From SAR92 clade bacterium H921 (GTDB taxonomy: Bacteria; Pseudomonadota; Gammaproteobacteria; Pseudomonadales; Porticoccaceae), in assembly GCA_025153755.1 (NCBI GenBank), contig JAOALD010000001.1, positions 124,001 through 188,000 of the forward strand: a stretch of 64,000 bases of DNA, written 5' to 3'. Each line of letters begins with the position of its first letter. The first letter of the stretch is position 1. The notes beneath the pieces were generated by a model. The model saw nothing but the letters and a program-made list of their open reading frames with translations, ran no database searches and was not told the origin of the DNA. Positions 1-64,000 of the stretch are shown piece after piece. A program made the position numbers and the translations under genes.

Positions 1-1265
1 TGGCAGAAGACACCCGTCGAGCAATGGAGAAAGTTATCCATCTGTATGGCGAAGATGCGCTAGTGGTTTCAAACAACCGAGCCAAGGATCAGACAGAAAT
101 TATTGTCGCCGTTGATATAGCCCCGGATACCGAGAAGACCCTCAGTGAAATGCAAGCTCCCTGTCGTGAGGCCCCTCGCATTGCGCTTGGAGATATGCCC
201 AATTTTGAGGAAGTAATGGAGTCTGAAATATTTAAAACAGTGCCAACGGTCTCCCATGACCCGGGGCGCAATAAAAGCCTAGATCTAGATGAAAATTTAG
301 GGCCAGCGCTGATTGAAGAGTTTATGCAAGAACTTAAGCAAACTGTCGCCAAAGACGAAAATCAGCCTTTGGCAAACAGCCTAGGCGAGGAGCGAGATCA
401 ACTCAAGGCACGGGAAATTGTCGATCTGGTGCGCCAAGAATTGGCCGTTATGCGCAATGAGTTCAAAATGGCACAGCAGCTTGATGCCTGGAGTGGCACC
501 CATGCAGTGGCAGATGAGATGCGGCCGTTAATAGATGCCTTTAACGAAACAGGTATGCCTGTTAGTTTGCGCGCACTGGTTACCGATACCGTTAATCAAA
601 ATACAGACATGACCGCGGCCCTATCCGACATTGCTAACATGCTCGGGGGGGCCATCAAACATATCGATATTATGCAAAATATACAGGGTGTTCACCTTAT
701 AGCCGGTAGTTCTGGCGCAGGCAAAACCCTGATGGCTGGGCGCCTTGCGAAACAGGCAGCTCTTAATTACGGCGACCTCGATGTAGCGCTTGTCAGCTAC
801 AATGACAGTCGTTTTGGTGCCTGGAATCAAACTCAATTAATTGGTGCTCAGGCCGGTATAGAAACCTTTAGAGCCAGTAGCCCGGAAATGCTTGAGAGCC
901 TGCTCCAAGAGCTCCACTCGCGCAAACTCATTATTATTGATACCCCCGGGGTTGATGTTGAAAATCAATTGTCAACGCTGACAACGCTTCTACCCGAGGC
1001 ACATAAACATCTTGTATTGGCCGCTGATGCCTCAGAAAGCTCAGTTAAGAGGCATTTGAAATCTTCTGATCTACAATGGGACTCAGTCATGCTGTCACGG
1101 CTTGAGACAGGTGTTTATCCATGGGCCGTTATTAATTCTTTGCTCAATAGCGATATTCCAGTGTCTATTGGCGCGGCAGAACCCTCTATTATTGATATGG
1201 CACCCCTGACCGGGCATGCATTGGCTCAGCAAGCTCTAAGCCATTTGCCAATTAGTTTTGTTTGA
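1..1265 (+). CDS. flhF: Flagellar biosynthesis GTPase FlhF (5' partial)
   Basis: SRP-type GTPase that sets the place and number of polar flagella. The frame is open to the window edge: seven in-frame codons (AEDTRRA) before the ATG at 24 match the usual FlhF N-terminus, so ATG 24 is internal and the true start lies upstream. The P-loop GSSGAGKT is at 705-728, followed by a switch-like segment (VALVSYNDSRFGAWNQ) and a DTPG motif (LIIIDTPGVD) where DTAG is usual. The G4 position reads SRLET rather than TKLD, so this copy is somewhat diverged. flhA is probably just upstream, outside the window. flhG follows after an unusually long gap of 210 bases. Confidence 0.93.
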   Translation, partial: AEDTRRAMEKVIHLYGEDALVVSNNRAKDQTEIIVAVDIAPDTEKTLSEMQAPCREAPRIALGDMPNFEEVMESEIFKTVPTVSHDPGRNKSLDLDENLGPALIEEFMQELKQTVAKDENQPLANSLGEERDQLKAREIVDLVRQELAVMRNEFKMAQQLDAWSGTHAVADEMRPLIDAFNETGMPVSLRALVTDTVNQNTDMTAALSDIANMLGGAIKHIDIMQNIQGVHLIAGSSGAGKTLMAGRLAKQAALNYGDLDVALVSYNDSRFGAWNQTQLIGAQAGIETFRASSPEMLESLLQELHSRKLIIIDTPGVDVENQLSTLTTLLPEAHKHLVLAADASESSVKRHLKSSDLQWDSVMLSRLETGVYPWAVINSLLNSDIPVSIGAAEPSIIDMAPLTGHALAQQALSHLPISFV

Positions 1266-1475
1266 CTAGATTGAGACGATAAACGAAAATGAAAGGTAAG
1301 TTTGAGAGGGGTAAAAAAGTAATCCCTACGAGACTGCTCGATTTATATTGGCTTGATTGGTCGTACCTTCGAAGCCTCGACACTAATCAGGGCGCAGTCA
1401 GACTCTCAAGCCAAAAATTTTATTGTGGCGAGGTACCTACGCGCTTTATTTTGAAAGTGTTAACAAGGTTTAAAA

Positions 1476-2303
1476 ATGCTTAACAGAAGCTCCACTCAAA
1501 TCATCGGTATAGCCAGCGGCAAAGGAGGCGTAGGCAAAACAACTGTTTCGGTTAATCTTGCCGTTACCCTTGCCTCGCTAGGTAGAAAAGTGATGATTTT
1601 TGATGCTGACTTGGGCCTGGCAAATGCTCAATTGGCCTTGGGGTGTCGCACACCATATAACTTTAGCCATGTGCTGTCCGGCGAAAAAACCCTCAGCGAA
1701 ATCGTTGTTGACGGGCCAATGGGCGTAAAGCTTGTGCCTGGAGCCAGTGGTATGCAGCATATGGCCTCGTTAAGTTCAGCAGAAACTGCCGGTATCATTC
1801 AGTCCTTTTCAGAGATTGAAGACGACTTAGACTACTTCATCGTGGATTTGGCGGCGGGACTCTCAGACACTGTTATGACGTTCATGCGCGCCTGTCAGCA
1901 CCGTTTTATTGTGCTGAAGAACGAGCCATCTTCCATAGCCGATGCCTACGGAACGATTAAAGTAATGATCCAGGAACATCAGCTTGACCGCATCAGTCTA
2001 ATTCCCAATGGTGTCACCTCCCAGAATGAAGGTGAGCAGCTTTACGGTAGTATTAACTCAGTGATTCAAAACTTCCTAGGTGGCCGAGTAGACTATTTAC
2101 ACTCTATTGCCGAGGATGAGATGGTTCTCAGAGCAATTAAAGCCTCTCAGCCGGTGATATCCTTTGCCCCCTCGAGTATCGCCACGCGTGACTTTAAGTC
2201 TCTGGCTAAAATGGTCATGACTCTTGACTCTGAAATTCCTATGACTGGTGGTCTGCAGTTCTTTATCGAAAGACTAGCTACCCAGCAACAAGGGGCTAGT
2301 TAA
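1476..2303 (+). CDS. flhG: MinD-like ATPase FlhG (FleN)
   Basis: ParA/MinD-family ATPase that counters FlhF and limits flagellar number; in Pseudomonas and Vibrio the homologue also restrains the master regulator FleQ/FlrA. The deviant Walker A GKGGVGKT is at residues 15-22, followed by the switch segment FDADLGLANAQLALG and a Walker-B-like FIVDLAAG. The length of 275 aa is normal. The ATG at 1476 has an AAGG nine bases upstream. fliA starts nine bases after the stop, so the two are surely co-transcribed. The FleQ-like protein at 22050-23186 is the likely partner. Confidence 0.95.
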   Translation: MLNRSSTQIIGIASGKGGVGKTTVSVNLAVTLASLGRKVMIFDADLGLANAQLALGCRTPYNFSHVLSGEKTLSEIVVDGPMGVKLVPGASGMQHMASLSSAETAGIIQSFSEIEDDLDYFIVDLAAGLSDTVMTFMRACQHRFIVLKNEPSSIADAYGTIKVMIQEHQLDRISLIPNGVTSQNEGEQLYGSINSVIQNFLGGRVDYLHSIAEDEMVLRAIKASQPVISFAPSSIATRDFKSLAKMVMTLDSEIPMTGGLQFFIERLATQQQGAS

Positions 2304-2312
2304 GGGCTACTT

Positions 2313-3032
2313 ATGACTGACGTCAAAATATATCAAGATATTCAAAATGCCGATCAAAACAGCAGTGAGCTGCTAACTCATGTTGGATTGGTCAAACGCG
2401 TTGCCCTACACCTTAAGGGCAGGCTTCCAAATTTTATGGAACTGGATGAGTTAATTCAGGTAGGTATGATTGGTCTTATTGAAGCGAAAAGCTCTTTTGA
2501 TCCAAGCAAAGGCGTCGAGTTTGAAGTGTTTGCTAAAAATCGTGTGCGCGGCGCCATTCTTGATCAGGTTCGCAAGCTGTCTTATCTGCCGCGCTCAGCC
2601 ATAGTAAATATTCGCGACCACAACGAAGCCCATACCGCTCTTAGCAATGAATTAGGGCGCGAAGCGTCACAAGCAGAACTAGCAGAATTTATGGGCAAGG
2701 ATATAGAGAGCTTCCAAAAAGAGCGTACTCACGCCCATCGCTTTCAGACAGTGTCCTTAGAGGCCCAACTGCCAGATTCCGTGGACCTTCCGGTTAACGA
2801 ATCCAATGAGCCTGAAGCCCAGATGGCCCAAGATCAGTTTATGGAGTCACTAGAGGAATCTATAGAAAACTTGCCAGAACGAGACCGTACTGTAATATCC
2901 CTGTATTACGTTGAAGAAATGAACCTTAGAGAGATAGGTGCCGTTCTAGATGTCAGTGAATCACGAGTGAGCCAGATTCTATCATCTAGCGTAAAGAAGT
3001 TACGAAATCGTCTAGACCTCGGGGCCTTATAA
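2313..3032 (+). CDS. fliA: Flagellar sigma factor FliA (sigma-28)
   Basis: Sigma-28 for late flagellar genes (flagellin, stator, chaperone). Region 2 is visible at about residues 45-100 (LDELIQVGMIGLIEA, then VEFEVFAKNRVRGAILDQ) and the region 4 helix-turn-helix near the C-terminus (LREIGAVLDVSESRVSQIL). The length of 239 aa fits the family. Likely targets in this window are the TAAAG/GCCGAT promoters in front of fliS (25855) and pomA (30723). The next gene starts only two bases after the stop. Confidence 0.97.
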   Translation: MTDVKIYQDIQNADQNSSELLTHVGLVKRVALHLKGRLPNFMELDELIQVGMIGLIEAKSSFDPSKGVEFEVFAKNRVRGAILDQVRKLSYLPRSAIVNIRDHNEAHTALSNELGREASQAELAEFMGKDIESFQKERTHAHRFQTVSLEAQLPDSVDLPVNESNEPEAQMAQDQFMESLEESIENLPERDRTVISLYYVEEMNLREIGAVLDVSESRVSQILSSSVKKLRNRLDLGAL

Positions 3033-3034
3033 GC

Positions 3035-3583
3035 ATGGCTTTATCATTGTTTAAAAACCGCGCAGCAAAAACGGCTATGCGTCATGCCAAAGAAGAATAT
3101 ATAAAGGCTGCATCCCTTAGTAGTGATAGCCGAGAAGCTCGCACCTATAAGATCCGCATGGGTATCCGTTGCCGAGCACATCTAGATAAGCTGTTTATAG
3201 ACGGTGCTAAAAAAACAGAAATATTTCAACAAAAGTGCATGACGGCCGTCGCTAAAGGATTAGATAAACCTGCGCCGCCTAAGCCCAATCTCTTCCAGAC
3301 AGTTAAGACTGTCAGCGGTCAGATATACACCTATGTACCGGAAGAATTCGCTCAGCCCGTATTTGATTTAGGCTCTATGTACCAAACTATGCAGATTGAT
3401 GCATTCAAAGCGATTACACTTGTCCAAGAAGTCGCTGAGCGAGTTAGCTTTGATTTAGGTCTAGAGGGCCCGATCATCACACTGCAGTTTTTGCGCGATG
3501 AGTTAAGCGCTAGTGAAGAAGTAGATAACGATGAAAGTGGTGTCAGCACGGATGAAGATAAAACGCAGGAAGACATTAATTAG
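3035..3583 (+). CDS. Unrecognised 182-aa protein downstream of fliA
   Basis: Soluble protein with a basic N-terminal third (many Lys/Arg, FKNRAAKTAMRHAKEEY) and a strongly acidic tail (last about 25 residues rich in Asp/Glu). No signal peptide or membrane segment is seen. I do not recognise the family. It starts two bases after the fliA stop, where cheY usually sits in Pseudomonas, so it is co-transcribed with flhG-fliA and probably connected to the flagellum; that link is inferred from position only. Confidence 0.72.
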   Translation: MALSLFKNRAAKTAMRHAKEEYIKAASLSSDSREARTYKIRMGIRCRAHLDKLFIDGAKKTEIFQQKCMTAVAKGLDKPAPPKPNLFQTVKTVSGQIYTYVPEEFAQPVFDLGSMYQTMQIDAFKAITLVQEVAERVSFDLGLEGPIITLQFLRDELSASEEVDNDESGVSTDEDKTQEDIN

Positions 3584-3600
3584 TTTTTGACTCCGATGAT

Positions 3601-4257
3601 ATGCAAGAGCCTATGACACCAATAATTTTGCTAACAGTGCTGCTTGGAACTGCTGCCACTATTATCCTACTCATTTATTTAATCGATCGAATAAACCGCC
3701 TAGAGCGGCTAACTTTCAGTGATGCTAGGCCCGCCGCCGAACAAAACGCAGAAAGTGCTGCTGACAATTCTTTTTTAGGTCTATCCGGCCAACTGCTGTG
3801 GGATGCCATGGAGGGAAAGTCGCCCGAGGGCTTCAATGAGAACGACCTTATAACGCTAAAGCCTCGCTACGAACGGTTGTTACAGACTCATATTGAGCGA
3901 ATCTTCGATGAAGGAGTCAAAGACGCACGACAAGGGGCTAAGGCTAAAAGACCAAGGATACCATTAGAAATCAAAACGTTGCGGGGATCTGTTAACTCTT
4001 GGATGCCACCGCAGCACGCCTCTGCCATTTACAATGCCGGGTTTCAAAGCGTCAATGCAGCGGAACCAGAGCTCTCTGTTATCCGAGATGGCCTTGATAA
4101 TGCGGCAAACCTTCTCTATTCTCGCACCAATCTAGAGTTACAAACGCCGTTTTCATCAGCGCTTTTGCCGTCCCCCGGGCCCGTTGAGGAGACGCTTCTG
4201 GAGGATCTGCCGCCACTCCCAGATGAACCAGCCGCCAACGAAAATTCGAGCAAGTAG
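3601..4257 (+). CDS. Unrecognised 218-aa protein with one N-terminal membrane helix
   Basis: One hydrophobic helix at about residues 6-27 (IILLTVLLGTAATIILLIYL), then a soluble domain (LLWDAMEG, PRYERLLQTHIERIFDEGV, RGSVNSWMPPQHASAIYNAG) and a Pro/Glu-rich tail. It looks like a membrane-anchored protein; which side the soluble part faces cannot be decided from sequence alone. It follows the 182-aa gene by 17 bases and ends exactly against the stop of the convergent 348-aa gene (4257/4258). Family unknown to me. Confidence 0.7.
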   Translation: MQEPMTPIILLTVLLGTAATIILLIYLIDRINRLERLTFSDARPAAEQNAESAADNSFLGLSGQLLWDAMEGKSPEGFNENDLITLKPRYERLLQTHIERIFDEGVKDARQGAKAKRPRIPLEIKTLRGSVNSWMPPQHASAIYNAGFQSVNAAEPELSVIRDGLDNAANLLYSRTNLELQTPFSSALLPSPGPVEETLLEDLPPLPDEPAANENSSK

Positions 4258-5304
4258 CTAACGCTGGGCCTTAATTTTGGGGTACACCACAATTGAGGGA
4301 TCGGCCTCTGGCTGGTCCTCGCGATCCTGTACCTCTTGCAAGGCTACCTGACGCTGCAAAACCTCAAGATAATTATTCCGCTCCAGGGCCACCAGTGCTT
4401 CGACGTCGGCGTTTAAGTTGGCAACTGATTGTATGCGCCGGTCGAATGTTTTAATTTGAGTGCCGAGTTTCTTCACCGTGCCAGTGACCATCTCGACTTT
4501 TGCGCCCTGCGCTTTTAACGCCGTATTCAGCTGTTGAATCTGTACCGCAACCTTGCCGGTTTCGGCTCTAACAGTTTGAGCGGTCGCGGTCGGAACCTGC
4601 TTACTCAAATTTGCAATAGCCTGTTCTGTCTTGGATATTTCTGCAGCTAGCGCTAACTGATCACTCGCGAACTGTGACTGTTTCATAGCCAATTGATTGA
4701 TCGAAAAATTCATTTGCTCAAAAGTCTGCAACGCAGAATTCATTTTAACCACGCGCTTGCTGAGCGCAACCATCATACCATCAACCTGCTCAACCCGAGA
4801 TGAAAGCTCGATTGATAAAAAGGCAATAATACCCACAGCAACCAGCAGTGTGGTAACGGCACCGAGCATAACTCTTGTGGTCATAACCGCGCTTTTAGCG
4901 CTGGCATCTACCAATTCATTGACTCTTTTTTGTAGGTGATCAAGACCATTTTCAAGCGCCGATGACGCGCGACGACTCACATCTGCCGCGCTATTAGTCG
5001 CGTCTGCGGTATCTAGTACACCTGGCACTAAAACTTCCAGGCGACTAGAGATCTCTTGCGCGTTTTTGAGTACCTGAGAAAATCGTTGATAGTCCCCCGA
5101 CTCCGGCTTGTCACTGTCCATATCATCCTTGGCAGCCTGTTCGGAAGCCTCTGCCGGCTCAGCGTCAGTATCTAAATCTGCATCGCCAGCGACCTCTTCG
5201 AGCACTTCCTCTTGCTCTTGCTCTATCGCGGCAACATCAGCCTCTTGGTCTACTGATAGTTCAGGACTTTCGGTATTTTCAATTTCGTCTTCAGGATTAC
5301 TCAT
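4258..5304 (-). CDS. Unrecognised 348-aa membrane protein with long coiled coils
   Basis: Acidic low-complexity N-terminus (residues 1-70), a helical segment with heptad character (about 75-135), one membrane helix (about 145-167, MLGAVTTLLVAVGIIAFLSI), then a long predicted coiled coil (about 170-330) and a short basic tail. The layout resembles membrane-anchored scaffold or receptor-like proteins but I recognise no family. Its ATGA start overlaps the stop of the 118-aa gene by four bases, so it is the last gene of the flhB-side operon. Involvement with the flagellum or cell pole is an inference from position. Confidence 0.72.
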   Translation of the reverse strand: MSNPEDEIENTESPELSVDQEADVAAIEQEQEEVLEEVAGDADLDTDAEPAEASEQAAKDDMDSDKPESGDYQRFSQVLKNAQEISSRLEVLVPGVLDTADATNSAADVSRRASSALENGLDHLQKRVNELVDASAKSAVMTTRVMLGAVTTLLVAVGIIAFLSIELSSRVEQVDGMMVALSKRVVKMNSALQTFEQMNFSINQLAMKQSQFASDQLALAAEISKTEQAIANLSKQVPTATAQTVRAETGKVAVQIQQLNTALKAQGAKVEMVTGTVKKLGTQIKTFDRRIQSVANLNADVEALVALERNNYLEVLQRQVALQEVQDREDQPEADPSIVVYPKIKAQR

Positions 5305-5657
5305 AGGGATTCCGAACTGGTTACAGGTGGCACTTCATGATGGCCATCGAGCGCATCTAGTTGCGAAGAAATATCGGCAGAAACGCGTTTAACTTTAGAA
5401 ATTCGCTGACTCAATAAGTCATCGAAAAGTGCCTTATCAGCACTCATTGATGCGTCATCATATTCGTTGGCAATTAACACCTCTTGTTTATCCACAACCC
5501 TCTGTGAGGGCGAATTGACAACAACAGCATCTGCATTAGTGTTGAAACTGGCACGAGATGTCTCAGTCGATTCACCAACCGGGCCGTCTAAAACATCACC
5601 TAACTCAGCACTGACACCGGCAAGATTAAATAACTGCTCTTTTTCTGTATCAGACAT
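5301..5657 (-). CDS. Unrecognised 118-aa acidic protein
   Basis: Small soluble protein rich in Asp, Glu and Ser, without membrane helix or signal peptide. A short amphipathic segment near the C-terminus (FDDLLSQRISKVKRVSADIS) may be a binding helix. It sits between the SPOR-domain gene (23-base gap) and the 348-aa coiled-coil gene (4-base overlap), which implies translational coupling. No function can be read from the sequence. Confidence 0.62.
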   Translation of the reverse strand: MSDTEKEQLFNLAGVSAELGDVLDGPVGESTETSRASFNTNADAVVVNSPSQRVVDKQEVLIANEYDDASMSADKALFDDLLSQRISKVKRVSADISSQLDALDGHHEVPPVTSSESL

Positions 5658-5680
5658 TGCTCATCTCATATTGGCCTTAG

Positions 5681-7192
5681 CTAGTTCCGCACCACAGTTT
5701 TAAGTTGCTGTGCTCCTCTAATCCAATAATCGGCAGGTAAGCCTGACCCTTTAGTGAATTCTGTTGCCGCAACCTTTGTACTGAAGGGTCCTGATAGCAC
5801 TGCATAGGCAATATTATCAGCAGCGGCTATAGGCACGACTTTGGCTCTGCTTAAACCGGCAAAGCGCTTAACATAGAGTTGCGCCTGTTCGGTGGTACTG
5901 AGCACTATATGTTGTACAAAGAAATCCGTCGCCCTAGCTCCCTGAACAGAGCCAGAAACCCTCGCCTTTTTTCGGTCCGCAGCTTGTTGACGTCGCTCTT
6001 TTGCCGCTTTGGCCAACGCCGCTCGTTGATTGGCTAAGGCCTCAGCCGAGAGCCTTTGATCAACCTTTTTCTCAGCAACATTTTGCTTGGCAAGCTTATC
6101 CTTGTTAAGCGCCGCAACAATTGCCTGAGCCTCTACAATCTGGCTAGTAGCCTGGGTTTTACTAGGTTTTTTGACAACCTCAATTCCGGTTACTTCGTTC
6201 TGATCTACAGGTAGTGTTATCGGCTCAGAAATCTGGGAGCTTTTGGAGGTATCAGCTAACGCTGTCAGTGCGCTTGAAACGCTGGCTTCATAGCGCTCTA
6301 TCCCATCAGGATTAAACATAGAAACCACCACCCAGGTGAGTGCCAAGCTTCCTAAAAAGATCGCTAATACCGGCCAAAGTCGGCTTTTTTGAGGTTGAAT
6401 ATCTTCATCGTCATAACGGGTATCAGCATCGTCTACAAAACTAACACCACTGTCATTAAATGGATTAGTATCAGCGGAATCATCTGCAACGGCGCCATTT
6501 TCATTGGTATCAGACATTGCGGCCGGACTGTACTCATCTTGACTCTCATCGGCGTAACCTCCCTGCACTGCTGCCCCTAGACCCGCGTGCAAAAGCATTG
6601 TTTCAGTCTCTCGCTCAAAACCATGCTCTTTGGCTGCGATCATTAATTCGCGCGCCTCGTCTAGTGTTGGCGTCTCAACCACCCATCGATAGAGGCGTCG
6701 CCCAAATAATCCCAGCAACCTTTCATGGCCGGGCCAACCAGTTTTATCGACAAACAATACCAGTCGTACATTGACGCCCGGGAAGTCTGCCAAAAGTCTT
6801 ACTAGCAGCGTCCACTGCTCGTCATCAACGGCTTTGGCGTCATTGACCACCAATAATTTTACCGGCATTGCTGGATCTGCGGGTTGCCGAGCATTTTCCA
6901 TACTCATACTAGCAAGCATTTCATTAAACCGCTTGAGCAAGCTGTCGGTATTCGCAGGCAAGAAAACCTCTACCTGAAAAATATTGAGTTCACGAAAACG
7001 AGCAACCAGCATACGACAATAGTGGTCGATAACAGTTTCATTAGTACCGATCACCGCTAAGCCAAGATCTTCGTCAGCAACAGCATCCAGAGCGTGCTGA
7101 AAGCGATGCTTGTCAACGCTGCGATAAAAGATATTGCCGCCATCAAACCAGTTTTTAAACTCGAAAGTCGGTTCTTTTTTATTATCTACCAT
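5681..7192 (-). CDS. DamX-like SPOR-domain membrane protein with degenerate ATPase domain
   Basis: 503 aa. Residues 1-210 resemble the ExeA/DamX-type ATPase fold, but the Walker A position (about 44-60, AVIGTNETVIDHY) has lost its GxxxxGK[ST] motif; a Walker-B-like LLVVNDA remains at 113-119. After an acidic linker comes one membrane helix (about 272-293), a Lys/Ala/Gln-rich helical stretch (about 360-415) and a C-terminal SPOR-like domain (about 425-500, FFVQHIVLS ... YAVLSGPF). SPOR domains bind denuded peptidoglycan at division sites and poles. The gene follows flhB by 26 bases, so it belongs to the flagellar operon. A role in polar or cell-wall placement of the flagellum is inferred. Confidence 0.75.
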   Translation of the reverse strand: MVDNKKEPTFEFKNWFDGGNIFYRSVDKHRFQHALDAVADEDLGLAVIGTNETVIDHYCRMLVARFRELNIFQVEVFLPANTDSLLKRFNEMLASMSMENARQPADPAMPVKLLVVNDAKAVDDEQWTLLVRLLADFPGVNVRLVLFVDKTGWPGHERLLGLFGRRLYRWVVETPTLDEARELMIAAKEHGFERETETMLLHAGLGAAVQGGYADESQDEYSPAAMSDTNENGAVADDSADTNPFNDSGVSFVDDADTRYDDEDIQPQKSRLWPVLAIFLGSLALTWVVVSMFNPDGIERYEASVSSALTALADTSKSSQISEPITLPVDQNEVTGIEVVKKPSKTQATSQIVEAQAIVAALNKDKLAKQNVAEKKVDQRLSAEALANQRAALAKAAKERRQQAADRKKARVSGSVQGARATDFFVQHIVLSTTEQAQLYVKRFAGLSRAKVVPIAAADNIAYAVLSGPFSTKVAATEFTKGSGLPADYWIRGAQQLKTVVRN

Positions 7193-7218
7193 GTGCTTTC
7201 TCCATGAGCACCGAAGGC

Positions 7219-8367
7219 CTAGCTGGCCAGAGTGCCATCTGTGTTGTAACGCATTCCAGCAGGAACTTCAGGTCGGGGCCTCTCTGCCACAGTAGACCCT
7301 GGACCCAAACTATTGAGGCTAAATACATAGGCAATCACCTGCGCTACCGCATAGTATAGGGATTCTGGCACACTTTGGTTTATATCCGTTGTAAAATAAA
7401 GCGCTCTGGCCAATGTCGGCGAAGAAAACAGGGGTACACCGCTTTTCCCTGCGCGTTCACGAATACTCTGAGCCATAAAGTCAGCGCCCTTGGCAACCAC
7501 CAGCGGCGCGCCATTACTCGATGGATCGTAGCTTAGGGCAACGGCAAAATGCTCTGGGTTAACGATGATAACATCGGCATCTGCCACAGCCTCTAGCATT
7601 TGACCCATCGCCATTTCACGCTGTTTGCGCCTTATTTGCGCCTTGACCTCAGGGCGGCCCTCGGTATCTTTAAATTCATCCTTGACCTCCTGCTTGGTCA
7701 TTTTCATTTTTTTGTTGAATTCGTAGATCTGATAGGGAACATCAATCGCCGCGGCCACAATTAGGGTCAGTGTGACCAACACAGTGCCCGTAGCAATCAT
7801 CTGCCCTGCTTCGGCCATAGCCGGGCCGAAATTCATAAAGCCAAGTCCAACGATGGCGTCAAAACTCTGGCTTACTACCAAATATAGGGTTAGACCAACT
7901 AGACTGAACTTAGCCAGAGCCTTACTCAGATCGACTAACGCCTTAGTACCAAACATGCGTTTAAAGCCGTTAAGCGGGTTAATCTTGCTGCCCTTGGGTG
8001 CAAGGGATTTTATCGAAAAAATGTATCCCCCCAACATGCCAGCGGCACCTAGGGCAATTATTATTGCCAGAATAAATATAGGCACCACCACCGACATGCT
8101 TTCCAATGCATGAGATCCAAAGGTAGTTGGAAGTAGGTTGTCTGAAAAAATAGCTTTGCGATCGAAGGTGAAGCCTGCGACGAATATCTCACTTAGCTGA
8201 GTAATTAGGTAGCCGCCGAACAGATACATAAAACAGGCGACCCCGATCATCATTGCCGCTACCGAGAGTTCTTGCGATCGGGCAACCTGACCGTCTTCTT
8301 GCGCCTTTTCGAGACGCTTGGCGGTGGGCTCTTCACTGCGTTCTTCGCTGGTATCCTGTTCTGACAT
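7219..8367 (-). CDS. flhB: Flagellar type III export switch protein FlhB
   Basis: Export-gate protein that switches substrate from rod/hook to filament type. 382 aa: charged N-terminus (SEERSEEPTAKRLEKA), four membrane helices, and a cytoplasmic domain from about residue 215. The self-cleavage site reads NPEH at 270-273 (7549-7560) instead of the usual NPTH; Asn-Pro, where cleavage occurs, is kept. The tail ends at about the usual length. It overlaps the fliR stop (TAATG arrangement at 8365-8369), typical of translational coupling. Confidence 0.96.
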   Translation of the reverse strand: MSEQDTSEERSEEPTAKRLEKAQEDGQVARSQELSVAAMMIGVACFMYLFGGYLITQLSEIFVAGFTFDRKAIFSDNLLPTTFGSHALESMSVVVPIFILAIIIALGAAGMLGGYIFSIKSLAPKGSKINPLNGFKRMFGTKALVDLSKALAKFSLVGLTLYLVVSQSFDAIVGLGFMNFGPAMAEAGQMIATGTVLVTLTLIVAAAIDVPYQIYEFNKKMKMTKQEVKDEFKDTEGRPEVKAQIRRKQREMAMGQMLEAVADADVIIVNPEHFAVALSYDPSSNGAPLVVAKGADFMAQSIRERAGKSGVPLFSSPTLARALYFTTDINQSVPESLYYAVAQVIAYVFSLNSLGPGSTVAERPRPEVPAGMRYNTDGTLAS

Positions 8368-9137
8368 TAACTGGCACCCATAGCTTGTGTCACAATGTCA
8401 AAGGCTTGGCGCCACAACCACTGGATGCGAAAACCAATACTGCTCATCGACATGGATAAAAGAATAATACCAGCTAAAATCATCGCTGGAAATCCAACGG
8501 CAAAGATATTCAACGCTGGCGCTGCACGGGTAATGACACCTAAGCCAATATTGATAAATAACAAAGACACCATAATTGGTAGACCAATTAGAACCGCGCC
8601 TAGAAAAATCATTGAACTCCACTCAATAACTAGAGCTATCAATGGCTGAATATTTATCATCTCGCCAATAGGCAATAAATTAAAAGTCTCCAGTAGCAGG
8701 GTGATAACCAAAACATGGCCCCCAAGCCCAAGAAAAATAAGCGTTGAGCAGATAATTAGAAACTGAGAAATCACCGGTACATTACCCATGTTAGGGTCCA
8801 CCATATTGGCCATAGCCAAACCCATGGAAGCTGAAATAGCCTGACCGCCAACCACCAGTGCTGCGTTTACAACCTGCAGGATCAGCCCCATCAAAATGCC
8901 GATAAAAACCTGAGTAAATACCTCGCGCAAACCTATAGCAGAGATGGGATCTATGCTCGGCCAATCTATCAGGGGATAGATCATCCAAGTGAGTACTGCG
9001 GCGAGCAAGACACGAATTCTGACGCTAACTGCACGCAGAGAGAAAAAAGGTGCTGACAACAGGAATGCTGAAATTCGGATCATCGGCCACAGCAACATAT
9101 AGAAGCGCTGGACAATGTCAGCGACCAGCAGGTCCAT
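8367..9137 (-). CDS. fliR: Flagellar export gate protein FliR
   Basis: Membrane subunit of the type III export gate with FliP and FliQ. 256 aa with several hydrophobic helices and typical FliR segments (LRVSAFLLSAPFFS-like N-terminus, GLILQVVNAALVVGGQAIS, and MVDPNMGNVPVISQFL in the loop). The start overlaps the fliQ stop by one base, and the stop overlaps the flhB start in the same way. Confidence 0.96.
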   Translation of the reverse strand: MDLLVADIVQRFYMLLWPMIRISAFLLSAPFFSLRAVSVRIRVLLAAVLTWMIYPLIDWPSIDPISAIGLREVFTQVFIGILMGLILQVVNAALVVGGQAISASMGLAMANMVDPNMGNVPVISQFLIICSTLIFLGLGGHVLVITLLLETFNLLPIGEMINIQPLIALVIEWSSMIFLGAVLIGLPIMVSLLFINIGLGVITRAAPALNIFAVGFPAMILAGIILLSMSMSSIGFRIQWLWRQAFDIVTQAMGAS

Positions 9138-9406
9138 TACATAAACAACCCAGGTATGCGTTCAAAAATACGGCGAAAAAAATCAACCATGATCGCTATC
9201 TGCCAGCCACCGAACAACAGTAGGGCAATAATCATCGCGCCTAGTTTAGGAATAAAACTAAGAGTCATTTCCTGAATAGATGTTGCTGCCTGCAAAATAC
9301 CCACTAATAAACCAACACCTAAGGCAACACCCAAAAGAGGGGCTGCAACCATAACCGCAATCCAGAGGGATTCGCGTCCGAGATCAATAACCTGTCCTGC
9401 GTCCAT
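9137..9406 (-). CDS. fliQ: Flagellar export gate protein FliQ
   Basis: 89-aa protein with two membrane helices (about 15-38 and 52-75), the normal size. The motifs VIDLGRESLWIAVMVAAPLL and VGILQAATSIQEMTLSFIPK are characteristic. It assembles with FliP and FliR into the export gate inside the basal body. It is coupled to fliR by a 1-base overlap and follows fliP by nine bases. Confidence 0.96.
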   Translation of the reverse strand: MDAGQVIDLGRESLWIAVMVAAPLLGVALGVGLLVGILQAATSIQEMTLSFIPKLGAMIIALLLFGGWQIAIMVDFFRRIFERIPGLFM

Positions 9407-9415
9407 CTAAGTCTC

Positions 9416-10189
9416 CTAAGAAATCGCAAAGCTTGACGCCAGCGATCCCATAATTAATGTCCAGCCGTCAACTAAAACAAACAGCATTAGTTTAAATGGC
9501 ATAGATATCATCATCGGTGACAGCATCATCATACCCATCGACATCAAGACGCTGGCAACAACTAGATCAATGACCACAAACGGAATATAAATTAAAAAAC
9601 CGATAGAGAACGCACTTTTTAATTCAGAGGTAATAAACGCAGGTACCAGCGTTGTAAATGGTACATCTGCTGGGCTATCAAAGTTGCCATTGCGAGCAAT
9701 TTCAGCAAACATTGCAATGTCTGTTTCGCGAGTTTGATTAAGCATAAAATTGCGGATTGGGACCTCAGCATTTGCGAGGGCGGCTTCAAACCCAATGGTT
9801 TCCTCAAAGTATGGGGTGACCGCGTCATCATAAACAGAGCTAATCACAGGTGACATGATAAAGAGGGTTAAAAATAGCGCCAGGCCAACAAGTACCTGAT
9901 TAGGCGGAGTTTGAGCGGTGCCTAAGGCCTGACGTAATAGTGACATAACAATTATTATGCGCACAAAAGATGTCATCATGAGCAGTAAAGATGGCAGTAA
10001 TGTCAGCACTGTCATCAATGCAATTAGTTGCAGGGTTAGACTGTATTTTTCGCCGCCATTGCCATCGTCGACCATATTTACAATAGGCAATCCAACCTGA
10101 GCGAAAGTTGGCCCTGCTATGGTCAATGCAAAAATTATTAGTAAGGTTTTACTTATCGCAAAGGGTTTTTTACTGGATGAAAAAAACAC
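9416..10189 (-). CDS. fliP: Flagellar export gate protein FliP
   Basis: 257 aa. A cleavable signal sequence (about residues 1-30, ending TFAQ) is followed by the conserved FliP membrane core: LTLLPSLLLMMTSFVRIIIV, LLRQALGTAQTPPNQVLVGL, and C-terminal FLIYIPFVVIDLVVASVLMS with a Met-rich loop. It forms the pentameric core of the export gate. Three bases separate it from fliO upstream. Confidence 0.97.
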   Translation of the reverse strand: MFFSSSKKPFAISKTLLIIFALTIAGPTFAQVGLPIVNMVDDGNGGEKYSLTLQLIALMTVLTLLPSLLLMMTSFVRIIIVMSLLRQALGTAQTPPNQVLVGLALFLTLFIMSPVISSVYDDAVTPYFEETIGFEAALANAEVPIRNFMLNQTRETDIAMFAEIARNGNFDSPADVPFTTLVPAFITSELKSAFSIGFLIYIPFVVIDLVVASVLMSMGMMMLSPMMISMPFKLMLFVLVDGWTLIMGSLASSFAIS

Positions 10190-10192
10190 TGC

Positions 10193-10600
10193 CTAGTCCT
10201 TCTGTTTTTTCACGCTTTGCGCAAGAAGTTGTTTGAAATTTACCAGAGCGCTTGTACTTACCTGTTCTGTAGATGGCGCCGATTTACTGGTCTGGTCGGA
10301 CTGTCCATCGGTAGCAGTCTCAATGTTGACCTGCTCGTCATGCGCCCATTGCCCAAGGCTGGTCATTCCCTGTGGCGATAAACCGATTAATACCTGTTCT
10401 GAATTAACGCTGACAAGAACTAGTTTTTGTCTTGCGCCGAGGTTTTGAATTTCAAGTATTCTCATACGCCTATTTGTATTGCTTCCAACTCCGGGCCCCA
10501 TTTTTTTTAAAAAAAATAATGTGGCTACGAGCAATCCGATCACTAATAAAAATGACCCCATCATGGATAGCCAGTCGGTTAATTCAAATTCGGCTAACAT
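10193..10600 (-). CDS. fliO: Flagellar assembly protein FliO
   Basis: 135 aa with one membrane helix at about residues 13-31 (SMMGSFLLVIGLLVATLFFL) and a short cytoplasmic beta-rich domain (RMRILEIQNLGARQKLVLVSV, EQVLIGLSPQGMTSLG). FliO helps FliP assemble into the export gate. The length is typical. It lies between fliN and fliP, as in most gammaproteobacteria. Confidence 0.93.
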   Translation of the reverse strand: MLAEFELTDWLSMMGSFLLVIGLLVATLFFLKKMGPGVGSNTNRRMRILEIQNLGARQKLVLVSVNSEQVLIGLSPQGMTSLGQWAHDEQVNIETATDGQSDQTSKSAPSTEQVSTSALVNFKQLLAQSVKKQKD

Positions 10601-10611
10601 CGTATTTGGCC

Positions 10612-10944
10612 CTACAGATTTTTAACACGATCGGCAGTCGGTATAACACTGGTTAGGCGCACGCCATAACGCTCATTAACCAATACTACCTCGCCTTGGG
10701 CGACCAGCGTGTTATTGACCCTTAGATCGAGGGGCTCTCCTGCCAATCGGTCTAACTCAACCACGCTGCCCTGTGTGAGACGCATCAGATCACGAATTTT
10801 AAGTGAGGTGCGACCAACCTCTACAGAGATAGTCACTGGGATATTTTGCAGCACCTCTGCATTGATTTTATTTTTAGTCGCAGCCTCTGGAGAAACCTCT
10901 TGCCCAGTGGTTTCTTCAGCTGTATTTGTTTCTGTATCTGCCAT
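10612..10944 (-). CDS. fliN: Flagellar motor switch protein FliN
   Basis: 110-aa C-ring subunit. The acidic, Thr-rich N-terminus (about 30 residues) is followed by the SpoA-type domain (ISVEVGRTSLKIRDLMRLTQGSVVELDRLAGEPL, then VNNTLVAQGEVVLVNERYGVRLT). It forms the lower C-ring with FliM and also docks FliH. fliM lies 18 bases upstream. Confidence 0.97.
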   Translation of the reverse strand: MADTETNTAEETTGQEVSPEAATKNKINAEVLQNIPVTISVEVGRTSLKIRDLMRLTQGSVVELDRLAGEPLDLRVNNTLVAQGEVVLVNERYGVRLTSVIPTADRVKNL

Positions 10945-10969
10945 TATATTACTCGCTATTTTTTTAGGG

Positions 10970-11962
10970 CTACTTTAAAGGAGCCAGGGACTTCACAATC
11001 TGTGCCGCCATATGAGAATTACTGCTGCCTATATCGGCCTCAAACACGGGGACTTCATTTACATGAATTCGCGCATGTTCTGATTTTTTCAAATAAATAA
11101 TGTCGTCTTCTTGTAAGGATTCAAATTGCGCCAAGGTCGTTTCTATGTCAGCCAAGGTAACTTTGACATCCAGCTCTGCATCAATTGCTGCAGACTTAAG
11201 TTCTGAACTCCAAACCTTATCGGTTGTATCGTTGTCATCGCCAGTTTGTACTCGACTGCGTAGCAATTCACGAATTGGTTTAAGTGAACTATAAGGATAA
11301 ACTAAATCTATATTTCCCTTCACGCCCTGACCAAGTTCTGACGCGAAACGACTGACAACGACCAAATCATTTTCATCGGCTATCTGGGCAAACTGTGGGT
11401 TGATCTCCGAACTTATGTGCTCGCATTGAATCGGTAACACCGGTGCCCAGGCTTCCTGTAATGACCCAAACAAAACATTGAGCATAATTTTGATAATGCT
11501 ACTCTCAGTTGGAGTGAACAGTCGTCCGGGCGGTAGCGTGTCGATAACGCTGCCAAACCCACCGAAAAAATTATCTAAGGATGAAAAAATAATAGAGGGC
11601 TCGATCACCACCATAGAATAACCCCGCAATGGGTTTAGTCGGATAGTATTCACAGCTAGCGGTGGCTGTAAGTCTTTTAGGTAATCGCCAAATTTCATGA
11701 TTTCGACATTCGCCATATTTACTTTTGGCGTGGTTCGTAAAACCTCTAATAGCCCCAGCCTAAACTGGCGCACAAAGCGCTCATTGATCATATCAACTGC
11801 GCCAACATTCACTCCTAAGGAAGAATCTTCATTAGTCAGATCATGTTTTATCACCCGAGCTTCAACATTCAGCCCGGTATCGGCTTCAATCGAACCATCT
11901 TGAATGCCGCTTGCTAATGCATCCAGTTCTTCAGGAGATAATATATTTGTTGTTTCAACCAT
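10970..11962 (-). CDS. fliM: Flagellar motor switch protein FliM
   Basis: C-ring protein that binds phosphorylated CheY and reverses the motor. The N-terminal CheY-binding motif is seen (ILSPEELDALASG), then the CheC-like middle domain (GGFGSVIDT, where GGxG is characteristic) and a C-terminal SpoA domain. The frame can be extended to a TTG at 11974, but the ATG at 11962 places the motif at the usual distance from the start; this gives 330 aa. No che genes are in the window, although the CheY-binding motif is intact. Confidence 0.95.
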   Translation of the reverse strand: MVETTNILSPEELDALASGIQDGSIEADTGLNVEARVIKHDLTNEDSSLGVNVGAVDMINERFVRQFRLGLLEVLRTTPKVNMANVEIMKFGDYLKDLQPPLAVNTIRLNPLRGYSMVVIEPSIIFSSLDNFFGGFGSVIDTLPPGRLFTPTESSIIKIMLNVLFGSLQEAWAPVLPIQCEHISSEINPQFAQIADENDLVVVSRFASELGQGVKGNIDLVYPYSSLKPIRELLRSRVQTGDDNDTTDKVWSSELKSAAIDAELDVKVTLADIETTLAQFESLQEDDIIYLKKSEHARIHVNEVPVFEADIGSSNSHMAAQIVKSLAPLK

Positions 11963-12003
11963 TGGTCTACTCAATTCGTTAACATTGGTCCGTTAAGGGA
12001 CGC

Positions 12004-12588
12004 CTACTGAACCACAAACTCGGTAAGGTAGACCGCTTCAATACCGCCGAAGTCTTCTAGCTCTTCAAGTTTTGCGTTCATAACAATCTTTAGTTCTTCC
12101 GCAAGATTATTGCGAAAGTCAGGATGAGTAATCGCTTTTTCCGTTTGCTGCGACATCACAATCAGCATTACATTGCGTAGAGGAAACGTATGCTTTTCAA
12201 CATTATCAACAACACGCTCATCGTAGTGAGTCATTATAGCGACTGATGCCTGCATTACTTTCCTGGAATTAGCGATATTAACTACCAACTCCTTCTCTAA
12301 CTGGTAATAAGACTGCTGAAATTTCGACAGTTCAGGGCTATCTAGTTGAACCTTATCTGGACCGGCTGCTGCTGCGGCCTCTTCTGCTGCCTTTTCCGCT
12401 GCTGCGGCTTCGAGCGCTGCAATGGCTGCCTCTGCATCTTTTTTATCTGCAGAGTCAAAAAATCCTGTTGCAAACAACGTGATACCCACGCTGAGAGCGA
12501 CCACCAATAGAATTCCCACAACCAGTAGAATAATCTTTAATATTGGGCTCTTTGTATTTTCGTCTTCGTCTAATATCTCGTCACTCAC
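12004..12588 (-). CDS. fliL: Flagellar basal-body protein FliL
   Basis: 194 aa: short acidic cytoplasmic N-terminus, one membrane helix (about 18-42, ILKIILLVVGILLVVALSVGI), an Ala/Glu-rich linker (AAIAALEAAAAEKAAEEAAAA) and a periplasmic FliL domain (YYQLEKELVVNIANSRKVMQASVAIMTHYDE). FliL surrounds the stator units and supports torque under load. The start is GTG with AGAGGA upstream. The Ala-rich linker is longer than in enteric FliL. Confidence 0.94.
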   Translation of the reverse strand: MSDEILDEDENTKSPILKIILLVVGILLVVALSVGITLFATGFFDSADKKDAEAAIAALEAAAAEKAAEEAAAAAGPDKVQLDSPELSKFQQSYYQLEKELVVNIANSRKVMQASVAIMTHYDERVVDNVEKHTFPLRNVMLIVMSQQTEKAITHPDFRNNLAEELKIVMNAKLEELEDFGGIEAVYLTEFVVQ

Positions 12589-12633
12589 GGCTATTCCTCT
12601 TTCTTTTTAATCTTGTATGGCCTTAGAAGGCTG

Positions 12634-14175
12634 CTATACCAGCACATCCAAACCATCATTGTCTATTCTTTCAATATGTTTTCTAGGTCCGGCTTCTTCG
12701 TCAGTCGACCGCTCTCCAGCATTATGTTGGCTGTTTTGTGATGTCGACTTTCCGTCAGATTGAGCCTGATTTCCCATCCCTAACCCTATATAAGCAGATT
12801 TCATGCCATGTTCGTCAAGTGCGTCCCGCAATCTAGGCATACTGTCCTGCAAAAGCTCTCTTGTGGCGGCATTAGCGGTGGTAAAGTTAGCTTCTATTTC
12901 GCCGTTCTTCATCTCTAATTGTATCTCAATACGGCCTAATGATTTTGGGTGTAAATCCATTTCAACACGCCAGGCACCGCGACTTATTTGTGCGCTTAAT
13001 CGTTGACCAAGTGCCTCAGCTAGGCGCCTGGACATATCGGCCTGCTCATGTTGCTTACGTGTCGATTGCTGGTCAAGCTGGTTCAGAAGAGCCTGTGCAG
13101 GGGAAGACTCTGCTCGACTGTCTAGCGGCGGAGGTGCAGAGATAAATCCGGACTCGCCAAGCATGCTTGTTGGACCATTCGACACCACTGTAACAGGAGC
13201 TTGTGGCGCCGCTAAATTAACGTTTGCTAAGTTGGTAGCATTCGCCTCTTTTGCAATTACTTTAATGCTGGCTATACCTTCCCTAGCGGCTAAGTTTATG
13301 GCCTCTAATTTTACCGCCGGCAGATGCTCTTGGTTAGCTTTTAGGCTATCAAGGTTTTTACTAAGGGGTGTTGAAGTAGAAAGATTTAGTGTCAGTTTTT
13401 CGACTTTGCTCCCAAGCGGGAGCTCTTGGAGCTGGGCATTGATTGACTTCGATTTAATTGTATCGGTAAGTTGCTCTGCCCAAGGGGTTGTCTGTACGGT
13501 GCCTTTTAGCCGCCGCGCCACAATTGGCGTCTCGTCTAGACTATTAAATTTATTTGGTTTTTGTAGAAACGCTTCGATAGTCTGACGCTCCTGACCTCTA
13601 GCGGCCGGGGCAGTAGTCACCAATTGAGCTATTACACTGTCTGATAGCCAGGCCGCAATTGGCTTGCTCTCACTGTCGACAGTCATTTCGGTGTTTGATG
13701 TCGCTTCAATCGGACCCCCGCTCTCAACAGTTACAGTCTTCGGGGTCTGACCATGGAGTTCTTGTTTTTTGCTTGCCCCCATTAGTGCTGTCAGAGCAAG
13801 GGGATCTATGCCCTGACTTTTAGCAAAGGCATCAACGCCAGCACTTGAGGGAGATTGCCCGCCGACCATAACCCGAAGGCCGCTTTGTAATGATCTGGAT
13901 TCAAGTGGGTTACTTATCAGTTCAGCATCGGCTTCTTTTAGGGCAGGCTCAAGCGAGGGGTTTGACTCGATACTTTGCGGCAATGGCTTGCCGCTTTGGC
14001 TGGCCACTTTTTTGCCCAGACTATCTTGTAAAATTGCAGCAAAATCTGTTGCAACTTCATTGGCCGTTTCGCCACTAGCAGATGATAAACGCTCTAGACC
14101 CTTTGTAGAGTCTGCAGTTGCCGGCGTTACTGCGAGCTTTATTTGGTTTAGTATTACGTTGTTCAAGTCGCCCAT
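12634..14175 (-). CDS. fliK: Flagellar hook-length control protein FliK
   Basis: 513 aa. A long poorly conserved N-terminal and middle region acts as molecular ruler. The conserved C-terminal hook domain (about residues 390-480) shows WRVEMDLHPKSLGRIEIQLE, then NGEIEANFTTANAATRELLQ and MPRLRDALDEHGM. FliK tells FlhB when the hook is complete. It is separated from fliJ by 123 bases that hold a sigma-54 promoter (14231-14246), so it begins a second transcription unit. Confidence 0.95.
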   Translation of the reverse strand: MGDLNNVILNQIKLAVTPATADSTKGLERLSSASGETANEVATDFAAILQDSLGKKVASQSGKPLPQSIESNPSLEPALKEADAELISNPLESRSLQSGLRVMVGGQSPSSAGVDAFAKSQGIDPLALTALMGASKKQELHGQTPKTVTVESGGPIEATSNTEMTVDSESKPIAAWLSDSVIAQLVTTAPAARGQERQTIEAFLQKPNKFNSLDETPIVARRLKGTVQTTPWAEQLTDTIKSKSINAQLQELPLGSKVEKLTLNLSTSTPLSKNLDSLKANQEHLPAVKLEAINLAAREGIASIKVIAKEANATNLANVNLAAPQAPVTVVSNGPTSMLGESGFISAPPPLDSRAESSPAQALLNQLDQQSTRKQHEQADMSRRLAEALGQRLSAQISRGAWRVEMDLHPKSLGRIEIQLEMKNGEIEANFTTANAATRELLQDSMPRLRDALDEHGMKSAYIGLGMGNQAQSDGKSTSQNSQHNAGERSTDEEAGPRKHIERIDNDGLDVLV

Positions 14176-14230
14176 TGACTGCCCTTATCTCGTTATCTAA
14201 GAAGTAAATTGGATCCGATACTAGGTATAC

Positions 14231-14246
14231 AGCAAGAGGTGTGCCA
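14231..14246 (-). promoter_or_regulatory. Sigma-54 promoter for fliK-fliL-fliM operon
   Basis: On the - strand the 16 bases read TGGCAC-ACCTC-TTGCT, a full match to the -24/-12 consensus with correct spacing. It lies in the fliJ-fliK gap with about 55 bases to the fliK ATG. Activation by the FleQ-like or FleR-like protein encoded upstream is inferred. Confidence 0.88.
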
Positions 14247-14274
14247 AGAGCGGTCAATGCATTGGCCTTTAGTG

Positions 14275-14304
14275 GTCAACTCGTTGGCGGTCGACGCGTT
14301 AGCG
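14275..14304. repeat. Imperfect 15-base tandem repeat at the fliJ stop
   Basis: GTCAACTCGTTGGCG (14275-14289) is directly followed by GTCGACGCGTTAGCG (14290-14304), 12 of 15 identical. It straddles the fliJ stop codon. It may be a small tandem duplication; no function is evident. Confidence 0.4.
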
Positions 14305-14751
14305 ATGTAATTTGCTACGCAGATTAAACTGAATCATGCTTTGTGCCTCGGCCTCACGGGTCTCTCTATGCTCGCGCGCCTGTTGACGTTGATTTCTGGC
14401 TCGCTGCCCCAGCCGCTCTATTTTAAGCCGCTCCTGGTCCGCCACTAAGACCTCTTTACGGGCATCTTGGCAGGCTTGGTCTAAGGCTTTGAATTCTTCA
14501 CTTGAGCGACCCTTAATAATGTGCAACTGAACAATAAAGTTACGATAGTTACCGGCTTCGACTGTACTGTGAGCGCGCCGCTGAAGCATATTGAGCTGCT
14601 CAGAATATTCTATCAATAGCTGATCAAGGCGTTGATCGCGGTCAACTGCCTGCTCTCTGCGAAGCTGCGCATCGGCGAGTTGTTGCTGGGCCTGACGCAC
14701 CTGACGCTGGGCCTTGGATGCCAACACCTCCCAAACTGGGGTTCCGTTCAT
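14299..14751 (-). CDS. fliJ: Flagellar export chaperone FliJ
   Basis: 150 aa, almost wholly helical and rich in Gln, Arg and Glu, as expected for the two-helix coiled coil of FliJ, which sits in the central pore of the FliI hexamer and escorts chaperones to FlhA. The start ATG at 14751 has AGGAG seven bases upstream. It follows fliI by 14 bases and is the last gene before the internal sigma-54 promoter. Confidence 0.9.
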   Translation of the reverse strand: MNGTPVWEVLASKAQRQVRQAQQQLADAQLRREQAVDRDQRLDQLLIEYSEQLNMLQRRAHSTVEAGNYRNFIVQLHIIKGRSSEEFKALDQACQDARKEVLVADQERLKIERLGQRARNQRQQAREHRETREAEAQSMIQFNLRSKLHR

Positions 14752-14765
14752 TGTTTTACTCCTAA

Positions 14766-16103
14766 TTACGTGGGGTCAGGCTGTCCAGCAAGCTGTATCA
14801 TCAGTTTTTGACTGTGCTCCATATTTACCGATGCCTCGCTGTCCTGCTGCAACAGAGCTTCCATAGCTGGACGCAATCGAATTGCCTCATCGAGATCGGG
14901 GTTAGTCCCCGATTCATAGGCTCCAACCTGAATCAAATCTTGATTCTGTTGGTAGAGTGACCACAGTCGCCTAAATCGATTCGCCGACTTCAACAGCGGG
15001 GCAGGCACAAGATTATTCATAACTCGAGAGATCGAACCTGCTAGATCTATGGCCGGATAATGAGCGGCATCGGCCAACTGGCGCGACAGCATGACCTGTC
15101 CATCTAGGGATGCTCGAGCAATATCAACAATCGGATCTGCACGATCGTCGCCCTCTGCCAATACGGTGTACATAGCTGTTATCGAACCAAAACCTTTGCG
15201 TCCAACGCCTGCCCGCTCTATCAGCCTTGGCAACAATGCGAATACTGAGGGGGGGTAGCCTTTGGCGGTGGGTGGCTCGCCAATAGCCAAACCAATTTCA
15301 CGCTGAGCATGGGCAACCCGTGTAAGGCTGTCACACAGCATTAATACATTTTGTCCTCGGTCTCTAAAATACTCGGCAATAAGATGTGTCAGATGAGTCG
15401 CTTTTAAACGAAGTACCGGTGAAACATTTGCTGGCGCAGCAATAACCACGGCTTTGGACATACCTTTGTCACCCAGTATTTGATGGATAAACTCCTGAAC
15501 CTCCCGACCACGCTCTCCTATAAGACCAATGACCACCACATCTGCCTGGGTATTGCGCGTCAGCATGCCTAACAGTACGCTCTTGCCTACACCGGAGCCG
15601 GCTACTAAGCCAAGGCGCTGTCCCTGACCTACCGTTAAACAGGTATTGATCGCCTTGATCCCTGTATCTAGAATTTTGTTAATTGGCCCCCGTTCCATCG
15701 GGTTGATACTAAGACCCTCTAGGCCTAGCTGATCTGTGTAATCAATTGGGCCTTTGTCATCTATGGGCTGACCCAAACCGTCGATAACACGACCTAGCAA
15801 ATTACGGCCTAGAGAGGCTTTAGAATGATTGGAGCGCACCCACACACGCGCTCCAGGACCTACGCCACCGGGCTCGGTGTAAGGCATTAGATAGATTACA
15901 TCATCATGGAAGCCCACAACTTCCGCGTCAATATAGGTGCCCAGATCAATATGTTCGACCTGACAATGAGCCCCTAGGGGCGCAATAATACCTTTGGCCT
16001 CGAGGGTTAAACCCACTACTCGCACAAGCTTGCCGCTGGTGGCGATTTCTGGGGCTCTTAACTGAGGGATAAAATCATCCACCTGAGTTGCAAAATCAAG
16101 CAT
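14766..16103 (-). CDS. fliI: Flagellum-specific export ATPase FliI
   Basis: Hexameric ATPase of the export apparatus, related to F1-beta. Walker A is GSGVGKS (within GLVAGSGVGKSVLLGML), Walker B NVLMLCDSLTR, with the family motif GEPPTAKGYPPSVFALLPRL. The frame can be extended to 16133, but the ATG at 16103 (MLDFATQVDDF) gives an 8-base overlap with the fliH stop, like the fliG/fliH overlap, and 445 aa, so I prefer it. Confidence 0.95.
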   Translation of the reverse strand: MLDFATQVDDFIPQLRAPEIATSGKLVRVVGLTLEAKGIIAPLGAHCQVEHIDLGTYIDAEVVGFHDDVIYLMPYTEPGGVGPGARVWVRSNHSKASLGRNLLGRVIDGLGQPIDDKGPIDYTDQLGLEGLSINPMERGPINKILDTGIKAINTCLTVGQGQRLGLVAGSGVGKSVLLGMLTRNTQADVVVIGLIGERGREVQEFIHQILGDKGMSKAVVIAAPANVSPVLRLKATHLTHLIAEYFRDRGQNVLMLCDSLTRVAHAQREIGLAIGEPPTAKGYPPSVFALLPRLIERAGVGRKGFGSITAMYTVLAEGDDRADPIVDIARASLDGQVMLSRQLADAAHYPAIDLAGSISRVMNNLVPAPLLKSANRFRRLWSLYQQNQDLIQVGAYESGTNPDLDEAIRLRPAMEALLQQDSEASVNMEHSQKLMIQLAGQPDPT

Positions 16104-17118
16104 CTGGGTCTTCCGCTGCACTGTCAGTTGCAATATCTGCTGAGTTGTCTATCGGACCGTCTGCCAAATCATCCTTAGCATTTTCCACCGCTGCATCTTG
16201 CGGCGATTGGTCTGAGTTAACATCTCCATCTTGGAACTCTAAGGGCTGGTCACTTTCAATCACCTTCTCTATAACCGGATTGGCAAAGTTAGTGTCGAAT
16301 GTCGCACTGTTAGATGTTTCGGGCATTGCGGACGCATAGCCGAGTAGTTTTTCACTCAGGTGATCTAAACGATGCTCTATCAAGTCTTCAATGGCACTGT
16401 CGTCAATACTTATCTTGACACTGCCCTGAGAGAGATCGGGATCGCCACGCAAATCTAGGCCATCGAGCTCGCCATCTAGTTGAGTCCTAAATTTTTCCAT
16501 GTCCAGTGGATTTAGACGAACAACAAAGGGGCCTTCTCCCTGCTGCTCGACATCTTTTAAGGCCTCTTTAGTCAGTCTCTCTATGGCTGCGGGGGACAGC
16601 GTTAATTCTCCTCGCACCAGTTGCTCGGCCAAGTGCAAAGCGAGCTTTTTTAAGGGACCATAAAACTCGGTCATATCGTCTTGAGCTTTGCGAATTGATT
16701 GGGTAAGGTCAGAAAAGGCGTCTCTCGCCTCAGCCCATTTTTCTTCACCATCGGCAGTACCCTGCGCTAATCCCTTCTGATAACCCTCTTCAAAGGCATC
16801 GCGTTTAGCCTGTTCCGCAACAGCTTCGGCGACCATGATTTGCTGCTCCGCTTCAGCTTTTTCAAGCTCAGCGGCGTCAGGTAATGTCTCTGTTACACTG
16901 TCCTCTGGTTCTGGTACTAATTGATCTATCGGGGGCTCAGCTTCAATAGCCCCCTCGGGAGCGGGATCCAGAACTAAGGGCTCCCAACGAGTAAAGTCAG
17001 TAGTTGTAGACGCCTGTTTTGACGACTGCCATGAGGATGCAGCAAAAGCTTTGGCTTTCTTACCGGCCTGCAGCAAGTCGTTAAGACGCCAGCTTACCGA
17101 GGGTGTTTGATCAGACAA
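16096..17118 (-). CDS. fliH: Flagellar assembly protein FliH
   Basis: FliI regulator that tethers the ATPase to the C-ring through FliN. The conserved core is at about residues 105-245 (EEGYQKGLAQGTADGEEKW, then LALHLAEQLVRGELTLSPAAIERL, VRLNPLDMEKF). At 340 aa it is longer than E. coli FliH (about 228 aa): the extra is an acidic N-terminal linker and a C-terminal tail of about 80 residues rich in Asp and Ala that I cannot match. It overlaps fliG by eight bases. Confidence 0.9.
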   Translation of the reverse strand: MSDQTPSVSWRLNDLLQAGKKAKAFAASSWQSSKQASTTTDFTRWEPLVLDPAPEGAIEAEPPIDQLVPEPEDSVTETLPDAAELEKAEAEQQIMVAEAVAEQAKRDAFEEGYQKGLAQGTADGEEKWAEARDAFSDLTQSIRKAQDDMTEFYGPLKKLALHLAEQLVRGELTLSPAAIERLTKEALKDVEQQGEGPFVVRLNPLDMEKFRTQLDGELDGLDLRGDPDLSQGSVKISIDDSAIEDLIEHRLDHLSEKLLGYASAMPETSNSATFDTNFANPVIEKVIESDQPLEFQDGDVNSDQSPQDAAVENAKDDLADGPIDNSADIATDSAAEDPDA

Positions 17119-18181
17119 AATCGTCCCCTCGTCCTGCCAGCACTAGATCGCCTGAATCAGATAACTTGCGTGCAATGCGCATAATAGATTTCTGTGCATC
17201 TTCCACATCGGTAATGCGAATAGGCCCCTTGGCCTCCATATCGTCAAGAAACATGACCTTGGCGCGCTGGGACATATTGCCAAGGAATTTTTCTTTAACT
17301 ATTTCATCGGCTCCTTTCAGTGCGGTCATCAGCATATCTTGCTCAATATTGCGCATCAGTACCTGAACACTGCGGTTGTCTACACCGGACAGATTATCGA
17401 AGGTGAACATGCTGTCCTGAATCTTCATGGCCAGACCTTCATCTAGATTGGTCACGCCGCTCATAATCGCGGTTTCCAGGTCAACCTTAGTGAAGTTCAT
17501 AATTTTAGCTGCCGTGGTGACACCCCCAAAACTTGAGGATTTGGCCGACGAACTGCTTGAGAATTGCTGTTTCATAATGCCTTCGAGCTCCTCCATCGCG
17601 GAGGGTTGTACGGTTTCTAAGCTAGCAACCCGTTGCATGATTTCAGCACGATTTTCTTTAGGCAAGAAATTAAGTACGTCAGCGGCAACATCGTATTCGA
17701 GTACTGAGAGAATAATAGCTACTACCTGCGGATGTTCTTCGCGAATCATTTCGCCAATTGAGCGAGCATCCATCCAGCGGAGTATCTCTAATCCCTTGCT
17801 AGATGACCCGGGCATAATTCTTCCCAGCACCGTTGCTGCCTTATCTTCGCCTAGCGCGCGCTTAAGCACGTTCTCGACATAGTCCGTGGTTCCCAGCCCC
17901 AGGTTGGTCTGATTTTTGATAGTGGCAACAAAGTCATCTAACACTACGTTTACCGCTTCCTGAGAAAGATCTGCGACACCTACCATCGCACCCCCCAAAG
18001 CCTGGACTTCGCGCGGATCGAGATATCGGATAATGTCCGCCGCCTGCTGCTCGCCGAGCAGCAACATAATGACTGCTGCCCGCTCAGTAGTGGTCATCTC
18101 ATCTAGCTCTGCTTGTAGAGCCTCTGTGATTGGGACTTCCTCTTTAGACTCTATCGGGTTCTGGGTTTTTGCTTCTGGCAT
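17111..18181 (-). CDS. fliG: Flagellar motor switch protein FliG
   Basis: Rotor protein that contacts the stator. 356 aa with the three FliG domains: N-terminal (AAVIMLLLGEQQAADIIRYL), middle with the EHPQ motif (REEHPQVVAIILSVL), and the C-terminal torque domain with charged helix (LKGADEIVKEKFLGNMSQRA, then LDDMEAKGPIRITDVEDAQ). It binds FliF upstream and FliM below. It lies 20 bases after fliF. Confidence 0.97.
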   Translation of the reverse strand: MPEAKTQNPIESKEEVPITEALQAELDEMTTTERAAVIMLLLGEQQAADIIRYLDPREVQALGGAMVGVADLSQEAVNVVLDDFVATIKNQTNLGLGTTDYVENVLKRALGEDKAATVLGRIMPGSSSKGLEILRWMDARSIGEMIREEHPQVVAIILSVLEYDVAADVLNFLPKENRAEIMQRVASLETVQPSAMEELEGIMKQQFSSSSSAKSSSFGGVTTAAKIMNFTKVDLETAIMSGVTNLDEGLAMKIQDSMFTFDNLSGVDNRSVQVLMRNIEQDMLMTALKGADEIVKEKFLGNMSQRAKVMFLDDMEAKGPIRITDVEDAQKSIMRIARKLSDSGDLVLAGRGDDFV

Positions 18182-18201
18182 TTTTTTTCTCCTCGCCTAC
18201 A

Positions 18202-20013
18202 TTAAATAGGTCGAATCATTTTCTTCAGTACATTGGCTACTCGACCTGAATCTTCTGCTACCAGCAGTCGTACCAGAGCAACCTTGTCATCATAGGTGTT
18301 TGCCGTATCCAGCATATCAGCAGATATGGTTGATTTTTTCGGCTTGAGCTTGGCTTTAATATCTTCAAGGGATTCTCCATCACCCAATTCAATCATGTTT
18401 AGCTCTGCCTGCGTCAGCTCGCCATCTTTAGCCGCTTCAGTGCCATCCTCTTCAAAAACCTCCATATTGGGCAGATATGACTTAATAATTGGCCTGACCA
18501 CGATAAACAGTAACGCAATAAAGGTAAGTGCCGCGGCAAGACTTTGCAGAGCGCCTATCAGTTGTGTATTTTCATACCAGGCGTACTGGGTCATTATCGG
18601 GGCTGGTTTTTCAAATTTGGCCGGCAGAATAGTTACCGAGTCTCCTCGGGTTTCATCAAAGCCAATTACACCCTTGACTAAGTTGGTAAAGCGCTCTAAT
18701 TCAAGGTCTGAAAATCCTTGGACCGTATCTGTAACATTAGGGTCTTGTCCCTCTTCACCTGCTGGTGCTGAAGTTATCGGTTCATTGATAACCACTGCTA
18801 CCGAGATTCGCTCAAGCGTGCCACCCTGCCTTTTAACATGGCGTACGGCGCGGTCTATTTCATAGTTGCGTGTAGTTTTACTACTCAGGGTGCTTAATTC
18901 TGTGTCTTCTGGTTGGCGAATTAGCTGACCATCAACAATAGCCACTGGATCTAGGGGTGCCGTGTTAGAGGTAGCACCGGGAACACCTCGAGCATCTCTG
19001 GTCGATCCTTTTTCAACAGCGAGGATTTCTGAGCGAGCTCTGGGTCCATTGTCGTTGCCATCGTACTCCTCGTAGGTCGATTCAATTTCGGTAAAGTCCA
19101 TCTGCACATCAACTTCAGCTCGAACATTGCCCGGGCCCACAACTGGCGTTAATAAGGCGTCAATGCGACTGCGATAGCTTTCTTCTAACCTTTGCTGGTG
19201 CTCCATCTGAACAGAGTTGAGCTGCATGGAGGCAAAGTTATTAGCATCAGTTAGCAGCTTGCCGCGCTGATCGACCACAACTACATCTTCGGCAGCTAAA
19301 TAGGGAATGCTAGACGAAATCATATGAGTAATCGCCTCTACCTGCGAGGGCGAAACCATACGCCCGGGGTAAGGGGAAACCACCACCGAAGCTTTGGCTG
19401 GCGTGCGGTCACGCACAAATACACTCTGCTTAGGCGAAGCTAGATGGACGCGAGCTGATTGAATAGTCGAGATCTGGCTGATACTCCGACCCAGTTCTTG
19501 CTCCATGGCTGAGACGTAGCGAACCTGTTCCATAAATTGGCTGGTGGTCATAGAGGCATCATCACTCAAGGAGTCAATGCCACCAGTGGCACCGCCCTGA
19601 GGTAAACCTCTCGAGGCAAGAAAGATCCTGGCCTCGTGATAGCGCCCATCCGGTACCTTTAGCTCACCAGTTTGGGGATCAATTTTAGCGGAGTACTCAG
19701 CGCTGGTCAGAGCCTCATAGGCCGCCTGTCTATCAGCCTCAGAAAGGCCTGGGTAAACCACTCGGTAAGCCGGCTCCTGAACCCATGAGTAAGCAATGAT
19801 AAATACGGCGATGGTCAGCAGTGCAATAATTGCTGGCATCGACTTGCGTACGGCTGGCTGCTCAAGGACATCACGCACACTAGGTAACGATGCTGAAGGG
19901 GCTGCCGCTGCCGCCGCTGGTATTGTTTGAGCGGAGGCTGAAGCGGGAGCTGGAGCAGCACCAGTATTTTCTGGAGCGTTTAAGTCATTTGGGTTTGCGA
20001 CTGTAGTTGCCAT
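18202..20013 (-). CDS. fliF: Flagellar MS-ring protein FliF
   Basis: 603 aa. First membrane helix at about 59-78 (MPAIIALLTIAVFIIAYSWV), periplasmic ring-building domains (VVYPGLSEADRQAAYEAL; ELGRSISQISTIQSARVHLA, ASVVVSPYPGR), second helix at about 480-505, and a short cytoplasmic tail that binds FliG. An Ala/Pro-rich N-terminal extension of about 50 residues precedes the first helix. It lies 22 bases after fliE. Confidence 0.97.
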   Translation of the reverse strand: MATTVANPNDLNAPENTGAAPAPASASAQTIPAAAAAAPSASLPSVRDVLEQPAVRKSMPAIIALLTIAVFIIAYSWVQEPAYRVVYPGLSEADRQAAYEALTSAEYSAKIDPQTGELKVPDGRYHEARIFLASRGLPQGGATGGIDSLSDDASMTTSQFMEQVRYVSAMEQELGRSISQISTIQSARVHLASPKQSVFVRDRTPAKASVVVSPYPGRMVSPSQVEAITHMISSSIPYLAAEDVVVVDQRGKLLTDANNFASMQLNSVQMEHQQRLEESYRSRIDALLTPVVGPGNVRAEVDVQMDFTEIESTYEEYDGNDNGPRARSEILAVEKGSTRDARGVPGATSNTAPLDPVAIVDGQLIRQPEDTELSTLSSKTTRNYEIDRAVRHVKRQGGTLERISVAVVINEPITSAPAGEEGQDPNVTDTVQGFSDLELERFTNLVKGVIGFDETRGDSVTILPAKFEKPAPIMTQYAWYENTQLIGALQSLAAALTFIALLFIVVRPIIKSYLPNMEVFEEDGTEAAKDGELTQAELNMIELGDGESLEDIKAKLKPKKSTISADMLDTANTYDDKVALVRLLVAEDSGRVANVLKKMIRPI

Positions 20014-20035
20014 AGTTATATTCTCTTTTCAGTTC

Positions 20036-20383
20036 TTACACTGGCATGTTCATAATTTCTTCGTAAGCCTTGAGCACTTTGTTTCTTATCTGAAGCGTTG
20101 CTTCAAAGGCTAACGATGACTTTTGCATACTCATAACCACATCGGTCAGGGGAATATCTTCACCCCGTTCGTAGGCTGTACGCATTGTTTTTGCAGTTTG
20201 TTGGGTAGCATTTACCTCTTGTAACGCACCTTTAATACTGTCGGCAAAACCGGCAACACCAGTGGGCTGTGTATCAACGGTCGCGGTGGGCGATAAATTG
20301 ATACCCGCTGAGGCCTGAGCCTGATACTGACGGATTTGGCTCATCACTGATTCAATATTGCCCGCATTGGTTGGGTTTATCAT
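20036..20383 (-). CDS. fliE: Flagellar hook-basal body protein FliE
   Basis: 115-aa adapter between MS-ring and rod. Typical C-terminal part: VMSMQKSSLAFEATLQIRNKVLKAYEEIMNMPV. The frame runs back to 20419, overlapping the fleR-like gene, but the ATG at 20383 has GGAAAGGA upstream and gives the usual length. No promoter is evident in the 19 bases before it, so it depends on the sigma-54 promoter of the fleR-like gene. Confidence 0.94.
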   Translation of the reverse strand: MINPTNAGNIESVMSQIRQYQAQASAGINLSPTATVDTQPTGVAGFADSIKGALQEVNATQQTAKTMRTAYERGEDIPLTDVVMSMQKSSLAFEATLQIRNKVLKAYEEIMNMPV

Positions 20384-20402
20384 GATCTCGTTTCCTTTCC
20401 TG

Positions 20403-21824
20403 CTATCGGGCGTAGGCACGCGTCACAGAAATACCCTGTTCGCGCAGCTTCTGTAACTTGTGACGTAATGTTCTAGGGCTGATGCCGAGACGCTCGGCGG
20501 CCTGATCGCGACTGCGTGAGGCTCGCAACGCAGCCATAATGCTCTGACACTCGCTATTCTTAACGGCTTGGTTAAGCGGCTGGTCGTGCATCTGAGGTGC
20601 ATCATGGAAATAGGGCTGTGTTACGCCGCCAGTTTGCGGCAGACCTGTGGAGTGGTCGTTGGTCTGAGCCATTCCTTGCTGGCGCTCAAAGTCCTGAGCT
20701 ATTGGCATGTCATCAAAGATGAGATGCTGGCTGTCAATGGGACCCTGATGGCACAGTACCATAGCTCGAATAATGACATTTTGTAGCTCTCGCACATTAC
20801 CCGGCCATTGGTAGGTAACCAATAATTCCTGCGCCTCTGTTGTCAGTCTGACAGACTGGCCTTCTGTGGTCTGTTGGTTAATAAACTGTTCTACCAAGGG
20901 CAAAATATCTAATGGTCGTTCACGCAGCGGTGGGATAGTCAACTTGAAGGCGCTGAGACGAAAATAAAGGTCTTCGCGAAAGCTGCGCTGAGCAATCGCA
21001 TTTTTTAGATTACGATTGGTTGCAGCAATGACTCTAATATCCAAGTCTATTCCCTTTTGTCCGCCGAGTCGCACGACGGAGCGCTCCTGCAAAATACGCA
21101 AAAGCTTAGCCTGCAGGTGAAACGACATTTCGCCGATTTCGTCTAAGAATATGGTGCCCCCCTGCGCCTGCTCAAACAGTCCGGGCTGCACTTTGCTGGC
21201 ACCGGTAAATGACCCTTTTTCATGCCCGAAGAGCATATCCTCTATTAAATTCTCAGGCATGGCGGCGCAGTTAAATGCAACAAATGGTCCCTCATAACGA
21301 GGCGAGGCATCATGGAGTATGCGCGCCAATACCTCTTTACCTGCACCGGTCGGGCCAGTCAGTAAAACGGTGACATCTACCTGTGCCACACGCTCGGTTA
21401 AGGCGAGTAAATTGCGACTAACGGGGTCGGCGAAAACAAATGTTGGCTGGTCCTTACTGGGAGAAATCTGCGCTTCAGCGAAGGTCTCCACCCATTTATC
21501 TGCAGATATTTGATCGCTGGAAACTACTGTTACAGCTCCCTGGCTCATTGCGTCTATACCTAGCTCAAACATGTCGCGAGATACGCGGGCTACAATTGGC
21601 GCAGCAGCACTGAGCGCTGCTTGCCGAGCTTGCACCTGCTTTAGCAGATCGATATCTCGACACAGGTTCACCACTACCACGTCGGCACTAATAATTTCAT
21701 CATCAGCCGCAGCCGCAGGCTGAATTACTGCCAGATTCTGAGCTCTGAATACCGATATGGTTTCAGCGCTTAACTGCTCAAGCGGATCTAACCATAAAAC
21801 TGTCATCATGTTTGTCTTTGCCAC
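20403..21824 (-). CDS. FleR-like sigma-54 activator with degenerate receiver domain
   Basis: 473 aa. Residues 1-120 look like a receiver fold, but the acidic pocket is reduced (TVLWLDPLEQ) and the phospho-Asp position reads Asn (VVVVNLCRD). The AAA+ domain (about 140-380) has Walker A GPTGAGKE, the sigma-54 contact loop GSFTGA and Walker B GGTIFLDEIGE. The C-terminal Fis-type helix-turn-helix ends in AAERLGISPRTLRHKLQKLR. It is equivalent in place to FleR/FlrC, which activate middle flagellar genes. A sigma-54 promoter lies upstream, and no FleS/FlrB kinase gene is adjacent, which fits a receiver that is not phosphorylated. Confidence 0.88.
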   Translation of the reverse strand: MAKTNMMTVLWLDPLEQLSAETISVFRAQNLAVIQPAAAADDEIISADVVVVNLCRDIDLLKQVQARQAALSAAAPIVARVSRDMFELGIDAMSQGAVTVVSSDQISADKWVETFAEAQISPSKDQPTFVFADPVSRNLLALTERVAQVDVTVLLTGPTGAGKEVLARILHDASPRYEGPFVAFNCAAMPENLIEDMLFGHEKGSFTGASKVQPGLFEQAQGGTIFLDEIGEMSFHLQAKLLRILQERSVVRLGGQKGIDLDIRVIAATNRNLKNAIAQRSFREDLYFRLSAFKLTIPPLRERPLDILPLVEQFINQQTTEGQSVRLTTEAQELLVTYQWPGNVRELQNVIIRAMVLCHQGPIDSQHLIFDDMPIAQDFERQQGMAQTNDHSTGLPQTGGVTQPYFHDAPQMHDQPLNQAVKNSECQSIMAALRASRSRDQAAERLGISPRTLRHKLQKLREQGISVTRAYAR

Positions 21825-21845
21825 ATTGTTACCTTTTGATTAATT

Positions 21846-21860
21846 GCCGCTTTGTGCGGC
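21846..21860 (-). promoter_or_regulatory. Small GC hairpin in the fleR-like 5' leader
   Basis: Perfect 5-bp arms GCCGC/GCGGC with a TTTGT loop, between the sigma-54 promoter and the start codon. There is no T-run after it, so it is not a standard terminator; an effect on mRNA stability or translation is possible but unproven. Confidence 0.4.
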
Positions 21861-21873
21861 TATAACCAGTGGT

Positions 21874-21889
21874 AGCAATTTATGTGCCA
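21874..21889 (-). promoter_or_regulatory. Sigma-54 promoter for fleR-like-fliEFGHIJ operon
   Basis: On the - strand it reads TGGCAC-ATAAA-TTGCT, a full -24/-12 consensus with correct spacing, with about 50 bases to the start codon at 21824. The leader downstream contains a small hairpin (GCCGC-TTTGT-GCGGC, 21846-21860). Activation by the FleQ-like protein encoded just upstream is the expected logic. Confidence 0.88.
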
Positions 21890-22049
21890 AAATCCTTTTC
21901 CCATAAAAAACATAGAGTTAAGAAGATAGCGGCAAAGAAGTGTCAATATTATGCCAGCGGCAATAGGTCGGCTATTTGACAGGGTACTGATTGAATAGGA
22001 CTAGCAAAGTGTAGCTTGTAGGTGGCAAAACATAGCCAGATTAGTTGTT

Positions 22050-23186
22050 CTAGGGGCCCTCTGAGAGGCCATATTTATTGATTTTTTCAATCAATGTCGT
22101 TCGTTGTAGGTTAAGCAAACGTGCAGTTTTAGAGACGTTGCCCTCTGCTCTACCCAGAGCCTGCTTGATAAGACTGCGTTCAATTTCAAGCAGGTGCTGT
22201 TTAAGCTGCATACCCTGCTCTGGAAACGAGCCTCCTCCCTGAGCTAACATAATCACCCGCTGAACCTCATCGACGGGCTCATCGGCAGCCGTTGCAGAAG
22301 GTTCGTCGATGGATGCGGCCTGAGGCTGCGTATTCGGCTGGTCATGACTATCAACTGTATTAAAGCCTGTCATCAGGGCAGCTAGCGCATCGGCGCTATT
22401 GTTGTCGGTAACGGTGCGAATGCCTGACGGAATCATACTCGAAGGCACCTTGCGAAGATCGACCTGCTGGCCCGGATAAAGTGCCGTATATCTATCCACT
22501 AGATTAGATAGTTCTCGTACATTGCCCGGCCAGCGGTACTGCAACAGTAACTGCATAGATCCACTAGCCATGGTAATCGGCGGCTGTCCCGCTTTGGCAT
22601 AATGATTGGCAAAGTGCTCGAAGAGCACCGGAATATCTTCTCGTCGATCCTGCAGGGCCTCAATCTGCATGGGCATAACATTCAGGCGATAGAAGAGGTC
22701 TTCGCGAAACCCGCCTTCTTGTACAAGCTGCTCAATATTTTTATGAGTTGCGGCAACAACGCGTACATCTATATCCATCGACTGAGTGGAGCCCACCGGA
22801 TCTATGGTTCGCTCCTGTAATACCCTCAATAATTTAACCTGAAGATCCATGGACATGTCACCAATCTCATCGAGGAACAGAGTGCCGCCATTAGCAAGCT
22901 CAAAACGACCCTTACGATCAGAGATAGCCCCAGTAAAAGAGCCTTTACGGTGGCCAAATAATTCACTTTCTAACAGCTCTCGAGGGATAGCGCCACAGTT
23001 GACGGGGATAAACGGGGCGCCTGCACGTTGCGAGCAACCATGCAAAGCGTTAGCCACCAATTCTTTACCTGTGCCACTGTCACCAAGAATTAGTACCGTT
23101 GAATCGCTGGGGCCCACAATTTGAATCAGTGCGCGAAGCTCATTGATCTCTCTGCTTGATCCGACAATTGAGGATAGTTTGGACAA
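22050..23186 (-). CDS. FleQ/FlrA-like sigma-54 activator lacking the N-terminal domain
   Basis: 378 aa. The AAA+ domain begins at residue 7 (IVGSSREINELRALI), Walker A GDSGTGKE, sigma-54 loop GSFTGA, Walker B GGTLFLDEIGD. The C-terminal Fis-type helix-turn-helix GNVSKTARLLNLQRTTLIEK is very like FleQ. FleQ and FlrA normally carry a receiver-like domain of about 120 residues first; here it is missing. The only start is TTG at 23186, two codons after an in-frame TAA; an ATG at 23211 or 23202 is one base out of frame. FleQ is the top flagellar activator and in Pseudomonas binds c-di-GMP at its AAA+ domain. Confidence 0.87.
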   Translation of the reverse strand: MSKLSSIVGSSREINELRALIQIVGPSDSTVLILGDSGTGKELVANALHGCSQRAGAPFIPVNCGAIPRELLESELFGHRKGSFTGAISDRKGRFELANGGTLFLDEIGDMSMDLQVKLLRVLQERTIDPVGSTQSMDIDVRVVAATHKNIEQLVQEGGFREDLFYRLNVMPMQIEALQDRREDIPVLFEHFANHYAKAGQPPITMASGSMQLLLQYRWPGNVRELSNLVDRYTALYPGQQVDLRKVPSSMIPSGIRTVTDNNSADALAALMTGFNTVDSHDQPNTQPQAASIDEPSATAADEPVDEVQRVIMLAQGGGSFPEQGMQLKQHLLEIERSLIKQALGRAEGNVSKTARLLNLQRTTLIEKINKYGLSEGP

Positions 23187-23404
23187 AACTTAATCTACTC
23201 ATCAATTCCATGGGTTTATTGAGCTGTTTCGTCCGTTGATACAGCAAATCGCGCCCTCTAAAGGCCTGAGTATAGATGTAAAAACCCCTTAGTTACACAT
23301 TTTCGGCTACCAAAGCGCAGGCTTGGCACCTAAAAGTACTGACAGCCCGCCCGTGGTTAGGTACATTAACCTTAAAAAAGTGTAACTAGTTGTTGGGGTA
23401 GGCT

Positions 23405-25102
23405 ATGCATAGAGTGCGCGAGGCGTTATTAGAGGTTTTTATAATTTTCTGTGTTGGCGGACTAATCGGCGGTGTCTTGGCTATAGTGTCCAACCTATTT
23501 GTGTCCGGTGTACAGTACTTTAGCCAACAGCGCGAAGCCAGTGAGCTACTATTTATCACCATTGCAGACCAGAACCTATCATTTTCCAGCGTTGTGTTTC
23601 TATGGGCCGCCGCCGCAGTTGTGGTGTTCATCAGAACAGGCCTCGGCATAACTCGCTGGGCTGGCCCCGCCGACTCAATGTATGCCGCGCATCAGGTGCA
23701 CCAACCCCTAGATATCAAAACTGGATTTGCGTCCACCCTCGCGGCTTTTACTTCAGCCAGCGGCGGGGCTTCGGTCGGCCAGTATGGCCCGATTGTGCAC
23801 TTTGGCGCCACCATGGGTATATGGGTTAAGCGCTTTGTATCGAGCCGTTTAAGTCATGAGATTTATCTTGGCTGTGGTGTAGCTGCGGCCATTTCGGCCG
23901 GCTTTAATGCGCCAATAGCCGGAGTTATCTTTGCCCACGAGGCTATTCTTAGACATTTTTCTATCCGTGCAATTGCGCCGATCACAGTAGCCTCGGTCTC
24001 TGCTAGCACGCTGAGTAATTACTGGTTTCCCTATTCCGCAACCTTCGAGATTGCGTCTATAGTTCCCAGTCTCGCTGAGGTAGTGCCGTTCTTAGTCGTG
24101 CTGTCACCTTTTTTTGCTCTGGTGGCTATTATTTTTATGCTGAGTTTGCGCTATGTGGCCAAAACCGCAGCCGCATCCAGTGTGTCGCCACTGCTACTGC
24201 CTTTTATCGCGGCAACTATCTGCGGCCTGGTTGGGGTTTGGGTACCGCAAATTTTAGGTTTAGGTATTGCGAGTATTAATGACATGATCGCCGGGGAGTT
24301 CGTCTTGTCGTTGCTTATAACAGTGCTGGTGGCAAAAATTCTTATGACCGCGCTCTGTATAGGCTGTGGATTATTCGGCGGCGTTTTTTCCCCATCACTA
24401 TTTGTCGGTGTTGCCGCCGGCGCCCTAACCGGACAGATTTTAACGCTCCTTGGTTTTGCTGATATCGCCAGTGTAATCAGTGTGGCCGCCATGGCCGCGA
24501 TTAGCTCCGCTGTTATTGGCGCACCATTGTCAGCAGTCATGATTGTGCTAGAACTTACTCAGTCCTATCAATATGCCGTGGCTGCGATGATGGCCGTTAT
24601 GGTGTGTTCACTAATTACTAACCGCCTGTTTGGTAATTCCTTTTTCGACCGGCAGTTACTTGACCGCGGCATCGATTTAGCCAGAGGCCGCGAAGCCATA
24701 GCGCTTAATCATCATGTTATTGAACCCTTTGCCAGTGACGACTATATTAGTATTAGTGCGGAGACTATCGGCCATCAACTGCAACAGGAAATGAAAACTC
24801 GTGGCCACACAGAAGCCTACGTGGTGACAGAAGCTGGGCTGCTATTGGGCAAGATGAATATCTATACGGCTATTGAAGCTGGCGAAAATGCGGTGGGTGA
24901 TTTTATGGATCGTCGGCCCATGACTCTTTATACCGATGAACCATTGGATGCGGCTATGGTCAAGGTGAGCCAATTTGTCGGTGAGAGCCTTCCGGTGATA
25001 AATAAAGCAACCACCAAACTCCATGGTAGTATTGCCGAAGGTGCCCTTTTTCAGGCCGTTATTGATGTCCAAACCCAGGCGCGCAACCTTGAGCGCACCT
25101 GA
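23405..25102 (+). CDS. ClC-family chloride channel/transporter with CBS region
   Basis: 565 aa with about 10 or more membrane helices, the GxFxP anion motif (GGVFSPSLFVG) and a C-terminal CBS region (about 440-560). The region corresponding to GxEGP reads GQYGP (residues 125-129; Tyr127 codon at 23783), so the gating glutamate is Tyr. The internal proton glutamate next to NAPIAGVIFAHEA is Ala (180). Both glutamates of the H+/Cl- exchangers are therefore missing, which suggests an uncoupled channel. The first motif (GSGIP in other ClCs) reads AGPADS. Upstream, 218 bases separate it from the divergent fleQ-like gene. Confidence 0.92.
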   Translation: MHRVREALLEVFIIFCVGGLIGGVLAIVSNLFVSGVQYFSQQREASELLFITIADQNLSFSSVVFLWAAAAVVVFIRTGLGITRWAGPADSMYAAHQVHQPLDIKTGFASTLAAFTSASGGASVGQYGPIVHFGATMGIWVKRFVSSRLSHEIYLGCGVAAAISAGFNAPIAGVIFAHEAILRHFSIRAIAPITVASVSASTLSNYWFPYSATFEIASIVPSLAEVVPFLVVLSPFFALVAIIFMLSLRYVAKTAAASSVSPLLLPFIAATICGLVGVWVPQILGLGIASINDMIAGEFVLSLLITVLVAKILMTALCIGCGLFGGVFSPSLFVGVAAGALTGQILTLLGFADIASVISVAAMAAISSAVIGAPLSAVMIVLELTQSYQYAVAAMMAVMVCSLITNRLFGNSFFDRQLLDRGIDLARGREAIALNHHVIEPFASDDYISISAETIGHQLQQEMKTRGHTEAYVVTEAGLLLGKMNIYTAIEAGENAVGDFMDRRPMTLYTDEPLDAAMVKVSQFVGESLPVINKATTKLHGSIAEGALFQAVIDVQTQARNLERT

Positions 25103-25129
25103 AACGAGTAATTAATCAATGAGTGTTTT

Positions 25130-25834
25130 ATGAAGTATTTTCTGCGTATTATCCTGATGTGCTCCTGCATGGCATCCCCCCTTGCATTTGGAGAGGCCTT
25201 TGAGGCTGGGCTTAGCGCACTGGAGCGCGGCCACTATTCAACGGCGATGCGTGCATGGCTAAAATTAGCCCGCAGTGGCGCTGCCGAGGCGCAAAACAAT
25301 GTTGGGCATATGTATGAAGAGGGATATGGCGTGTCGCAAAACTATGCTCAGGCTATGACCTGGTACAAACAGTCTGCGGAGCAGGGGTTGCCGGAAGCTC
25401 AACATAACGTTGGCATGCTCTACTTTCATGGCTATGGCACAGCACAGAATTATCGAGTGGCCCTACAATGGTTTAAGCGTGCTGCACAGCAAGATTTAGC
25501 AGACTCACAGTATATGCTCGGGTTGTCCTACCACCAGGGTAAGGGGGTCGGTCTAGACTATGAGCTTGCTAAATACTGGTTTTTAAAATCAGCCAAACAG
25601 GCCTATGCCAATGCTCAGTTTATGCTAGCTTTCATGCTACAGGCTGGAGATGGCGGTGAGTCTGAGCCATTTAAAGCCTTAGTTTGGAGCGAGCTGGCCA
25701 GGCGCCACGGCAAGACTGATGCCGATGATATTGCCAACCTATCTAAACTTTTGGTTGAGGATGAAGAAATCGCCAGGGCTCTGGCCTATGCCGACCAGTG
25801 CCTCGAAACTAACTACCAAAAGTGTCCTCAGTAA
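25130..25834 (+). CDS. Sel1-repeat periplasmic protein
   Basis: 234 aa: a signal peptide of about 21 residues (MKYFLRIILMCSCMASPLAFG) followed by at least four Sel1-type repeats of about 36 residues (AEAQNNVGHMYEEGYGV, PEAQHNVGMLYFHGYGT, ADSQYMLGLSYHQGKGV, ANAQFMLAFMLQAGDGG). These alpha-helical repeats serve protein-protein contact, often in envelope processes. It lies 27 bases after the ClC gene and may be read from the same promoter. The partner is unknown. Confidence 0.88.
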   Translation: MKYFLRIILMCSCMASPLAFGEAFEAGLSALERGHYSTAMRAWLKLARSGAAEAQNNVGHMYEEGYGVSQNYAQAMTWYKQSAEQGLPEAQHNVGMLYFHGYGTAQNYRVALQWFKRAAQQDLADSQYMLGLSYHQGKGVGLDYELAKYWFLKSAKQAYANAQFMLAFMLQAGDGGESEPFKALVWSELARRHGKTDADDIANLSKLLVEDEEIARALAYADQCLETNYQKCPQ

Positions 25835-25854
25835 AAAATAACCCCATTATTTAC

Positions 25855-25881
25855 TAAAGTATCTCTGCTTTTCGCCGATAT
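25855..25881 (+). promoter_or_regulatory. Sigma-28 (FliA) promoter for fliS
   Basis: TAAAGTAT, 11 bases, then GCCGATAT: nearly the full sigma-28 consensus (TAAAGTTT-N11-GCCGATAA), about 30 bases before the fliS start. Confidence 0.88.
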
Positions 25882-25911
25882 TAATATTAAGTATTTAAGG
25901 AGTTATGCCAA

Positions 25912-26328
25912 ATGGCTGTCAATAAAAAAGCCCTAAACGCCTATCGCAGTGTTGGAGTCGCCTCTGCGGTTCCCTATGCCGACAGGGTGCAACTTGTACA
26001 GATGCTATTTGATGGCCTTCTAGCTGCCTTAGCTGACGCCGAAGGTCATATCCAGCGCAATGATATTGCGGGCAAAGGCGAGGCGATTAGCCGGGCAAGT
26101 AAAATCATTATTGGCCTCCAGGGCTCACTCGATTATGACAAGGGCGGTGAGCTAGCTCGCAACCTTAGTGACCTCTACGATTACTGTACCAGACGCTTAC
26201 TCAAGGCTAGCCTGCGTAATGACGCTACCATTATTCAGGAGGTCCGCGGACTTCTGAATGAGATTAACTCTGCTTGGGAGCTTCTTCCCAGCCTACTAAA
26301 AAGCGAGCCTGTAGCTATGGCCTCTTAG
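25912..26328 (+). CDS. fliS: Flagellin export chaperone FliS
   Basis: 138-aa helical chaperone that binds the C-terminus of flagellin and prevents early polymerisation. Characteristic motifs are AYRSVGVASAVPYADRVQLVQMLFDGLL and the helix KIIIGLQGSLDYDKGGELARNLSDLYDYCTRRL. The ATG has AAGGAG nine bases upstream. Here it is alone, away from fliC and fliD, which are not in the window, but it has its own sigma-28 promoter. Confidence 0.93.
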   Translation: MAVNKKALNAYRSVGVASAVPYADRVQLVQMLFDGLLAALADAEGHIQRNDIAGKGEAISRASKIIIGLQGSLDYDKGGELARNLSDLYDYCTRRLLKASLRNDATIIQEVRGLLNEINSAWELLPSLLKSEPVAMAS

Positions 26329-26390
26329 ATCCGGCAGTCACAACTCAGCCATGTTTTTAAGGCTTACTGCAGGTCTCCCCCCGAGATAAA

Positions 26391-26419
26391 TTGCGCAAAC
26401 GTATAAGTGGTAATATGAT
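26391..26419 (+). promoter_or_regulatory. Candidate sigma-70 promoter for the K+ channel gene
   Basis: TTGCGC, 17 bases, TATGAT, ending 36 bases before the ATG at 26456. The -10 is good and the -35 weak. Confidence 0.45.
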
Positions 26420-26455
26420 GGTTTCCCAACTGTTTTGATTGTGGGGAGGCTTCCT

Positions 26456-27367
26456 ATGCATGGCTATCAACGTCGCGTAATGGAAATTCTTAACAAGGGC
26501 AACAATAACGATTCCAAGAGTCGTGCCTGTGATATATTTTTATCCATACTTATCTTGCTAAATCTAGCTGCCGTATGTCTAGAATCTGTAGCATCCATTA
26601 ATCTTGTTTATCACCGTGAGTTAGCGGCCTTTGAGTGGTTCTCTGTAACTGTTTTCTTGAGTGAGTATTTGCTACGTATTTGGTCGATTGCAGCCGACCA
26701 TAGCAGTCCTGCAAAAACAGCTTTAGGGCGCCGCTGTCGCTATATCTTTAGTTTTACCGGCTTAATTGATCTGGCGGCAATCTTACCCAGTATCCTGCCA
26801 CTAATTATGGGCGGTGTAGACCTGCGCTGGTTGCGTGTATTGCGTCTGGTAAGACTACTGAAGATTTCTCACTACTCTTCTGCTTTAGAAGACTTGTTCT
26901 CAGCAGTTTATGAGGAGCGGCGGTCCTTTGCTGCGGCGCTTTACCTAATGGCCATTGCGCTTTTTCTATCAAGCTCGTTAATGTATCTAGCCGAGTTTGA
27001 GGTACAACCAGAACACTTTCGCTCGATACCTCAAACCATGTGGTGGTCATTAATTACCCTGACTACTGTCGGCTACGGGGATGTGTATCCTGTGACTCCC
27101 CTAGGTCAGGTAATAGGCGCCTTTACCGCACTTATGGGCGTCTGCACCGTAGCCTTGCTAACCGGTATTGTGGCCTCTGCGTTTTCCAACCAAATGGCCC
27201 GCCGAGAGGCTATTTTTGAAGCAGAGATTAATGCCGCCATGAGCGATGGTATTGTCACAACAGATGAGAAACAACATATTGAAGACCTCCGCGCGCGCTT
27301 TAATATTCCTGAAGAGCATGCCACAGCCATCTTTGCATTATTGGCGGAAGGTAAACAAAAGGAATAG
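26456..27367 (+). CDS. Voltage-gated potassium channel (Kv-type)
   Basis: 303 aa. The voltage-sensor part S1-S4 (about 20-140) includes an Arg-rich S4 (LRWLRVLRLVRLLKI). The pore has the selectivity filter TTVGYGD, and a C-terminal cytoplasmic segment of about 60 residues follows. It is a tetrameric K+ channel of the inner membrane. The frame extends to a TTG at 26435, but the ATG at 26456 has GGGGAGG at the right distance and is preferred. The stop lies eight bases from the stop of the convergent pomB copy. Confidence 0.93.
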   Translation: MHGYQRRVMEILNKGNNNDSKSRACDIFLSILILLNLAAVCLESVASINLVYHRELAAFEWFSVTVFLSEYLLRIWSIAADHSSPAKTALGRRCRYIFSFTGLIDLAAILPSILPLIMGGVDLRWLRVLRLVRLLKISHYSSALEDLFSAVYEERRSFAAALYLMAIALFLSSSLMYLAEFEVQPEHFRSIPQTMWWSLITLTTVGYGDVYPVTPLGQVIGAFTALMGVCTVALLTGIVASAFSNQMARREAIFEAEINAAMSDGIVTTDEKQHIEDLRARFNIPEEHATAIFALLAEGKQKE

Positions 27368-27375
27368 CCGCTAGC

Positions 27376-28617
27376 CTAGGAGCCGCCGTTGATAATAACT
27401 TCAATGCGGCGGTTTTTAGAGCGTCCCTGGGGGTTATCGTTTGAAGCCAACGGCTTGGTATCCGCAAGGCCAGTGACTGTAATCCGGCCATCGGCTATCG
27501 ATGAATTATTCACCAGGTAGTCTGCCACGGCAGCTGATCGCGCGGCAGATAGATCCCAGTTAGAGCGAAATCGCTCGCTAAAGGCCATGGGTACATTGTC
27601 CGTATGCCCTTCAATAGTAACCAGTCCAGTGCTATTGCTTATAGCGCTACCCACCTTATTGAGCAGCGGCTTAAAACCGGGCTGTAGGTCTGCAAACCCG
27701 CTGCGGAAAGATCCACGCTCTGCAAGGCGCACAATAATATTATCGCCATCGCGCTCCACTTGGGCCAAACCCTGGCTAATCTCATTGGAAAGATTCATGC
27801 GTATCTGCTGATACTGGTCGGCCACTCGCTGTTCTTTCTCCTCCTTGCTTTCACCAGACTGGCTGTCACCCACCACATCTGGCGAGGACTGCTCCACCTG
27901 AATTTGCGAGACCACTTGAGCCTGGGCGGCAGCAACTTTGGCATAGATCTCCAGATCGTTCTGCGCTACCCGAGCGCCGGAGTTAGTTTTGCTGGCCTCG
28001 CCATCGGAGCCAGTTTTAGCCTGAGATTCCACTTTGACCACTAGCTTATTGTTATCAATTCGCACGCTGACTTTACCTTCGGCAATTTCAGCTGCCAGTG
28101 ACGCACTGAGCACCTGCATATCTGAATTGGTATCAGAGTCATATTTTTTGGTTTCGCTTTTTAACTCTGGATCTATGGGCGGCTCGTCTTCAGTTGTCTG
28201 CTCCTGAATAACCTTCATCAATGTCGGATCGACTTTAGCGGTTTTATACTGTTTGGCAATGATACTTTTTGCTTTAGGCGGCTCCACAACAGGCACCAAC
28301 CGCTGCACACCAAAGGCATTTTTCATCGAACCACTGACTTCTTTGTATTTGGGCACATTCATCTCAGCAAAAGATAACAGCAGAACAAAAAAAGCCATCA
28401 ACAATGTCGCCATATCGGCAAAGGTAGCCATCCAAGCGGGGGCACCGCCTTTACAGGGGGGGCAATCGGGATCCGGCGCAGGCTCCTGTTCTTCTGGAGG
28501 TTGCGCCTCAAGTTCTTCCTCTGCCTCGTCCTCTGGTGCAACCACAGGCAGAGGCGCCTCCTCAGTTTCTGCAGGCTCGGGGTTTTCGATTGTGTTTTCG
28601 TCTTCGTTCTCAGCCAT
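27376..28617 (-). CDS. Second PomB-type stator subunit (MotB family)
   Basis: 413 aa. Acidic N-terminal extension, CPPCKGGAPAWM, one membrane helix with the ion-binding Asp68 (FADMATLLMAFFVLLLSF), plug and linker region, and a C-terminal OmpA-like peptidoglycan-binding domain (IEGHTDNVPMAFSERFRSNW, then RSKNRRIEVII). It is a clear paralogue of the gene directly upstream: membrane and OmpA parts are nearly the same while the linker differs. Both copies look intact. It lies 21 bases after the first copy, in the same operon. Confidence 0.92.
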   Translation of the reverse strand: MAENEDENTIENPEPAETEEAPLPVVAPEDEAEEELEAQPPEEQEPAPDPDCPPCKGGAPAWMATFADMATLLMAFFVLLLSFAEMNVPKYKEVSGSMKNAFGVQRLVPVVEPPKAKSIIAKQYKTAKVDPTLMKVIQEQTTEDEPPIDPELKSETKKYDSDTNSDMQVLSASLAAEIAEGKVSVRIDNNKLVVKVESQAKTGSDGEASKTNSGARVAQNDLEIYAKVAAAQAQVVSQIQVEQSSPDVVGDSQSGESKEEKEQRVADQYQQIRMNLSNEISQGLAQVERDGDNIIVRLAERGSFRSGFADLQPGFKPLLNKVGSAISNSTGLVTIEGHTDNVPMAFSERFRSNWDLSAARSAAVADYLVNNSSIADGRITVTGLADTKPLASNDNPQGRSKNRRIEVIINGGS

Positions 28618-28638
28618 TAGACTCTGCCTGAAGATTTA

Positions 28639-29883
28639 TTATGGACCATCAACAATCACCTCAATTCGACGATTGCGCGCCCGGCCATCCGGTGTGCCAT
28701 TAGATGCTATAGGTTTGGTGTCGGCAAAGCCTGCGACCAGCATGTTTTCCTGGGCAAACCCAGAATTGTTTATAAAGAAATCAGCCACTGTTGCTGATCG
28801 CGCCGCAGAGAGGTCCCAGTTGGACTTAAACCGCTCGCTAAATGCGATTGGTACATTGTCAGTGTGGCCCTCAACACGCACCTTGCCTTTGGTCATCGCC
28901 AGGGAGCTACCCACTTGGCGCAACAATTTCATAAATCCTGACTGCAAGTTGGCGCTTCCAGAAACAAAGGATCCCTGACTGGCGAGACGCACAATAATCC
29001 GATCCCCCTCACGCTCTACTTCTGCCAAGCCCATTTGAATCTCAGCGGCAAGATCCATACGAATTTTCTGCAAGCGGTCTTCCGCATTTTGATTGCTGCC
29101 CTCACTCCCAGACTGGCCATTAGAATTGGGGTCTGTATCCGAAGCGCTGGATTCAGCTCCCGAGGCAAGCTGTTGCTTGCGCACCTCGATTTCGGTAGAA
29201 GTCTCGGCCTGTGCCTCAATAACCTTGGCAGCAATATCCAGTGTCTCTTGACTAACCGGCCCGCCATTTCCAGCACCCACATCAGCAGCGCCCTCGCCAC
29301 CACTACTCTGTGGTGATTGCAATTCAACGATAACCCGATCATCCTCAAGGCGCACAATAACCTGACCTAGCTCGATTTCTTCCGATAATGTCTCTTCTAA
29401 TTTGCGAAAGCTCTTTTCAGTTTTAAAGTCCGCTTGGCGCTCTTCAGTTTTTGCCACTATATTTTTCTGCGTAATATCTAACGAGCGCTGAAGTTTGCGA
29501 TCAATAACAGTTGGCTGTGCAACCGCTGGAGTAAACTCCTCCTTGACCAGACTGCGTGCCATAGGAATCGAAATAACCGGCACTACTCGCTTTACACCGA
29601 AGGCAGCTTTAAGCGAACCGGCTATCTGTTTGTACTTGGGAACGTTCATTTCCGCGAAAGATAGTAACAGCACAAAGAAAGCCATTAGCAGCGTCGCCAT
29701 ATCGGCAAATGTCGCCATCCAGGCAGGAGCACCCCCTTTACAGGGTGGGCAGGGCGGCGGCGGTGGCGGGCCGTCATTTGCCGCGCCTCCTCCGCCCTCA
29801 GTCTCCGGGCTGTCTTCGCCCTCATTCACCGCGTCTTCTGCATCCTCTGGCAGTTCTTCGGCGTCTATTTGTTCTTCAGCCAT
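28639..29883 (-). CDS. First PomB-type stator subunit (MotB family)
   Basis: 414 aa, PomB-like: acidic Gly/Pro-rich N-terminus, CPPCKGGAPAWM, membrane helix with ion-binding Asp61, the segment AEMNVPKYKQIAGSLKAAFGV close to Vibrio PomB, a long linker (about 100-290), and the OmpA-like domain (VEGHTDNVPIAFSERFKSNW). It forms the stator with PomA and anchors it to peptidoglycan. The membrane segment is of the sodium-driven type by similarity. It follows pomA by 14 bases. Confidence 0.94.
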   Translation of the reverse strand: MAEEQIDAEELPEDAEDAVNEGEDSPETEGGGGAANDGPPPPPPCPPCKGGAPAWMATFADMATLLMAFFVLLLSFAEMNVPKYKQIAGSLKAAFGVKRVVPVISIPMARSLVKEEFTPAVAQPTVIDRKLQRSLDITQKNIVAKTEERQADFKTEKSFRKLEETLSEEIELGQVIVRLEDDRVIVELQSPQSSGGEGAADVGAGNGGPVSQETLDIAAKVIEAQAETSTEIEVRKQQLASGAESSASDTDPNSNGQSGSEGSNQNAEDRLQKIRMDLAAEIQMGLAEVEREGDRIIVRLASQGSFVSGSANLQSGFMKLLRQVGSSLAMTKGKVRVEGHTDNVPIAFSERFKSNWDLSAARSATVADFFINNSGFAQENMLVAGFADTKPIASNGTPDGRARNRRIEVIVDGP

Positions 29884-29897
29884 TAGCGCTCTCGAAC

Positions 29898-30653
29898 CTA
29901 GGCCGCTGGAGCAAGTTTGGCGCGAGCCTTAGGACTTAGGAAAGCCGCAAGGAAATCACTTAATACACGTGGGTTGCCGCCGTCTTGAATAAACAAAATG
30001 CCTTCGATAATAAGTTCGTTGTTAGCCTCTTCTAGATCAGCCTGATTTTCCAATTTCATCGCAATGGGCAAGCAGATTACATTAGCCAGAATCGCTCCAT
30101 ACATAGTCGTCAACAATGCAACCGCCATCGCCGGACCAATAGCTTTCGGGTCTGACATGTTACCCAGCATCTGAACCAGGCCAATCAGGGTTCCAATCAT
30201 GCCCATAGCGGGAGCAATTTCACCCCAGGCAGAGAATATTTTAGCGCCCATAGCATGGCGCATTGCTGTCATGCTTTTCTCTCGCTCCAACGAACCTTTA
30301 ATAATGGTGGCATCGGCTCCGTCCACTAACATGGCAACTGCCTTGGATAGAAAGGGATTAGCGATTTCCTGTCCCTCCAGAGCAATCATGCCGTCTTTTC
30401 GAGCGATGGTGGCCAACTCTACAATTTGTTCAATCAATGTCTCAGGGGCATCGAGCTTGTTTTTAAAGGTTTTCGCCATTACGCCAACCGCACCCAAAAA
30501 CTCGCCCAAAGATGAACGGAACATAACGACCATGATTGATCCACCCACCACAATAAGCATTGACGCGGTATCAATAAATGCCGCCATGTCGTCAATGGCC
30601 AAAAAGATTAAACCAAAGGCACCTAATAGCCCTACAATCGTTGCGATATCCAT
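29898..30653 (-). CDS. pomA: Stator subunit PomA (MotA family)
   Basis: 251 aa with four membrane helices. PomA-like segments are MIGTLIGLVQMLGNMSDPK (third helix region) and AVALLTTMYGAILANVICLPIA (fourth). The cytoplasmic loop carries the charged residues that touch FliG (REKSMTAMRHAMGA region). It forms a 5:2 complex with PomB and lets ions (probably Na+) drive rotation. It is the first gene of the pomA-pomB-pomB operon, with a sigma-28 promoter about 70 bases upstream. Confidence 0.95.
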   Translation of the reverse strand: MDIATIVGLLGAFGLIFLAIDDMAAFIDTASMLIVVGGSIMVVMFRSSLGEFLGAVGVMAKTFKNKLDAPETLIEQIVELATIARKDGMIALEGQEIANPFLSKAVAMLVDGADATIIKGSLEREKSMTAMRHAMGAKIFSAWGEIAPAMGMIGTLIGLVQMLGNMSDPKAIGPAMAVALLTTMYGAILANVICLPIAMKLENQADLEEANNELIIEGILFIQDGGNPRVLSDFLAAFLSPKARAKLAPAA

Positions 30654-30993
30654 TAAATTTCCTTAACCCCGTAAATAATGACCATACTCCAACCCTGACT
30701 GAGTATTTTCTCTGTGTGTTTAAGATCGGCAGTTATCAGTAAATATTGAGCCGTCTGCGATCAGCTATTTAATAAAATACAAAATGTACAGGAATACATC
30801 TAATTTGGCCTCATTAGCTTACTAATTTATGGTACCTGCCGATATACTTTTTAAGAAAGCTATTTATGCTATATTTTAAGGGTAGTGAGCCGAATGTGTT
30901 GTTGATATTTGGCCACCTATGCCCTACTAATGCACTGGATGGTTTGAATGATTTCAGAGTTCAGCATATTTCACTTAGGCAAAAGGAGTTCTT
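30654..30993. other. Divergent intergenic region pomA / DUF1566 gene
   Basis: 340 bases without a gene, AT-rich. It holds the sigma-28 promoter for pomA (30723-30749, - strand). A GCCGATAT box at 30838-30845 (+) lacks a good -35. AAGGAG lies before the GTG at 30994. I see no RNA gene. Confidence 0.6.
30723..30749 (-). promoter_or_regulatory. Candidate sigma-28 promoter for pomA-pomB-pomB
   Basis: On the - strand: TCAATATT, 11 bases, GCCGATCT. The GCCGAT core is exact and the -35 matches five of eight. It lies about 70 bases before the pomA ATG. Confidence 0.6.
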
Positions 30994-31569
30994 GTGGACG
31001 ATAAGATAACGAGCATGCGCCCAGCGTCTGGCGGCCTTGGAGGTCTCTGCGCAACATTGCTTCGCACCTTTGGGATAGGCATATTGGCCACAGTGCTGAC
31101 AGGTTGCGACAACTATCGGATCGACGAAAAATGTAGCGACTACATAGCACGCGGCGACAGAGGTAAGTTTGTCACCGATGACTCTGGCCTGGCCAAAGAT
31201 ATAGAAACAGGCACTACCTGGTATAGATGTGCCGCCGGTAAAACTTTTTCCAACTATCGCTGTAAAGGGCAGTCCCTCTATCTAGACTGGGATGATGCAA
31301 CTGCTTACGCCGAAGAATTTTCGCAAAAGTCTGGAATTAAATGGCGACTACCAACTAACGATGAAATGAAGTCCATTATCGAGGACTCCTGTATTGGCCC
31401 CGCGATCAATGGAAATGTCTTCCCCTCTACCGACACTTATAACCACTGGACATCCAGCAATAGTCGGCACCAGAAGTCTTTTAAGTGCTCAATAAACACC
31501 TATAACGGAAGCTTAACTTGCCGACAGGCTAGGGTGCTTGAGCAACCCTTTTTGTTGGTTCAAGACTAA
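30994..31569 (+). CDS. DUF1566 (Lcl-type) domain lipoprotein
   Basis: 191 aa. A hydrophobic N-terminal segment ends in the lipobox LTGC (Cys at about residue 38), so it is probably an envelope lipoprotein. The DUF1566 signature is seen: ETGTTWYRCAAGK, WDDATAYAEEFSQKSGIKWRLPTNDEM. Extra cysteines (six or more) may form disulfides. The start is GTG with AAGGAG five bases upstream. DUF1566 proteins are widespread surface proteins without one fixed role; it stands alone. Confidence 0.78.
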   Translation: MDDKITSMRPASGGLGGLCATLLRTFGIGILATVLTGCDNYRIDEKCSDYIARGDRGKFVTDDSGLAKDIETGTTWYRCAAGKTFSNYRCKGQSLYLDWDDATAYAEEFSQKSGIKWRLPTNDEMKSIIEDSCIGPAINGNVFPSTDTYNHWTSSNSRHQKSFKCSINTYNGSLTCRQARVLEQPFLLVQD

Positions 31570-31580
31570 CTTATATACTG

Positions 31581-31769
31581 TTAGAGGTTGTTTGGCTTTT
31601 TAGAGAAGCTGAGACATGGGTCTCCCTGCACACGGATTACTTCCATTGAGGGCAACATCTTCGACTTAAAGCCCATAGCTCCGCAACCATAGGGCCGCTT
31701 AGGGTCATGGGTTATCTTAAAATATTTACAGGCCCAACAATCAGGGCTGGCGTTTTTTTGCTTGGTCAC
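31581..31769 (-). CDS. Small Cys-rich conserved protein (possible metal binder)
   Basis: 62 aa from a GTG at 31769 (the frame also opens at TTG 31808). The pattern CWACKYF, a central YGCGAMGFKSKMLPS and a distal Cys (GDPCLSF) resembles a small family often seen in proteobacteria near unrelated genes and sometimes mislabelled uracil-DNA glycosylase. Four cysteines could bind zinc. It overlaps the 3' end of the membrane-protein gene by 29 bases, implying coupling. Function unknown. Confidence 0.68.
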   Translation of the reverse strand: MTKQKNASPDCWACKYFKITHDPKRPYGCGAMGFKSKMLPSMEVIRVQGDPCLSFSKKPNNL

Positions 31770-31986
31770 GCTTGGGCTTCCAGAATTCTTGATAGGCTTT
31801 CCACACAACGGTAATCACAAACAATACACCGATTACTGTGGCAAAAAGGTCGGTCAGGGCAATGCCCTTCACCCAGGTTAGCTCAGGTTTTATATAGATC
31901 ATTAAGATCATAGGTACTGCGATTAAAAAGTATGTGCGAATCAATCTGCACACGACACATGGCGGCGTATTGTTTCGGTCTGCCAT
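31741..31986 (-). CDS. Small two-helix membrane protein
   Basis: 81 aa with two hydrophobic helices (about 17-33 and 42-62) and a basic C-terminus (KRDQAKKRQ). Two cysteines (CVVC) precede the first helix. I do not recognise a family. It is followed, with overlap, by the Cys-rich small protein and lies about 100 bases downstream of the M48 protease gene. Confidence 0.65.
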   Translation of the reverse strand: MADRNNTPPCVVCRLIRTYFLIAVPMILMIYIKPELTWVKGIALTDLFATVIGVLFVITVVWKAYQEFWKPKRDQAKKRQP

Positions 31987-32087
31987 AGCTTTCCCCTAGT
32001 CCACGATTTAGTTGGCGCAGCTTTCGATCTTCTGACGCCTGCTCTAGGTATTTTATGCCCATCTCAATCGCCATGCCAGACACTCTT

Positions 32088-33629
32088 TTATTTAAGTGCC
32101 TTTGCCGCCACCACTCGCACACTATATGCGGGGGCCCGAGCGGCATCCGCAATCGGGCCAATGCCTGTATTTAGTCGTGCCTCTCCTCCGGCCGGTAATA
32201 TATTCGGAAGCATTAAGAGCCTTCCGCTACGGTTAATCTTTAGCTGTAACTGGACGCTATCCATGTTGACCGGACTGTTGTTTCTGGCCCTGATTTGTAA
32301 GTAGCCGTCCTGGGTTAATGATAAGCTCGCACTTATAAATGATTGGGGCTCGAGTTGCAGACGTGCCGTAAGAAGTTTAGTCCTAGATAACTTACCCAGC
32401 TCACCACCGGCGCTACTGGCCTGCTTAAAATAGCTTGCGGCCTTTTCGTACTCTTGATTCGCCATTGCCGAGTCACCCAGATAGTAGCTGGCCGCAGCGG
32501 TTGGTAACAGCGCATAGCTGCGCTCTATGTCGGCTAGGCCAATACTTTTTTGACCTCGCTCATGGCGCAAAATACCTCGAGCTAGGTAAGGGCTAAAATA
32601 CTGAGGATTCTTGCCAATCGCCGTGGTAAATGCCTTCTCAGCATTCTTTTGGTTGTCGAGCATTTTCCATGCTTGCCCTCTAAGCTCCCAAAATGAAGCT
32701 TCTCGCGGCTGAATACCAACGGCCCTATCAAGTTGTTTTAGGGCTTCACGACCATCTTCATTTGACAGTGCAACTATAGCTGCCTCCTCAGCCGCATAGG
32801 CCTCGACATCGAGGTTCAACTGGGCAATGGCCGACTGATAGCGTGACTTAAAACGCCGCCCTCGAGGGAGAGCCTGTGCAGTGAGGCTATTGGCCTGGAC
32901 ACGTTTGATCGACGGCGGATGACTGGCAAACAAGCCGCTGATAAAGCCAGTTTGGCCTGTTTCACTCAAGGTGACAAAGGTCTTTTGTAATTCCACGGCA
33001 CCCTGGGGCTCATAGCCCGCTTTAGACATATAGTTCATGCCGTAATAGTCTGATTCTAGTTCATCATCACGCCCATACCTAGCCATCCACGCAGTGGCTC
33101 CCAACTGTGATGCCATTTCATAAAGCTGGGCACCCTCGCGACCAGCGGTGCCCATACCAACAGCTGCAACACCTATGCTGCCCAGCGTGTTGCGGGTCAT
33201 CTGCGAGGCACCGTGACGTGCGGCCGCATGAACAATCTCATGGGCTAAAACAGCCGCCAACTGAGACTCATCATCAAGGTGCATTAACAGACCTCGATTA
33301 ATTGCAATTTTGCCTCCAGGCAGTGCCCAGGCGTTGGGCACTGAGTTGTTAAGCACTACAAATTCGTAAGGGAGATCAGGCTGATCACTGACTGCCGCCA
33401 GTTTTTTGCCGACGTCGGTCACATAGGTTTGTAATGTTTCATCGAGATAGTAATCACCCCCCTGTGATTGGCGCGATGGCTGGTAGTTTTTTTCCCCAAC
33501 CGCTATTTCCTGCTGGGGAGACATAAAGGACAGTTCGCTTTTGCCAGTAACTGGGTTGACTGAGCATCCCTGTAACAACAAAACCGCGCCTAAACATACC
33601 GCGTATATATTTCTCAACTCTGGCCCCAT
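32088..33629 (-). CDS. M48 metalloprotease lipoprotein with TPR repeats (BepA/LoiP-like)
   Basis: 513 aa. The lipobox LLQGC is at about residue 22 from the ATG at 33629 (AAGGAG eight bases before it); an upstream extension to 33704 is less likely. The zinc motif HEIVHAAARH lies in the M48 domain, with the third ligand in ELESDYYGMNYM. TPR-like repeats follow (about 300-420), then an all-beta tail. BepA-type proteins act in the periplasm on misassembled outer-membrane proteins such as LptD; the same role is likely here. Confidence 0.88.
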   Translation of the reverse strand: MGPELRNIYAVCLGAVLLLQGCSVNPVTGKSELSFMSPQQEIAVGEKNYQPSRQSQGGDYYLDETLQTYVTDVGKKLAAVSDQPDLPYEFVVLNNSVPNAWALPGGKIAINRGLLMHLDDESQLAAVLAHEIVHAAARHGASQMTRNTLGSIGVAAVGMGTAGREGAQLYEMASQLGATAWMARYGRDDELESDYYGMNYMSKAGYEPQGAVELQKTFVTLSETGQTGFISGLFASHPPSIKRVQANSLTAQALPRGRRFKSRYQSAIAQLNLDVEAYAAEEAAIVALSNEDGREALKQLDRAVGIQPREASFWELRGQAWKMLDNQKNAEKAFTTAIGKNPQYFSPYLARGILRHERGQKSIGLADIERSYALLPTAAASYYLGDSAMANQEYEKAASYFKQASSAGGELGKLSRTKLLTARLQLEPQSFISASLSLTQDGYLQIRARNNSPVNMDSVQLQLKINRSGRLLMLPNILPAGGEARLNTGIGPIADAARAPAYSVRVVAAKALK

Positions 33630-33718
33630 GGTCTTGCTCCTTTTAGTATCGCTGTAGCGCCTGGTTGCTATAATGACAGCACTTATTACCCTGAATTTCC
33701 ACAAAATGGCGAATTAAA

Positions 33719-34486
33719 ATGATGCTAACTGTTATTTCTCCAGCCAAGAAGCTCGACTATAGCGAGCCAGTTGAGACAAAAATTCATACGCAACCAGCAC
33801 TCTTGAAGCATTCCCAGGAATTACTCAAGGGGCTGAAAACCCTTTCCCCACAAGATGTATGTGCACTTATGGGACTTAGCGACAAACTCGGCGCGCTCAA
33901 CTATGAGCGTTTTCAAGAGTGGCGAACTCCCTTTAATCAAAAAAATGCTCGACAGGCAGTATTGGCCTTTAAAGGCGATGTCTATCAAGGATTAGATGCC
34001 CAGAGCATGAACGAAGGTCAGCTTGCTTGGGCACAGGATAATTTACGCATCCTGTCAGGTCTCTACGGGTTGCTACGTCCACTAGATTTAATGCAACCCT
34101 ATCGCTTGGAGATGGGCACAAAATACAGTAATTCCAGGGGTAGTGACCTGTATAAGTTCTGGGGCAACATCATCACCAACGAAATCAATAATATGCTCGA
34201 GGGCAAGGCGCCCGTATTGTTAAATCTTGCCTCTAATGAATATTTTAAAGCCGTGCACGTAAAGGATATTAAAGGTCAGATTATTAGCCCCCAATTTATG
34301 GACAAAAAAGATGATAAGTACAAAATTATCAGCTTTTTTGCCAAGAGGGCTCGCGGTCTGATGAGTGCCTATATTATTAAGAATAAAATTACCGATGTTG
34401 AAAAAATTAAAGGCTTTGATACTGACGGCTATAAATACAATGCAGCGATGAGCGAAGGGGATAAATGGGTTTTTACCCGCGGTTAG
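33719..34486 (+). CDS. yaaA: Peroxide-stress protein YaaA (DUF328)
   Basis: 255 aa, full length. Family motifs: MLTVISPAKKLDY at the N-terminus, LSGLYGLLRPLDLMQPYRLEMG in the middle, LNLASNEYFKAV and ARGLMSAYIIKNKI near the end. E. coli YaaA lowers free iron and protects DNA during peroxide stress. Two ATGs in a row (33719 and 33722) are possible starts. It is divergent from the M48 gene. Confidence 0.94.
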   Translation: MMLTVISPAKKLDYSEPVETKIHTQPALLKHSQELLKGLKTLSPQDVCALMGLSDKLGALNYERFQEWRTPFNQKNARQAVLAFKGDVYQGLDAQSMNEGQLAWAQDNLRILSGLYGLLRPLDLMQPYRLEMGTKYSNSRGSDLYKFWGNIITNEINNMLEGKAPVLLNLASNEYFKAVHVKDIKGQIISPQFMDKKDDKYKIISFFAKRARGLMSAYIIKNKITDVEKIKGFDTDGYKYNAAMSEGDKWVFTRG

Positions 34487-34510
34487 GTTGGCAAGGCGTT
34501 TGGTTAATAC

Positions 34511-35164
34511 ATGGATAAGCCCTTCTCACAGGCCTGTGTTAATAATCGCGATCCTATTTTAGAGGTTCTTCAGCGGGTTTTTGCACACAGCCAAAATATT
34601 CTTGAGATCGGCAGTGGCACCGGCCAACATGCAGTTTGGTTCGCCGGTAACATGCCCCATCTACGTTGGCAGACAAGTGATCAGCCCATGTATCATGCTG
34701 GAATAAACCAATGGATCAGCCAGCATCCAGCTACAAATTTAGTCCGGCCTGTTGCATTAGATGTTTTGGCTGACACCTGGCCTTCGAGTAACTATGACGG
34801 TGTCTTCTCTGCCAATACAGCACATATAATGCCTTGGGAGGCAGTAGTTGCAATGTTTGCCGGGATCCGCGATCACCTATTAATCAATGGCTTTTTCTGT
34901 CTATACGGTCCGATGAAGTACAGTGGCGCCTTGGGGGCCCCAAGCAATGTACAGTTTGATCAGATGCTGCGGCAACAGTTTCCCCATCAGGGCATTAGAG
35001 AATTTGGTGAGGTTAATCAGCTTGCTAGCAGTGCTGGATTGAAACTTGTGGAGGACAATGCCATGCCCGCCAACAATAGATTGGTAGTGTGGCAAAAAGT
35101 AGGAATGACTGATGAGCTCTATGTCTCTACCCCAGAAGTTGGTAATCAAGGGCAAGAGCAATAA
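34511..35164 (+). CDS. DUF938 SAM-dependent methyltransferase-like protein
   Basis: 217 aa. The SAM-binding motif I is ILEIGSGTGQHAVWFA (about 32-47), followed by LRWQTSDQP and NTAHIMPW, typical of the DUF938 family. The substrate is unknown. It follows yaaA by 24 bases, and its last 38 bases overlap the end of the convergent ubiA gene. Confidence 0.88.
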   Translation: MDKPFSQACVNNRDPILEVLQRVFAHSQNILEIGSGTGQHAVWFAGNMPHLRWQTSDQPMYHAGINQWISQHPATNLVRPVALDVLADTWPSSNYDGVFSANTAHIMPWEAVVAMFAGIRDHLLINGFFCLYGPMKYSGALGAPSNVQFDQMLRQQFPHQGIREFGEVNQLASSAGLKLVEDNAMPANNRLVVWQKVGMTDELYVSTPEVGNQGQEQ

Positions 35165-36005
35165 ACACGACCAAGCCTACTTTGTGGTTGTTTAGAAACG
35201 ACTCGAAATACATGGCGGGCTCTCGCCGTTTGGCCTGAATATGTTGCTTGACGAAATACAGTGCCGCAACAACCAACCCAGATCCAAAAAACCATCCGCG
35301 ACCAAACTGAAGCCCAGCTACCGACAACAGAATCAGGGTAAATAGCTGTAACAGCGCAATGATTAACAAATCATATCGACCAAATAATATGGCTGTTGAC
35401 TTAATGCCAACCTTTAAATCATCCTCCCTATCAACCATTCCGTAGTAGGTATCAAAGGCAACAGTCCACACAATAACGGCGGCAAAAACCCACCATAATT
35501 CTATTGGCAGCTCTCCCCGCTCGGCGGCAAAGGCCATAGGTACAGTCCAGGCCCAGGCCATGCCTAACCCCAGTTGCGGCAAATGGGTAAAACGTTTTAA
35601 AAATGGGTAGATCGCGGCGAGCGCCAGGCCACCAAATGACAGCATGATCGTCAGTTTGTTAGTCATTAAAACTAGAACTAATGAGAGACAAAGCAACACA
35701 AAAAAAAGTATCAGTGCCTGTTGAGGTTGAATCTCGCCAGCAGGTAGCGGGCGACTTTTTGTGCGCTCAACACTACCATCAACATTGCGGTCCGCGTAAT
35801 CATTAATCACGCAGCCTGCAGCACGCATTGTCACCACCCCAAGGGTAAAAATAATAAGATTACTAACTGAAGGCAGACCCTGGCCAGCAAACCACAGCGC
35901 CCAAAGTGTGGGCCACAGCAATAAGTAAGTGCCTATGGGGCGGTCAAGGCGCATTAGTCGCAGCCATGGGTTTGCCTGTCTGGCTTTATCAGTCACGCTG
36001 TTCAT
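35127..36005 (-). CDS. ubiA: 4-hydroxybenzoate octaprenyltransferase UbiA
   Basis: 292 aa membrane prenyltransferase of ubiquinone synthesis. The two Asp-rich motifs are present: NDYADRNVDGSVERTKSRPL (first) and DTYYGMVDREDDLKVGIKS (second), with about eight or nine hydrophobic helices. It is ten bases downstream of ubiC, as in many gammaproteobacteria, so chorismate lyase and prenyl transfer are co-expressed. Confidence 0.96.
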   Translation of the reverse strand: MNSVTDKARQANPWLRLMRLDRPIGTYLLLWPTLWALWFAGQGLPSVSNLIIFTLGVVTMRAAGCVINDYADRNVDGSVERTKSRPLPAGEIQPQQALILFFVLLCLSLVLVLMTNKLTIMLSFGGLALAAIYPFLKRFTHLPQLGLGMAWAWTVPMAFAAERGELPIELWWVFAAVIVWTVAFDTYYGMVDREDDLKVGIKSTAILFGRYDLLIIALLQLFTLILLSVAGLQFGRGWFFGSGLVVAALYFVKQHIQAKRREPAMYFESFLNNHKVGLVVFIALALDYQLLG

Positions 36006-36015
36006 CGAGTGGCAA

Positions 36016-36612
36016 CTACCTTGTGAATCCTATATCGAGTGTCTGATTGTACGACTTAAATGCAGATAAAAATATCTCGCTGACCAAGAGTGGCTTTTGG
36101 TCTATACGAAATACCGAGCGCCGACCCCAAACCGGCGTATTTTCTTCCCTCAGTACTTGTGGAAATTGGGCATTGTCCGATGAAATACAGGCAATCTCTA
36201 CTGGGTCACGGTGCATAGTGACATCATTAAAAAGTAGGGCACCTAGAGGGCGATTGTCGAGGTGACGCAATTTTTTAAGGCGACCTGTAAGGGTTGCAAG
36301 GGGAATAACACTGCGAGCATAAACCCAGGGTTGGCCCTTGCCATACAGGACGACCTCTCGTATCAATGCGAGTCGCCGTGGCGCCAATGACAGTGCTGTT
36401 ATCTCGGAGAGTCTGGGTAGCTGTAATCCCTGACTGATTATCTGAACTCGAAAATCGCCGGCACTAACATCTATCAGACGGCTTGTTAAAGAGCCAGTAT
36501 CTGCTAACCAATCGCGCCATTGTTTGGGCACCGATAAGTCTGCAGCCGACAGCATCTGTCGCCAGGTGGGCTCCCGGTGGAAACGGAAATTTGAAAATCG
36601 CGAGGTGGACAA
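36016..36612 (-). CDS. ubiC: Chorismate lyase UbiC
   Basis: Makes 4-hydroxybenzoate from chorismate for ubiquinone. Family motifs: WLADTGSLTSRL, REVVLYGKGQPWVYARSVIP and RRSVFRIDQKPLLVSEIFL, with the catalytic Arg and Glu positions present. Start uncertain: a TTG at 36612, eight bases after the stop of the acyltransferase gene, gives 199 aa and keeps the Trp-Arg segment usual at the N-terminus; the first ATG is at 36555. The frame continues to 36711 but would overlap the upstream gene. Confidence 0.86.
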   Translation of the reverse strand: MSTSRFSNFRFHREPTWRQMLSAADLSVPKQWRDWLADTGSLTSRLIDVSAGDFRVQIISQGLQLPRLSEITALSLAPRRLALIREVVLYGKGQPWVYARSVIPLATLTGRLKKLRHLDNRPLGALLFNDVTMHRDPVEIACISSDNAQFPQVLREENTPVWGRRSVFRIDQKPLLVSEIFLSAFKSYNQTLDIGFTR

Positions 36613-36619
36613 ACTTTTC

Positions 36620-37504
36620 TCAAGGGCCGTTGGAATAGGGATTGGGAATACCCTCAGGTCGAGCACGAAAGCGCTTATATTCCCATTGGTATTGATTGGG
36701 CGCCAGAGCAACGATGGTCTCCACTCCCTGATTCATCGCAACTAAGCTGGTTTGTTGGTCTTGGCTATAAATATCTTGAGCGACAGGTTTAAACACCAAT
36801 TTCCATCCTCCAGCCACACGCAAGGCAGTGCATAAAAGTGCGCGGCTGCCAGACCGCTGCAAAAGATTGTGTACCAGCGTCATGGTCTGAGCGGGCACAC
36901 CAAAGATCGGTGCGAAATCTCCGCTAACGGCCGGCGGCTGCTGATCGGGAAGAATCGCAGTTATCTCTCCTCGCTTTAACGCCTTAATTAATGCCGCTAC
37001 GCCTCGCACATTGGTGGGTACTAAGGTCGCCCCTGCTCGCTCCCGTGAGGACTTTACATAGTGCTCAATACCAGCCATTTTGGGGGGCTCATACAATGAG
37101 GTCATGGTTGCCTGCTGTGAGACCCACAATCCTATTACTTCCCAGTTACCCTGGTGAGGAAGTATTAAAATGGTGCCTCGGTCATCGGCCAGTGCCTCTG
37201 TAAAATATTCTCGCCCCTCTATAGCGGTGATTTTTTGGTCTAACCACTTATTTCCTCTACGCCAGAGCCCTGGTGTTTCACAGATTGCCTGACCCATATG
37301 ATACATGCGCTGCCGCGCAATGTGCTCACGCTGTTCAGGCGCCATTAGGGGGTAGCACAGCTGTAGGTTAATGCGCGCCACACGGATAGATCTTTCGTCT
37401 AACCAGATAATCAACTGGCCCACACACTTACCGAGACTTCGAGCGATCGATAGCGGCAGGTAAGACAACAAACTCAAAAAAAGTAGCGTGAATTTACTTT
37501 TCAA
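36620..37504 (-). CDS. LpxL/HtrB-type lipid A acyltransferase
   Basis: 294 aa. One N-terminal membrane segment (LLFLSLLSYLPLSIARSLG), the catalytic HX4E motif (LPHQGNWEVIGLW, about 113-125), and ILPDQQPP further on. The family adds a secondary acyl chain to lipid A at the inner membrane. Whether it is the LpxL or LpxM type cannot be told. It lies seven bases downstream of galU, suggesting an envelope sugar/lipid operon. Confidence 0.9.
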   Translation of the reverse strand: MKSKFTLLFLSLLSYLPLSIARSLGKCVGQLIIWLDERSIRVARINLQLCYPLMAPEQREHIARQRMYHMGQAICETPGLWRRGNKWLDQKITAIEGREYFTEALADDRGTILILPHQGNWEVIGLWVSQQATMTSLYEPPKMAGIEHYVKSSRERAGATLVPTNVRGVAALIKALKRGEITAILPDQQPPAVSGDFAPIFGVPAQTMTLVHNLLQRSGSRALLCTALRVAGGWKLVFKPVAQDIYSQDQQTSLVAMNQGVETIVALAPNQYQWEYKRFRARPEGIPNPYSNGP

Positions 37505-37511
37505 TGGATTC

Positions 37512-38408
37512 TCAAAGATTGTCTATAAGTTCGTTTTTGAGATAATTCCGCAGGTCAGTGCCAATCTCATGATGTATTAAGCCCAACTCGATATTAGCCT
37601 TTAAGAGCCCCATCTTGCTGCCGCAGTCATAGCGAATGCCCTCATATTCAAAAGCTAACACCTGCTCTTCAGACAGCAATGTCTGAATCGCATCAGTCAA
37701 TTGAAATTCAGCACCTGCGCCGGGCTTGAGTCGTGCTAGATGGCTAAAAATTTGCGGGGTGAAAATATATCGACCAGTTACACCCATATTTGAGGGAGCG
37801 TCAGCAAAAGCTGGCTTCTCAACAATCTTATCGAGCAGGTATACGCGGTCAGTTTGCTTTGTACCGCTGATCACTCCATAGGATGATATTTCCGGGCCTT
37901 CGACTTTCTGCACTGCAATTACAGAACTTTTATAGAACTCGTATGTCTCGACCATCTGTCGAACGGCACCTTTTTTACCATGAATAAGGTCGTCAGCCAG
38001 GATCACTGCAAACGGCTCATCTCCTACTAAGTGACCGGCGGTAGAAACTGCGTGACCCAACCCCAGAGCTTCAGTTTGACGTATATAGGTGCAACTGACA
38101 CCTTTTGGAACCACGTTTTGAGCGATTGCCAGTAATTCTTTCTTGCCCCGCTGCTCCAGCTGGTGTTCCAGCTCATATGCCTTGTCAAAATGGTCGGCAA
38201 TACTGCGCTTGGTTCTACCGGTGACAAAGATCATTTCTGTGATACCTGCCTCAACAGCTTCTTCAACCGCATACTGAATAAGCGGCTTGTCGACCACAGG
38301 CATCATTTCTTTGGGGCTGGCTTTCGTGGCGGGTAAAAAGCGCGTTCCCATACCTGCAACAGGAAATACTGCTTTGCGTACTTTTTCGCCATGTCTAACA
38401 TGAACCAT
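37512..38408 (-). CDS. galU: UTP-glucose-1-phosphate uridylyltransferase GalU
   Basis: 298 aa, typical length. Nucleotide-binding signature AVFPVAGMGTRFLPATKASPKEM at the N-terminus, VDKPLIQYAVEEA and ALGLGHAVSTA, then FAVILADDLI (metal-binding Asp). It makes UDP-glucose for lipopolysaccharide and other glycans. The ATG at 38408 gives a normal N-terminus. It is divergent from glyQ. Confidence 0.96.
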   Translation of the reverse strand: MVHVRHGEKVRKAVFPVAGMGTRFLPATKASPKEMMPVVDKPLIQYAVEEAVEAGITEMIFVTGRTKRSIADHFDKAYELEHQLEQRGKKELLAIAQNVVPKGVSCTYIRQTEALGLGHAVSTAGHLVGDEPFAVILADDLIHGKKGAVRQMVETYEFYKSSVIAVQKVEGPEISSYGVISGTKQTDRVYLLDKIVEKPAFADAPSNMGVTGRYIFTPQIFSHLARLKPGAGAEFQLTDAIQTLLSEEQVLAFEYEGIRYDCGSKMGLLKANIELGLIHHEIGTDLRNYLKNELIDNL

Positions 38409-38579
38409 CTATAACTCCCGATTTGGTGTAACTTTCAGTTTTCTCAGGCTTATTATATCCCCAAGTGATTGGTTGAAGGCCACTTATTACGTGGTTTGGT
38501 GTCGATATACCCTATCTTTCTGGGCTTCCGGCTTTATAATTGCAGGCTAATCGTGATTATAATTTTTTTAGGTGGATTT

Positions 38580-39530
38580 GTGGGTAATCTATGTGCGCCT
38601 CCTGATACGTTTCAGGAACTAATATCAAGACTTCAGGAGTACTGGGGCGATAAGGGCTGTGTTGTTATGCAGCCTCTAGACTTGGAAGTTGGTGCCGGCA
38701 CGTTTCACCCGGCGACATTCTTGCGTGCTATAGGCCCAGAAACATGGAACAGCGCCTATGTGCAGCCGTCGCGGAGGCCCACAGACGGTCGCTATGGCGA
38801 AAACCCTAACCGCTTACAACATTATTATCAGTTTCAAGTAGTGATGAAGCCTTCGCCAGCGGATTTTCAAGAGCTATACCTCGGCTCACTGAGTCATCTG
38901 GGTATAGATACCCTAGTACATGATATACGTTTTGTTGAAGATAACTGGGAATCACCAACACTAGGGGCCTGGGGTCTTGGTTGGGAAATTTGGTTGAACG
39001 GCATGGAGGTTTCTCAGTTTACTTATTTTCAACAGGTAGGCGGCCTCGAATGTTACCCAGTGACCGGCGAGATTACTTATGGATTAGAGCGTATCGCTAT
39101 GTATTTACAAGCTGTGGATAGCATCTATGATCTGGTATGGGCTCATGGCCCAGACGGCGATGTCACCTATGGCGATGTGTTTTTGCAAAATGAGGTAGAG
39201 ATGTCTACCTTTAACTTTGAACATGCAGACGTAGACTTTTTATTTAAAAGCTTTGATCAGTACGAACAAGATGCCGAAAAACTTATCGCAGCCTGCTTGC
39301 CCCTGCCCGCTTACGAGATGGTCATGAAGGCATCGCATACATTTAATCTGCTGGATGCGCGTAAAGCTATCTCAGTGACAGAGCGGCAGCGCTATATTTT
39401 GCGTGTGCGCACCTTGGCGCGCGGAGTCGCCCAGGGTTATTTCGAGTCGCGTATGGCCAAGGGATTCCCTCTGGCAAACCCAGATCTCGCTAAAGAAGTA
39501 ACGGCAAAACATGTCGGAGAATCAAAATGA
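38580..39530 (+). CDS. glyQ: Glycyl-tRNA synthetase alpha subunit
   Basis: Catalytic subunit of the bacterial alpha2-beta2 enzyme. 316 aa from a GTG at 38580 with AGGTGG upstream; the frame runs back to 38469 but the extra 37 residues are absent from the family. Strongly conserved blocks: [60 protein letters not shown]. Two TATAAT-like hexamers at 38535 and 38558 may be the promoter. It overlaps glyS by four bases (ATGA). Confidence 0.96.
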
Positions 39531-41602
39531 GCGGTGATTTTCTTGTAGAACTGGGCACTGAAGAACTACCCCCTAAGGCGCTACTGAGCTTATCCGAAGC
39601 TTTTACCGCTGGAATTGTTAGTGGTTTCACCAGCCATAACCTGGCCTTTGGCGAGGTGATTTCATACGCCGCGCCGCGCCGTCTGACAGTCCTCATTAAG
39701 GGGTTGGATACACAGGCTCCCGACGCGGAGATTGTTGCCTGGGGGCCGCCCATTAAAGTTGCATTTGATGAGGGTGGTAAACCAACTCGGGCGGCCGAAG
39801 CCTTTGCTGCCAAAAATGGTATTGAAGTCACTGAGTTATCCAATCACATCGCGAGCGATGGCCAGCAAGAAAAACTCTGTGTTCGTCGAATTGAGGCCGG
39901 AGAACAGGCTCGTGATCTACTTGGCGATGTGATCAACGCATCTCTGGCCAAGCTGCCAATTCCTAAACGTATGCGTTGGGGAAGTAAGAAAGAAGAATTT
40001 GTGCGGCCAGTGCAATGGGTGGTGCTGCTATTTAATGGCACTGTCTTTGAAGAGACAATTTTAGGTATCCAATCTGCCAACATTAGCCGCGGTCATCGCT
40101 TTCACTGTAGCGAAGATATTGTGATCGACTCTGCTGACAGTTATGCCGCGCAGCTTCACAGCGCCTATGTGATAGTGGATTTTGACCGCCGCCGGGAAAT
40201 TATTCGCCAAGGAGCGATTAAATTAGCGACTGAATTTGGCGGGATTGCTGTTATTGACGAGGATCTTCTCAACGAAGTAAGCGCGCTCAATGAATGGCCG
40301 GTTCCTCTGCTGGGGCAATTTGATGAGCATTTCTTAGAGGTCCCTGCTCAGGCACTGATCTCATCGATGAAGGAACATCAGAAATATTTCCATGTGGTAG
40401 ATGCTAACAATAATCTAATGGCGGCTTTTATCACCGTCGCCAATATTGAGAGCACAGATCCGGCTCAGGTTGTTGATGGGAACGAACGAGTCATTCGCCC
40501 CCGGCTTGCGGATGCCGCGTTCTTCTATAAAAACGACAAAAAGCTGACGCTTGCAAGTCGTCGCGATAACCTTAAGCAGGTTGTGTTTCAAGCTAAGCTT
40601 GGCTCTGTTTACGACAAAACCGAACGGGTTGCATCTCTAGCCGTAATGCTGGCGCCATTTAGTGGCGCTGACCCTGAACTCGCGCGCCGGGCAGCAGAGC
40701 TAAGTAAGTCGGATCTGGTGACTGATATGGTTGGTGAGTTCGCCGATCTTCAGGGCACTATGGGTCGTGACTACGCTATAAACGACGGTGAGCATATGGG
40801 TGTTGCGGATGCTCTTTTCGAACAGTATTTGCCCCGCTTTGCTGGTGATACCGTCCCTAGCACCCCTGTGGGAACAACCTTGGCTCTGGCGGATAGGCTG
40901 GATAGTCTGGTTGGGATCTTTAGTATTGGCCAGCAACCATCAGGATCCCGAGACCCCTTTGCCCTGCGTCGGGCAAGCTTGGGGGTACTGCGGATCATGG
41001 TTGAGCGCAATGTAGATATGGATTTAATGGAGGCCATAACTGCTGCAGCTAAACCCTTTAGCAACAGTGGTGAGGATTTGTGTAAGTTAGTGCTTACTTA
41101 CATTTTTGATCGCTTTAAATCCTGGTATCGGGATGAGGGAATAGCACCGGAGGTATTTTCCTCTGTGGCTGCATTAGGGCTTTCAAACCCGCTCGACATC
41201 AATGCTCGGGTGCAGGCAGTGCATCAGTTTACCCTGCTGCCACAGGCTGCTGCACTGGCCGCAGCGAACAAACGCGTATCTAACATTATTACCAAACAGC
41301 TTGGCGGCGCATGCCCCGTAATGGTTGATGTAAATCTTCTTGAGGATCCGGCAGAGAAAACCTTGGCAACAGCTATTGAGGGCCTAGCTGCAGTGGTTCC
41401 TCCGCTGCTTGAACAGAGAGACTATAATGCTGTTTTGCAAAAGCTCGCACTTCTCCGCGAACCTATAGACGAGTTTTTCGATGATGTTATGGTAATGGCA
41501 GATGATAGTGCGATACGCAATAATCGACTGGCGCTGCTACACAGCCTGCACATGCTTTTTATCGGTGTAGCCGATATCTCACAACTGGTGCCAACAAAGT
41601 AA
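39527..41602 (+). CDS. glyS: Glycyl-tRNA synthetase beta subunit
   Basis: 691 aa, full length. The typical N-terminus [46 protein letters not shown] and [16 protein letters not shown] are all present. It binds tRNA-Gly and is needed for activity of GlyQ. It is translationally coupled to glyQ. Confidence 0.97.
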
Positions 41603-41617
41603 GCCTGAGGAGGGTTT

Positions 41618-42349
41618 TTGCCAGCAACTATAACCGTGTTATCGCAACTGGGGCGCTCCATTAGATCCCTGGTGTTCTATATAGGCTTTATCGTCATTGT
41701 GGTAATTATGAGCACTATCTGCTGTGTCCTTGGATTCCTGCCTTTTGGGCGGCTACAGCGAATTTCAATGTACAGTAACTATCTAGTCATGCACTGGCTA
41801 CGTATCACCTGCAACATTAACATTTCGGTCACGGGTCAGGAAAATCTTCCCCTGGGGCCCTGCGTCATTCTCAGTAATCATCAAAGTACCTGGGAGACCT
41901 TTTATCTGCAATGGTATTTTCAACCAGCTAGTGTGATTTTAAAACGCGAACTGCTGTGGATTCCCCTTTTTGGTTGGGGACTGCGGTTTATGCGCCCTAT
42001 TGCCATTCAACGCTCTAATCCCACTGAAGCTATCCGCCAAGTTCTACTGAGCGGTAAATTGCGGCTGCAGGAGGGCAATAGCGTTATTGTCTTTCCTGAG
42101 GGCACAAGAGTGCCAGCTGGCACCCTCGGCCAATTTAAAAGCGGTGGCGCCGCCATAGCCAAAAGTGCCGGGGTAGACATAATCCCTGTTGCCCATGACG
42201 CAGGCAGTTATTGGTTGTGCGGCCGCTACACCAAACAGCCTGGTACCATCCATATGCATATAGGTCCTGCGATCGATACCAGTAAAGAAAGTGCACGGGA
42301 TTTAACCGAAACCGCTAGGCTCTGGATCAGCAACAAGTTGCACCTTTAA
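41618..42349 (+). CDS. PlsC-type 1-acylglycerol-3-phosphate acyltransferase
   Basis: 243 aa. N-terminal membrane segment (about 15-45), the catalytic NHQSTWE (HX4E), and the FPEGTR substrate motif with the KSGGAAIA block. It makes phosphatidic acid. The start is TTG at 41618 with GGAGG just upstream, 15 bases after the glyS stop. In Pseudomonas-like genomes gmhB usually lies between glyS and this gene; here it is absent. Confidence 0.9.
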   Translation: MPATITVLSQLGRSIRSLVFYIGFIVIVVIMSTICCVLGFLPFGRLQRISMYSNYLVMHWLRITCNINISVTGQENLPLGPCVILSNHQSTWETFYLQWYFQPASVILKRELLWIPLFGWGLRFMRPIAIQRSNPTEAIRQVLLSGKLRLQEGNSVIVFPEGTRVPAGTLGQFKSGGAAIAKSAGVDIIPVAHDAGSYWLCGRYTKQPGTIHMHIGPAIDTSKESARDLTETARLWISNKLHL

Positions 42350-42540
42350 TCCACAGCGCAGCGAGCCCGCCCTGTTATAGATTTAGTGGCGCTCCAATTG
42401 GTAGTTGAGGCCAAAAAGGCACACCGCAAGAGACCCACCCCTGGTCGGAGAATCAACCTTAAGGCCATAAAATGGGCTAAAACTATCAAAGTATAACCGC
42501 TAATAGTCCTAAGCTAAATTTCGGCCTTCTTCCAAGAGCA

Positions 42541-46058
<3,518 letters not shown>

Positions 46059-46099
46059 AGGAAATTACAGCTTACCAGTAGATCGTGCTGGCCAAAGGA

Positions 46100-47197
46100 T
46101 CATAGGCGCATAGGCATGACAACATACACTGCACTACCATCACCATCGTCCTCTACCAGCGCACTGCTGTTGGAGTCAGACAACGTGAAGCGAATATCCT
46201 TACCTTTAAGGACATTTAAAACATCGAGCAGATAGCTAACATTGAAACCAATCTCGAGATCATCGCCTACATAGTTAACCGTAACCTCCTCTTCTGCCTC
46301 TTCCTGCTCAGGGTTATTGGCCACCATTTTAATGGCACCATCGGACAGCAGTATGCGCACACCACGATATTTTTCATTAGATAATATAGCCGTGCGGCCA
46401 AAGGCTTGTTTTAGCTCGGCACAGTCACCAGTAACCAACTTGTCGCCACCCTTAGGCAGCACTCGATCATAATCGGGATAGGCGCCGTCCACTAGTTTAG
46501 ACGTAAAGCAGTAATCTGGACCTGTAATTCGAATATGGTTAGAACCCATGGAAACCTGCACATCGCCCTCACCGAGCAACCGAGACAGCTCCATAATACC
46601 TTTGCGTGGTAAAATAGCCGTAAGCGTTTCGCCAACCTCAACTTCGCACACCCCATCGCAGAGCGCCATACGGTGGCCATCTGTAGCCACAACGCGTAAT
46701 TTGTTGGTGCTTAGCTCCCACAGCATACCATTGAGGTAATAACGCACATCTTGTTGTGCCATAGCAAACGAGGTAGCTTCAATCAGACCCTTAAGCATAC
46801 TTGCCTGAACCTCAAAACCAATACTTTTTTCGCCCTCATCAACAGATGGGAACTCATTGGCCGGAAGAGTGGCAAGAGTAAACTTACTGCGGCCACTCTT
46901 GAGCGTGGCCTTGCCGTCACTGCTAGAAAAGTCGACTTGCGCGTCTTCTGGCAATGAACGACATATATCAAGAAATTTACGCGCCGACACCGTAACCTCA
47001 CCGGGATCAGTGGCAACACCTACCTCAGTAGATCCAATAATCTCTACTTCAAGATCTGTTCCTGTCAACGAAAGTCGAGTGCCCTCAAGACTCAGTAGCA
47101 CATTGGATAAAATAGGAAGTGTCTGACGACGCTCAACAACACCCACAACAAGCTGTAGTGGTTTTAAGAGTGCTTCACGGGAAAGGCTGAATTTCAT
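46100..47197 (-). CDS. dnaN: DNA polymerase III beta subunit (sliding clamp)
   Basis: 365 aa, normal length, three clamp domains. Typical start MKFSLSREALLKPLQLVVGVVERRQTLPILSN and end AVYVVMPMRL. It forms the ring that tethers polymerase to DNA. It lies 84 bases after dnaA and 41 bases before recF. Confidence 0.97.
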   Translation of the reverse strand: MKFSLSREALLKPLQLVVGVVERRQTLPILSNVLLSLEGTRLSLTGTDLEVEIIGSTEVGVATDPGEVTVSARKFLDICRSLPEDAQVDFSSSDGKATLKSGRSKFTLATLPANEFPSVDEGEKSIGFEVQASMLKGLIEATSFAMAQQDVRYYLNGMLWELSTNKLRVVATDGHRMALCDGVCEVEVGETLTAILPRKGIMELSRLLGEGDVQVSMGSNHIRITGPDYCFTSKLVDGAYPDYDRVLPKGGDKLVTGDCAELKQAFGRTAILSNEKYRGVRILLSDGAIKMVANNPEQEEAEEEVTVNYVGDDLEIGFNVSYLLDVLNVLKGKDIRFTLSDSNSSALVEDDGDGSAVYVVMPMRL

Positions 47198-47281
47198 AGT
47201 AACTTTCTATCTCCAATTTGTTTTAGTTATTTGAACAACTGTTTCATTGATCAGCTTTAAGAGCGGCATAAATACACCAGA

Positions 47282-48730
47282 TCAGGTAGAGAGTGTACGA
47301 TAGAGGTTCTTTAGATCTCGCTGAACCTCACGATCCATCCCCTCCAGCTCTTTTACCTTGCGACATGCGTGTAGCACAGTTGTGTGGTCACGCCCTCCAA
47401 AGGACTCCCCTATCTCCGGCAAACTATGATTGGTCAGTTCTTTCGCGAGAGACATGGCCACCTGTCTAGGACGCGCTACAGAGCGGCTGCGCCGCTTGGA
47501 AAGCATGTCCGACATCTTCAACTTATAGTAGTCTGCCACCACCCTTTGAATGTTATCTATGGTAACTAGCTTGTCTTGCAGTGCCAATAAATCTTTCAGG
47601 GATTCGCGAATTAAATCAATATCAATGGGCCTGCCTGTAAACTGGGCGTGCGCCATAACCCGCTTTAAGGCGCCTTCGAGCTCCCGCACATTAGAGCGAA
47701 TACGCTGCGCGATAAAAAACGCGGCGTCTTTGGAAAGGGGCATGCCAACCTGCTCTGCTTTGTTCATCAAAATAGCAGCTCGGGTTTCAAGCTCAGGCGG
47801 TTCCACGGCGACTGTCAAACCCCAGCCAAATCGCGACTTTAAACGCTCTTCAACCCCATCGATTTCCTTAGGGTAACGGTCACAGGTAAGAATCATCTGC
47901 TGACCCCCCTCTAACAGTGCGTTATAAGTATGAAAAAACTCCTCCTGGGAGCGCTCCTTACCGGCAAAAAACTGAATGTCATCAATAAGTAAGGCATCTA
48001 CCGAGCGATAGAAGCTCTTAAACTCATCTATCGCCTTAAGTTGTAGCGCCTTTACCATATCGGCAACAAAACGCTCAGAGTGCAAATATACTATTTTCGC
48101 ATCGGGTTTCTTGGCCCGCATCGCGTTACCCACAGCGTGCATAAGGTGAGTTTTACCCAAACCTACACCACCATAGATAAAAAGAGGATTGTAGGACCCA
48201 CCAGGATTTTCTGCTACTTGTTGCGCAGCGGCAAAAGCCAGCTGATTAGATTTACCTTCGACAAAACTATCAAAGGTAAAATTACTGTTTAAGTTCGTTT
48301 TGAGGCTGCTCTCTGCAGCCGACTCAATAATTGCCGGGGCCTCTATAATAGGTTTGGCTATCTGATTAAGCTTGCTCTGTTCTGTTACTACAGGCGCAGG
48401 TTCTGCGCCATAGGCATCCACAACCTCTCGGTCAAGTCCAACCGGATTTGAGCGCGCCGGAACAGCCCCGCGACCGGCGGCCACAACCAAAGAAACGGCG
48501 CTCCCACCCAGCTGAGCAAACAACTCTTCAATACGCGACAAAAACTTATTCTTTACCCAGTCTTCAATAAAACGATTCGGTGCAAGTAGCATTACCACCC
48601 CACCGATTTGATCGGAGGACGATTGAACCATCAGTGGTCTTATCCAGGTATTGTATTGTTGTTCTGGCAACTCACTTCGTAACTGGTTTTGGCATTGCGA
48701 CCAAACCACCTCAGGCACATCTAAACCCAT
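47282..48730 (-). CDS. dnaA: Chromosomal replication initiator DnaA
   Basis: 482 aa. Domain I at the N-terminus ([24 protein letters not shown]), variable domain II, AAA+ domain III with Walker [11 protein letters not shown] and Walker [10 protein letters not shown], and the DNA-binding domain IV with [19 protein letters not shown] and the signature [15 protein letters not shown]. It binds the DnaA boxes in the adjacent gap and opens the origin. Confidence 0.97.
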
Positions 48731-48869
48731 TCTATTAACCTTTTTTTATCCGCTGGTTGCACCCAGTAACGGTGTCAGCCTCAGCCATATAACCAGCGTT
48801 TACTTTATAATTATTTCTGCAATTTATCATTTAATTGCTTATGAAGGATTCTATACCCAAGATTAATAA

Positions 48870-48878
48870 TTATCCACA
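48870..48878 (+). promoter_or_regulatory. DnaA box (perfect)
   Basis: TTATCCACA, the consensus high-affinity DnaA box. Confidence 0.85.
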
Positions 48879-48955
48879 CGGTAAAATATAGCCCTATAAA
48901 AAAGAATTAAAATATACGATAAAAATCAACAACTTATATAAACTCAATGTTTTTT

Positions 48956-48964
48956 TTATCAACA
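48956..48964 (+). promoter_or_regulatory. DnaA box (one mismatch)
   Basis: TTATCAACA, one base off the consensus, after a run of T. Confidence 0.5.
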
Positions 48965-49002
48965 GCACTAGAAATAAAATTGATTAAAAAACAACCAACA
49001 CC

Positions 49003-49011
49003 TGTGGATAA
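49003..49011 (-). promoter_or_regulatory. DnaA box (perfect, - strand)
   Basis: TGTGGATAA on the + strand, that is TTATCCACA on the - strand. Confidence 0.85.
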
Positions 49012-49118
49012 CCTGTGCTTATACAGTATAAAACCAGTGTTTAACTGCAAAACATCAACATATTTACCAATATCAATAGAACCGCCAAAACCTATAGTGA
49101 CCAAACACAAAAAAACAG

Positions 49119-50492
49119 TCACTTTCCAATACAGAATGACGAAAAAATACGACCGAGCAGGTCGTCAGATGTGAACTGACCAGTGATCTCTGAGAGCTGT
49201 GCCTGGGCCTGCCGCAGGTCTTCCGCTAAAAGCTCTCCAGCGCCAGCATCTTCGAGTTGTGCAATACCTGTGGCAACCAAACTCTGGGCTTTAATCAGCG
49301 CATCTAGATGGCGACGACGAGCCGAGAACACGCCCTCAGCTTGCCCCTGATAACCGATAGTTTTTTGTAAATACGCACTCAAAGCCGCAAGGCCTGTTCG
49401 CTCTTTGGCTGAGATGGCGAATGTGTTAACTCGCCCTGAAACGGCGCCTGCCGTATGTCCTGAGCGGTCGATTTTATTTAATACCAGGGTCACTGGCTGT
49501 CTGGCCTCGGGTAACCTAGTGAAATACTCAGGCCAAATTGACAACAAATCTGGACTGTCTGTCTCAGTGGCGTCAACCAAAAACAAAATCACATCAGCAT
49601 TCTCAATTTCAACCCAGGCCCGGCGAACACCCTCTTGCTCTATTGGGTTATCACTCTCTCTCAACCCTGCGGTATCAACAACATTTAACGGCAGACCATC
49701 AAGCAAGATGCGTTCGCGCAGAACGTCACGGGTTGTTCCCGCCACAGGAGTAACAATAGCGGCGTCACTTCCCGCCAATGCGTTTAATAGGCTCGACTTG
49801 CCTGCGTTGGGCCTTCCTGCCAACACCAATGTCATGCCGTCTCGCAAGATTGAACCCTGCCGCGCCCTCACCAGAATTGCCTGCAAATCGAACGCCAAAT
49901 CATGTAGGTTCTTTCTGAGTCTCTCGTCCGCTAAGAAATCAATCTCCTCTTCAGGAAAATCAATCGCCGCCTCTACATAAATGCGCAAGCGGATCATCTT
50001 TTCAACCAATTGATTAACCAGCACAGAGAACTCACCCTGCATAGAGCGCACCGCCGAACGCGCGGCCTCGTAGGACGATGCATCAATTAGATCCGCAATA
50101 GCCTCAGCCTGAGTGAGGTCCATTTTATCATTTAAAAATGCTCGCTCACTAAATTCTCCTGGACGAGCTAGCCGAGCACCTAATTCAACACAGCGCAGAA
50201 CCAACCTATTTAAGACCACCGTTCCTCCATGGCCTTGAAGCTCCAACACGTTTTCGCCAGTAAACGAACCCGGACTGGGAAAGTAAAGAGCAATGCCCTC
50301 ATCGATAACTTCGCCCTGAGCATCTCTAAACCTACAGTAGGTGGCTAGTCGTGGCTCCATTGTTTGCCGGCCTACTAGACCAGTCAGATAGGGTGATAGA
50401 TCGGCAGACCCCGAGAGACGCACCACCCCAACACCACCGCGCCCAGGAGCTGTGGCAACAGCGACAATCACATCTTTATTGTTTTGTATCAT
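49119..50492 (-). CDS. mnmE: tRNA modification GTPase MnmE
   Basis: 457 aa. N-terminal tetrahydrofolate-binding domain, helical domain, and inserted G domain ([14 protein letters not shown], then [13 protein letters not shown]), and the invariant C-terminal FCIGK. With MnmG it installs the cmnm5 group on U34 of certain tRNAs. It is the gene next to the putative origin and is transcribed towards it, opposite to its partner mnmG. Confidence 0.97.
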
Positions 50493-50533
50493 AGGAGAAT
50501 TATGCCTGAAAACTTACCCCGGAAACCTAAATT

Positions 50534-50561
50534 AAAAAAGGCTCCGTTAGGAGCCTTTTTT
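50534..50561. terminator. Bidirectional rho-independent terminator after yidC
   Basis: Stem GGCTCC / GGAGCC with GTTA loop, flanked by A6 and T6 runs, so it can work on either strand. It ends the rpmH-rnpA-yidD-yidC transcript before mnmE, so mnmE needs its own promoter. Confidence 0.85.
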
Positions 50562-50577
50562 GAAACCTAGATAGCAC

Positions 50578-52257
50578 CTATCCCTTGCTCTTGGCAGATT
50601 GGAGTTGTCTATTAACAATCCACTGCTGCGCCATAGAGAGCAGGTTATTCACTGTCCAATAAAGCACCAGACCGGCCGGAAAAATCATAAAGAACAGAGT
50701 AAACATAATTGGCAATAATTGCATCACCCGGGCCTGCATGGGGTCCGTGGGCATGGGTTGCAGTTTCTGCATCAGCAACATGCTCGCACCCATCACCAGT
50801 GGTAAAACAAAATAAGGATCCTTTGCAGACAGATCCTGAATCCACAGTGTCCAAGGAGCGTGCCGAATTTCAACTGATTCCAAAAGTACCCAATACAGGG
50901 CCAAGAAAACTGGCATCTGTAATAACATAGGGAAACAACCGCCGGCAGGATTAACCTTTTCTTTCTTATACAAACCCATTAATTCCTGGGACATTTTTTG
51001 ACGATCATCCCCGTACAGTTCTTTCAACCGCGCCATTTCGGGCTGTAAGTTACGCATCTTAGCCATAGACCTGAGGCTAGTCGCAGACAGCGGATAGAGA
51101 ATCAGCTTGATACCAAGAGTCAGTAAAATGATTGACCAACCCCAGTTACCCACCTGGTTGTAAATTGCCTGCATGGCAAAAAATATGGGCTTGGCCAGCA
51201 TCCACAGAAACCCATAGTCAATCGTAAGATCTAAGTATTCGGCTAACTTGGATAGTGCGTCCTGATCTTTGGGGCCCACATAAAATTGTGCTCCATAGCT
51301 TCCGGATTCACCAGCCAAGACCGATATAGGCTGGCCTGTAAAACCCATTAAATAAATATCTTTGGCACCTAATTTACGCAAACTAAAATTGTTTACATCT
51401 GCAGCGGGGGGAATCCAGGCGCTTACAAAGTAATGCTGGACCATAGCTACCCAACCACCTTTGACAGAAGCAGTAACAGTTTCATCTTCCATATCACCGA
51501 AATCATACTTTGAGTAATTTTTCTCGGCTTCTCGCAGTGCCGCGCCCAAATAAGGCTGCACGCCTGTTGACTCAATTAGAGGGGAATTAGAATCTCGTTT
51601 AATTTGACCATAAAAGGTCGCACTCCAGTCGAGCGAGGTTTGGTTGTTAACTAGATACTCAACACCGACGTCATAGCCTGAACGACTAAATGTAAAACGC
51701 TTGACTAGATCTACCCCATTTTGACTAAAGGTTAGGTCTACCTTTAACCCTTCACCAGCGTAGCTAAAGTCATAATTATCTTGAGCAGCAATAAAGCGTG
51801 GTCTGCCATCGCGGGTGTCTGTCCCATTTGGTCCAATTAAACCGCTCTGGGCAATATACATATTGCTGGTAGTGCGGTTGAGCAGTTGAAAAGGAACCCC
51901 ACCGTCTTCTGCCATTTTAGTGAGGTGCTGTAACAGCCTAACCTCAATAATATCGCCGCCATATGTATCTATAACAACCTCTAATACATCATTGCGCACT
52001 GTTACTAGTTGGCCGCTGGCTGTTAGAGCATTGTTCGCTGCTGGCGACTGTTGATTGAGAGTTAACGCCGGAAGCTCTTCATCTTTGCTGGTTTGATTAA
52101 TAGTCTGGGGGATTGGATTATCCGATTCCGGGATACCATAGCTGCTTTGCTGAATAATCTCTGGTTCTCTTGCGTCCTGAAACTCGGTCCACTCAATGAC
52201 CAGAAGCAAGGCAACAAGCCCCATACCGCCTAATAATGATGTTTTTAGCCAATCCAT
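50578..52257 (-). CDS. yidC: Membrane protein insertase YidC
   Basis: 559 aa. N-terminal membrane helix (LLGGMGLVALLLVIEW), a large periplasmic beta domain (about 90-330), then five core helices (YNQVGNWGWSIILLTLGIK; AGGCFPMLLQMPVFLALYWVL; MQLLPIMFTLFFMIFPAGLV). It inserts proteins such as the F0 c subunit into the inner membrane, alone or with Sec. It lies five bases downstream of yidD. Confidence 0.97.
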   Translation of the reverse strand: MDWLKTSLLGGMGLVALLLVIEWTEFQDAREPEIIQQSSYGIPESDNPIPQTINQTSKDEELPALTLNQQSPAANNALTASGQLVTVRNDVLEVVIDTYGGDIIEVRLLQHLTKMAEDGGVPFQLLNRTTSNMYIAQSGLIGPNGTDTRDGRPRFIAAQDNYDFSYAGEGLKVDLTFSQNGVDLVKRFTFSRSGYDVGVEYLVNNQTSLDWSATFYGQIKRDSNSPLIESTGVQPYLGAALREAEKNYSKYDFGDMEDETVTASVKGGWVAMVQHYFVSAWIPPAADVNNFSLRKLGAKDIYLMGFTGQPISVLAGESGSYGAQFYVGPKDQDALSKLAEYLDLTIDYGFLWMLAKPIFFAMQAIYNQVGNWGWSIILLTLGIKLILYPLSATSLRSMAKMRNLQPEMARLKELYGDDRQKMSQELMGLYKKEKVNPAGGCFPMLLQMPVFLALYWVLLESVEIRHAPWTLWIQDLSAKDPYFVLPLVMGASMLLMQKLQPMPTDPMQARVMQLLPIMFTLFFMIFPAGLVLYWTVNNLLSMAQQWIVNRQLQSAKSKG

Positions 52258-52262
52258 TCTAT

Positions 52263-52526
52263 TTATAACTCTGTGTGATTAGTGTGACAGGGGGTACTTA
52301 TGTCTTTTTCAGTACAATCTGCAACCGGATCGTAACCCCCTGGATGAAACGGGTGGCACTTTACAAGCCTAAGCACAGTAAGATAACCCCCCTTGAAAAA
52401 ACCATAGCGGTTAAACGCCTCTTCTGCATAACAGGAGCAGGTTGGATAAAAGCGACAGTTCTTGCCCAAGAATGGACTGACCGCAAACTGATAAAACTTA
52501 ATAATTGCAATGGCCAACTTACGCAT
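52263..52526 (-). CDS. yidD: Membrane protein insertion efficiency factor YidD
   Basis: 87 aa. Typical motif YQFAVSPFLGKNCRFYPTCS, followed by CYAEEAFNRYGFFKG and CHPFHPGGYDPV. The small amphipathic protein assists YidC. The ATG at 52526, with GGGAG seven bases before, overlaps the rnpA stop by eight bases (ATGCGTAA); an upstream ATG at 52547 is less likely. Confidence 0.92.
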   Translation of the reverse strand: MRKLAIAIIKFYQFAVSPFLGKNCRFYPTCSCYAEEAFNRYGFFKGGYLTVLRLVKCHPFHPGGYDPVADCTEKDISTPCHTNHTEL

Positions 52527-52893
52527 TGCTGTCTCCCATCGATTCACAGCGCAGCTGCAGTCTGCACCAAGATTGATGCAACAACAAGTTCATCTCTTTA
52601 GAGCTTAATTGATCAGTTCCTTTGCGGGCCAAAAAAACAATATCTAAGGCTAGGGGAAAGTCAAAATTACGGAAGGTCTCCCTAACAACACGCTTTACGC
52701 GGTTGCGGCCAACTGCTGTAGGAATATTTTTCTTGGCAATAACCAACCCTAACCGAGAGTGGCTAAGGTTATTGGGCAAAGCTAATAAGAGAAGTTTAGG
52801 GTGAGCAACTTTTAACCTGTTGCGATCAAAAACCTCCTTGTATTCAGAGGCTTTTAATAGACGGCGATTTTTGCTGAAGGCGTAATTGGGCAC
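52519..52893 (-). CDS. rnpA: Ribonuclease P protein component
   Basis: 124 aa basic protein with the RNR-type motif (GRNRVKRVVRETFRN), preceded by RLGLVIAKKNIPTAV. It helps the catalytic RNA cut 5' leaders from tRNA precursors. The start is GTG (52893), 13 bases after rpmH. Confidence 0.94.
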   Translation of the reverse strand: MPNYAFSKNRRLLKASEYKEVFDRNRLKVAHPKLLLLALPNNLSHSRLGLVIAKKNIPTAVGRNRVKRVVRETFRNFDFPLALDIVFLARKGTDQLSSKEMNLLLHQSWCRLQLRCESMGDSNA

Positions 52894-52906
52894 GGGGCCC
52901 TAAAAC

Positions 52907-53041
52907 CTACGCAGATAAACGCTTACGGCCCTTAGCACGACGGCGATTAAGAACAGCGCGTCCACCAGGAGTAGCCATGCGGGATCTAAAACCATGGGTG
53001 CGTTTGCGCTTTAAGTTACTAGGCTGGAATGTTCTTTTCAT
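52907..53041 (-). CDS. rpmH: 50S ribosomal protein L34
   Basis: 44 aa, full length and highly conserved: [18 protein letters not shown] at the start, then [20 protein letters not shown] and KRLSA at the end. It is the first gene of the rpmH-rnpA-yidD-yidC operon; its promoter should lie in the AT-rich DNA above 53041. Confidence 0.97.
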
Positions 53042-53637
53042 TGTCTTAATCCAAAAATAATTGCGGTACTGTTTTCAGGCGGGGGATTCTAATGAAATTA
53101 CCTCCTTATATCAATGGTTTATTCCTTAAATATCAGTTAACCATAAACAACATAAATACGTCGCTCGCAAAACTATTAAAGGTTCGACAATTATTAACAT
53201 CTTATGCCCAAGCTGTTCACATAACTATGCTTTGGTTAGCTATAAATTATTTTCGTGTATAAAACCTTTGGATAAGATCAATAACGACCCACAGAAAATC
53301 CAATAAGTGGTTCGTACCCAAAATTAGCCTTGTTTTAATACCAACTAAAACATAACTAATCACAACCAAGAGGGCACACTAATCACCTACATATACAGCG
53401 GGTTTTTATGTCTAAATTATTGTTTTATATATAGATTTAAACTTTACTCACAATAAGGTTCCGCCCTAATAACAACAATAAAAATATAAATAACACTATA
53501 TATAGATAATAAATCTAATTAATAATTTAAACCTTGCAAGGATACCCACAGTTAAAAATCCCTGATAAAACAGCTTATTATTTAGCTAATCACCCGTATA
53601 ATAGACCTCTGACGTTAATCACAGCAGTTAAAACTCT
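53042..53637. other. AT-rich intergenic region rpmH / mnmG
   Basis: 596 bases without a gene and very AT-rich, between divergent rpmH and mnmG. It has one near DnaA box (TTATCCAAA on the - strand, 53267-53275), the 11-base direct repeat TATATATAGAT at 53426-53436 and 53497-53507, and a TATAAT at 53597-53602 for mnmG. No perfect DnaA box is seen. It could be a remnant or second part of the origin. Confidence 0.55.
53597..53602 (+). promoter_or_regulatory. Likely -10 element of the mnmG promoter
   Basis: TATAAT 35 bases before the mnmG ATG; the matching -35 (TTATTA/CTTATT near 53575) is poor. Confidence 0.45.
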
Positions 53638-55512
53638 ATGCGATACCCTGATCAATTTGATGTCATCGTTATTGGTGGCGGCCATGCTGGGACCGAAGCT
53701 TGCTTAGCGGCGGCGCGTATGGGTTGCCAAACGCTGCTGTTGACTCACAATATCGAAACCCTGGGCCAGATGTCATGCAATCCTGCTATAGGCGGGATTG
53801 GAAAAAGCCACCTGGTTAAAGAAATTGATGCCCTGGGTGGCGCCATGGCCTTGGCAACTGATCTTGGTGGTATTCAATTTAGGGTGTTAAATTCTCGAAA
53901 AGGCCCGGCGGTCAGAGCTACTCGCGCCCAAGCAGACAGGGCCCTGTACAAAGCAGCAATACGCAGCATGCTGGAAAATCAACCTAACTTAACTATTTTT
54001 CAGCAAGCCGTCGATGATTTGATAATCGATGGCGATAGAATAACCGGCGCAGTGACACAAATGGGCCTGCATTTTAGCGGCAAGGCAGTGGTTGTTACTG
54101 CCGGAACCTTCTTGGCGGGCAAAGTTCACATTGGTTTAGAAAACCATGCCGCAGGCCGAGCTGGCGATCCAACCTCTGAAAACTTGGCAATGCGGATGCG
54201 CGAACTGCCCTTTCGGGTAGAGCGCTTAAAAACAGGCACTCCCCCAAGGATTGACGCACGCAGCGTCGACTTCACCCACCTGCCGGAGCAGTGGGGAGAT
54301 AAGCCGGAACCTGTCATGTCGTACATAGGGCGACTTGATGATCATCCGCAGCAGACTTGCTGTTGGATTACATACACTAACACCACAACTCACGACATCA
54401 TTCACAGCGGCATGGATCGATCACCTATGTATACGGGTGTTATTGACGGAGTTGGGCCAAGGTACTGTCCCTCAATAGAGGACAAGGTGGTGCGCTTTGC
54501 CGACAAAGACAAACACCAAATTTTTATTGAGCCTGAGGGTTTGAGCACCCATGAACTGTACCCTAATGGCATTTCCACTAGCCTTCCCTTTGATGTCCAG
54601 CTAAATCTAGTTCGATCTATTAAAGGGTTTGAGAATGCCCATATCACTCGCCCTGGCTATGCCATTGAGTATGACTACTTTAACCCGCAGGACCTTAAAT
54701 ATTCGTTAGAAACAAAAGCTATTGAAGGGCTGTTTTTTGCTGGCCAAATAAATGGCACTACGGGTTATGAGGAGGCGGGGGCCCAGGGTCTTTTGGCTGG
54801 CACAAACGCTGCCTTGCAGGTACAGGATAAGGAGAGCTGGTGTCCTGGACGCGACGTTGCATACACTGGTGTTCTCGTTGATGATTTAATAAGTATGGGC
54901 ACTGCGGAGCCCTATCGCATGTTCACCAGCCGAGCAGAATATCGCCTGTTACTGCGCGAAGATAATGCAGATTTACGATTGACCGAAAAAGGCCGTGAGC
55001 TGGGCTTGGTTAACGATAGTCGCTGGCAGTGGTTCTGTGAAAAGCGTGAGGCTATTGAGTTGGAGCGCCAGCGCCTTAAAGATATTTGGATTCAACCCGG
55101 CACAGAGGCTGCAGCTAAACTGGCTGATCATATTGAAAAGAAGCTTTCCCATGAGTACTCGCTATTTGATCTACTCAAGCGCCCCGAACTAACCCATAAA
55201 ATTATTTCTTCAGCTTATCCTGTCGCAGAGAACCCTGTGACAGAGCAGGTAGCCGAGCAGGTTGAAATAGACGCTAAATACTCGGGTTATATTAACCGAC
55301 AGCAGGACGAGGTAGACAGGCTCCGTCGACATGAAAACACAGTTATCCCGCCTGATTTTGATTATCAAAGGATTAGTGGGTTATCTAATGAAATTAAACA
55401 AAAACTCAGCGCTGCACAACCAGACACTTTGGCTCGCGCATCGAGGGTTCCCGGCGTAACTCCTGCAGCAATATCACTTCTATTGGTGATGCTTAAAAAA
55501 CATGCAGCCTGA
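53638..55512 (+). CDS. mnmG: tRNA modification enzyme MnmG (GidA)
   Basis: 624 aa FAD protein. Dinucleotide motif [13 protein letters not shown] at residues 10-22, [17 protein letters not shown] (family signature), [23 protein letters not shown] and C-terminal helical domain. It acts with MnmE on tRNA wobble uridine. It overlaps rsmG by 11 bases. Confidence 0.97.
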
Positions 55513-56185
55513 TTCCTCAAACGGTCAGCCTCGTAGCCCCTATGGTAATGGACCCAAAAGTCAAAAACGAGCCAGGCTTACCGCAGGTATTGATAAGCTA
55601 GGCATCTCCTGCAGCCCTAAGCAGGTGGACTTGTTGATCTCCTACTTAGACATGCTAGAGCTATGGAACAAAACCTACAACTTGACCGCTATTCGCGACC
55701 CCATGTTAATGATTGATCTGCACCTGCTCGACAGTCTCGCCGTGCAACCTCATATTACTCATAAGCAAAACCTTATTGATATCGGAACCGGGCCTGGTCT
55801 GCCCGGCATACCCTTGGCGATTATGAATCCAAGCAAAAAATTTACTCTGCTCGATAGTGCCGGTAAGAAAACGCGCTTTCTATTTCAGGTGCGTAACGAA
55901 TTGGATTTAAACAATGTGCTTGAGATAAACACGCGAGCCGAAGCTTTCAAGCCAGAAATAACTTATGATGCCGTGTTGAGTCGTGCCTTTAGTTCTCTTC
56001 CAGACATGCTCAAAACCTGTGGGCATTTAGTAGGTGAAAAAGGCTGTTTTATGGCCATGAAAGGTAAATTGCCTGAATCAGAGTTGAGCGCAATACCGAA
56101 AAACTATAAGGTCAGCGACCTGTGTCGGTTAAAAATACCAAATGTAGAAGGCGAAAGGCACTTAATAACCATAACTCATAGCTAA
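55502..56185 (+). CDS. rsmG: 16S rRNA m7G527 methyltransferase RsmG (GidB)
   Basis: 227 aa. SAM-binding motif [15 protein letters not shown], preceded by [13 protein letters not shown] and followed by [12 protein letters not shown]. It methylates G527 of 16S rRNA. The N-terminus is slightly longer than E. coli RsmG (207 aa). Co-transcribed with mnmG; parA follows after 29 bases. Confidence 0.95.
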
Positions 56186-56214
56186 CAAAAGGCTTTTATA
56201 AGGTAATTTCATCA

Positions 56215-57012
56215 GTGCGCATACTATCAATAGCAAACCAGAAGGGTGGGGTCGGAAAAACCACTACCAGCGTCAATCTTGCTGCATCTTTGGCAGCTTA
56301 TAAAAAGCGCGTGCTATTGGTGGATATTGATCCCCAAGGTAATGCAACGATGGGTTCCGGTATAAACAAACAAGATTGTAAGCTCAGTGTTTATCATGTG
56401 CTTACGGAAAAAAACACAATTGAAGATGTGATTGTGACTGCTGAGCAAGGTAAATACCACTTGCTGCCGTCGAACGGTGACTTGGTTGCTGCCGAGGTTG
56501 AGTTAATGCAGGAGATCGGCCGTGAAAGTCGGTTGAGGCACGCCATCAAACGAGTCGCTAGTAACTACGACTACGTTATCATCGACTGCCCTCCCTCTTT
56601 AAATATGCTAACTGTCAATGCATTAGTTGCCAGCGATGGGGTTTTAATCCCAATGCAATGCGAATATTACGCACTTGAGGGGCTTTCAGCGCTCAACAAC
56701 ACCATTCGCCAAATCGCCAAGCTTATCAACCCAGCATTAAAAATTGAGGGTATTTTACGCACCATGTATGACCCCCGCAGTAGCCTGACCAATGCTGTTT
56801 CAGCTCAGCTTAGAAAATATTTTGGCGATCGCGTGTACCGGGTTAGTATTCCACGTAATGTACGTCTTGCTGAAGCGCCAAGCCACGGGATGCCTGCGCT
56901 GGTGTACGACAGAAACTCCAAAGGATCTGTAGCTTACTTAGCTTTGGCTGGAGAGATACTCCGCCAAGAAAAAGCTCAGAACACAACAAAATCCCAAGCT
57001 TCAGGAAGCTAA
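56215..57012 (+). CDS. parA: Chromosome-partition ATPase ParA (Soj)
   Basis: 265 aa. Deviant Walker A NQKGGVGKTTTSVNLAASL at residues 8-26, LLVDIDPQGNATMGSG, and VIIDCPPSLNMLTVNAL. It moves ParB-parS complexes to the poles. GTG start (56215) with AAGG upstream. Four bases separate it from parB. Confidence 0.97.
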   Translation: MRILSIANQKGGVGKTTTSVNLAASLAAYKKRVLLVDIDPQGNATMGSGINKQDCKLSVYHVLTEKNTIEDVIVTAEQGKYHLLPSNGDLVAAEVELMQEIGRESRLRHAIKRVASNYDYVIIDCPPSLNMLTVNALVASDGVLIPMQCEYYALEGLSALNNTIRQIAKLINPALKIEGILRTMYDPRSSLTNAVSAQLRKYFGDRVYRVSIPRNVRLAEAPSHGMPALVYDRNSKGSVAYLALAGEILRQEKAQNTTKSQASGS

Positions 57013-57016
57013 TAAC

Positions 57017-57919
57017 ATGGCCACAAAACGACAAAGTCTTGGTAAAGGGTTGGATGCCCTACTTGGCATTCCAGATGTAGAGGAGCTTACAGGCGAGAAT
57101 TCCGACGCTGAGACATCCGCCATTGCACCGGATACGCTGACAGACGGCAAGCTTTGTCAGTTACCCGTAGAGTTACTTCAGCGAGGAAAATACCAACCGC
57201 GTCGTGACCTAAACCCGCAGGCTTTGCAAGAGCTGGCTAACTCAATTGCCACACAGGGCGTTATGCAGCCAATTATTGTGCGAGCAATAGGTCCGGAAAA
57301 GTATGAAATTATTGCTGGTGAGCGTCGCTGGCGTGCCTCCCAGCAGGCCGGACTTGAAAGCATTCCAGCTGTAGTTCGTGATGTGTCTGATGAAGCCGCT
57401 ATTGCTATGGCGCTGATCGAGAACATTCAGCGTGAAGATCTAAATCCAATTGAAGAGAGCTTGGCACTTATACGACTGCAAGAAGAGTTTGAGTTAACCC
57501 AGCAGCAGGTTGCCGATGCTGTGGGTAAGTCACGCTCAGCGGTAACTAATCTAATGCGCCTTGCCAGTCTTGAGTCTCAGGTACAGTCGCAAGTTGAGCG
57601 AGGAGAGTTAGAGCTAGGTCATGCCAAATGTCTCCTTGGACTCGTCGGAGATCAGCAAATACAGGCAGCGCGAACGGTTGCCGCTAACGGGATGACTGTG
57701 CGTCAGACTGAAATACTCGTGAAAACCCTGCAAAACCCGAAAGTAAAACCAACCACCACCCTCACTAATAGCCCAGATATTATGCGCCTTCAGGAAGAGT
57801 TATCAGAGAAAGTTGGAGCTGCAGTGCAGATTCAGCACAGTAGCAAAGGGTCAGGAAAACTGGTTTTTAAATACAACAGTGTGGATGAACTCGAGGGCAT
57901 TTTGGATCATCTGAAATAG
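57017..57919 (+). CDS. parB: Chromosome-partition protein ParB (Spo0J)
   Basis: 300 aa. N-terminal CTP-binding domain with GERRWRAS and ENIQREDLNPIEE, central helix-turn-helix (LTQQQVADAVGKSRSAVTNLM) that reads parS, and C-terminal dimer domain (HSSKGSGKLVFKYNSVDELEGIL). It should bind the two parS-like sites inside recF. Confidence 0.97.
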   Translation: MATKRQSLGKGLDALLGIPDVEELTGENSDAETSAIAPDTLTDGKLCQLPVELLQRGKYQPRRDLNPQALQELANSIATQGVMQPIIVRAIGPEKYEIIAGERRWRASQQAGLESIPAVVRDVSDEAAIAMALIENIQREDLNPIEESLALIRLQEEFELTQQQVADAVGKSRSAVTNLMRLASLESQVQSQVERGELELGHAKCLLGLVGDQQIQAARTVAANGMTVRQTEILVKTLQNPKVKPTTTLTNSPDIMRLQEELSEKVGAAVQIQHSSKGSGKLVFKYNSVDELEGILDHLK

Positions 57920-57942
57920 CTAGCTATTGAGCTGGATAATTA

Positions 57943-57964
57943 CCACTATATAAAGGTATATAGT
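57943..57964. repeat. AT-rich perfect inverted repeat after parB
   Basis: CACTATATA - AAGG - TATATAGTG: nine-base arms with a four-base loop. No T-run follows, so it is not a standard terminator; it lies just upstream of the atp promoter. Confidence 0.6.
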
Positions 57965-57966
57965 GA

Positions 57967-57995
57967 GTTGAATATCACCAACACTATACCTATAA
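57967..57995 (+). promoter_or_regulatory. Sigma-70 promoter of the atp operon
   Basis: TTGAAT, 17 bases, TATAAT. The -10 is perfect and the -35 matches four of six. Transcription would begin about 60 bases before atpI. Confidence 0.75.
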
Positions 57996-58062
57996 TGCCG
58001 ATCCGTTTGAGGAGGGGCTGTTTTCCCTGTAATCAACAAGGGAACACTGGCCGAAACATCGC

Positions 58063-58431
58063 ATGACAACCATTCCCAAGCCGCCGTTGCATAAAGTAGC
58101 ACTGTATCAGTTAATGGTACTTATAGCGGTCAGTGGTCTGTTGTCACTCAAGGGCCTAGTTTTGGCTTGCTCGGTCTTGGTTGGCGGTCTAATCCAGATT
58201 GTTCCTCAAGCTTGGTTTGCCAACCGTGCATTTAGATATTCCGGTGCTCGACAGGTAGCGCTGGTGGTTAGAGCTATGTATCAGGGAGAGGCAGGAAAAA
58301 TTATTTTAACTGCGGCAATGTTTGTCTCTACATTCATTTTGTTGCCAAAGTTAAATTTTTTGGCCGTTTTTAGTAGCTTTATCGTAATGATGCCATTGCA
58401 GTGGTTTATTACCATAAGGCTATTCAAGTAG
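58063..58431 (+). CDS. atpI: ATP synthase protein I (AtpI)
   Basis: 122 aa with four hydrophobic segments (LYQLMVLIAVSGLLSL, LVLACSVLVGGLIQIVP, IILTAAMFVSTFILLP, VFSSFIVMMPLQWFI) and the AtpI-like WFANRAFRYSGARQ. It helps c-ring assembly and is not part of the final enzyme. First gene of the operon. Confidence 0.88.
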   Translation: MTTIPKPPLHKVALYQLMVLIAVSGLLSLKGLVLACSVLVGGLIQIVPQAWFANRAFRYSGARQVALVVRAMYQGEAGKIILTAAMFVSTFILLPKLNFLAVFSSFIVMMPLQWFITIRLFK

Positions 58432-58503
58432 TAAGTAATGCTGGTTGCACACCTTTTAATAGGTATACGCTGGCTTAAATTAGAATTGCACTGATTTAAA
58501 TGA

Positions 58504-59820
<1,317 letters not shown>

Positions 59821-59864
59821 CAAAAATATATGATTTTTAACTCATCTATTAATGAGGTAATGGC

Positions 59865-60335
59865 GTGAATATTAATCTAACGCTTTTTGGTCAAATGGTG
59901 ACGTTTGCATTCTTTGTGTGGTTTTGCATGAAGTTCGTATGGCCGGTCATTATTGAGGCTATGGAAGAGCGCCAGAAAAAAATCGCTGATGGACTTGATG
60001 CAGCTGACCGCGCCCTGCGTGATCTTGAATTGGCTCAGAATAAAGCTACTGACCAAATGAAAGAAGCCAAACAGGAGGCGGCCGGCATTATTGATCAGGC
60101 CAACAAACGCGCTAATCAAATCATCGATGAAGCAAAGCAACAGGCTATAGCTGAGGGCGATCGCCTTAAGGTTGCGGCCCAAGCAGATATTGAGCAAGAA
60201 ATGAACCGTGCTAAAGAAGAGTTGCGTGCCACTGTGGCAGGCCTAGCTCTCGCTGGTGCGGAGAAGGTGCTCGAAGCTTCTATTGATGACAAAGCAAACC
60301 GCGCGTTAGTCGACAAACTGGCAGCACAGCTGTAA
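59865..60335 (+). CDS. atpF: ATP synthase subunit b
   Basis: 156 aa: one N-terminal membrane helix ([21 protein letters not shown]) and a long charged helix that dimerises as the outer stalk. GTG start at 59865. Normal length for the family. Confidence 0.96.
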
Positions 60336-60347
60336 CCGAGGTTTAAC

Positions 60348-60884
60348 ATGGCAGAATTGAGCACATTAGCTCGGCCCTATGCAAAGGCGGCGTTTGAATT
60401 TGCTGCTGATGCCGGGGACCTGCAGGGTTGGTCACAAAGCCTTTCCACTGCTGGGGCTGTTACACAGCAGCCGGCGGTTGTTAAGTTTTTGAGTTCTCCG
60501 AACTCGACAGCTCAGCAGCAAGCGGCGGCGCTTGTTGATATTTGTGGTGACGCGTTAAGTGCAACGGGTCGGAACTTTGTTGCAATACTGTCAGAACACA
60601 GGCGCTTGCAACTATTGCCGCAAATATCTCACCAGTTTGAAATCATGAAAGCTAACCGTGAAAAAGCGGTTGATGTTGAAGTGATATCAGCGCAAAAACT
60701 GGACGCAAAGCAGCAACAACAACTTAGCGATGCACTGAGTGCAAAGCTAGAACGTAAAATACACATGCAGGTTAGTTTAGATAAGAGCCTGCTCGGTGGT
60801 GCGGTAATACGCGCCGGGGATACCGTCATAGACGGGTCCATTCGTGGCCGTTTGGCCAAACTCGCCGATTCACTAAATTCCTAA
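60348..60884 (+). CDS. atpH: ATP synthase subunit delta
   Basis: 178 aa. Typical N-terminus LARPYAKAAFEFA and C-terminus LGGAVIRAGDTVIDGSIRGRLAKL. It links the b stalk to the F1 head. Confidence 0.96.
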   Translation: MAELSTLARPYAKAAFEFAADAGDLQGWSQSLSTAGAVTQQPAVVKFLSSPNSTAQQQAAALVDICGDALSATGRNFVAILSEHRRLQLLPQISHQFEIMKANREKAVDVEVISAQKLDAKQQQQLSDALSAKLERKIHMQVSLDKSLLGGAVIRAGDTVIDGSIRGRLAKLADSLNS

Positions 60885-60900
60885 GGATTGAGGCCTAAGC

Positions 60901-62445
60901 ATGCAGCAACTGAATCCATCAGAGATCAGCGAAATTATTAAGAGTCGTATTGACAACCTTGATGTTTCGTCAGAAGCCCAAAATGAGGGCACCATTGTTT
61001 CCGTATCGGACGGTATCATTCGTATTCACGGTCTAGCCGACGTGATGTACGGCGAAATGATCGAATTCGATGGCGGTGTCTACGGTATGGCACTTAACCT
61101 GGAGCGCGATTCTGTCGGCGCCGTGGTTTTGGGCGATTACCAAACACTGGCCGAAGGACAAAAAGCCCGATGCACCGGACGTGTATTGGAAGTACCAGTA
61201 GGCCCAGAGCTGGAAGGTCGTGTTGTCGACGCTCTGGGTAACCCTATTGATGGCAAGGGCCCAGTTAACGCTACCCTCACTGATGCAATTGAAAAAGTTG
61301 CTCCGGGTGTAATTGAGCGTCAATCTGTTGACCAGCCAGTGCAAATTGGTTTGAAAGCCGTAGACACAATGGTGCCAATCGGTCGTGGCCAGCGAGAGTT
61401 AATTATCGGTGACCGTCAGATCGGTAAATCGGCCATTGCGGTTGATGCCATTATCAACCAGAAAGGCTCAGGTATTAAATGTATCTACGTAGCCGTTGGT
61501 CAAAAAGCTGCTTCTGTTGCCGCCGTTGTGCGTAAACTAGAAGAGCACGGCGCAATGGAACACACCATTGTGGTTGCGGCTACAGCATCTGATCCAGCTG
61601 CTATGCAGTTCCTGGCGCCATTTGCTGGTTGTTCTATGGGCGAGTACTACCGTGATCGCGGTCAAGATGCCCTAGTTATCTATGACGATTTGACTAAACA
61701 GGCTTGGGCCTATCGTCAAATCTCACTGCTACTGAAACGTCCTCCGGGTCGTGAAGCTTATCCAGGTGATGTTTTCTACTTGCACTCCCGTTTGTTGGAG
61801 CGTGCGGCACGAGTTAATGCAGGGTATGTAGAGAAATTCACCAACGGTGAAGTTAAAGGTAAAACCGGATCACTAACCGCCCTGCCCGTTATTGAAACTC
61901 AGGCCGGTGACGTTTCTGCATTTGTCCCGACCAACGTAATTTCGATTACCGATGGTCAGATCTTTCTCGAAGCAGATATGTTTAACGCCGGCATCCGTCC
62001 AGCGATGAATGCAGGTATTTCTGTATCGCGAGTTGGTGGCGCAGCCCAGACTAAAATCATCAAGAAACTGTCCGGTGGTATTCGTACCGCACTGGCACAG
62101 TATCGTGAACTCGCAGCCTTCTCCCAGTTTGCCTCCGATCTTGATGATGCAACTAAGGCGCAGCTTGACCATGGTGAGCGTGTAACAGAACTGATGAAGC
62201 AAAAGCAATATACACCACAGAGTATCGCTGAAATGGGTGTTATGGTTTACGCAGCTGATAACGGGTTCTTGCAGTCAGTTGAAGTTAGCAAGATTGGTGA
62301 TTTTGAGGTCGCTCTACTCTCTTATATGAAAGCTGAGCACGGTGACCTGATGGATCAAATTAATCAGTCAGGTGATTACAACGACGATATCGGAGCTGGT
62401 TTTAAAGCGGCTCTGGATAAGTTTGTTGCAACCCAAACCTGGTAA
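60901..62445 (+). CDS. atpA: ATP synthase subunit alpha
   Basis: 514 aa, full length. Walker [16 protein letters not shown], the catalytic-interface Arg in the region [21 protein letters not shown], and the normal N-terminal [14 protein letters not shown]. Confidence 0.98.
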
Positions 62446-62472
62446 GTCAGAGTAACCGGACAGGCATAAGAA

Positions 62473-63333
62473 ATGGCAATCGGTAAAGAAGTTAAAACGA
62501 AAATTGCTAGCATTGGCAGCACGCAGAAGATCACTAGCGCCATGGAAATGGTTGCGGCGAGCAAGATGCGTCGAGCGCAGGACCGCATGGCATTGGGCAA
62601 GCCCTATGCCCAGCGTATCCGTGATGTTGTGGGTCATATCGCCAAAGCCGTTTCCGAGTACAAACATCAGTATTTGGAAGAGCGTGAAGTTAAACGTGTT
62701 GCTTACATTGTGATTTCAACAGATCGCGGTCTCTGTGGTGGCTTGAACATTAACCTGTTCAAGGTGGCTCTGAAGTCGATGAAAGAGTGGTCTGATAAGG
62801 GTATCGAGGTTGATATCTGTGTTGTTGGTAATAAAGCAGCAGGTTTCTTTAATGCCGTTGGTGGCAATGTTGTTGCTGCGGTTAAAGATATAGGTGATGA
62901 GCCTAATGCGGCAGATTTGATTGGTGGCGTAAAAGTGATGTTGGACGCCTTTGATGAAGGCCGTATCGACAAGCTGTTTGTGGTGAGCAACGAATTTGTT
63001 AACACAATGACTCAGTCACCAACTGTTGAACAGCTTCTACCATTGGCAGCAACAGATGATACCAGCCTCAATCATCACTGGGACTATATCTATGAGCCAG
63101 ATGCTCAAGAAATACTCGATGGCCTGCTGATTCGCTACATCGAATCCCAGGTATATCAGGGTGTTGTAGAGAACAAAGCCTGCGAGCAGGCGGCCCGAAT
63201 GCTAGCTATGAAAAATGCCACCGATAATGCTGGTGACATGATTGATGAACTACAACTGCTTTATAACAAAGCACGCCAGGCAGCGATTACCCAAGAGCTG
63301 TCAGAAATTGTAAGTGGCGCAGCAGCTGTTTAA
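62473..63333 (+). CDS. atpG: ATP synthase subunit gamma
   Basis: 286 aa central shaft. Conserved N-terminus [20 protein letters not shown] and C-terminus [20 protein letters not shown] with [18 protein letters not shown]. Confidence 0.98.
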
Positions 63334-63362
63334 AGCCAAATGAATTTTAAAGGTTTAGTTAA

Positions 63363-64000
<638 letters not shown>

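Follow-up and report, generated by a model that had tools for sequence, protein, structure and literature searches.

A conserved gene module between fliA and flhB in SAR92-clade bacteria is linked to a divergent lineage of flagellar gene clusters

What are the five genes that lie between fliA and flhB in SAR92 clade bacterium H921? We analyzed a stretch of 64,000 nt from its 2.57 Mb genome (contig JAOALD010000001.1, positions 124,001-188,000, forward strand; here called the window). The initial annotation had described these genes, here called P1 to P5, as an undescribed accessory module of the flagellum, perhaps with a role in its polar or cell-wall placement. The genes of the locus are as follows (window coordinates).

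24-1265, + strand: flhF, with a divergent GTPase domain; the gene starts before the window
1476-2303, + strand: fleN/flhG
2313-3032, + strand: fliA, the left boundary gene; order matched in relatives
3035-3583, + strand: P1, 182 aa
3601-4257, + strand: P2, 218 aa; likely start at 3613
4258-5304, - strand: P3, 348 aa
5301-5657, - strand: P4, 118 aa
5681-7192, - strand: P5, 503 aa
7219-8367, - strand: flhB, the right boundary gene

Two gene strings, fliA-P1-P2 and flhB-P5-P4-P3, converge, with no base between their final stop codons (those of P2 and P3, at 4257/4258). This convergence without a gap had been described before and was correct to the base. The tight spacings reported for the genes (2, 17, 26, 23 and -4 bases) were identical when re-derived from the ORF coordinates. 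Relatives do not conserve the abutting stops: the gap between P2 and P3 ranges from -4 to 137 bases. The likely start of P2 is 3613 and not 3601, because its relatives begin at P2 residue 5 (an invariant M5).

We found that the arrangement is more than a chance one, because the order of the module genes recurs in more than 20 other genomes and the dN/dS ratios are low. P1 through P5 are all under purifying selection: across four genome pairs their dN/dS was 0.04-0.41, P4 being the loosest, compared to 0.03-0.17 for fliA and flhB. None of P1-P4 matched a family in Pfam or NCBIfam over the cut-off. By hydropathy, P2, P3 and P5 each cross the membrane once, whereas P1 and P4 have no span. Separately, a 64-aa open frame with no family match lies between flhF and fleN (1289-1483), and some relatives have a 75-aa frame between these genes (L050, L051).

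We searched 292 genomes of the order Pseudomonadales, 221 of which are FlhB-positive, compared gene neighborhoods, and found that the linkage to flagellar genes is conserved in flagellate members of the host genus and, for all or part of the module, in three other families. The named relatives are Porticoccaceae of the SAR92/HTCC2207 clade, including the isolates HTCC2207, MOLA455 and H231. Wherever contigs reach, the order in the genus is flhA-flhF-fleN-fliA-P1-P2, converging on P3-P4-P5-flhB-fliRQPONML. One SAR92 subclade has its flagellar genes but, of the module, has kept only P3 and P5 and is missing P1 and P2. P2 was present in 11 of 19 FlhB-positive genomes of the genus, compared to none of the 16 FlhB-negative congeners (Fisher p 2e-4).

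Four genera of the order, each from a different family, have P2: the host genus (f1-g1), f15-g15, f40-g43 and f44-g65. Family f15 has the full module set at flagellar genes, in the same order as the host genus. The arrangement in f44 is fliA-P1-P2 converging on P3, and P5 was not found there. The arrangement in f40 is flhB-P5-P3-P2, all in one direction. Strong matches to P3 and P5 in the order sample were confined to these P2-bearing genera and were all in FlhB-positive genomes. Among 185 Gammaproteobacteria (host genome included) there was no further match to P2 beyond the order, and P3 had weak coiled-coil matches only. A search of plasmids found none. Two genomes labelled as one genus (G007 and G032; L081, L084) have a minimal cluster in which a P3-like gene alone separates fliA from flhB. 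G032 has several flhB genes, and contamination is possible.

Homologues of the module proteins were mostly found with flagella, with two exceptions. Members of f15 have a second P2-like membrane protein gene near an apparent GAPDH gene (L116, L118, L119, L121, L123, L125, L133, L059). In G088, G171 and G214, which are not among the FlhB-positive genomes, this paralogue is the sole copy of P2. The other exception is a P4-P3 pair in G159 (L254:5533-7363; E 5e-13), which lies apart from the flagellar genes, at the end of a contig and next to an apparent gene for fumarate hydratase; this genome also has FlhB and FipA. Based on the synteny in four families, the lack of P2 in non-flagellate congeners, co-inheritance with a flagellar lineage (see below) and the absence of a Pfam or NCBIfam family for P1-P4, we conclude that the undescribed, conserved, flagellum-linked accessory module is real, as had been proposed. 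Its link to flagella is very probable.

The module is inherited together with a single divergent lineage of flagellar gene clusters, which is present in four families and is without FipA. The common order flhB-flhA-flhF-fleN-fliA is found in other families and also in two further genera of the host family. In a tree of FlhA, the module-bearing systems of f1-g1, f15-g15 and f44-g65 were on one side of a branch with SH-aLRT 100, and the deviating P3-only cluster (G007) grouped with them. Keeping family f1 together was rejected (p-AU 4e-40). The FlhB tree had the same grouping with f40 added, and again rejected f1 as a clade (p-AU 4e-6); the f40 placement comes from the tree only, and by identity (43%) its FlhB is no closer than canonical copies. 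A tree of FliA and FleN also had this grouping and rejected keeping f44 together (p-AU 1e-11), but long branches meet there. FlhA of the host was 69% identical to that of f15 and 65% to that of f44, compared to 57% and 53% within its own family. Because the trees join module systems of several families and reject monophyly of the host family, the flagellar cluster looks to have been moved horizontally between families. Such transfer is the simplest reading; a less simple alternative is an ancient duplicate with many losses.

P1 and P2 are related to each other. P2 has an N-terminal span (4-32 by hydropathy), a short helix or coil, a folded alpha+beta domain at about 60-190 and a disordered acidic tail. 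The AlphaFold model of P2 has a helix at 6-39 and a folded domain at 64-188, with pLDDT about 80-93. P1 has an acidic tail and no span, and its segment from about residue 37 to 156 is a homologue of this folded domain of P2 (probability 95.6, E 1e-8). Neither protein had a meaningful match in PHROGs. Judged from these alignments, P1 and P2 have a new domain in common. Foldseek and VIA found nothing significant among known structures for the fold of P2, and we rejected assignment to a known fold. Weak matches are no proof, so we do not assert that the fold is new.

FipA (DUF2802, PF10975) is a partner of FlhF in polar flagellates. It has an N-terminal span, a coil and a cytoplasmic domain, and fipA elsewhere lies behind the operon flhA-flhF-fleN-fliA (PMC11620751). 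We found that P2 has the topology of FipA (a span, a short coil and then a folded domain) and that its gene is behind flhA-flhF-fleN(flhG)-fliA, the usual end of the fipA operon. Unlike FipA, P2 is longer, adjoins a relative (P1) and is found where FipA is absent, and the two are without sequence relation (hhalign probability 6%). PF10975 had no match in P1-P5 or anywhere else in the host genome. We therefore rejected P2 as a diverged FipA.

FipA was found in none of the 17 module genomes, compared to 123 of the 204 other FlhB-positive genomes in the order sample. This exclusion is not proof of replacement: 81 FlhB-positive genomes, including those of two other genera of the host family, lack FipA and the module alike, so a genome without FipA need not have a substitute for it. 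Within f44, and likewise within f15, one genus has FipA and another has the module. At the level of genera, 4 have the module, 50 have FipA and 37 have neither. The exclusion at this level is weak and suggestive only.

FlhF of the module clade is diverged: G2 is altered (DxYR is lost), five residues are deleted after G3, and G4 is preceded by a W[DN]S motif. In the host genus, SRLE replaces TKxD. The FlhF proteins of L064 and L241, from the subclade without P1 and P2, have lost the P-loop (GRSSSENA and GRLGIENS) and may be pseudo-GTPases. Lack of the DQAxxLR helix in FleN was also considered as a trait of the module, and we rejected it because canonical systems lack the helix too.

P5 had been labelled a SPOR protein with a degenerate ATPase, and both parts of the label hold. 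The protein has an AAA+ fold (11-215), a membrane span (271-295), a long linker and a SPOR domain (423-500). The AlphaFold model of P5 has a five-stranded alpha/beta core (pLDDT about 80-90) and, in addition, a C-terminal domain. The core matched AAA+ proteins in Foldseek (E 6.5e-5, probability 1.0) and in VIA (Z about 10-12 over 136-199 residues). No P-loop (Walker A, GK[ST]) was present in any of 18 family members, and on this ground we rejected an active ATPase at the N-terminus. The Pfam SPOR profile detected 10 of 15 P5 homologues (best 9.8e-6); the window copy by itself scored below the cut-off.

We compared P5 to proteins with AAA_22 and SPOR domains that adjoin aroB in other families of the order. 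The hhalign probability was 98.5 for the SPOR part and 84 for the AAA part. Because P5 has the AAA+ fold and the SPOR domain, and aligns with these aroB-linked proteins along both parts, we conclude that it is by sequence and predicted structure a DamX-type protein, with a presumably dead ATPase, encoded in a flagellar operon. P5 shares its AAA+ fold, central span, C-terminal SPOR domain and length of about 500 aa with the DamX-type AAA+-TM-SPOR proteins, which are aroB-linked in Pseudomonadales. Unlike them, it is missing Walker A in all members, has no Pfam AAA match, and is encoded next to flhB and not aroB (in f1, f15 and f40). A SPOR profile search found four other SPOR proteins in the host genome, all of them open frames of fewer than 300 aa and none of AAA+SPOR size. 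P5 and P3 also resemble the HubP/FimV polar landmark in plan (periplasmic and cytoplasmic parts joined by a membrane span), and P5 has the wall-binding domain. In contrast to HubP/FimV, there is SPOR in place of LysM and no TPR, and a separate FimV-core protein is encoded elsewhere in the host genome. P1-P5 had no match to the LysM/FimV core or TPR in Pfam and NCBIfam.

P3, the part of the module kept most widely, has a very acidic N-terminus (35% acidic in the first 80 residues), one span at about 139-171, a predicted coiled coil and a conserved end, ALERxxYLxxLxxQ...IVVYP. Weak matches to DASH_Dad4 and SMC proteins are coiled-coil chance, and we rejected both as relatives. P4 is poorly conserved except for a C-terminal motif, RIxKVxxVxADIxxQLDxI.

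Elsewhere in the window (27376-29883), two proteins of 413 and 414 aa are encoded side by side. Their N-termini are acidic and rich in proline, resemble each other and contain CPPCKGGAP. A gene for a 251-aa membrane protein is downstream on the same strand. This could be a MotB/PomB-type stator gene that has been duplicated, together with its partner.

What might the module do? SPOR domains bind denuded septal glycan. P5, a catalytically dead AAA+ protein with a periplasmic SPOR domain, should then bind denuded septal peptidoglycan. Together with P5, P3 (an acidic cytoplasmic arm, a span and a coiled coil) would mark the division site, that is, the future new pole. The membrane-anchored P2 and its soluble relative P1 could act there on the diverged FlhF or on the first basal-body parts, doing the job done by FipA elsewhere, and P4 might be a small partner of P3 or P5. 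Our tentative reading is that P1-P5 serve a distinct polar-type flagellar system as an accessory module and help to place or start a polar flagellum. The mechanism itself, with P5 and P3 marking the septal wall and P1 and P2 acting with FlhF, is plausible to about the same degree. The earlier suggestion of polar or cell-wall placement is helped by the findings that P5 is a DamX-like SPOR protein, that P2 has a FipA-like topology, that FipA is absent and that FlhF is divergent; placement as such stays conjectural. Counting against it are the SAR92 subclade that keeps flagellar genes without P1 and P2, the P2 paralogue in FlhB-negative genomes, and the off-locus P3 and P4 in G159. A more far-reaching version is rather doubtful: an undescribed system for pole selection in which the septal wall is read by P5, the dead DamX-type AAA+/SPOR protein, and in which P5, P3 and the P1/P2 family together replace FipA as partner of the diverged FlhF, the whole moving between families within the flagellar cluster.

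It is also possible that the module is structural. P5 and P3 would be a periplasmic scaffold tying rotor or stators to the wall, P1 and P2 would be cytoplasmic and membrane adaptors, and none would choose a site. Such a scaffold would fit with SPOR wall binding, with proteins that cross the membrane once and with a coiled coil that is probably periplasmic, as well as with the reduced SAR92 subclade, which retains P3 and P5 and not P1 and P2. However, the AAA+ relation to DamX and the position of P1 and P2 behind flhF-fleN-fliA suggest early assembly or placement, and profile searches found no similarity of P1-P5 to known motor scaffolds. We consider a scaffold fairly unlikely.

The DamX-type architecture of P5 could also mean that P5 is a division protein whose expression is coupled to flagella by its position after flhB, so that the building or inheritance of flagella would be coordinated with septation. 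None of the other SPOR proteins in the genome is of its size, consistent with this possibility. But an ordinary DamX at the aroB locus may exist as well, and P5 was not found in f44 even though P1, P2 and P3 are there, and we regard a division link as decidedly unlikely. Least probable is that P1-P5 are mere passengers that do nothing for flagella and are held in position by chance or by shared expression. The GAPDH-linked P2 paralogue in FlhB-negative genomes and the P4-P3 pair of G159 are what such passengers might look like; the same boundary in four families, the absence of P2 from FlhB-negative congeners and the co-inheritance in trees all argue against it.

A paper on a SAR92 isolate has no mention of motility. 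The choice of a pole in polar flagellates is an open question, and the polar marker that recruits FipA, or the FipA/FlhF complex, is still elusive (eLife 2024, PMC11620751). A lineage without FipA, with a diverged FlhF (which in two members has no P-loop at all) and a putative wall-binding pseudo-ATPase encoded next to flhB, is a natural comparison. Because the isolates HTCC2207, MOLA455 and H231 belong to this group, the role of the module would be testable if they are amenable to manipulation.
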